Source of the DNA: Clostridiales bacterium
GTDB lineage: Bacteria > Bacillota_A > Clostridia > Saccharofermentanales > Saccharofermentanaceae
Assembly: GCA_017537905.1 (NCBI GenBank)
Contig: JAFYJX010000047.1
Coordinates: 1-28,930 of the forward strand
DNA: 28,930 nt
Direction: 5' to 3'
Both the position numbers and the translations under genes were made by a program. Below the pieces are notes generated by a model. It was given only the letters and a program-made list of their open reading frames with translations. It ran no database searches and had not been told where the DNA came from. Shown piece after piece: positions 1-28,930 of the stretch; positions within the stretch are counted from its first letter, which is position 1; each line of letters begins with the position of its first letter.

Positions 1-70
1 AGGTCTGATTTCGGCTTTATCATATGTGCTAAAATAGTTCAATTAAAATTTAATATGGAGAACCATTCAT

Positions 71-1921
71 ATGTGCGGAATAGTCGGTTACACAGGTAAG
101 AAAAAGGCAGCTCCGATCCTCCTGGACGGTCTTGCCAAGCTCGAATACAGAGGTTACGACTCAGCAGGTCTCGCAATCAGAGACGGTGATGCAAATCCGG
201 TTGTCGTTAAGGCAAAGGGCAGACTTAAGGTACTTGCCGAGAAGACTGACGGCGGCGCAGCACTCAAAGGCACATGCGGCATCGGCCATACAAGATGGGC
301 TACCCACGGCGAACCCACGGAGAATAACGCCCACCCCCACATCGTAGATGACTATAACGTCGTAGGCGTACATAACGGCATCATCGAGAACTACCAGGAA
401 TTAAGGGACAAGATGATCCGTAAGGGTTACAAGTTCTATTCCGAGACAGACACCGAAGTTGCCATCAAGACTATCGACTACTACTACAAGAAATACACAC
501 ACGACCCGATCGAAGCTCTCGCCAAGACAATGGTCCGTGTAAGAGGCTCTTACGCTCTCGCAGTAATGTTCAAGGATCACCCGGGCAAGATCTTCGTAGC
601 ACGTAAGGACTCCCCGATGATCATCGGCTACGACAAGGACGCTTCCTACCTCGCATCCGATGTTCCCGCGATCCTCAAGTACACCAGATCCGTTTACTAC
701 ATCAACGATCTCGAAATGGCATGCCTCGAGGCAGGTAACGTTACCTTCTATAACCTGGACGGCGACACGATCGAGAAGACTCCCACAGAGATCGACTGGG
801 ACGCAGCTTCTGCTGAAAAGGGCGGCTTTGAGCACTTCATGATGAAGGAGATCCACGAGCAGCCCAAGGCAGTACAGGATACTTTGAATTCTGTAATCGT
901 ACCTGACGGCGATTCTTACAAGATCGACCTTACAGCAACAAACCTCACAGACGAGGATCTCAAGAGCTTTGAGCAGATCTACATCGTAGCCTGCGGCTCC
1001 GCATATCACGTAGGCTGCTGCACACAGTACATTATCGAGCAGCTTGCCGGCATCCCCGTAAGATGCGAGCTCGCTTCCGAGTTCAGATACAGAACGATGC
1101 CTCTTAACAAGAACGCGCTCTGCATCATCATCAGCCAGTCCGGTGAGACCGCTGACTCACTTGCAGCATTAAGAGACGCCAAGAATAACGGCATCAAGAC
1201 TCTGGCTATCGTAAACGTTGTCGGATCTACCATCGCGCGTGAAGCAGACTATGTTCTCTACACTCTGGCAGGTCCCGAGATCTCCGTTGCCACCACAAAA
1301 GCATACTCAGCACAGCTCGCTGTCTGCTATATCCTCGCTATCAAGTTTGCCCTCGCGAAAGGCACGATCACGGCAGAGCAGGCAAAGGAACTTACAGCAG
1401 AAGTAATGTCCATCCCCGGCAAGATAAACAAGATCTTAGATGACAAGGAGCGTCTCCAGTGGTTCGCAGCAAAGCTCGCAGCCCAGAAGGACATCTTCTT
1501 CATCGGCCGCGGCATCGACTATGCGATCACACTCGAAGGAAGCCTTAAGATGAAGGAGATCTCCTACATCCACAGCGAAGCTTATGCTGCAGGCGAGCTT
1601 AAGCACGGCACCATAAGCCTCATCGAGGAAGGCACTTTCGTAATAGGCGTTCTCACACAGAGCGGACTTTATGAGAAGACTCTCTCCAATCTCGTTGAGA
1701 CAAAGGCAAGAGGCGCTTACCTCATGGCTCTCACTTCTTTCGGCAATTATGCGATCGAGGATACGGCAGATTTCGTAGTCTATGTTCCGAAGATTAATGA
1801 GCTTTTCGCAGCATCCCTGGCTGTCGTTCCGCTCCAGCTTCTGGGCTACTATGTATCCTGCGCAAGAGGTCTCGACGTAGATAAGCCCAGAAACCTCGCA
1901 AAGAGCGTTACTGTAGAGTAA
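71..1921 (+). CDS. glmS: Glutamine--fructose-6-phosphate aminotransferase (isomerizing)
   Basis: This cytosolic enzyme makes glucosamine-6-phosphate from fructose-6-phosphate and glutamine (EC 2.6.1.16), the first step towards UDP-GlcNAc and peptidoglycan. The protein begins MCGIVGYTG, which exposes the catalytic Cys of the class II glutaminase domain after Met removal (about residues 2-230). Two SIS sugar-isomerase domains follow: CGSAYHVG near 315 and SQSGETADS near 360 in the first, FIGRGIDYA near 478 in the second. The C-terminus KPRNLAKSVTVE is the conserved family tail. Its 616 residues match the usual length of about 600-610. The start is supported by GGAGAA at 57-62, eight bases upstream. 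A TAAAAT at 30-35 could be a -10 box, with no good -35. Only 70 upstream bases are visible, so a glmS ribozyme cannot be assessed. Identification is secure. Confidence 0.98.
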   Translation: MCGIVGYTGKKKAAPILLDGLAKLEYRGYDSAGLAIRDGDANPVVVKAKGRLKVLAEKTDGGAALKGTCGIGHTRWATHGEPTENNAHPHIVDDYNVVGVHNGIIENYQELRDKMIRKGYKFYSETDTEVAIKTIDYYYKKYTHDPIEALAKTMVRVRGSYALAVMFKDHPGKIFVARKDSPMIIGYDKDASYLASDVPAILKYTRSVYYINDLEMACLEAGNVTFYNLDGDTIEKTPTEIDWDAASAEKGGFEHFMMKEIHEQPKAVQDTLNSVIVPDGDSYKIDLTATNLTDEDLKSFEQIYIVACGSAYHVGCCTQYIIEQLAGIPVRCELASEFRYRTMPLNKNALCIIISQSGETADSLAALRDAKNNGIKTLAIVNVVGSTIAREADYVLYTLAGPEISVATTKAYSAQLAVCYILAIKFALAKGTITAEQAKELTAEVMSIPGKINKILDDKERLQWFAAKLAAQKDIFFIGRGIDYAITLEGSLKMKEISYIHSEAYAAGELKHGTISLIEEGTFVIGVLTQSGLYEKTLSNLVETKARGAYLMALTSFGNYAIEDTADFVVYVPKINELFAASLAVVPLQLLGYYVSCARGLDVDKPRNLAKSVTVE

Positions 1922-1950
1922 TCCCGGACTTCTGTCCCATTATCGGGATT
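1920..1950 (+). terminator. Weak hairpin after glmS
   Basis: AATCCCG (1920-1926) pairs with CGGGATT (1944-1950) around a 17-base loop, and GGAC/GTCC (1926-1937) is an alternative inner stem. There is no clean U-tract, only CTTTTAT about ten bases later. It may be a leaky terminator or processing hairpin separating glmS from the next gene. Its function is inferred. Confidence 0.3.
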
Positions 1951-1982
1951 GTCAAGGACTTTTATACGGCGCAATGCGCGTC

Positions 1983-1988
1983 TATAAT
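1983..1988 (+). promoter_or_regulatory. -10 box directly before an ATG (leaderless candidate)
   Basis: A perfect TATAAT ends six bases before the ATG at 1995, so transcription would start at or next to the start codon. No Shine-Dalgarno-like purine stretch precedes the ATG. The -35 region is poor (TTTATA at 1961-1966, 16-base spacer). Confidence 0.5.
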
Positions 1989-1994
1989 ATTCGT

Positions 1995-3647
1995 ATGAGC
2001 AAACGCAGACCTTACATCTTTATGACACAGGACAAGCTGATCGATCTTTGCAGATACGACATCGGCTGGATCGAGATCGTCGGCGGTTCTGAGCTGGATG
2101 CATATCCGGATTCAGGCTTCGACGTCCAGTGTGAGAATGAATATCCGATGATGTTATCGGATCTTAAGACTGCGCTCTGCCATTTTGAGGACGAGAAGCT
2201 CTCGTTTGACGACTTTGCCTTTGACTGGTGGTGTCCCATCACAACATATTTCTATGAGGACCTCTGTTTGGATGAGCTCTTGGGACCTGATCCTGATAAT
2301 ATCTGTGATCTTCCCCTGCCTCCTCTTCCGGAGACTGACGAGGACATGATAGTAACTGTACTTCTGAAGATCGCCAAGATCGCCGATAATTTCGATGAGA
2401 ACGGCGGTTTCCCGAAGGGTATTGCTTCCGAAGTCCTTGGCCTTCCGAATCTTATCAACATGATCGAGACCTATGAGGATAACAAGGACCTGCCGCCCGA
2501 AGAGCGCACATATACCAGGGATCAGATGATCACATTCCTCAATCACTGGGATAACAGCCTGCTCCTGGCTGACGCGCGCGAAGATGTTATCAGACATTTC
2601 GTTGAATTTACCAACACCCTGTGCGACCAGCACGTTTTCGAGGCGCTTAAGATCAAGGCATTTGCATGTAACGGCGGCAATGCCGCTTTCCCCTGCGATT
2701 ACCAGGAAGCAGTCAGGCTCCTTACGATCCTTCTTAAGGAATTCGGCTTCGGTTATGCTGCCAATGCTCTGGGCTTCATCTACTACGACGGCAAACTTAC
2801 GGGCAAGCCGGACTTCGATAAGGCCTTTGCCTATTTCGCGATAGCATCCAACTACGGCATCTCTGAGGCCAAGCTTAAGTTTGCCGACATGCTTCTTTTG
2901 GGAGATGCGGGCAATCCTGACCCCATTCTCGCCTATAACACTTATCTTCAGGTCTATCACGACGCGAGGATCAGGTTCGAATCAGGCGACTACAGCAGCA
3001 ATCTGCCCGAGAGCGCCATCAGGATCGCGAGAGCTCTGAAGCTCTTCCCCGACCAGAAGGTCAAGAGGCTTAAGCTCCTATTAGAGGCGACATATTCGGC
3101 ATTTGTCCGCTATCAGAACAACAAGATGTACTCAGATCTGGAATTCTCCAAGGAAGTCCAGGCTGAGATCGATAAGACGATCAACGAATTTACCAAGGAC
3201 GATCCCGTTAAGATCAATTCCGGCTGGCAGAATCTTGGCCTTGATGATGTTAACGACGTCTTTGACGATTTTGCAGGTCCCCCGTTCCCTGCTTACTACA
3301 CAGTCGGCGTAAAGAAGCTTAAGAGCAACAGATATAAGCTCACCTTAAAGCGTCACTCTCTGTTCCCGGATGCTTATCCGCCGCTGTCTTTGTCAGTCCA
3401 GCCCTGGCTCCTGCGCGCCGGACTTTGCGATAATCTGGTATTCACCGTACCTCCGGAGTGCGGCAATGAAGCCATGGATTATCTCGCGAGATCAGGCGAG
3501 GAAGGCACTTTCGATAAGCTAGTCGTAAGGAGCAATGAGCAGAAGACTTCTTCCAGATTCTCGTTTGTAAGGAACGGCCAGGTCGTTCTCGGTTTTGAAG
3601 CCGGTAAGATCTTCTTCAACAAGCCCTCAGGCAAGACCATAGAGTAA
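1995..3647 (+). CDS. Sel1-like repeat protein of unknown function
   Basis: This is a predicted cytosolic protein of about 550 residues with no signal peptide or membrane segment. The middle (roughly residues 210-350) carries Sel1/TPR-like helical repeats, for example the stretches around EAVRLLTILLKEFGFGYAAN and DFDKAFAYFAIASNYG, which usually mediate protein contacts. The acidic N-terminal third and the C-terminal domain of about 150 residues are not recognised. The frame is open from an ATG at 1974, but TATAAT lies inside that extension, so the start MSKRRPYIFM at 1995 is preferred. This would make the mRNA leaderless. It follows glmS by 73 bases and probably has its own promoter. Molecular function is unknown. 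Sel1 assignment is moderately confident. Confidence 0.8.
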   Translation: MSKRRPYIFMTQDKLIDLCRYDIGWIEIVGGSELDAYPDSGFDVQCENEYPMMLSDLKTALCHFEDEKLSFDDFAFDWWCPITTYFYEDLCLDELLGPDPDNICDLPLPPLPETDEDMIVTVLLKIAKIADNFDENGGFPKGIASEVLGLPNLINMIETYEDNKDLPPEERTYTRDQMITFLNHWDNSLLLADAREDVIRHFVEFTNTLCDQHVFEALKIKAFACNGGNAAFPCDYQEAVRLLTILLKEFGFGYAANALGFIYYDGKLTGKPDFDKAFAYFAIASNYGISEAKLKFADMLLLGDAGNPDPILAYNTYLQVYHDARIRFESGDYSSNLPESAIRIARALKLFPDQKVKRLKLLLEATYSAFVRYQNNKMYSDLEFSKEVQAEIDKTINEFTKDDPVKINSGWQNLGLDDVNDVFDDFAGPPFPAYYTVGVKKLKSNRYKLTLKRHSLFPDAYPPLSLSVQPWLLRAGLCDNLVFTVPPECGNEAMDYLARSGEEGTFDKLVVRSNEQKTSSRFSFVRNGQVVLGFEAGKIFFNKPSGKTIE

Positions 3648-3652
3648 TAAAC

Positions 3653-3680
3653 TGGACTAAATGGCCGGAAGGGTTATAAT
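3653..3680 (+). promoter_or_regulatory. Sigma-A-type promoter for the lipoprotein-like gene
   Basis: TGGACT (3653-3658) and TATAAT (3675-3680) are separated by 16 bases, immediately after the preceding stop codon. The predicted start near 3687 gives a leader of about 30 bases that contains the RBS AGGTG at 3704-3708. Confidence 0.6.
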
Positions 3681-3716
3681 GCTCTTGGGGAAAAATAAGG
3701 AATAGGTGCATTAATT

Positions 3717-4553
3717 ATGGCTCACAGAAAAAGGAACCACCATTTTACACATGTTATTGCCTTGATGATCTTATCAAGCGTGCTTTTCTGTGCTTGTGAG
3801 GCGATAAGCATAGAACCTTCCAAGACCACTGAGAGTACGGAAACAGAGATCACTCTGCTGCCGGATTCTTCTAACTGGAGTTTTGAGGTTGAAGGTTCGG
3901 AAGCAACAACTACTACCACAGCTCAGACACCGGAAGAGACTGACGAAGAAGATCCTGAAGATACGGAGACTTCTTCTGATCCCGATGCCACAACGGAGAC
4001 CACGGCTGAGCCCACTTTCGTTTCTTCTTCCAAGGAATTGGGAAGCGGTCCTTATACCTTTATGAGAGGCAGCATGAAGTTCCATTCGCAGACTGACATC
4101 TCGATGATGATCAAGCCCGAAGACGGCTCCGTTTATGACTTTGGCGCCAGGGACTGCCAGTGCAGCTGGATCGACACTTTCTATCTTAAAGACACATACA
4201 AGATGAAGGCTTATGACGCCACTTACCGTTGGCTCGGCTACTACAACAAGGATTTTTCCATAAGTTTCAAGACTTATAAGGAAATTGGCAAATGGAAGTC
4301 GCCCAAGGGCAATGACTACACGCTCTATCTGGTCGAGATCCTGATAATCTCACACAATATGGAGATAAGGATCCTGCCGAAGGAGACAAACGAACTCAGC
4401 GTTTATAACGTTTCCATCAACGGCAGAGGTTATTATGCGTCTGAAGAACAGCTCCAGATGATGGATTTCGTGTTAAGCGCCTTGACGCAGAAACCCTATA
4501 TAGATCCCCTCGAAGGAATCTACACAGGAACCGATCACAAGTATTATTTCTGA
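3717..4553 (+). CDS. Putative lipoprotein with Thr/Glu-rich linker, unknown function
   Basis: The protein has 278 residues. A basic N-terminus (MAHRKRNHH) and a hydrophobic stretch (about residues 11-24) lead to LFCAC, a degenerate lipobox in which Cys27 is the likely lipidated residue. Residues of about 30-105 are low-complexity Thr/Glu/Asp/Pro, typical of an exported spacer that crosses the cell wall. The remaining 170 residues form a compact Tyr- and Trp-containing domain I do not recognise. The RBS AGGTG lies eight bases before the ATG. The stop codon TGA abuts the stop of the convergent decarboxylase gene with no intervening base. Surface location is inferred from the signal; function is unknown. 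Confidence 0.75.
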   Translation: MAHRKRNHHFTHVIALMILSSVLFCACEAISIEPSKTTESTETEITLLPDSSNWSFEVEGSEATTTTTAQTPEETDEEDPEDTETSSDPDATTETTAEPTFVSSSKELGSGPYTFMRGSMKFHSQTDISMMIKPEDGSVYDFGARDCQCSWIDTFYLKDTYKMKAYDATYRWLGYYNKDFSISFKTYKEIGKWKSPKGNDYTLYLVEILIISHNMEIRILPKETNELSVYNVSINGRGYYASEEQLQMMDFVLSALTQKPYIDPLEGIYTGTDHKYYF

Positions 4554-5669
4554 TTATTTGATGTAATCCATGAAGTTTTCTTTGTTCTCTAATGCCGTGG
4601 TCGTCGGTCTTCCCAGATCGTCCCTGGCACCAATGGAACACTTAACTTCAATGAGACTTAATTCATTTCTGGATTTAGCTGCTTCGAGCTCTCTGTCCAG
4701 ATCCTCGAAAGTATCAACGCACACAGCATTGGGATAACCGCATGCCTTGGCGATCGCAACGATATCGATGGAACCTGCAACTGTCGGCATTCCGCCTACT
4801 GTCTCGTGAGCGCTGTTGTTGATAACGACATGGATCAGGTTGGAGGGCTTGTTTGCGCCCATTACAGCCATTGAACCCATGTGCATCAGGACTGCGCCGT
4901 CACCGTCAACGCACCAGATGCGCATATCGGGCTTGTTTATGGCAACTCCGAGCGCGATAGATGAGGAATGTCCCATAGATCCCACCGTAAGGAAGTCGTA
5001 TTTGTGGGACTGTCCGTTTGCTACACGCGTCTCGAAAAGCTCTCTTGATGCTTTACCCGTGGTAGAAACGATCGGATCTTCACCGGATGCTTTAACTATG
5101 TGCTGGATGATCTCTTCGCGGATCATCTTGTTGTCATTTTTGTATTCGACCTTGCCGTCAAATGAGAGCGCGCCCTTTCTGATAACGAAAGCAACGTCTT
5201 TGCCCTTAGCTAAGATCTCCCTGAATTCAGCCATCTTAGCCTCAACTTCTTCATCGGTAGTTTCCTTGCCGATAATGAAGGAAGCAATGTCCATATCATC
5301 CAGGAGCTTCACCGTGACTTCACCCTGATAGATGTGCTGGGGCTCGTCGTGAATACCGGGTTCACCTCTCCAGCCTACGATGAATACCATGGGGATCGCA
5401 TAGACCTTATCGTTCAAAAGCGATGCGACGGGATTAATGATGTTGCCCTCGCCGGAGTTCTGCATGTAAACTACCGGAACCTTACCCGTAGCGAGATGAT
5501 AGCCTGCTGCCAGAGCCGTGCAGTTGCCCTCGTTAGCCGCGATCACATGATGCTTCGGATCAATTCCGTATGTAGCCATCAGATAATTGCAAAGAGCCTT
5601 AAGCTGCGAATCCGGAACTCCGGAATAAAAATCAGAGCCTATTATCTCAACCAGTTTTTCAACTTTCAT
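4554..5669 (-). CDS. aepY: Phosphonopyruvate decarboxylase (stand-alone)
   Basis: This is a thiamine-diphosphate enzyme that converts 3-phosphonopyruvate to phosphonoacetaldehyde (EC 4.1.1.82), the committing step of C-P compound biosynthesis. The 371 residues fit the family. The N-terminal half has YSGVPDSQL and AANEGN, which carries the Glu expected to activate ThDP. The C-terminal half has the ThDP/Mg site VDGDGAVLMHMG followed about 25 residues later by NN. The tail LGRPTTTALENK is typical of the family. The RBS GGAGGG precedes ATG by four bases. Usual partners (phosphoenolpyruvate mutase, aminotransferase or dehydrogenase) are not in the window, and both neighbours are unrelated. Sulfopyruvate decarboxylase is the main alternative activity. 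Expression is probably from its own promoter near 5721-5726. Confidence 0.88.
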   Translation of the reverse strand: MKVEKLVEIIGSDFYSGVPDSQLKALCNYLMATYGIDPKHHVIAANEGNCTALAAGYHLATGKVPVVYMQNSGEGNIINPVASLLNDKVYAIPMVFIVGWRGEPGIHDEPQHIYQGEVTVKLLDDMDIASFIIGKETTDEEVEAKMAEFREILAKGKDVAFVIRKGALSFDGKVEYKNDNKMIREEIIQHIVKASGEDPIVSTTGKASRELFETRVANGQSHKYDFLTVGSMGHSSSIALGVAINKPDMRIWCVDGDGAVLMHMGSMAVMGANKPSNLIHVVINNSAHETVGGMPTVAGSIDIVAIAKACGYPNAVCVDTFEDLDRELEAAKSRNELSLIEVKCSIGARDDLGRPTTTALENKENFMDYIK

Positions 5670-5700
5670 AATCCCTCCGGCAAAACATTGTCTGCGATTT

Positions 5701-5732
5701 TAGTGCTGCTTTAGTAACACATTATAGCACTA
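5701..5732 (-). promoter_or_regulatory. -10 box and overlapping inverted repeat upstream of aepY
   Basis: On the minus strand TATAAT (5726-5721) is a consensus -10 lying about 50 bases upstream of the ATG. The 7-bp arms TAGTGCT (5701-5707) and AGCACTA (5726-5732) form a perfect inverted repeat with an 18-base gap, bracketing the -10 and the likely start point. This is the layout of a repressor operator. No good -35 was found (TTTAAT at a 19-base spacing is the best). The regulator is unknown. Confidence 0.5.
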
Positions 5733-5761
5733 TTAAATTTCAGGGATTAAAGACAAGGGTA

Positions 5762-6421
5762 TCAATGCTTGTCCAGAGTGATTATCCTGTTGCAGTTATC
5801 GGCAACTTCCTTGTCGTGGGTGACAATGATCATGGTCGTATTGGTTTCCCTGTTGAGCTTCTTTAAAAGGGCCACGATCTCCGCTTCCGTCTCGGCATCG
5901 AGAGCGCCTGTCGGCTCGTCTGCCAGAAGCAGAGCAGGCTTACAGACCAGAGCCCTTCCAATCGCAACTCTCTGCTTCTCTCCGCCTGAGAGCTTATTGG
6001 GATATTTATCCCTGAGGTCTGCTATGCCGAGCGATTCGAGCATCTCGTGAGTACGGTGGCGGATCTCCTTTTCGCCAAGGCCTGCCTCCCAGAGTCCCAA
6101 CTCGACGTTCTCGTAAACGTTGTAATCATTTATCAGCGCGAAATGCTGGAGGATAATGCCTATCTTATTACGTCTGAACTTAACGCCGTCTGATGCGGTC
6201 TTGATCTTTACCGGAGTGCCGTCAAAAATATATTCACCGCTGTCTATGGGTTCTATTCCGGCGATCATGTTAAGGATCGTGGTCTTTCCGCATCCGCTCT
6301 TGCCCATTATCGCGACAAGCTCGCCTTTATCGACCGAGAGATCGAAATTATCACAGATAATAGTTTCCTTGTCGCCGGTCTTAAAACTCTTGCAAATGTT
6401 CTTAAATTCAACTAATGGCAT
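5762..6421 (-). CDS. MacB/LolD-type ABC transporter ATPase of the small-protein cassette
   Basis: This is the cytoplasmic ATPase expected to drive the two permease halves upstream. Counting from the upstream Met at 6427, it has Walker A GKSGCGKTT (42-50), the Q-loop (Q94), signature LSGGEKQRVAIGRAL (146-160), Walker B LLLADE (166-171) followed by PTGALD, and the H-loop His204, so it is fully equipped. The segment FALINDYNVYENVELGL resembles, from memory, ATPases associated with lactococcin-972-type bacteriocin loci. The frame opens at 6427, but AGGAG is only two bases from that ATG and eight from the ATG at 6421, so 6421 (MPLVEF) is chosen. It starts 15 bases after the permease stop and is the last gene of the cassette. 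No clear terminator follows. Confidence 0.88.
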   Translation of the reverse strand: MPLVEFKNICKSFKTGDKETIICDNFDLSVDKGELVAIMGKSGCGKTTILNMIAGIEPIDSGEYIFDGTPVKIKTASDGVKFRRNKIGIILQHFALINDYNVYENVELGLWEAGLGEKEIRHRTHEMLESLGIADLRDKYPNKLSGGEKQRVAIGRALVCKPALLLADEPTGALDAETEAEIVALLKKLNRETNTTMIIVTHDKEVADNCNRIITLDKH

Positions 6422-6436
6422 TTCCATATCTCCTCA

Positions 6437-7714
6437 TCAGACGATTTTGTCGCGGATAAGCATATCCAGATTGTTTTCCCTATTGATCTTAAATACCGGT
6501 ATCAGTGACACCAGAACGATGATTCCCGAGAAAGCCAGTATCTGCCATGCCGGCACCAGTAACTTCTCGTATTCCAAAATCGACAACGCATATGTCGGAA
6601 AGAATGAGACTCCCAGGAATATGACCATCTCGATTATCAACGACAGATTTATCTTCCATAGCGGAATTCCGCAGCACATATAGATGCAGAATACAGACCT
6701 GTCCTGAACGGTACGGTTATACAGTACCGAACTTAATGAACAAGTGCATATGATGCATGCAATCAAGGCCAGAACACCTATGAGCGCTACGTTCTTGGCA
6801 GATACGTCTTTGGTCTCGCTTATCTCAATGCCGTCAACAGGATTAGTTTCATACGTATAATAGCCGTGCGCTGCAGTTATCCTGTTGATCTCTTTCTGCA
6901 CATCCATTGTGGGATCGTCGCAATAAACCTGATCTAATTCTTCATACAAGATGTAATAATCTTCCATGCTCATATCGAAATCTCTGGGCACTATCGGATG
7001 GACAGTAAGTATCCTGTCATCCAGGTACTCTACATGACCCCACAGACTCATGTACATGTTATCTTCCAGGATACCTATTACAATTGCTGTATCACCCTTC
7101 AGTGCAATCGTATCGCCAGGCTTAAATGTAGCAGCAAAATCGTTGCCGAGAATTACCGGGAAAGGCACATTTGGATCAAATGTCTTTTTGTCATCTTCAG
7201 TAAAGAAGCGGCCTTCCTTCAGAGAAAGATTGAAGACCTTTTCGGCATTTACAGGTACATTCATGAAATATATGAAATTGATGTAATCATCTTCATAGTA
7301 TTCTCCGCGATTATCCAGACCCTCCTTCATTTGATCATCAACTTGTTTGTAGGCATCCAGTTTTGTTTTGTCTTCAACAAGCCACATCGGGATTGCAATT
7401 ACGCGTGACTGATAAAGCGTCAGATGAGGATTGCTGTCAATCTCTTGGTTTACCTCTTGCCCGATATAATACATGGGTGATTTATTCAACTTGTCTGACG
7501 ACATGGCCAGGTATTCGTCATTGCTCATTTCAAGCCCATAGTGCCTGGCCACTTCATTGCCGTAATGTATGTCAAAATGATCCTTCAGAAAGTAATAATT
7601 CTGAAGCAGAACAAAGACAGTCATTGTACATAGGATCATGTTAAGAAGGATTACGAAATTAGCTTTCGGATGATTCTTTACCGATCTGAAGATATTATTG
7701 ATTATTAGTCTCAT
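6437..7714 (-). CDS. MacB-like ABC permease half (second)
   Basis: The protein has about 425 residues from the preferred start. One TM helix (about 20-40) is followed by a large extracytoplasmic domain (about 40-310) and three TM helices at the C-terminus (around ALIGVLALIACIIC, LSLIIEMVIFLGVSF and LAFSGIIVLVSLIPV). This is the four-TM plan of MacB/FtsX-type permeases. The domain contains the MacB-type segment LKEGRFFTEDDKK. The frame is open from 7750, but MRLIIN at 7714 overlaps the upstream stop as ATGA, so translational coupling is likely and this start is preferred. With the next permease it probably forms a heterodimer served by the single ATPase. Sequence is more A+T-rich than the flanking genes. 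Whether it exports or gives immunity is unknown. Confidence 0.8.
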   Translation of the reverse strand: MRLIINNIFRSVKNHPKANFVILLNMILCTMTVFVLLQNYYFLKDHFDIHYGNEVARHYGLEMSNDEYLAMSSDKLNKSPMYYIGQEVNQEIDSNPHLTLYQSRVIAIPMWLVEDKTKLDAYKQVDDQMKEGLDNRGEYYEDDYINFIYFMNVPVNAEKVFNLSLKEGRFFTEDDKKTFDPNVPFPVILGNDFAATFKPGDTIALKGDTAIVIGILEDNMYMSLWGHVEYLDDRILTVHPIVPRDFDMSMEDYYILYEELDQVYCDDPTMDVQKEINRITAAHGYYTYETNPVDGIEISETKDVSAKNVALIGVLALIACIICTCSLSSVLYNRTVQDRSVFCIYMCCGIPLWKINLSLIIEMVIFLGVSFFPTYALSILEYEKLLVPAWQILAFSGIIVLVSLIPVFKINRENNLDMLIRDKIV

Positions 7715-8847
7715 ACCTTTTGTATTACCTCTTTTGGATCGAGCGTCCATTCAATGATGAAAACCACAAATATCCATACGAACATCAATAAGAACCCTGC
7801 ACCCATCATTGACGCGCAATAACTGATCAGCCAATTTACCGGAAGGGAGAATACTCCGAAAATTGTCAGTCCGATGTTAACTAAAAGCCCTGCAGAGATT
7901 CCTGCAAGAAATGCAATAACAAAAGGCTTTGTTGTCCTGACTATCACTTTTCTGAGCCTGATGCCCTGGACCTTCATTACAGCGATCTCTACCATTTTCT
8001 TTCTGATCGACTGTATTAGAACATTTATAAACGCGATCGATCCGAGCAGGACCATTAAGATCTTCAGATAGTTTTTCAAATACATTCCGTCAGCAACAAT
8101 ATCAATAAATGCTCTGGGTGTTGAATGTATCTTCAATCCGCACCCGAAAAGGCCCTGTGATTTAAGGCACATTTCGTCATAGACAGACCCGTTATTGCTG
8201 CTGCAATCGATATAGTACATACCGTTCAACTGCTCTTCGGGAGTCAGGCTTCCAAGGTTAACAAAGATCACTTCGTCGATTGGTGATTCTCCGCTAAAGC
8301 CGGCTACACCAATCACTTCATACTCCTTGTTCATATATTCAAAATATTGCTTGCCATTTTTAGAGAATACTGAGTCATAATATTTTCTTCCGATAACTGC
8401 ATACGGATAGTCAGACAGACACTCCTCTTCCGTGAAAAAACGGCCGGATACAAGCGGAGGCGGCATGATCTTACCCTTGTAGGTTACGCCTCTCAATAAA
8501 CCTCTATGAAGCGATGCCAGATAGTTTCCGCTGCCTGACATCAGTAATGTTTCCACGGCTGTCCTGCCATCTTCAAGAGTCTTGTTTTTTAATACGAAAG
8601 ATTCATCTATCGGTTCTTCGCGAATCGGAACTGTTTCTTCCTCGTCAAGAAAAGAAACAGCTGCCATACGGTAAGACAAATCATCAAGATCAAAAAAGAC
8701 AGCATCTTTTGTTATAAAGCCTCTGGCTATCTGCTGGTTATAGTTATATTCAGCATCAGTGCATGCGAAAACAAAGCCGACAACCAATACGGAGAAAAAA
8801 ATAAATACTATAAGGAAAATATCTATTCCAATTCTTTTTTTATGCAT
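7711..8847 (-). CDS. MacB-like ABC permease half (first)
   Basis: The 378-residue protein has the same plan as its downstream neighbour: an N-terminal TM helix (about 9-29), an extracytoplasmic domain (about 30-255) with VSGRFFTEEE typical of MacB-type domains, and three C-terminal TM helices (around KILMVLLGSIAFINV, FLAGISAGLLVNIG and GFLLMFVWIFVVFI). It ends in an ATGA overlap with the second permease. The ATG at 8847 has no convincing Shine-Dalgarno, unlike the peptide genes upstream, so its translation may be weak. A GC-rich hairpin lies between it and the upstream small protein gene. The exact start is therefore less certain than the frame. Confidence 0.78.
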   Translation of the reverse strand: MHKKRIGIDIFLIVFIFFSVLVVGFVFACTDAEYNYNQQIARGFITKDAVFFDLDDLSYRMAAVSFLDEEETVPIREEPIDESFVLKNKTLEDGRTAVETLLMSGSGNYLASLHRGLLRGVTYKGKIMPPPLVSGRFFTEEECLSDYPYAVIGRKYYDSVFSKNGKQYFEYMNKEYEVIGVAGFSGESPIDEVIFVNLGSLTPEEQLNGMYYIDCSSNNGSVYDEMCLKSQGLFGCGLKIHSTPRAFIDIVADGMYLKNYLKILMVLLGSIAFINVLIQSIRKKMVEIAVMKVQGIRLRKVIVRTTKPFVIAFLAGISAGLLVNIGLTIFGVFSLPVNWLISYCASMMGAGFLLMFVWIFVVFIIEWTLDPKEVIQKV

Positions 8848-8880
8848 ATGATTTCAAAAATAAGAGAATAGTAATCATTC

Positions 8881-8909
8881 AGGAACGGCAGCAGAACACT
8901 GCCGTCCCC
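8881..8909 (-). other. Intercistronic GC-rich hairpin
   Basis: The arms AGGAACGGCAG (8881-8891) and CTGCCGTCCCC (8899-8909) pair over 11 positions in the minus transcript, counting G-U pairs, with a 7-base loop. No U-tract follows, so it is not a standard terminator. It sits 14 bases past the stop of the first small protein gene and before the transporter genes. It could stabilise the upstream mRNA or cut down read-through. Confidence 0.55.
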
Positions 8910-8923
8910 GAACAATCAGGTTA

Positions 8924-9277
8924 TCAGTTAATTACGCAGGTAGCTCCTACATGGTTAACATAGCTGTGATCAACAGGATAGGAACTGTTGCAGCAGCTGT
9001 TGATCAAAATAAACGTGGTTGTTGTACGCATTCCACGCTTTTTTGAGTCTTTTCCTCCTAACCATGTCTTCATGGTTACTGTTTCAGGATTATTACCGGG
9101 ATCTGCTCTTTTAGGTGACCTGGTAAAATCAGCATATCCTTTATCCACCATAGAACTGCCGCTGTAATACGTATCCTTCCAGGAATATGTAAGCTTATAA
9201 GAGGCAGCAACTACCGGCAAAGTCATGCACGCAATAATGGTTACAATTGAAAGCAACAAAACAATAGTCCTTTTCAT
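8924..9277 (-). CDS. Small secreted protein, paralogue 1 (bacteriocin-like candidate)
   Basis: The protein has 117 residues. A Sec signal (MKR, hydrophobic 4-20, Pro21, VAA at 23-25) predicts cleavage after Ala25 and a mature chain of about 92 residues. IIAC at 14-17 resembles a lipobox, but the hydrophobic run continues past it, so signal peptidase I is favoured. The mature part aligns without gaps to the upstream paralogue (about 71 of 117 identical), with shared blocks DTYYSGSS, VDKGYA, NNPETVTM, TTTFIL, NSC and NSSY. Cys95 and Cys114 are shared and could form a disulfide; Cys96 is extra here. The RBS AAAGGAG sits seven bases before ATG. I do not recognise the family. A secreted antimicrobial is inferred from the ABC cassette that follows. 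Confidence 0.78.
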   Translation of the reverse strand: MKRTIVLLLSIVTIIACMTLPVVAASYKLTYSWKDTYYSGSSMVDKGYADFTRSPKRADPGNNPETVTMKTWLGGKDSKKRGMRTTTTFILINSCCNSSYPVDHSYVNHVGATCVIN

Positions 9278-9304
9278 ATTATTCTCCTTTACTGCCTGAT
9301 CGTT

Positions 9305-9325
9305 TTAGAAACTTCCGGTTTCTAA
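9305..9325 (-). other. Hairpin upstream of small protein gene 1
   Basis: A perfect 8-bp inverted repeat, TTAGAAAC (9305-9312) and GTTTCTAA (9318-9325), encloses a 5-base loop between the two small protein genes. It lies 14 bases upstream of the Shine-Dalgarno of gene 1. It is A+T-rich with no U-tract. A role as operator, processing site or translation modulator is possible; none is shown. Confidence 0.5.
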
Positions 9326-9363
9326 TCGACGGATATGGTTTCCTGAAAAAACAACATGAATGC

Positions 9364-9720
9364 TTAACGGCCAATTGTGCAGCTTGCGCCTACAGAGCGG
9401 CCATTTTCGTGATCAATGGCATAAGAACTGTTGATGCAGCTGTTAACTAAAATAAAAGTGGTAGTTTTACGGTTTCCTACTTTTGTTCCGTTGCTATTTC
9501 GTAACCATGTGTTCATAGTTACGGTCTCGGGATTATTAGCCGGATCAGACCTGGCCGGAGATCTGTCAAAAGTAGCATATCCTTTATCAACTCTGGAACT
9601 GCCGCTGTAATAAGTATCCATCCAAGTGTATGAAGTTCTATAATAAGCAGCTGCTGCAGGTGCAGCTAAGCACGCAACCATGGTTGCAACCGAAAGTGCT
9701 AAAACGATTATCTTTTTCAT
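9364..9720 (-). CDS. Small secreted protein, paralogue 2 (bacteriocin-like candidate)
   Basis: The protein has 118 residues from the preferred ATG at 9720, which has AAGGAG seven bases upstream. The frame is open to 9747, but the upstream ATG has no RBS and would spoil the signal peptide. The signal (MKK, hydrophobic core, PAAAA at 21-25) predicts a mature start near Tyr26. It shares about 61% identity with paralogue 1, and the two leaders share AAGGAGAATAATATG exactly, so they arose by tandem duplication. Cys95 and Cys114 are conserved. The mature part is rich in Ser, Thr, Tyr and Asn, suggesting a beta-rich secreted fold. It is the first full gene of the cassette. The family is not recognised. 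Alternatives are an adhesin-like or signalling protein. Confidence 0.78.
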   Translation of the reverse strand: MKKIIVLALSVATMVACLAAPAAAAYYRTSYTWMDTYYSGSSRVDKGYATFDRSPARSDPANNPETVTMNTWLRNSNGTKVGNRKTTTFILVNSCINSSYAIDHENGRSVGASCTIGR

Positions 9721-9756
9721 ATTATTCTCCTTATACTTCTTGATCATTTTTTGTGA

Positions 9757-9777
9757 CGTGATCTATGCAGCATCACG
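9757..9777 (-). other. Leader hairpin upstream of small protein gene 2
   Basis: CGTGAT (9757-9762) and ATCACG (9772-9777) form a perfect 6-bp stem with a 9-base loop. It lies between the stop of the possible leader ORF (9787) and the Shine-Dalgarno of gene 2 (9727-9732). The position suits a leader-peptide-controlled switch, but the stem is short. Confidence 0.35.
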
Positions 9778-9786
9778 ACCGATTAT

Positions 9787-9810
9787 TCAGTTATCTTTTA
9801 CCTGTCCCAT
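9787..9810 (-). CDS. Possible 7-codon leader ORF with strong Shine-Dalgarno
   Basis: The minus strand reads ATG GGA CAG GTA AAA GAT AAC TGA (MGQVKDN). It is preceded by GGGGAGGTG (minus 9826-9818), seven bases from the ATG, one of the strongest ribosome binding sites in the window. Nothing else in frame uses this site. It lies 66 bases upstream of small protein gene 2 with a hairpin between them. It may be a regulatory leader peptide or the remnant of a longer gene. It is too short for coding statistics. Confidence 0.35.
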   Translation of the reverse strand: MGQVKDN

Positions 9811-9887
9811 GGGTCTGCACCTCCCCGTATTGATAATGTCGAGGGTACAAAGATTGGGTTTTCAAATCAATAGATTTTGCGAAACTG

Positions 9888-9922
9888 AGGGATAAAGTAA
9901 AAAATCCAGGGATAAAGTAAAA
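9888..9922. repeat. Two 15-bp direct repeats, 20-bp period
   Basis: AGGGATAAAGTAAAA occurs at 9888-9902 and again at 9908-9922, identical in both copies and starting exactly 20 bp apart, close to two helical turns. They lie between the divergent small-protein cassette and the ribU promoter (-35 at 9954). Such spacing is typical of tandem binding sites for a dimeric activator, but no regulator gene is nearby. Confidence 0.55.
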
Positions 9923-9953
9923 TTTTTGGCCAAAATCGGACTGTTTTTGACCC

Positions 9954-9981
9954 TTTACAATTCCTACCACGTGAGTATAAT
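9954..9981 (+). promoter_or_regulatory. Promoter of the FMN riboswitch-ribU unit
   Basis: TTTACA (9954-9959) and TATAAT (9976-9981) are separated by 16 bases. The predicted start near 9988 coincides with the first base of the riboswitch aptamer. Confidence 0.75.
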
Positions 9982-9986
9982 TTGAA

Positions 9987-10122
9987 GCGTCCAAGGCGGA
10001 GTGTGATTCTCCGACCGGCGGTGAACGTCAGACGCGTAAGCCCGCAAGCCTCATAAATATCTACGGTGAGGTTGACCCGGTGAAATTCCAGGGGCCGACG
10101 GTAAAGTCCGGAAGAAAGGAAG
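9987..10122 (+). ncRNA. FMN riboswitch (RFN element)
   Basis: The conserved aptamer blocks are present in order: GGCGGAGTGTGATTCTCCG then ACCGGCGGT (9995-10021), AGCCCGCAAGCC (10039-10050), GACCCGGTGAAATTCCAGG (10074-10092), and GCCGACGGTAAAGTCCGG (10094-10111). FMN binding normally turns expression off. The Shine-Dalgarno AAAGGAAG (10115-10122) forms or abuts the 3' strand of closing helix P1 (GUCC near 9989-9992 opposite GGA at 10118-10120). No terminator fits in the ten bases left before the ATG, so control is most likely at translation initiation. Confidence 0.95.
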
Positions 10123-10132
10123 TGTATTTTCT

Positions 10133-10807
10133 ATGTCTGATACTCAAGTAACCGTTAAGGCGGATTCTAATGCCGAGCGCAAGATCATGATCCGTCGCAT
10201 TGCCGCATGCGCCATTCTTTCAGCTATGGCCGTTCTGCTCATGTACCTCGAAGTACCGCTCCCGTTTATGCCGGTATTCTTAAAGTTCGATTTCTCAGAA
10301 CTGCCCGTACTGATCGGAGCATTTGCGTTAGGTCCTGTCTGGGGCGTAGTTATTGAGCTTTTGAAGAATCTTATACACCTCCCCGTTACACAGACAATGG
10401 GAATCGGTGAGCTCTCTAACTTTATCTCAGGCGTCATCTATGTCGGAACAGCAGGCCTCATCTACCGCAAGCTCAGAACAAAGAAGGGTGCAGCAATTTC
10501 AATGGTAATCTCTACTTTGGTTCTCGCTGCCGTTTCGATCCCCGTCAACGCATTCATCACGTTACCTTTGTATGGAACAGCTATGGGATTCCCTATGGAA
10601 GCGATCATTGAAACCAGCGCAAAGGCTAACCCTCTGGTAAAGGATAAGATCTCACTTCTCTTGGCAGTATTCGTTCCGTTCAATCTGTTCAAGGGTACAG
10701 TTGTAGGTCTCATCACATTCTTCGTTTATAAGCCCATCTCAAAGCTCATAAATAAGACTTACGATAAGACGCATCAGAAAGAACCTGACGGTCTTAAGAA
10801 AGCATAA
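10133..10807 (+). CDS. ribU: ECF transporter riboflavin-binding S component
   Basis: This 224-residue membrane protein captures riboflavin for import with the shared ECF module (EcfA, EcfA', EcfT), which is not in this window. It has five or six TM helices, and the stretch with FLKFDFSELPVLIGAFALGP followed by ELLKNLIH is characteristic of RibU. The polar N-terminus (about 20 residues) and basic C-terminal tail are cytosolic. The FMN riboswitch directly upstream supports riboflavin as substrate. The start is fixed by AAAGGAAG ten bases upstream of ATG. The gene is monocistronic, ending at a strong terminator 5 bases after the stop. Confidence 0.95.
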   Translation: MSDTQVTVKADSNAERKIMIRRIAACAILSAMAVLLMYLEVPLPFMPVFLKFDFSELPVLIGAFALGPVWGVVIELLKNLIHLPVTQTMGIGELSNFISGVIYVGTAGLIYRKLRTKKGAAISMVISTLVLAAVSIPVNAFITLPLYGTAMGFPMEAIIETSAKANPLVKDKISLLLAVFVPFNLFKGTVVGLITFFVYKPISKLINKTYDKTHQKEPDGLKKA

Positions 10808-10812
10808 TTAAG

Positions 10813-10847
10813 AAAGCGCTTCGGAATTCCGGAGCGCTTTTTCTTTT
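10813..10847. terminator. Strong, probably bidirectional terminator
   Basis: AAAGCGCTTCGG (10813-10824) pairs with CCGGAGCGCTTT (10829-10840) over 12 bp with one G-U and an AATT loop, followed by TTTTTCTTTT on the plus strand. On the minus strand the stem is followed by TTTCTTAATT, so it can also serve the convergent hydrolase gene, whose stop codon lies in the T-tract. Confidence 0.9.
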
Positions 10848-11733
10848 ATCTTCTTCCTACTGCGTTTTCAGCTATAAGTTCTATTGCCTTTACTGACTGC
10901 GGCCACTCGGGATGCGCTATAGGATAAACGTGATGGCATTTGAGTTCGCCGTCGTTCTTGCCTTCGTAGTAAATGGAATTTCCGACGAGATCTTTGAACT
11001 CCCTGTTCTGTGAGAGCAGAAAATCATCTTCGCCTGCGATTATGCAGATCCGTAATTCGGGATCGCGCTCTGCGAGGATCCTTAAGTCATAAGCATATTC
11101 GGGAAGGCGCTTTTGCTCTGTCTTGTTGTCTATACGCTTCTCGAAATAATAACCCGGGAATACCTTGCGCTGGTTAACTATTCCGGGACAGATAAGTCCT
11201 GCAGATTCTACTGTCGCACGGAGTTTCTCGAAGACCCAGAGTCCGTGACGGACATGCCTGTTTCTTGCTGCCACTGCAACAACATACGCGAGGTATCCTC
11301 CTGCAGAATCTCCGACCGTATGGACCTTCCTGAAACCGTATCTGCCGCACACGAAATTGATCGCAGTGAATATCTCGTTGATTATCTGGGACAGGTCGGA
11401 TTCGGGCATCAGGGTATAGTCGACATTAACTACAGGAATGTTGGCTTTGATGGCCAGATGCATTCCGAAATTCTGATCTAATTTTTTGAAGCCGTATACA
11501 AAAGCTCCGCCGTGGATCAGGATAAAGCACTCTTTCGCGCCATAGCACGAGAAAGGCGTGTATATATCAAGTTTTAAGGGCTTTGAACCATGCTTATATT
11601 CAATGTCCATCTCCGTCTTGCACCCGGCAGGAAAGACCTCTTCTTCAAGTCTGGGCGTGTCAAAAAGCTCGCAGTTCTTGATGAATGTCAGTCTGTTCTT
11701 TTCTGCTTTGTACCGGACGAAAGAATTGAACAT
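10846..11733 (-). CDS. Alpha/beta-hydrolase, HSL-type esterase
   Basis: The 295-residue enzyme has the HGGAF oxyanion motif (74-78), nucleophile elbow GDSAGG with Ser143, a candidate acid in GEDD (Asp236/237) and candidate His at 267/268. This order and the HGG motif mark the hormone-sensitive-lipase/acetyl-esterase group. No signal peptide is seen, so it is probably cytosolic. The substrate is unknown. The RBS AAAGGGG is eight bases before the ATG. The gene follows the O-antigen-ligase-like gene by 20 bases and is likely cotranscribed, which would allow a role in trimming acylated glycans or lipids, though this is guesswork from context. Confidence 0.85.
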   Translation of the reverse strand: MFNSFVRYKAEKNRLTFIKNCELFDTPRLEEEVFPAGCKTEMDIEYKHGSKPLKLDIYTPFSCYGAKECFILIHGGAFVYGFKKLDQNFGMHLAIKANIPVVNVDYTLMPESDLSQIINEIFTAINFVCGRYGFRKVHTVGDSAGGYLAYVVAVAARNRHVRHGLWVFEKLRATVESAGLICPGIVNQRKVFPGYYFEKRIDNKTEQKRLPEYAYDLRILAERDPELRICIIAGEDDFLLSQNREFKDLVGNSIYYEGKNDGELKCHHVYPIAHPEWPQSVKAIELIAENAVGRR

Positions 11734-11753
11734 AGAAAGCCCCTTTCGTTATG

Positions 11754-13160
11754 TCACCTCTTCTTGAAAGAGATCGGTTTTTCCCTCGATGTGCAAAGAC
11801 CCAGGATGATCCAGAAATAAGGTGCAACGTTCATAACGCTGCTGTTCAGAGCTGCCTGGCAGACATATGCTGCGAAGACCGTAAGGAAGATCCACTGAAG
11901 ACATCTCTTAACGTCATCCGTCTCCTTGAAGATCTTCTTGACCGTAGTAACTGCAGCATAGATAAGCAGTGCAACGTAGTTAACGATAGCAAAGATGCCC
12001 TGTGTAGCGAGTGTGTGGAGATACTCGTTGTGACCCTTGTCCTGTACATAGTCACCGGGCTTCCAGCCGGGCATTTCCCTGAAGCACTGAGCGAGGTTAT
12101 CAAGACCGATACCGTTGACCCAGTGTCTCGGAACGCTGTGGAGAGCTGCCTTCCAGATCCTGCCTCTGCCGTGACCGAAGCCGTCCTGGCCGACTCTCTG
12201 CAATGTATCTTCTGCAGTAACCTTCAATCTTCCGACAATGTAGTTCGTGAAGAAGAATGCAATGAGAAGTATGACAACAAAACCAATTGCCATGATCACA
12301 AAATCAATGGTGATCTTCTTAAGCTTGTCCTTATCCATATTGCTCTTGCGCATAACGATAAGGGAAATGAGATATGTGAACATAGCGCCTGCGAATCCGA
12401 GCCATGCAAGACGTGAGTTGCTCGCAAGCATTGTATAGAAAACCAGAAGTGCAACAGGATAGCAGATCCACTTGAATATCTGCTTCTCGAAGATTACGGA
12501 ACTGAAGACGAATAAGCCAGCAACGGCAATTACGAGTACGAGTGAGAGCGCGCCGTAGAAATTGGTGTTCTGGAGAAGTCCGTATGCAGATACACGGGAA
12601 GCTCTGTAGTTATAGAACAGGCAGTAAGAGATCTCGATACGGAATGTCTGCAGGAATGCAACGACGCCCTGGATAACTGCTACGACAAAATATGTGCAGA
12701 GGAGATTTTTGCGGAGCTTGGAGTCAGCGATCATGGAACCGCAGTAGAAAAGTCCGTAGTAGCAAAGGAAGTGGAAAGGATGTTCGCTGTAGTAGAAGTT
12801 GCCTCCGGCGAAAACACCGAAGTTAACGGAGAAGATCATGGACAGGAGCATGAAGATCATGAGCGTGAAGTAGAAAACATCAGCTACATAGAACTTGAAG
12901 TTCTTCTTTGCGATCCTTAAAACGAACGATACCAGTACAAGTGCAGTAATCAAGATACCGAAAGCTGCAACGATATAAGGCTGGAAATAAGACGGATAGA
13001 GGTATGTCTTTCCGAACTTAACCTTATTCTTGACCATGACCTCGTTGATGATCTCCCCGATGGGAAGCGAAACGAATAAGGCCATTGCGATGTAGCAAAA
13101 GACCTTGTCCATCGAGAGCTTTTTAAGCTCAGTCGTATTATTTTCAGCTATTTCCGCCAT
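11754..13160 (-). CDS. O-antigen ligase/polymerase family membrane protein
   Basis: This polytopic protein has about 468 residues and ten or more TM helices. It carries a family signature: GLLQNTNFYGALSLVL in a mid-protein helix, SNSRLAWLGF about 60 residues later, and an extracytoplasmic loop with RGRIWKAAL, GIGLDNL and HNEYLH. Members polymerise or transfer undecaprenol-linked glycans outside the membrane. In a Gram-positive cell, a capsule or wall-teichoic glycan polymerase or protein O-glycosylation ligase is more plausible than LPS ligation. The frame opens at 13190, but AAGGAG sits seven bases before the ATG at 13160 (MAEIAENN), which is chosen. No glycosyltransferase cluster is next to it. 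It is the first gene of a two-gene unit. Confidence 0.85.
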   Translation of the reverse strand: MAEIAENNTTELKKLSMDKVFCYIAMALFVSLPIGEIINEVMVKNKVKFGKTYLYPSYFQPYIVAAFGILITALVLVSFVLRIAKKNFKFYVADVFYFTLMIFMLLSMIFSVNFGVFAGGNFYYSEHPFHFLCYYGLFYCGSMIADSKLRKNLLCTYFVVAVIQGVVAFLQTFRIEISYCLFYNYRASRVSAYGLLQNTNFYGALSLVLVIAVAGLFVFSSVIFEKQIFKWICYPVALLVFYTMLASNSRLAWLGFAGAMFTYLISLIVMRKSNMDKDKLKKITIDFVIMAIGFVVILLIAFFFTNYIVGRLKVTAEDTLQRVGQDGFGHGRGRIWKAALHSVPRHWVNGIGLDNLAQCFREMPGWKPGDYVQDKGHNEYLHTLATQGIFAIVNYVALLIYAAVTTVKKIFKETDDVKRCLQWIFLTVFAAYVCQAALNSSVMNVAPYFWIILGLCTSREKPISFKKR

Positions 13161-13205
13161 ATTGTGTCTCCTTGTTTCATTCAAAAACATTTAATTATTT
13201 TGCTT

Positions 13206-13234
13206 ATTATAAAGAACTTGTCTGTTTATTGAAA
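13206..13234 (-). promoter_or_regulatory. Promoter for the O-antigen-ligase-like gene
   Basis: On the minus strand TTTCAA (13234-13229) and TATAAT (13211-13206) are 17 bases apart. The -10 is perfect and the -35 matches at three positions. The predicted start near 13199 leaves a leader of about 40 bases. Confidence 0.5.
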
Positions 13235-13265
13235 GTATAAGACCAACTATTACGCTTCATTGTTA

Positions 13266-13271
13266 TATAAT
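13266..13271 (+). promoter_or_regulatory. -10 box for the ttdAB operon
   Basis: TATAAT lies about 30 bases upstream of the ttdA ATG, with the RBS GGAGG (13291-13295) between. The -35 position (13243-13248) is not consensus, which suggests activator dependence. Confidence 0.5.
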
Positions 13272-13301
13272 TGACACATCATTGATTTTTGGAGGTTTTG
13301 T

Positions 13302-14201
13302 ATGTCATCTGACTTGCCTCGCGAGAAGTTGTCTTCACTTGTCGCATCCTTTATGAGTTATTCAGCAGGTCATCTTCCTGATGATGTTAAGCTCCGTCTT
13401 ACCCAGATGAGCGAGATCGAGAACGAAGGCTTTGCACCTGAGATCTATAACGTAATGAAAAAGAACATGGAGCTCGCAGACTCCCTGAAGAGACCTTCAT
13501 GCCAGGACACGGGAATCCCGCAGTTCTTCGCACGCGTCGGCTCCAAGTGGCCTTATATGGACATTATTGAAGATGCGCTTATAGATGCTGTAAAGGAAGC
13601 TACTGAAAAGGCTCCGTTAAGACATAATGCGGTCGAGGTTTTCGACGAGAAAAATACAGGAAACAATATAGGAACACACTGCCCCTGGATCGACTGGGAG
13701 ATCGTAAAAGACAGCGACCAGTTAGAGCTCTATTTCTATATGGCAGGCGGCGGATGCTCCCTGCCCGGCTTTTCGAAGGTCCTTATGCCTCTGGAAGGAT
13801 ATGATGGGATCGCGAAGGCTGTTTTCGAGCAGATGACGACATACGGCGTAAATGCCTGCCCTCCGTGCCTTGTAGGTATCGGTATCGCAGGTTCTTCCGA
13901 AGTAGCTGCAAAGCTCTCGAAAAAGGCACTTTTAAGACAGGTTGGCTCGCATAACCCCAATCCCAAGGCTGCAGAGATGGAAAAGCTTATCGAAGACGGC
14001 CTTAATTCGGTAGGTTTAGGCCCCGGCGGATTCGGAGGAAAGCTCTCCGTCATGGGAGTTAACATCGAGCAGGCTTCAAGACACCCTGCAACTCTTGCAA
14101 TGGGTATGTCCACGGCATGCTGGGCTCACAGAAGAGCGGGAATCAGGATCAATCCCGATTTCACTTACGATTTCTTCACACACAAGGGGGTAGTCTTATG
14201 A
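13302..14201 (+). CDS. ttdA: L(+)-tartrate dehydratase alpha subunit
   Basis: This is the iron-sulfur subunit of an oxygen-sensitive hydro-lyase that dehydrates L(+)-tartrate to oxaloacetate (EC 4.2.1.32). The 299 residues contain three cysteines placed to bind a 4Fe-4S cluster: Cys67 in CQDTG, Cys186 in CPP and Cys273 in CW. TtdA-like features include APLRHNAVEVFDE (104-116), YMAGGGC (146-152) and SRHPATLA; class I fumarase has a KGGGSEN-type segment instead of YMAGGGC. This separates it from fumarase, although some members act on related 2-hydroxy acids. The RBS GGAGG lies six bases before ATG. It ends in an ATGA overlap with ttdB. Confidence 0.9.
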   Translation: MSSDLPREKLSSLVASFMSYSAGHLPDDVKLRLTQMSEIENEGFAPEIYNVMKKNMELADSLKRPSCQDTGIPQFFARVGSKWPYMDIIEDALIDAVKEATEKAPLRHNAVEVFDEKNTGNNIGTHCPWIDWEIVKDSDQLELYFYMAGGGCSLPGFSKVLMPLEGYDGIAKAVFEQMTTYGVNACPPCLVGIGIAGSSEVAAKLSKKALLRQVGSHNPNPKAAEMEKLIEDGLNSVGLGPGGFGGKLSVMGVNIEQASRHPATLAMGMSTACWAHRRAGIRINPDFTYDFFTHKGVVL

Positions 14202-14821
14202 GCACATTCGAATTCAGAACACCCGTTTCTGACGAAGATATCAGGAAGGTCCACATCGGCGACGTTATCTATCTTACCGGCGACATCGTAACCGGCAGAG
14301 ATGACGTTCACCACAGAGTTGTTATCGGCGGCAAGGAACCCCCTGTAGACCTTAAGGGCAAGGCAATCTTCCACGCAGGTCCCATCATGAAGAAGATTTC
14401 CGGTGACGGCGAGCCAGACAAATATAAGGTAATCAGTGTAGGTCCTACTACTTCCATGCGTATGGAAAAGGCCCAGGCTGAGTTCCTGGAGAAGACCGGC
14501 GTTAAGATCATCATCGGCAAGGGCGGCATGGGCCCCAAGACTACAAAGGGATGCGTTGATAACTGTGCGATCCACACCATTTTCCCCGGCGGATGCGCTG
14601 TTGTCGCAGCTGAGGAAGTAATCGACTGCGAAGGCGTAGAGTGGCTCGACCTGGGCATGCCCGAAGCCATGTGGAAGCTTAAGTGCGAGAGATTCGGACC
14701 GTTGATCGTATCTATCGATTCATACGGCAACAATCTTATCGAGAACAACAAAGTAGAATTCAATGCCAAGAGAGAAAAAGCCCTGGAAGACCTTAAGGGT
14801 AAGCTCTCTTACATGGAGTAA
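14198..14821 (+). CDS. ttdB: L(+)-tartrate dehydratase beta subunit
   Basis: This 207-residue partner completes the dehydratase. Family blocks are HIGDVIYLTGDIVTGRD near the N-terminus, KAIFHAGPI, SVGPTTSMRME, GKGGMGP, FPGGCAVVAA, LGMPEAMW and FGPLIVSIDSYGNNL. The frame is open further upstream inside ttdA, but the ATG at 14198, which overlaps the ttdA stop as ATGA and has AAGGGGG seven bases upstream, is clearly the start. Overlap with ttdA fits coupled, equimolar synthesis. Substrate identity rests on the alpha subunit. No tartrate transporter or LysR-type regulator is next to it. Confidence 0.9.
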   Translation: MSTFEFRTPVSDEDIRKVHIGDVIYLTGDIVTGRDDVHHRVVIGGKEPPVDLKGKAIFHAGPIMKKISGDGEPDKYKVISVGPTTSMRMEKAQAEFLEKTGVKIIIGKGGMGPKTTKGCVDNCAIHTIFPGGCAVVAAEEVIDCEGVEWLDLGMPEAMWKLKCERFGPLIVSIDSYGNNLIENNKVEFNAKREKALEDLKGKLSYME

Positions 14822-14823
14822 TG

Positions 14824-15531
14824 ATGGGTTCTCAAAACTTCGAGAAATATCCTGATCTCAAAACGCTCTCTCGTGAGGGCGTTAAGCTTTTGATCTTCGA
14901 TCTCGACGGCACGCTCTTAGATTCCATGAGCGTATGGCACGATGTCGATGTCGAATTCTTAGGCAGATACGGATATGAGGTAACGCCGGAATATACCGAC
15001 GTTGTAAAGCGCGCGTCAATTGAAGATGCCGCGAGATATACCCAGGAAAAATACCGCATCCCCCTCACATGGCAGGAGATCCAGGACACCTGGGAATCAA
15101 TGGTCTACGACTTCTACAAATCTGAAGTAAAGCTCAAAGAAGGCGCCGGAGAATACGTTAAAGAAGCAAAAAGACTCGGTTTCAGATTAAGCGTTACCAC
15201 TGCCCTGTCGAAGAAGAATGCCAATGCCGCGCTCGAAGCGACAGGCATTAAGGATCTTTTCGACTGCGTTATAACTCTGGAAGATTTTGACGGCAACATC
15301 AACAAGGGGTCTCCCGATGTCTTCCTCCGCGCGAGCAGCTATATTTCCGCAACAGGTGATGTGATAACACCTGATAAGGCAATTGTCTATGATGACGTTC
15401 TTCAGGCGATAGAGGGCGCCAAGGCAGGCGGTTTCCTTACTTGTGCCGTATATGACAACATAGGCTGCGGAGGTCCCGGTAAGTGGGAGAGCTTCGCAGC
15501 CTTGTGTGATTTTTCTGTGTTCAGATTCTGA
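14824..15531 (+). CDS. HAD-superfamily phosphatase
   Basis: This is a cytosolic haloacid-dehalogenase-like hydrolase of about 235 residues in the beta-phosphoglucomutase/phosphatase-like group. Counting from the first Met at 14821: motif I FDLDGTLLD (Asp27, Asp29), motif II Thr126/127 in SVTTA, motif III Lys162 in NKGSPD, motif IV Asp191/192 in VYDD. A helical cap of about 80 residues lies between motifs I and II. The ttdB stop overlaps the first ATG (TAATG). GGAG at 14815-14818 is too near that ATG (two bases) and better placed for the second at 14824, which is chosen. Coupling to ttdAB suggests work on the same metabolites, but the substrate cannot be read from sequence. Confidence 0.88.
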   Translation: MGSQNFEKYPDLKTLSREGVKLLIFDLDGTLLDSMSVWHDVDVEFLGRYGYEVTPEYTDVVKRASIEDAARYTQEKYRIPLTWQEIQDTWESMVYDFYKSEVKLKEGAGEYVKEAKRLGFRLSVTTALSKKNANAALEATGIKDLFDCVITLEDFDGNINKGSPDVFLRASSYISATGDVITPDKAIVYDDVLQAIEGAKAGGFLTCAVYDNIGCGGPGKWESFAALCDFSVFRF

Positions 15532-15618
15532 TAGGGCGAAAAAGTTTAAGTAATTGTCCCTTTATCCTTTGTTGCGGCCGCTTTTCTCAGATCCTGATAC
15601 AGATGATATATGTAAAAC

Positions 15619-16758
15619 TTATTCCTGATCTTCTTTTGTTTCTTCCTTCTTTTCGTCCTTCTTCTCGTTAAGAGCTGCTCTTCTTGCTGCTTCAGCCTTA
15701 GCTTCTGCGAGTGCTTTTTCCTCTCTCTTTCTTCTCTTCTTACGTACTGAGAAGACGATGATGAGGACTACTGCACCTGTGATTCCCATGAAGACTAAGA
15801 ACGGGATAGCTGCGATGAGGCCGAGCAGGAGATCCTGGAAGAATTCGACTGTGCCTTCCCACATATCCTTGAACTGGTCAGCGACTCTCTCGCCGTACGT
15901 TACGATGTGGGGTTCTTCGATTACTGTATCTTCGAGAACTTCAGTAACTGAGAGGTTAAGAGTTGCATATTCAACCTGGTTCTCAAGTACTCTGATCCTG
16001 GATTCTGCACTCTCGATCTGATATCTGACTTCAGTAAGTCTGTTCTGAAGGATGATGATGTTATTGAGATCTGTTGCCTGCTCGAGGAGCTTTAAGAGTT
16101 GTTCGTATTCGACTCTTAAAGATTCTACTCTGGACTTTGTATCAACATATTCGAGTGTTACATCTGATGTGTTCTCACTTGAGGAGAGGACCGTGCAGCT
16201 GTTGCCGACTTTTGCAATGATCTCATCAAGCTTTTCTGCAGGAACGCGGATCGTGTAATAAACGACACGGAGATCTCTGTTCTTGCCTGTTCCGGACATT
16301 GAGGAATTCTCGATGTATCCGCCTGCAGCCTTGACCTGCGCTTCGAGGTCGTTCTTAACGCTCATGATATCCTTTGTCTCTGCGGACATGGATACTGTCC
16401 TGATGAGAAGTCTTCCTTTTTCGGGATCGAGATTTACGCCGTTTTCAGTTGAAGGGGCCGGGTTTGTTCCGGTTCCCGGATCCTGGGGAGCTTCATTGAC
16501 GTATTCGGCATCAGCTGTATAGCCGTAATCGTAATCTGCTGTATATGATTTGTAAGACTGCGCGGATTTTGAACTGGAAGTGGCGCCCATCACTGCATCT
16601 ACTTCAGCATAATTCTCTGCTGCGATCGTATCATTATGCGCCCTTACGGGTGCTGAAGCTGACTTCGAGCTGCTTATGGCTTTGCCGAACAGGCCGAATC
16701 CTACGATATTTAATACGACAGCGCCTGCTACTATTCCGATAATTACTTTCTTTTTCAT
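15619..16758 (-). CDS. DUF4349 membrane-anchored protein
   Basis: The 379-residue protein has an N-terminal signal anchor (about 4-25), a low-complexity Ser/Ala/Tyr/Asp segment (about 28-110), and a DUF4349-type domain starting near GRLLIRTVSMSAE. The domain has a beta-alpha part, then a long coiled coil (about 205-270: VESLRVEYEQLLKLLEQATD, then heptads to ENQVEY). A C-terminal TM (about 315-340) precedes a highly charged Lys/Glu/Ala tail. The central part is expected outside the membrane. The family is common in Firmicutes and has no established function. The RBS GGAGGG precedes ATG. It is divergent from the FkbM gene. Confidence 0.88.
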   Translation of the reverse strand: MKKKVIIGIVAGAVVLNIVGFGLFGKAISSSKSASAPVRAHNDTIAAENYAEVDAVMGATSSSKSAQSYKSYTADYDYGYTADAEYVNEAPQDPGTGTNPAPSTENGVNLDPEKGRLLIRTVSMSAETKDIMSVKNDLEAQVKAAGGYIENSSMSGTGKNRDLRVVYYTIRVPAEKLDEIIAKVGNSCTVLSSSENTSDVTLEYVDTKSRVESLRVEYEQLLKLLEQATDLNNIIILQNRLTEVRYQIESAESRIRVLENQVEYATLNLSVTEVLEDTVIEEPHIVTYGERVADQFKDMWEGTVEFFQDLLLGLIAAIPFLVFMGITGAVVLIIVFSVRKKRRKREEKALAEAKAEAARRAALNEKKDEKKEETKEDQE

Positions 16759-16844
16759 TTTATTAACCCTCCGTTCGGACTTGGTTGTCTGTCCTTCGTT
16801 GTTACCTTAAATACAGACACCTGATTCAAAATGTTGCACCACGC

Positions 16845-16873
16845 TCGAAAAAAATATTTCTTCGCTTTATACT
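16845..16873 (+). promoter_or_regulatory. Promoter placing +1 at the FkbM-gene ATG (leaderless candidate)
   Basis: TCGAAA (16845-16850) and TATACT (16868-16873) are 17 bases apart. The -10 ends seven bases before the ATG at 16881, so the transcript would begin at the start codon. No Shine-Dalgarno is present. Confidence 0.55.
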
Positions 16874-16880
16874 TATCCCT

Positions 16881-17963
16881 ATGAATATCTGTGGAACAAA
16901 ACAAGACCTGTGGGAATACTTGGCCTTAGAACGCCGCCCTGTTGCCCTCTACGGCACGGGAGACGGTGCGGACAAGATAATCTCCGTGCTCGAGAAGGCA
17001 GGGCTTAAAGACCTCATTGCCGCCGTTTTCGCGAGCGACGGTTTTGTCAGGGACAGAATGTTCCACGGATTCAAAGTGATCTCATATTCAGAGTGCTGCG
17101 AAAGCCTAAGCGGCGAAGATTTCATCGTCCTCGTCTGCTTCGGTTCATCGAGGCCCGAAGTATTGGAACAGGTAGCTAAGATCAAATCTGAAAGAGAACT
17201 CTACGTGCCTGACGTTCCCGTATACGGAACCAATCTGTTCACGCGCGGATACTACGAGTCAAACGCCGGTGAAATAGAGGAAGTTTATTCTCATTTAGAA
17301 GATGAGACGTCCAGAAACTGCTTATGTAATTACATAAGTTACAAGCTCACCGGCGATATAACTTATCTCGAGAATGCCGAATCTGATCCTGATGATGAAT
17401 TCGAACTGCTGAAGGGTATTTCTGACGGTTGTTTTATCGATCTCGGCGCCTACTACGGCGATACACTGACCAGATATCTTAATAAGTTCCCATGCCTTAA
17501 AAAGGCCGTTGCGGTCGAGCCTGAACGCCACTCATTTAAGAAGCTTAATGAGTGTGCGGAAAGCCTTAATGCCGACATAACATGCATCAATGCACTGGTC
17601 GGAAACAAAGTCGGAACCGAGCAGGTCTCCAATTCGAGAGGCCGTGGCACCAGAGCCCTTCCTGCCAGCAACGTGGAACTGAAGAACACGCGCGAGATTG
17701 ATGTCATTACCGTTGATTCGCTGTCTCCTGATAAGGTAAGCTTCATAAAGTTTGATGTCGAAGGATCCGAAGCTGATGCCATCGAGGGCGCTGCGGAGAC
17801 AATAAAGAGAGACCGCCCCGTAATGAAGATCGCCTGCTATCACAGGAGCGAAGATGTTTTCGCGATAGTCAAAAAGGTGCTGGAGATAAGGGGCGATTAC
17901 AAAGTCTATATGCGCCACACCAGATGCATCCCCGGCTGGGATACCGACTTCTATTTTGTCTGA
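16881..17963 (+). CDS. FkbM-family SAM-dependent methyltransferase with N-terminal Rossmann-like region
   Basis: The protein has about 360 residues. The first 120 carry a nucleotide-binding-like motif ALYGTGDGADK and resemble the sugar-epimerase-like N-terminal regions often joined to FkbM domains. The C-terminal domain has SAM motif I FIDLGAYYGD, the acidic VAVEPE end of beta2, FDVEGSEADAIEGA, and the terminal ACYHRSED, all FkbM features. Such enzymes O-methylate sugars or antibiotics. The target here is unknown, and a surface glycan is plausible. The frame is open to 16785, but the promoter overlaps that extension and MNICGTKQ at 16881 is preferred. The phosphoesterase gene follows by 12 bases. 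Confidence 0.82.
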   Translation: MNICGTKQDLWEYLALERRPVALYGTGDGADKIISVLEKAGLKDLIAAVFASDGFVRDRMFHGFKVISYSECCESLSGEDFIVLVCFGSSRPEVLEQVAKIKSERELYVPDVPVYGTNLFTRGYYESNAGEIEEVYSHLEDETSRNCLCNYISYKLTGDITYLENAESDPDDEFELLKGISDGCFIDLGAYYGDTLTRYLNKFPCLKKAVAVEPERHSFKKLNECAESLNADITCINALVGNKVGTEQVSNSRGRGTRALPASNVELKNTREIDVITVDSLSPDKVSFIKFDVEGSEADAIEGAAETIKRDRPVMKIACYHRSEDVFAIVKKVLEIRGDYKVYMRHTRCIPGWDTDFYFV

Positions 17964-17975
17964 TAAGGAAAGCTT

Positions 17976-18527
17976 ATGAGAATACTGATAGTAAGTGACT
18001 CACACGGAATAAACGGACCTTTGAGAGCAGCGATCTTAAAGGAAAATCCTGACATACTCATCCATCTTGGTGACTCGGAATATAACCAGTCTGAGATCGC
18101 GAGATGGGCAGGGTCGCCTAAGACCCCGTGCGTCTTTGTAAGGGGCAACTGCGACACCACTTCGTATGTCCCGGAACTCGTGAGAAACGACGCGATATTC
18201 ACCCTCAAAGGCCATAAGATATTCTGCACCCACGGCCACCGCCACAAGGTCAATTACGGACTTCTGACTCTGTCCCTGACCGCGCAGGAGGAAGGCTGCG
18301 ACATCGTAATGTTCGGCCACACACATGTACCCTACGACAGCTTCGGCGATGCGATCTCGGAGTTTAACAGATACTATGAATCGGCATTCGGGGACAGCCC
18401 GTCAGGCCCCAGGATCCTTAATCCCGGCTCACTGTCACTTCCCCGCGGCGGTTCTTCGCGCGGTTACATGATCCTCGAGATGGAAGATGACGGCAGATAC
18501 GACGTCAAATACTGCTATTGCAGTTAA
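17976..18527 (+). CDS. YfcE/MJ0936-type metallophosphoesterase
   Basis: This 183-residue cytosolic calcineurin-like phosphodiesterase has all metal ligands: Asp8 and His10 in SDSH, Asp33 in GDS, Asn58 in GNCD, His86 in THGH, and GHTH at 114-117, followed by NPGS. The group hydrolyses phosphodiesters such as bis-pNPP or cyclic nucleotides in vitro; the physiological substrate is not known. RBS AAGGA precedes ATG. It is probably cotranscribed with the FkbM gene. Its stop overlaps the stop of the convergent cotransporter gene in the shared tetranucleotide TTAA. Confidence 0.9.
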   Translation: MRILIVSDSHGINGPLRAAILKENPDILIHLGDSEYNQSEIARWAGSPKTPCVFVRGNCDTTSYVPELVRNDAIFTLKGHKIFCTHGHRHKVNYGLLTLSLTAQEEGCDIVMFGHTHVPYDSFGDAISEFNRYYESAFGDSPSGPRILNPGSLSLPRGGSSRGYMILEMEDDGRYDVKYCYCS

Positions 18528-20290
18528 GCCTTTTCGGCAGGCTTTCTGAATCTCTCCAGATACTCCTTATACTTCTTCTCATCCTGAGCCTTGCGCTGCT
18601 TGAAGTCGTGCATGTAAGTATCCGGCTGTTTCTTGGAAGAAATCTTATATCTGTATGCGATAGCTGCAATATTGAGGCTGTGCTCTGCAATTCTAACGCA
18701 GCTATAGAGAATATCGTTGAATACGAATCCCTGCTCTGTCGTGCAGCTGCCCGTTGCAAGTCTCTCGACGTGGTTTGCCTTAAACTCGTCGCACATCTCG
18801 CTTATTACGATCCTCAAGGGACCTACATTCTCTGCACCCTTGGCATTGTTGGAAAGATAGCAGTCCAGGGCCAGAGTATAGATCTCGCGGACGGCAGGAA
18901 TGACCATGGCGAGCTCTGCCTTTGCGGCATCGGAGAATTCCAGATGTTTATTCGCGATCTCTTCAGAAGAATCCGAGAGATAATTCGCGTGGTCAGCAAC
19001 ACGTTCCACTTCACCTATGGCCTGAAGGATACGTGAAGACCTGTTCTTGTCATCTTCACTTAAGTGCTGTGTCGTAGTGAGCTTCATTAAGTAGGAACCA
19101 AGGAGGTCCTCGTAACCGTCGACCTTCTCCTCGTTCTTCTTGATGTAATCGAAATCATTGGCGTTGTAACCGTTAAGGAGCATGGCCATTGACTTATCGA
19201 GGCCGTCTTTTGCCTTGGTTACCATCTTGACCATCATATTGCGGCACTCACCTACAGCGATCGAAGGAGTAAGCATGAGACGCTCGTCGAGCTTGAACTC
19301 CTGCTCTTCTGCTGTTTCCTTGACGATAAGGTGTGCGAGCTTAACGAGGAGTCTCGAGAACGGGAACAGGAGAACTGTATTTGCAATGTTGAAAACCGAG
19401 TGGATCGCAGCAACGCCGACGATATTTACAGGGCTGTTCATGAAGTCGAAATCGAAGATCGCATTTACGCAGTAGAAAACGATGAGCCAGATGACCGTAC
19501 CGATGAGCTTGATCGCAACGTGGATGACCGTAACTCTCTTAGCATCCCTGTTAACGCCGATAGATGAGAGGATGGCCGTCATGCATGTACCGATGTTGGC
19601 ACCCATTACGAGCGGGATAGCCATACCGTATGTGAGCTGGCCGGTCATGGAGATCGACTGCAGGATACCGATAGCGGCAGCAGAGCTCTGGATGATGCCT
19701 GTAACGAGGGCGCCTGAGAAAACGCCGAGGAGCGGGTTCTTGAAGGCTGTCATGATGGATACGAAACTGTCCATCTCCTTCAGAGGTTCCATCGATGCTG
19801 ACATCATGGTCATGCCCTGCATGAGAATGGAGAAGCCCAAAAGCATCGATCCGATATCCTTGTTCTTCTGCTTCTTTGCGACCATTATGAGAATAATGCC
19901 GATAAGCGCGAATATAAGTGAGAAGCACGAAGGCTTTAAGAGCTTAAGGAAGATATTGTCGCCTGAGTCGATGCCTGCGAGGGATAAGATCCACGCGGTA
20001 AGTGTCGTGCCGATATCAGAACCGAAGATAACACCTACGGTCTGGGGCAGTTCCATAATGCCGGAGTTAACGAAACCTACCAGCATGACAGTCATGGCAG
20101 ATGAGGACTGGATGGCGATCGTGATGATGGCACCTACGGCAAGTCCCTTAAATTGGTTATCTGTTGCTTTGTTCAGGAGCTTTTCCAGACGGCCGCCTGC
20201 CGTCTTTTTCAACGAATCTGATAAAAGACGCATTCCGTAAAGGAAGAATGCCAATCCTCCGAAAAGAGTTACAAACGAAAAAATATCCAT
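18524..20290 (-). CDS. Na/Pi cotransporter family protein with PhoU-like C-terminal domain
   Basis: The 588-residue protein imports or exchanges phosphate with sodium across the membrane. Its N-terminal 320 residues hold the inverted-repeat transporter core with two QSS motifs (IAIQSSSAMTVML near 60 and GIIQSSAAAIGIL near 200) and eight or more TM helices. Residues of about 345-560 form a PhoU-like helical domain (VTKAKDGLDKSMAML, IGEVERVADHANYL), which in related proteins links transport to phosphate status. A basic tail follows. The start has GAGG four bases upstream. It ends tail-to-tail with the phosphoesterase gene. No pho regulon genes are adjacent. Confidence 0.92.
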   Translation of the reverse strand: MDIFSFVTLFGGLAFFLYGMRLLSDSLKKTAGGRLEKLLNKATDNQFKGLAVGAIITIAIQSSSAMTVMLVGFVNSGIMELPQTVGVIFGSDIGTTLTAWILSLAGIDSGDNIFLKLLKPSCFSLIFALIGIILIMVAKKQKNKDIGSMLLGFSILMQGMTMMSASMEPLKEMDSFVSIMTAFKNPLLGVFSGALVTGIIQSSAAAIGILQSISMTGQLTYGMAIPLVMGANIGTCMTAILSSIGVNRDAKRVTVIHVAIKLIGTVIWLIVFYCVNAIFDFDFMNSPVNIVGVAAIHSVFNIANTVLLFPFSRLLVKLAHLIVKETAEEQEFKLDERLMLTPSIAVGECRNMMVKMVTKAKDGLDKSMAMLLNGYNANDFDYIKKNEEKVDGYEDLLGSYLMKLTTTQHLSEDDKNRSSRILQAIGEVERVADHANYLSDSSEEIANKHLEFSDAAKAELAMVIPAVREIYTLALDCYLSNNAKGAENVGPLRIVISEMCDEFKANHVERLATGSCTTEQGFVFNDILYSCVRIAEHSLNIAAIAYRYKISSKKQPDTYMHDFKQRKAQDEKKYKEYLERFRKPAEKA

Positions 20291-20322
20291 AAATCCTCTG
20301 CTCCAATGTCTGATACAAGCAA

Positions 20323-20350
20323 ATTGTAACGCCCTAATTTTAGCGTCAAA
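20323..20350 (-). promoter_or_regulatory. Candidate promoter of the Na/Pi cotransporter gene
   Basis: On the minus strand TTTGAC (20350-20345) and TACAAT (20328-20323) are 16 bases apart. The -35 falls in the U-tract of the upstream terminator, which is compact but possible. Confidence 0.4.
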
Positions 20351-20390
20351 AAAGGAATATGTAAAACATAAAAATGTTACATATTCCTTT
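20347..20390 (-). terminator. Terminator after the ABC exporter operon
   Basis: AAGGAATATGTAA (20352-20364) pairs with TTACATATTCCTT (20377-20389), with further ACAT/ATGT pairing across two unpaired A bases. In the minus transcript it is followed by TTTTTTGACG. The stem is long and A+T-rich with a true U-run. Confidence 0.75.
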
Positions 20391-20425
20391 ATATAGATGA
20401 CTGTCTATGTGTTTTCAGTTTTCCG

Positions 20426-22129
20426 TCATTTTCTTCCCAAAACAGAGGGGAGTATGAGGGATACCAGGAAGCCTATCAAGACGTTGATAGCGCATCCGAC
20501 AGCAACTGCCGTAAGCACGTGTCCTACTAAGATTCCGATGATCAGGGCCATCGCTGAAGGCGTAAGTCCGAAGTATAAGAAGACCATCTGTACGATTACG
20601 GATATCGTCTGTGCCTGGTCTCTCGGAAGTGACAGCGAGATCAATGTTCCTACGACCGTGGCAAAGAAGCTGATCGAGAGAACGAAACAGAACCATACAA
20701 GCACATTCAGAGGATTTGCCTTAAGCATTACCGCTGCAACGATCATAGGAAGCAGGAGGTCGATCGCCGTGACAGAAAGGCTGCCTAAGATCGAATACAA
20801 GAGCTTCTTGTGATGAGATTCAGGGATGAGCATGAAGAATTCCCTTGAAGTGTCTTCCCTGATTGGATCGCCCAGTGTTCTGTAGAAGGCCATGACGCCC
20901 AGTACAGCGGCCGGAATGAAAAATGCATCACCGTGTGAATAATCCCTGGCGAACCATGCAACAACGCCTGCAACGATCGTGTAGATGATCATTGTAGTGG
21001 AGAATATCTTAAGCTTGGCAAATCTGAATCTGTTGAAGACTGCCTTGAAGAAGAATACATTCGCGCCGCTTCCGTAACGGAAACCTTCTCTGTCGATCGC
21101 ACCCTTTCTCTCCTTCTGTCTTGTGGCAACGCCGCCCTTTGCGGCTTTCTGTACTCCCTCCATTGCTGCAGCCTTGCGCTCAGCAGCGAACATGGCATCT
21201 TCATAGAAGTCAGCCTTGAGCTTCCAGATGATGAGCACGAGAATTGCGCAGGCAGCGATGAAAAGGCCTAAGAACATAAGTGACATCGGCACATCACCGG
21301 TGCAGGCATAATATGAAATGCCTCTGAGCCATCCCCAGAACGGTACCCAGTGAGTCTTAGAACTTGCGAAATATGCGAAAAGTCCTTCAACGAGACTGAG
21401 CTTTGAGATTGCGGTAAATGCCGCAAATCCGAGGAAGATAGCACCATATACGACAGCGAGGAAATTCTTGATGTTTCCCGCGCCTGTCTTCATTCTGGAT
21501 GTGATCGTATAGAAGATCACCTGAACCAGCGTGCTGAACACGAGTATCATTGCGTAAACAATGATGCATGATATAGCTCCCCACATGGTAAGACCGGCAT
21601 TAATGGTCAGGTTGGGGATCTGGAACAGCATGAAAAGCGATACTATGAGCGACGTTCCGAGCGTGCACAGCAGCCTGAACATCAGTACGGACTGAGGTCT
21701 CATCGGCGATGCGAACAGCATCGGCACGTCAGCAGGCAGGAAGATCTTCGAAGAGTTCTGCGCGCTTAGGATATTGGTGGCAAGCACCAGTAAGAAAACG
21801 GCAGAGATAACGAGATCTACGATCTGCTCTTTGGTGATGTTATATTTCTGCATCATCTGGCCGATCTTGGATTTCGCGAACGACCCTGAAGCAGCATCTT
21901 CGAGTGTTATTTCTTCGCCCGGTCCGTCTTCATCCTGCTCTAATACAGATGAGATAACGGACTCCGCAGGTTCAGTATCGGATTTGTCATTCTTGGTGAA
22001 AAGACTGGTCACAAGTCCTACCGCGCCGCCGAAAACGATGACGATCAGGATGAATGCCACCCAGGTCTTCATCACCTTCCTAAGCGTGTTAAGAAGCGAG
22101 TGTGAAGCGTAATAAAGAAAAAGTCTCAT
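20426..22129 (-). CDS. ABC-2-type exporter permease
   Basis: The 567-residue integral membrane protein has an N-terminal TM (about 24-44), an acidic extracytoplasmic stretch (about 50-95), and about ten more TM helices in two groups split by a cytoplasmic Lys/Arg/Ala-rich loop (about 310-350). This layout resembles the group annotated as putative ABC exporters in Firmicutes. The start overlaps the ATPase stop as ATGA, so the pair is translationally coupled. The substrate is unknown. The gene ends about 36 bases before a strong terminator. Confidence 0.78.
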   Translation of the reverse strand: MRLFLYYASHSLLNTLRKVMKTWVAFILIVIVFGGAVGLVTSLFTKNDKSDTEPAESVISSVLEQDEDGPGEEITLEDAASGSFAKSKIGQMMQKYNITKEQIVDLVISAVFLLVLATNILSAQNSSKIFLPADVPMLFASPMRPQSVLMFRLLCTLGTSLIVSLFMLFQIPNLTINAGLTMWGAISCIIVYAMILVFSTLVQVIFYTITSRMKTGAGNIKNFLAVVYGAIFLGFAAFTAISKLSLVEGLFAYFASSKTHWVPFWGWLRGISYYACTGDVPMSLMFLGLFIAACAILVLIIWKLKADFYEDAMFAAERKAAAMEGVQKAAKGGVATRQKERKGAIDREGFRYGSGANVFFFKAVFNRFRFAKLKIFSTTMIIYTIVAGVVAWFARDYSHGDAFFIPAAVLGVMAFYRTLGDPIREDTSREFFMLIPESHHKKLLYSILGSLSVTAIDLLLPMIVAAVMLKANPLNVLVWFCFVLSISFFATVVGTLISLSLPRDQAQTISVIVQMVFLYFGLTPSAMALIIGILVGHVLTAVAVGCAINVLIGFLVSLILPSVLGRK

Positions 22130-22863
22130 GCTAAAGGCTCTCCTTCACCGCTTACCGAGGACTTATCAACACCTTCGGTAACTTCGAAGAACAAATCCTC
22201 TAATGACTTGCCGCTCTCGTCAACTTCGGCTCTTGTGACGTTTGCCTTGATCTGGCCGTTCTGCATGATGATGGTCCTGTCCCAGAGCATATCGACACTG
22301 TCGATGATATGGGTACTGATGAACATGGTCTTGCCGGCCCTGCGCATCTCTTCGATGTAGTTCTTAAGCTCCTTGATCGCATGAGGATCGAGGCCTAACA
22401 AAGGCTCGTCGAGGAGAATGATGTCAGGATCAGGAAGAAGTCCCAAGCAGAGATTTAACTTCTGCTGCATACCCTTGGAAAGCTCATCACCGAACTTCTT
22501 GCGCTTGTCGTCCAATTCGAAGCGCTCGAGAAGCATATTGATGCGGTCCTTGTAGTCAGTGAGCTTATACGCTCTTGCGATAAACTCCATGTGCTCGATT
22601 ACCGTAAGTGACGGATAGAGCGAAGGCATCTCGGGAATGTAGCCCAATACCTTGCGAGCGCCGACAGACTTATTTACCATACCGTTTACGGTAATGGTTC
22701 CGTCGTACTTCAAAAAGCCGATGATAGACTTGATGATCGTACTCTTACCTGCACCGTTAGGTCCCAGAAGGACTGTCAGAGTACCCGGCTCGAGCGTAAA
22801 AGATACATCATTGCATGCGACATTCTTGCCGTAACGCTTGGTTACGTTTTTAACTTCCAGCAT
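22126..22863 (-). CDS. ABC-2-type transporter ATPase
   Basis: The 245-residue ATPase has Walker A GPNGAGKST (34-42), signature LSKGMQQKL (128-136), Walker B IILLDE (148-153) and His185. The Q-loop position holds YIPEMPSLY, with Glu in place of Gln as seen in many CcmA-type exporter ATPases. It pairs with the permease encoded just downstream. The RBS is GGGGG about nine bases upstream of ATG. A 20-residue tail (EGVDKSSVSGEGEPLA) is acidic and variable. The exported substrate is unknown. Confidence 0.9.
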   Translation of the reverse strand: MLEVKNVTKRYGKNVACNDVSFTLEPGTLTVLLGPNGAGKSTIIKSIIGFLKYDGTITVNGMVNKSVGARKVLGYIPEMPSLYPSLTVIEHMEFIARAYKLTDYKDRINMLLERFELDDKRKKFGDELSKGMQQKLNLCLGLLPDPDIILLDEPLLGLDPHAIKELKNYIEEMRRAGKTMFISTHIIDSVDMLWDRTIIMQNGQIKANVTRAEVDESGKSLEDLFFEVTEGVDKSSVSGEGEPLA

Positions 22864-23075
22864 AATAAATTACCCCCAAAAACATTGCGATTAGTTTGCC
22901 ACTGAGAAAATGTGTTTTCAAGGGAAAACTGTGGAGTTTAAGGTACTGTTAAGGATAGTTGTCAAAAAACGAATATTTTTATTCAAAAAATGAGGTTTGT
23001 AGCGACTTTAGGTACCCGCGCGTGTTATTATTTTAAATACTAGTGCTTTTCTATCTTTGACGGGGTAACCTAAAA
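22864..23075. promoter_or_regulatory. Divergent intergenic region between ABC exporter and signalling operons
   Basis: This 212-base A+T-rich spacer separates two divergent operons. On the minus strand a perfect TTGACA (22965-22960) is followed 17 bases later by CTTAAA, a poor -10. On the plus strand TTGTAG (22997-23002) and TATTAT (23026-23031) are too far apart for a standard promoter. The first signalling gene has only a weak GGGG (23062-23065) as ribosome binding site. No hairpin or repeat of note was seen. Confidence 0.35.
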
Positions 23076-25436
23076 ATGACAAAATGGATAATCGTCGTAG
23101 ATGATGATACCGCCAACCTCAAAATGGCAGGTCACATCTTGAGCAAGAACAACATGCGTGTTACTGCTCTGAAATCGGGTAACTCTTTTCTCGAATATGT
23201 TAATGAAAACGGAATGCCTGACCTGGTGCTCCTCGATATTAAGATGCCGGTCATGGACGGCTTTGAGACTCTCGGCAAGCTCAGGCAGTTAGAGCAGTCC
23301 AAGGGCCTCATGAAAACGCCCGTTATCTTCCTTACTGCAGATGAAGATGTCGACACTGAGACAAGGGGCTTTGAGGTGGGCGTATCTGACTTCATCAGGA
23401 AGCCTTTTAATCCTGACGTGCTCCTTCGAAGGATCGGCAACATCATGTCCAACTCCCAGGAGATGCATGTCTTAAAGAGCGAAGCCACGATCGATAAGCT
23501 CACGGGATTTCTGAACAAGGGCGCTACTGGTGTCGAGCTGTCCAAGATGTGCTCGGATTCGACAGGGTGCCTCATGATGATCGACCTGGATTCATTTAAG
23601 CTCGTCAACGATATCTACGGCCACGGAATGGGCGACAAGGTCCTCATTGCCTGCGCCGGCATCATCAAAAATGCAGTTCCCGCGGGAAGCAGATGCGGCA
23701 GGATCGGCGGCGACGAGTTCGTTGCTTTCGCTTACGGGGTAACCTCCGAAGCTTCAGTCGCTGAGATCTCCGGGAATATCAATGACGGGATCTTAAGAAG
23801 CGCGAAAGAACTGATGGGCGATGACATGAGCATCCCCATAGGAGCTTCTATAGGCGGCATCTTCGTTCCGAGATTCGGCAACGACTATAATTCACTCTTA
23901 AAGCTCGCCGATAAATCCCTTTACACGGTCAAGAAGAACGGCAAGCACGGCTACGGCCTTTACGACGACGATGTGGAAGACGATGACGTAACAGAGCTTC
24001 ACGATATCCGCGCCATATCAGAGATATTGGGCGAGCGTTCCATCCAGGACGTTGCCCTCCAGCTCGACAAGGATTCGTTCTCACCCGTTTACCGCTATGT
24101 AATCAGATACATAATGAGGCACCACATCAACGCATGTAAGGTGCTCTTCACGTTAGAGCCCGCAAACGGAATAAAGGACAACGGATTTTTCGACAGCGTT
24201 GACGAATTCGGCAACCACATAAGGAGCTCGCTGCGCAAATCCGATATCTTCATGAGGAACAACAAGAACCAGTATTTTGTATTCCTCACGGATATCAGGG
24301 CAGATTCGATCGACAAGGTTATTTCCCACATCACAGGCAGCTGGAACTCGAAGGGTCCTTCTGAGATCACTATTTCCTACGAGACCGAATTCATCGGCAG
24401 CAGACAGGAACTTACCGATGCAAAGAAGCTTAAGAAAGTCGTCGTCGTAGATGACGACATCATCAATCTCCAGGTCGCAGGCAAGATCTTAAGTTCCGGC
24501 GGCATTCACGTTACCGCGCTTAAATCGGGTGATGCCCTTTTCAATTATCTCGAGAAAGAAAACGAACTGCCGAACCTGATCCTTCTGGACGTCAAGATGC
24601 CCGGCATGAGCGGCTTTGACTGCATCAAAAAGCTCCATTCATTAGAGACTGCGGCATCGAAGATCCCGGTTATCTTCCTTACAGCCGACGAGAGTGAAGG
24701 CGCCGAGAGAGAAGGCTTGTCATTAGGAGCGATGGACTTTATAAGGAAGCCTTTCGTTCCTGAAGTCCTCCGCCTCCGCGTCAACAATCTGATCGAACTC
24801 GTAACGCTCCAGAACCAGCTCTATTTCGAAGTTGAACAGAAGACCAGGGAAAACAAGGATCTGTTCTTACAGGTCGTAAGATCCCTTGCTGCTGCGATCG
24901 ATACAAAAGACGTTTATACAAAAGGTCACTCATCTCGCGTTGCCGAGTATTCCAGGCAGATCGCAAAAAGATGCGGTTACACTGATACCAGGCAGGATGA
25001 GATCTATATGCTCGGTCTTCTCCATGACGTAGGCAAGATCGGTATTCCCGACGGCGTTCTCAATAAACCCGGCCGTCTTACCGATGAGGAATTCGCTCAG
25101 ATCAAGAAGCACTCCGCGATGGGTGCCTCCATCTTGAAGAACATAGAAAACGATCCGAAGTTTGAGCAATGCGCCATGTACCATCACGAGAGGTACGACG
25201 GCTCCGGTTATCCGTCAGGTCTTAAGGGGACGGAGATCCCCGAAGAAGCAAGGATAATCGCAGTTGCCGATGCCTACGATGCTATGTCGAGTGACAGAAG
25301 TTACAGATCCCATTTAAGTCAGGATGAGATCAAGAGCGAGCTCGAGCTTGGAATGGGAACACAGTTCGATCCGAAGTTCGCCGGGATAATGCTCGCGATC
25401 GTCGAGGAGGACAAAGAATACAGATATAGAGGGTGA
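23076..25436 (+). CDS. REC-GGDEF-(degenerate GGDEF)-REC-HD-GYP c-di-GMP regulator
   Basis: This 786-residue soluble protein has two receivers and both c-di-GMP synthesis and breakdown modules. REC1 (about 4-120) has the acidic pocket Asp9-11 and phosphoacceptor Asp54. The cyclase domain (about 130-295) has intact GGDEF at 211-215; no RxxD inhibition site is visible upstream. Residues of about 310-445 look like a second, decayed GGDEF fold, with NKNQY where GGDEF would be (RKSDIFMRNNKNQYFVF). REC2 (about 452-575) has Asp505 and is about half identical to REC1, sharing VTALKSG, PVIFLTADE and DFIRKPF, so it is an internal duplicate. The HD-GYP domain (about 600-780) has His650-Asp651 and GYP 711-713, expected to hydrolyse c-di-GMP to GMP. 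It heads an operon with two histidine kinases. Confidence 0.93.
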   Translation: MTKWIIVVDDDTANLKMAGHILSKNNMRVTALKSGNSFLEYVNENGMPDLVLLDIKMPVMDGFETLGKLRQLEQSKGLMKTPVIFLTADEDVDTETRGFEVGVSDFIRKPFNPDVLLRRIGNIMSNSQEMHVLKSEATIDKLTGFLNKGATGVELSKMCSDSTGCLMMIDLDSFKLVNDIYGHGMGDKVLIACAGIIKNAVPAGSRCGRIGGDEFVAFAYGVTSEASVAEISGNINDGILRSAKELMGDDMSIPIGASIGGIFVPRFGNDYNSLLKLADKSLYTVKKNGKHGYGLYDDDVEDDDVTELHDIRAISEILGERSIQDVALQLDKDSFSPVYRYVIRYIMRHHINACKVLFTLEPANGIKDNGFFDSVDEFGNHIRSSLRKSDIFMRNNKNQYFVFLTDIRADSIDKVISHITGSWNSKGPSEITISYETEFIGSRQELTDAKKLKKVVVVDDDIINLQVAGKILSSGGIHVTALKSGDALFNYLEKENELPNLILLDVKMPGMSGFDCIKKLHSLETAASKIPVIFLTADESEGAEREGLSLGAMDFIRKPFVPEVLRLRVNNLIELVTLQNQLYFEVEQKTRENKDLFLQVVRSLAAAIDTKDVYTKGHSSRVAEYSRQIAKRCGYTDTRQDEIYMLGLLHDVGKIGIPDGVLNKPGRLTDEEFAQIKKHSAMGASILKNIENDPKFEQCAMYHHERYDGSGYPSGLKGTEIPEEARIIAVADAYDAMSSDRSYRSHLSQDEIKSELELGMGTQFDPKFAGIMLAIVEEDKEYRYRG

Positions 25437-25441
25437 TCCGT

Positions 25442-27988
25442 ATGAGCACAATTAAAGAAGACGATCTGTTCCAGTCATCGCATCTCACACTGCTTGTAAG
25501 CTATACGATCTTCGCTACTATACTTGTCGTTGAATCCTTCCTTATGGGATGGGAGTTATGGGCACTCCTGCTCGTAGCCGGCGGTATAGCTACTGCGTGG
25601 GTCCTGCACATCAGGCACAACACACCCGCCAATGTCCGCATATGGGTCTATGCGGTCCTCATCATGGGGTGCTTTTTCTTCTACGGAATACACGAGACGA
25701 GCACATTTGACTTAGCCCTCGTTATGGGCGCGATCATAATGCTCAATACCATGTCCGGCAAGAAATCGCTCATCACTCTCTGCCAGTTCACCTTCTACAT
25801 TACGATGGGCTACTCGATAATTAACATGATAAGGAGCGGAACGGAATTCGACGTCCTCCTTATCACCCGCACTATCCTTCATTTCGCGATGGTCTACTTC
25901 ATCGGAAGGTTCGCGAAGACCATCATCGACAAATGGATGGAAGTCCTCAATACTTCACAGAACGAAGTCGAGCAGCTCACCGAAGCTACAGAGCACCTAA
26001 ACGACTTCTTGGCGAACGTCTCGCACGAATTAAGAACGCCTGTTAATGCCATCATCGGTCTTACGACTCTCTGCATCGACAAATCCAGGCACAGAGAGGT
26101 CGAAGGCGACCTTATCGCAGTAAGGGACGCAGGCCGCAAGGTCGCAGAGCAGATCGGCGATATCCTCGACTATTCCGAGATCGACCGTAAAAAGGCCGTC
26201 TGCAACAACGAAGACTATATGCTATCTTCCGTTCTCCACGACCTCGTAAACGATGTAAAGCAGTACAAATCCAAGAACGTCGAGCTCATAATCGACGTCG
26301 ATCCTTCTATCCCCGCCGTCATGAATTCGGACGTCGCGAAGATCAAGAAGGTATTAAAAGCACTTATTACAAACGGTCTCAAATATACCCAGGCAGGCGG
26401 TGTTTACGTAAGGATCACCACCGTCAACCACGAGTACGGAGTTAACCTCTGCATCGAAGTTACCGACACCGGCAAGGGTATGACAGAGTATGAATTAGAG
26501 AAGGTCTACGACAGCTTCTATCAGGCTGACTCCAGCCGTACACGCCAGGGCGGCGGCTTGGGTTTGGGCCTTGCGATCGCATCAGGCTTCGTAGCTCTCT
26601 TAGGCGGCTTCATGACGATCGACAGCAAGCCTGATGTCGGCACCACCGTAAACGTCAGTATCCCGCAGAGAGTCGTCGACCCCTTAAGCTGCATGTCTGT
26701 CGCAGCGCCCGACAAGCTCTGCCTCGGCGCATTCCTGCATTTCGAGAAATACGACCATCCGGCAGTCAGAGACTACTACAATTCAATGGTCCTCAATATC
26801 GTTAAGGGATTGGGCATCCAGATGCACCGCGTTAACAATGCGGAGAACTTAAAGCTCCTGCACAGCAACGTCCACCTGACCCACCTCTTCATCGCCGAGA
26901 GCGAATATCTCGATAACGTTGATCTTATCGAGAATCTCGCGAAAGAAATGGTAGTGGCAGTCGTTGCCAACGACGACATCGTCCTTCCCAGGAATTCGCG
27001 CGTTAAGATCCTCGAAAAGCCTTTCTACTGCTTCCCTGTCGTATCCATTCTGAACTCCACCTTAAACAGCAAGGAAGAGCGCATCAAGAAGCTCCGCTGC
27101 GACGGTGTAAGGGCACTCGTAGTAGACGACGAATCGATGAACCTCGTCGTTGCAAAGAGTATCTTCAGCAGATACGGAATGAGGGTAACCACAGTTACTT
27201 CCGGACAGGAATCAATAGATATCTGCAGGGAGAGAGTTTTCGACATCATATTCATGGACCACATGATGAGCGGCATGGACGGCGTCGAAGCAATGAAGCG
27301 TATCAGAACGGATGTGTCCGGCTTAAACGGCTCGATCCCGATCGTCGCGCTTACCGCGAACGCAATGAGCTCTGCCAAGCAGATGTTCCTTGCCGAAGGC
27401 TTTGACGGCTTTGTAAGTAAGCCTGTCGAGATCGACGAATTAGAACGTGTATTGAAGCAGGTTCTCCCCAAGTCAGCGATATCCTTCGTTGATGATGAAG
27501 GCACTGTTGAGACCATCGATGAACCTGAAGAACCCGAAGTAAAACCCGCTGAAGAAAAAGACTTCATCACAGAACTCAGAAAGAGCGGGATCGATACCGA
27601 TGCAGGCCTTAAATACTGCGTCGGCGACAAGGAATTCTATAAGTCGCTCCTTATCCAGTTCGCAACGGAAGCTCCCGACAAGATAGCTTCGATGAAGAAT
27701 TACTATCAGCTAAAAGACTGGCACAATTACGAGATCTTAGTCCACGCCTTGAAGAGCACCTCCAAGATGATCGGCGTATCCGATCTCTCCGAGAAGGCAA
27801 AGGCCTTAGAGAAGGCTGCCAAGGAAAACGAAGAAGGATTCATCCTCTCAAATCACGAGAACATGCTAAGGGATTACGGCAGGATAACTTCAGAAGTCAG
27901 GGACATGCTGCTGTCGGAGGAAAGTGAAGCCACGGACGATGAAGTCCTGGAATTCAATCCCGAGGAGAATGGAGGTGATAAGGTATGA
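25442..27988 (+). CDS. Membrane hybrid histidine kinase with receiver and HPt domains
   Basis: The protein has about 848 residues. Six hydrophobic segments (about 15-170) form an N-terminal membrane sensor of unrecognised type. A short coiled coil leads to HisKA with phospho-His195 in SHELRTP, then HATPase with NGLKYT, DTGKGM and GGGLGLGLA. Residues of about 415-545 resemble a receiver lacking clear catalytic acidic residues. A full REC follows, with DDE near 560 and Asp606 in FMDHMMSGMDG, then an acidic linker and HPt with His768 in VHALKSTSK. A GTG at 25433 would extend the frame by three codons, but ATG 25442 has AGAGGG at a better distance. It can run a complete phosphorelay His-Asp-His; the final receiver may be one of the two RECs encoded upstream. 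Confidence 0.92.
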   Translation: MSTIKEDDLFQSSHLTLLVSYTIFATILVVESFLMGWELWALLLVAGGIATAWVLHIRHNTPANVRIWVYAVLIMGCFFFYGIHETSTFDLALVMGAIIMLNTMSGKKSLITLCQFTFYITMGYSIINMIRSGTEFDVLLITRTILHFAMVYFIGRFAKTIIDKWMEVLNTSQNEVEQLTEATEHLNDFLANVSHELRTPVNAIIGLTTLCIDKSRHREVEGDLIAVRDAGRKVAEQIGDILDYSEIDRKKAVCNNEDYMLSSVLHDLVNDVKQYKSKNVELIIDVDPSIPAVMNSDVAKIKKVLKALITNGLKYTQAGGVYVRITTVNHEYGVNLCIEVTDTGKGMTEYELEKVYDSFYQADSSRTRQGGGLGLGLAIASGFVALLGGFMTIDSKPDVGTTVNVSIPQRVVDPLSCMSVAAPDKLCLGAFLHFEKYDHPAVRDYYNSMVLNIVKGLGIQMHRVNNAENLKLLHSNVHLTHLFIAESEYLDNVDLIENLAKEMVVAVVANDDIVLPRNSRVKILEKPFYCFPVVSILNSTLNSKEERIKKLRCDGVRALVVDDESMNLVVAKSIFSRYGMRVTTVTSGQESIDICRERVFDIIFMDHMMSGMDGVEAMKRIRTDVSGLNGSIPIVALTANAMSSAKQMFLAEGFDGFVSKPVEIDELERVLKQVLPKSAISFVDDEGTVETIDEPEEPEVKPAEEKDFITELRKSGIDTDAGLKYCVGDKEFYKSLLIQFATEAPDKIASMKNYYQLKDWHNYEILVHALKSTSKMIGVSDLSEKAKALEKAAKENEEGFILSNHENMLRDYGRITSEVRDMLLSEESEATDDEVLEFNPEENGGDKV

Positions 27989-28930
27989 AAGAAATGCTCA
28001 GATATCTTTTCAAGCCTTCAAGAAACGACCGTGAAGCGATAAGGTCCGCCTACTACGAATCCGTCCAGCCGACGCACGTAACGATGCTCATTACACTCGT
28101 TGCAGCTGTCACCTTCATGGTCATGACCTTCGTATGGCCCGCATATTTCGGAGGAACGACGGTGTTATTCCACCAGCTGTGCTATGCATGGGTCATCGCG
28201 ATCGCCGTAATCTGGCTTTTCGGCGCGCATTATGCGATGAAGGATTATGCGTCCAGATACCGCACGATTTTTGTCCTTAACCACTTCATGGGCGTGTCGC
28301 TCTACGGATGGGTAATAGCCCTCATGATCGTCAACTTCATGGCAAGAAGGACAGTCGACACCACGCTCTTCATGACGGTTGCACTCGTTGTTCCCCTCTG
28401 CGTATATTTCAATCCGCTCGTATATTTCATCGTGGCGCTGACATCCAATTTCGCGGTAGTGTCATTCCTTTACTATGCGGTCACGACAGGCGCGATCGAA
28501 CCTAACCTGATGGCCAACTTCCTTATTTTCGCCGTTTTCCAGATCGTCATGGGAATCATAATGTCCTATACGAAGTTCAGGCTCAATGAGCAGCTCGTAA
28601 CTGCCGAGAAACAGCGAAAAGAGATCTACATGCTCAACAAGTCACAGAACAGCTTCTTCTCCAACATGAGCCACGAGATCAGAACACCTATCAATACGAT
28701 CATCGGCTTAAACGAGATGATTCTCCGAGAAGACGTAAGCGAAGAAGTAATCGAGGATGCGGTAAATATCAAGGCAGCCGGCAAGCTCCTGCTTAACCTC
28801 ATCAACGATATCCTCGACATGAGCAAGTTCCAGTCAGGATCCATGCAGCTCCTCATAGAGCCTTACCACACAGGCGACATGCTCTCTGATATCGTCGGCA
28901 TGCTCTGGCTCAGGGCAAAGGACAAGAAGC
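27985..28930 (+). CDS. Membrane histidine kinase, 3' end beyond the window
   Basis: This open frame of 315 codons runs off the right edge, so the C-terminal part is missing. It starts with an ATGA overlap on the hybrid kinase stop and an excellent GGAGGTGAT (27971-27979) five bases upstream. Six hydrophobic segments (about 30-190) form a membrane sensor of the same general plan as the preceding kinase. A short helical linker leads to HisKA with phospho-His230 in MSHEIRTPINTIIG. The HATPase domain begins near the edge. By analogy with the preceding gene it may also be a hybrid kinase, but that part is not visible. Confidence 0.9.
   Translation, partial: MKEMLRYLFKPSRNDREAIRSAYYESVQPTHVTMLITLVAAVTFMVMTFVWPAYFGGTTVLFHQLCYAWVIAIAVIWLFGAHYAMKDYASRYRTIFVLNHFMGVSLYGWVIALMIVNFMARRTVDTTLFMTVALVVPLCVYFNPLVYFIVALTSNFAVVSFLYYAVTTGAIEPNLMANFLIFAVFQIVMGIIMSYTKFRLNEQLVTAEKQRKEIYMLNKSQNSFFSNMSHEIRTPINTIIGLNEMILREDVSEEVIEDAVNIKAAGKLLLNLINDILDMSKFQSGSMQLLIEPYHTGDMLSDIVGMLWLRAKDKK

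Follow-up and report, generated by a model that had tools for sequence, protein, structure and literature searches.

A conserved cassette of small secreted proteins and a LolCDE/MacB-type ABC transporter in uncultured Clostridia, with a possible role as a quorum-controlled bacteriocin-like system

Organization of the locus

The window, i.e. the whole stretch of 28,930 nucleotides that was analysed, stems from an uncultured relative of the Ruminococcaceae and contains five adjacent minus-strand genes that code for small secreted protein 1, small secreted protein 2, permease A, permease B and an ABC ATPase. Small protein 1 (9364..9720) has 118 residues and a Sec-type signal, and small protein 2 (8924..9277) has 117 residues and shares 61% identity with it over 116 residues (BLASTP E-value 2e-54). 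They are followed by permease A (7711..8847, 378 residues), permease B (6437..7714, 425 residues) and the ATPase (5762..6427, 221 residues). The ATG that starts permease B and the TGA that ends permease A overlap in an ATGA; for permease B, a number of analyses used 6437-7711, which leaves out the first methionine. With the paralogy of the two Sec-type proteins, the coupled permeases and the single ATPase, the five-gene cassette described in the original prediction is real, and the conservation of its order in related genomes argues against a chance arrangement. That the cassette is richer in A+T than its flanks holds for 6001-10000, but not for the ATPase end. The G+C content is 0.40-0.41 across 7001-10000 and 0.448 across 6001-7000. 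In the immediate flanks it is 0.47-0.48, elsewhere in the profile 0.45-0.52, and across 5001-6000 it is 0.482.

Three non-coding features lie on the same strand. A stem-loop between small protein 2 and permease A (8872..8918) has 20 pairs, of which eight are G-C, and its tail lacks a clean T run; it might serve as a partial terminator. Ahead of small protein 1, a direct repeat TTTACTTTATCCC-N7-TTTACTTTATCCC with a 20-bp period (9889..9921) resembles an AgrA/LytTR box, and it is followed by a putative promoter (9842..9870) with a -35-like TTGATT (9870-9865) and a weak -10-like TACCCT (9847-9842). This conserved promoter region (9921-9842) falls outside the coordinates to which the original prediction referred.

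The small secreted proteins

In line with the predicted unrecognised family, a Pfam and NCBIfam search with 18 of the small proteins gave no credible family match. Small protein 2 is predicted to consist of a signal helix and six beta strands. This six-strand model reached a pLDDT of 78.7, the other four models only 43-60, and fold searches with it were unspecific, with likeness to generic beta-sandwich domains. A lipobox-like cysteine pattern is found in 12 of the 18 proteins, both window proteins among them, which leaves lipid anchoring possible. The other six fail the pattern, and four of these keep a proline followed by small residues that by eye resemble a signal peptidase I site. In the two window proteins, cleavage is predicted near residue 25.

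In four pairs of loci the signal parts of the small proteins are 69-89% identical and the mature parts only 20-45%, with permease A at 56-81%; two permease A values of L030 are omitted from this comparison, as they stem from a misframed slice that was aligned over one residue. The contrast between signal and mature part is little or absent in the pairs L031-L036, L044-L046, L030-L040 and window-L040, and between the window and an L001-type relative the small protein (93%) is not more divergent than permease A (90%). Tandem copies occur, with two in the window and three ahead of one permease A in L033.

The ABC transporter

Each permease has four transmembrane segments by hydropathy, and both exceed the MacB_PCD (PF12704) cut-off of 27 bits, with scores of 39.4 and 29.5 bits. 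The AlphaFold2 model of permease A (pLDDT 83) shows one transmembrane segment, an extracellular domain and three further transmembrane segments, an arrangement that was modelled for permease A and rests on hydropathy for permease B. Foldseek matched this model to MacB and LolE (E-values of 3e-7; TM-scores 0.3-0.5), and the structural match also covers LolC/LolE. Permease A and permease B are an ordinary pair of MacB/LolCDE-type (type VII) half-transporters. The description of the transporter as a split version of a single large membrane protein was wrong as worded, because two four-segment subunits with one ATPase are the usual LolCDE/MacB architecture.

The ATPase matches PF00005, and its best NCBIfam match is TIGR03608, with 215 bits against a cut-off of 254.85. 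As this is below the cut-off and only 12 bits better than the LolD model, the sequence motif that had been likened to lactococcin 972 ATPases appears to be generic. The ATPase of the lactococcin 972 plasmid pBL1 itself scores 253.4 bits, likewise just under the cut-off.

Among such transporters, LolCDE serves to extract lipoproteins, and MacB drives substrates out of the periplasm. The cassette resembles these systems and YknYZ in the fold of permease A, in the PF12704 and PF00005 matches and in having two four-segment subunits, and differs from them in that its transporter is encoded alongside small secreted proteins and in that no membrane fusion protein was found among the 17 window ORFs scanned. 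In Bacillus, the YknWXYZ pump has such a membrane fusion protein, and it is encoded apart from the SDP toxin gene. YknWXYZ is reported to be a MacB-type pump that protects against the SDP toxin (PMC4887032), and self-protection against a secreted toxin by such a complex is also what we propose for the cassette.

Recurrence in related genomes

The survey for the same gene order showed that permease B adjoins permease A at 27 of 27 near-full-length permease A places (window counted), that the ATPase is present at 26, with the contig ending at the 27th, and that a related small gene lies upstream at 18. Partial permease A pieces in L042 and L053 are left out of this count, the permease A profile was built from 32 of 91 relatives, and one of the nine places without a small gene has just 95 bases of upstream sequence. 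In the opposite direction, 19 of the 20 small-protein places with E < 1e-15 in 115 genomes are beside permease A and the remaining one adjoins an ATPase and permease B, so that the predicted link between small proteins and ABC genes is supported. The original prediction would have been weakened by small proteins that occur mostly without the transporter or by transporters with other neighbours, and this is seen in part, in the nine places mentioned and in six weaker small-protein rows without permease A, which lie ahead of a large lipoprotein gene (for the 15 rows weaker than 1e-7, the regions of G014, G049 and G097 were inspected). In two loci, transporter genes are found behind the repeat box without an intact small gene. 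In L001 this gene is frameshifted and truncated, where an assembly error is possible as the genome is a MAG, and in L042 it was not found and permease A is frameshifted as well.

The structural matches of permease A to LolC/LolE and MacB and the lipobox-like cysteines, also in both window proteins, could mean that the ABC complex works in release or export. It would then move the small proteins, perhaps lipid-anchored via Cys 17, off the outer side of the membrane and onto the surface or into the medium, and the proteins would not have to be toxic. We think that this is unlikely, as six of the 18 small proteins fail the lipobox pattern, four of them with signal-peptidase-I-like residues instead, and as the transporter occurs without a small gene at nine places. 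Moreover, according to the streptococcin B paper, proteins like Lcn972 presumably leave the cell by Sec and need no special transporter for it (PMC11796350).

The transporter could also be a pump for detoxification of antimicrobial peptides or for envelope stress that is switched on at high density, for which the small protein would be an extracellular accessory or decoy and not a toxin. The places with a transporter and no small gene are in keeping with this, and protection against a peptide toxin has been reported for a MacB-type pump (PMC4887032). Nevertheless, an accessory should change in step with the transporter that it serves, whereas the mature parts diverge far more than permease A in the four pairs, the small genes are in tandem in the window and in L033, and relatives of the small proteins are found without permease A, which makes this explanation quite improbable.

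Relation to lactococcin 972 and streptococcin B

The cassette is laid out like a lactococcin 972 operon, as had been predicted: its order matches that of lcn972, membrane protein and ATPase on pBL1, and the lcn972-type order is also found in two Lcn972 loci from the class of G001, the nearest relative of the window. In common with lcn972-orf2-orf3 and scbABC, one operon leads from a small Sec protein via membrane protein(s) to an ATPase, and the secreted protein is beta-rich, which for the cassette is a prediction. With scb it further shares a LytTR-type box (ComE in scb) and the retention of transporter genes in some strains without the bacteriocin gene; strains with scbBC that lack a functional scbA are described in the streptococcin B paper (PMC11796350). 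Unlike these systems, however, the cassette has two tandem small genes without detectable sequence relation to their bacteriocins, and two MacB_PCD permeases instead of one membrane protein of 648-733 residues; its control would be agr-type, in contrast to the competence control of streptococcin B.

A true member of the lactococcin 972 family with a divided membrane protein, as originally envisaged, would account for the pBL1 gene order and for TIGR03608 as best family of the ATPase, but the cassette fails the membership tests. None of the 18 small proteins matched PF09683 or the NCBIfam lactococcin model, a profile comparison (hhalign) of the 18 with a small reference set of four Lcn972 proteins gave a probability of 6.7% that covered the signal peptide only, and the permease A profile reached 9.8% against three Lcn972 membrane proteins. 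We therefore regard family membership as very improbable.

The direct repeat and its link to agr

Within the window alone, the evidence for the box is weak, as in a single-unit search with two mismatches 8 of 100 shuffled sequences gave two matches. In the family, a search of 115 genomes gave 61 sites of the repeat box, spread over 16 of them, and none for a reversed control pattern. Sixty sites were read (59 and the window; G022:C66 and G075:C118 were left out), of which 12 lie ahead of agrB, with some agrB copies truncated, and 8 ahead of a LytTR response-regulator gene. Either gene thus follows the box at 20 of 60 sites, and neither is found upstream of it. Small Sec ORFs follow at 18 of 60 sites, compared to none on the divergent side. 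In the regulon alignment, TTGA stands at a conserved position 18 bases past the box, whereas the -10-like TACCCT, a putative element picked by eye, is absent from the consensus promoter hits. In L145, a full agr operon lies between two boxes and codes for a response regulator with PF04397, a GHKL kinase, an AgrB with PF04647 and a 44-residue AgrD-like ORF without Pfam match. Relatives of the response regulator occur in 13 of the 16 box genomes and in 8 of the 99 others (Fisher p 1.9e-9).

The promoter box of the cassette is common to agr operons of related genomes. Judging from the genes that follow it, the repeat at 9889-9921 appears to be an AgrA-type box, and as such it would place the cassette in an agr-like quorum-sensing regulon. 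As in known agr/LytTR regulons, the direct repeats are spaced by about two helical turns and precede exoprotein genes as well as the operon for the signalling system; unlike those, the box is TTTACTTTATCCC with a 20-bp period, and the regulon, from an uncultured family, is made up of ABC cassettes along with lipoproteins and small secreted proteins. The box was found at only 4 of 27 permease A places, and the upstream sequences of other small genes contained no comparable repeat. In G001, which has the box, searches found neither AgrB nor a close response regulator, and the same applies to the box genomes G020 and G054.

The box regulon also takes in many other exoproteins and lipoproteins. 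A large box-preceded exoprotein in L155 has an N-terminal region that is CBM-like by eye. Such neighbours, together with the predicted likeness to generic beta-sandwich domains, could suggest that a fibre-degrading bacterium uses the small proteins, under agr control, as exoproteins for its matrix, for adhesion or for polymer binding, with the transporter serving in their assembly. We give this little credence, as a dedicated transporter beside the small gene would not be expected for matrix proteins, and as transporter genes with a broken or missing small gene would remain unexplained.

Proposed function

The gene set, its conserved order, the fold class of permease A and the occurrence of its promoter box at agr operons of relatives are shown computationally. 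As small secreted proteins are combined with a dedicated ABC transporter and an apparent cell-density switch, the likeliest, if unproven, reading is that the cassette makes bacteriocin-like proteins under quorum control and an ABC complex for self-protection, and we give it about an even chance. In dense populations, a signal of the agr type would activate a LytTR response regulator, which, as the shared box suggests, would bind the repeat at 9889-9921 and turn on one transcript. The two small proteins would exit via Sec, be cleaved, and fold into a compact beta-rich form, a low-confidence prediction. Their probable target outside would be the envelope of neighbouring cells without the cassette. 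The two permeases and the ATPase would together make up a single LolCDE/MacB-type complex, in which ATP drives the removal of the small proteins from the membrane or wall precursors of the producer, so that its role would be self-protection and not export. The hairpin past small protein 2 may keep the amount of the transporter below that of the small proteins.

In favour of bacteriocin-like proteins with self-protection are the recurrence counts from both directions, the lcn972-like layout, the position of the box ahead of agrB, LytTR regulator and small Sec genes, the transporter genes kept in L001 and L042, the divergence of mature parts in four pairs, the tandem copies, and YknWXYZ as precedent for MacB-type self-protection (PMC4887032). 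Against it count that no relation of the small proteins to a bacteriocin was detected, that other pairs show little or no signal/mature contrast and that between the window and an L001-type relative the small protein differs no more than permease A, that related small proteins occur without permease A, that many other exoproteins share the regulon, that few permease A places have the box, that neither agrB nor a close regulator was found in G001, G020 and G054, and that 12 of 18 small proteins have the lipobox-like cysteine.

More tentatively, and rather less probably, beta-sandwich bacteriocins that leave the cell by Sec, each accompanied by its own LolCDE/MacB-type immunity transporter, may form an unrecognised class that has spread and diversified in this uncultured family of Clostridia. 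In part of the family, the window included, it would be fired by an agr box with control over a whole set of small secreted proteins, of which some go with ABC complexes, as in a separate set of small protein, two permeases and ATPase in L131, and others with a lipoprotein of about 800 residues. In the titles and abstract openings that searches of an open-licence library brought up, no description of such a cassette was recognised. If true, this would add an unrecognised bacteriocin-like family of gut-type Clostridia that is missed by searches with family models, and a transporter type whose protective role is directly testable. For Lcn972 loci, experimental data on the immunity and transport genes are lacking according to the streptococcin B paper (PMC11796350). 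The promoter box is also a simple handle for listing a quorum-sensing regulon in uncultured bacteria.

Cassette genes and their surroundings

The five minus-strand genes of the cassette are present as originally described and in the order proposed there, namely two genes for small Sec-type proteins of 118 and 117 residues (small 1, 9720-9364, and small 2, 9277-8924), which are 61% identical to each other, followed by permease A (8847-7711), permease B (7714-6437) and an ATPase (6427-5762). The start of permease B sits within the stop codon of permease A (ATGA), and a hairpin of 20 pairs is found between small 2 and permease A. Pfam detects PF12704 (MacB_PCD) in both permeases and PF00005 in the ATPase. 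In the leader of small 1, a mini-ORF of seven codons (9810-9787, minus strand) was noticed by eye after a GGGGAGG motif, and a 15-codon mini-ORF was likewise seen at the matching place of L001, the contig of the MAG Ruminococcaceae bacterium RUG14704, which carries a related small gene and has its surrounding genes in common with the window; a leader peptide is possible.

The flanks are ordinary metabolism. Downstream lies a TPP enzyme gene (4554-5669, minus strand; PF02775/PF02776), 98% identical in L001, whose product resembles phosphonopyruvate decarboxylase. Divergent from the cassette are an FMN riboswitch (9983-10127, plus strand; Rfam RF00050, 87 bits) and, behind it, an ECF transporter substrate-binding gene (10133-10807, plus strand; PF12822) that probably serves riboflavin uptake. 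A putative ABC exporter (20426-22129, minus strand; PF16962) is encoded outside the cassette.

The transporter

Permease A is predicted to fold into one TM segment, an extracellular domain and three TM segments (pLDDT 83), and the model matches the structures of MacB, LolC/LolE and YknZ, the last of these more weakly (TM-scores about 0.3-0.5, E 3e-7 to 5e-4). Two such permease subunits and an ATPase already make a complete type VII transporter, and therefore the proposal that a MacB-like transporter is split here has to be abandoned. As for the suggested likeness of the ATPase to lactococcin-972-type ATPases, TIGR03608 is its top NCBIfam model, but the score of 215.3 bits is below the cut-off of 254.85 and LolD is close (203.5). 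Six ATPases of relative cassettes and a distant one (contig L054) behave like that of the window (208.7-222.8 bits), and the ATPase of locus L084 prefers LolD. As the ATPase of pBL1, the plasmid carrying the lactococcin 972 operon, reaches 253.4 bits and matches TIGR03608 as sole model at 1e-50, the window's ATPase is only loosely like it. In the tests run, the cassette did not qualify as a member of the lactococcin 972 family.

Conservation of the gene order

A permease A profile, built from the window and 32 of 91 relatives, matches 22 of 115 family genomes (E 1e-10) and 24 of 188 genomes of the order (E 1e-15). The survey of gene order called for by the original prediction covered 27 near-full-length permease-A places in fetched regions, window included, and it bears out the arrangement: permease B adjoins permease A in all 27, the ATPase is present at 26, with the contig ending at the remaining one, and a small gene related to the window's lies upstream in 18. 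Its distance to the permease-A match is usually 26-136 bases, 285 in one L033 operon and about 1.5 kb in L044. L033 carries three tandem small genes ahead of one permease A and a fourth ahead of a second operon. Nine places have no related small gene upstream, among them L037-L039, apparently one group of near-identical operons, L052, where the upstream sequence is only 95 bases, and L042, where the promoter box is present, no small gene was found and permease A is frameshifted. The single small gene of L001 carries a frameshift and lacks its 3' portion, whereas the reading frames of the transporter genes are uninterrupted; this may be a MAG assembly error, since P0096 is an intact relative of the protein.

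In a search of the 115 genomes with the small proteins, 19 of the 20 places below 1e-15 adjoin permease A; at the remaining one (L077) the small gene has an ATPase on one side and a permease B on the other. No permease A is found alongside six weaker matches (5e-12 to 2e-8; genomes G035, G069, G018 and G027); here the small gene is directly 5' of a gene for a lipoprotein-like protein of 789-806 residues, the L082 copy of which ends with the contig. Such relatives, without an ABC transporter, are found in L078, L079, L080, L081 and L082, and the lipoprotein-like proteins encoded there are perhaps another type of partner, or of immunity protein. Solute-binding domains were matched in two of the three large proteins scanned (L078, L079, L044).

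The small secreted proteins

The assignment of the small proteins to an unrecognised family is supported. No credible match was obtained in Pfam or NCBIfam (best E 0.01, below cut-off), and a profile search of 5.8 billion proteins, restricted by its method to shared five-residue words, returned 24 proteins at E up to 1. The AlphaFold2 prediction consists of a signal helix followed by six strands (best model pLDDT 78.7, others 43-60), with which fold searches found generic beta sandwiches only. The 18 aligned proteins resemble one another in the make-up of their signals and in a Y-x-G-S region whose Gly is nearly invariant; beyond this region the likeness is looser. Twelve of them, including both of the window, have a lipobox-like Cys; cleavage by signal peptidase I is nevertheless tentatively favoured from the alignment, because four of the six proteins without this Cys retain Pro followed by small residues.

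Signal and mature parts were compared in ten pairs. In L033d-L034, L033c-L033d, L033c-L034 and L040-L041 identity amounts to 69-89% in the signal, 20-45% in the mature part, 56-81% in permease A and 73-94% in the ATPase. The pair window-L030 also exhibits the contrast (62% vs 35%; the permease A value was dropped for this pair). It is small or absent in L031-L036, L044-L046, L030-L040 and window-L040, and absent between the window and an L001-type relative (small protein 93%, permease A 90%).

Two further kinds of genes were seen by eye to recur near small genes in L030 (5100-6314), L044, L078, L082 and L085: XRE-type regulators carrying a hydrophobic segment at the C terminus (in L030, L044, L082 and L085) and secreted proteins of 195-198 residues with an FSLIDYLETH-like stretch (L030, L078, L085).

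A promoter box linked to agr-type genes

A perfect direct repeat, TTTACTTTATCCC-N7-TTTACTTTATCCC, is located at 9889-9921 (minus strand), 168 bases ahead of small 1. From the window alone the evidence is weak, as 8 of 100 shuffles reach its match count in a single-unit search allowing two mismatches. The exact repeat also occurs 5' of small genes in L001, L047 and L079, and none of 200 shuffles reached it in any of these four sequences. With up to three mismatches, 61 sites were found in 16 of 115 genomes, and none with the reversed control.

For 60 sites (59 and the window), the 1.2 kb of same-strand sequence downstream was read by tblastn and a simple ORF rule. By tblastn, agrB lies downstream of 12 (some copies truncated) and a response regulator of 8, both with none on the upstream side, permease A of 4, and a 382-residue permease of the L131 type of 2; by the ORF rule, small Sec ORFs follow 18 sites, with none on the divergent side. 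Large lipoproteins (6 downstream, 9 upstream) and agrC (5 downstream, 12 upstream) are not one-sided, the latter as expected from operon order. L145 has two boxes, with genes for a regulator (PF00072 and PF04397), for a GHKL kinase and for AgrB (PF04647) as well as a 44-residue ORF situated between them or immediately after them; the ORF has no Pfam match, and we take it to be AgrD by likeness. Relatives of this regulator occur in 13 of the 16 box genomes vs 8 of 99 others (Fisher p 1.9e-9), and AgrB in 12 of 16 vs 31 of 99 (p 0.0015), p values that are generous because the genomes are related. Three genomes (G001, the window's nearest relative, G020 and G054) have the box, with neither AgrB nor a close regulator found, and 23 of the 27 permease-A places are without this box.

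In the aligned sites a -35-like TTGA follows 18 bases past the box; according to PMC6193735, LytTR regulators bind direct repeats upstream of the -35, with a spacing of mostly 12, sometimes 11 or 13 bases. Judged from sequence, the box would be the target of an agr-type regulator, and the window cassette would belong to its regulon. Of all the results, this proposed quorum-sensing box lends itself best to testing.

Proposed function and parallel loci

A density signal would lead to production of the small secreted proteins, which would act as a toxin, and the dedicated ABC complex would protect the producer. Small proteins under density control, together with a dedicated ABC complex whose genes persist in relatives that have a disrupted small gene or none, are consistent with a toxin and its self-protection, a reading to which we give even chances and in which we infer both toxicity and immunity. 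The layout resembles that of the lactococcin-972 operon, and the cassette probably works like it. A study on streptococcin B (PMC11796350) gives a comparable picture, with a gene for the bacteriocin, two more that presumably serve immunity/transport, a box for ComE, and strains that keep only the presumed immunity/transport genes; ComE is a LytTR-family regulator. YknWXYZ is a MacB-type complex known to protect against a secreted toxin (PMC4887032), the role presumed here for the transporter of the cassette.

Parallel loci exist. A box-preceded cassette of two permeases (382 and 401 residues) and an ATPase (227 residues) occurs in G022 (L131, 646-4097), where a gene for a 143-residue Sec protein follows the box, and in G027 (L135, 886-3906), where the transporter begins about 130 bases past the box with no small gene. 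The L131 permeases and ATPase have no detectable relation to the window's transporter, and neither permease matched a Pfam model. In G049, a weakly related small gene is located 5' of genes for a 984-residue FtsX-type permease and an ATPase, and agrB, a GHKL kinase and a LytTR regulator lie beside them (L084, 2239-9393).
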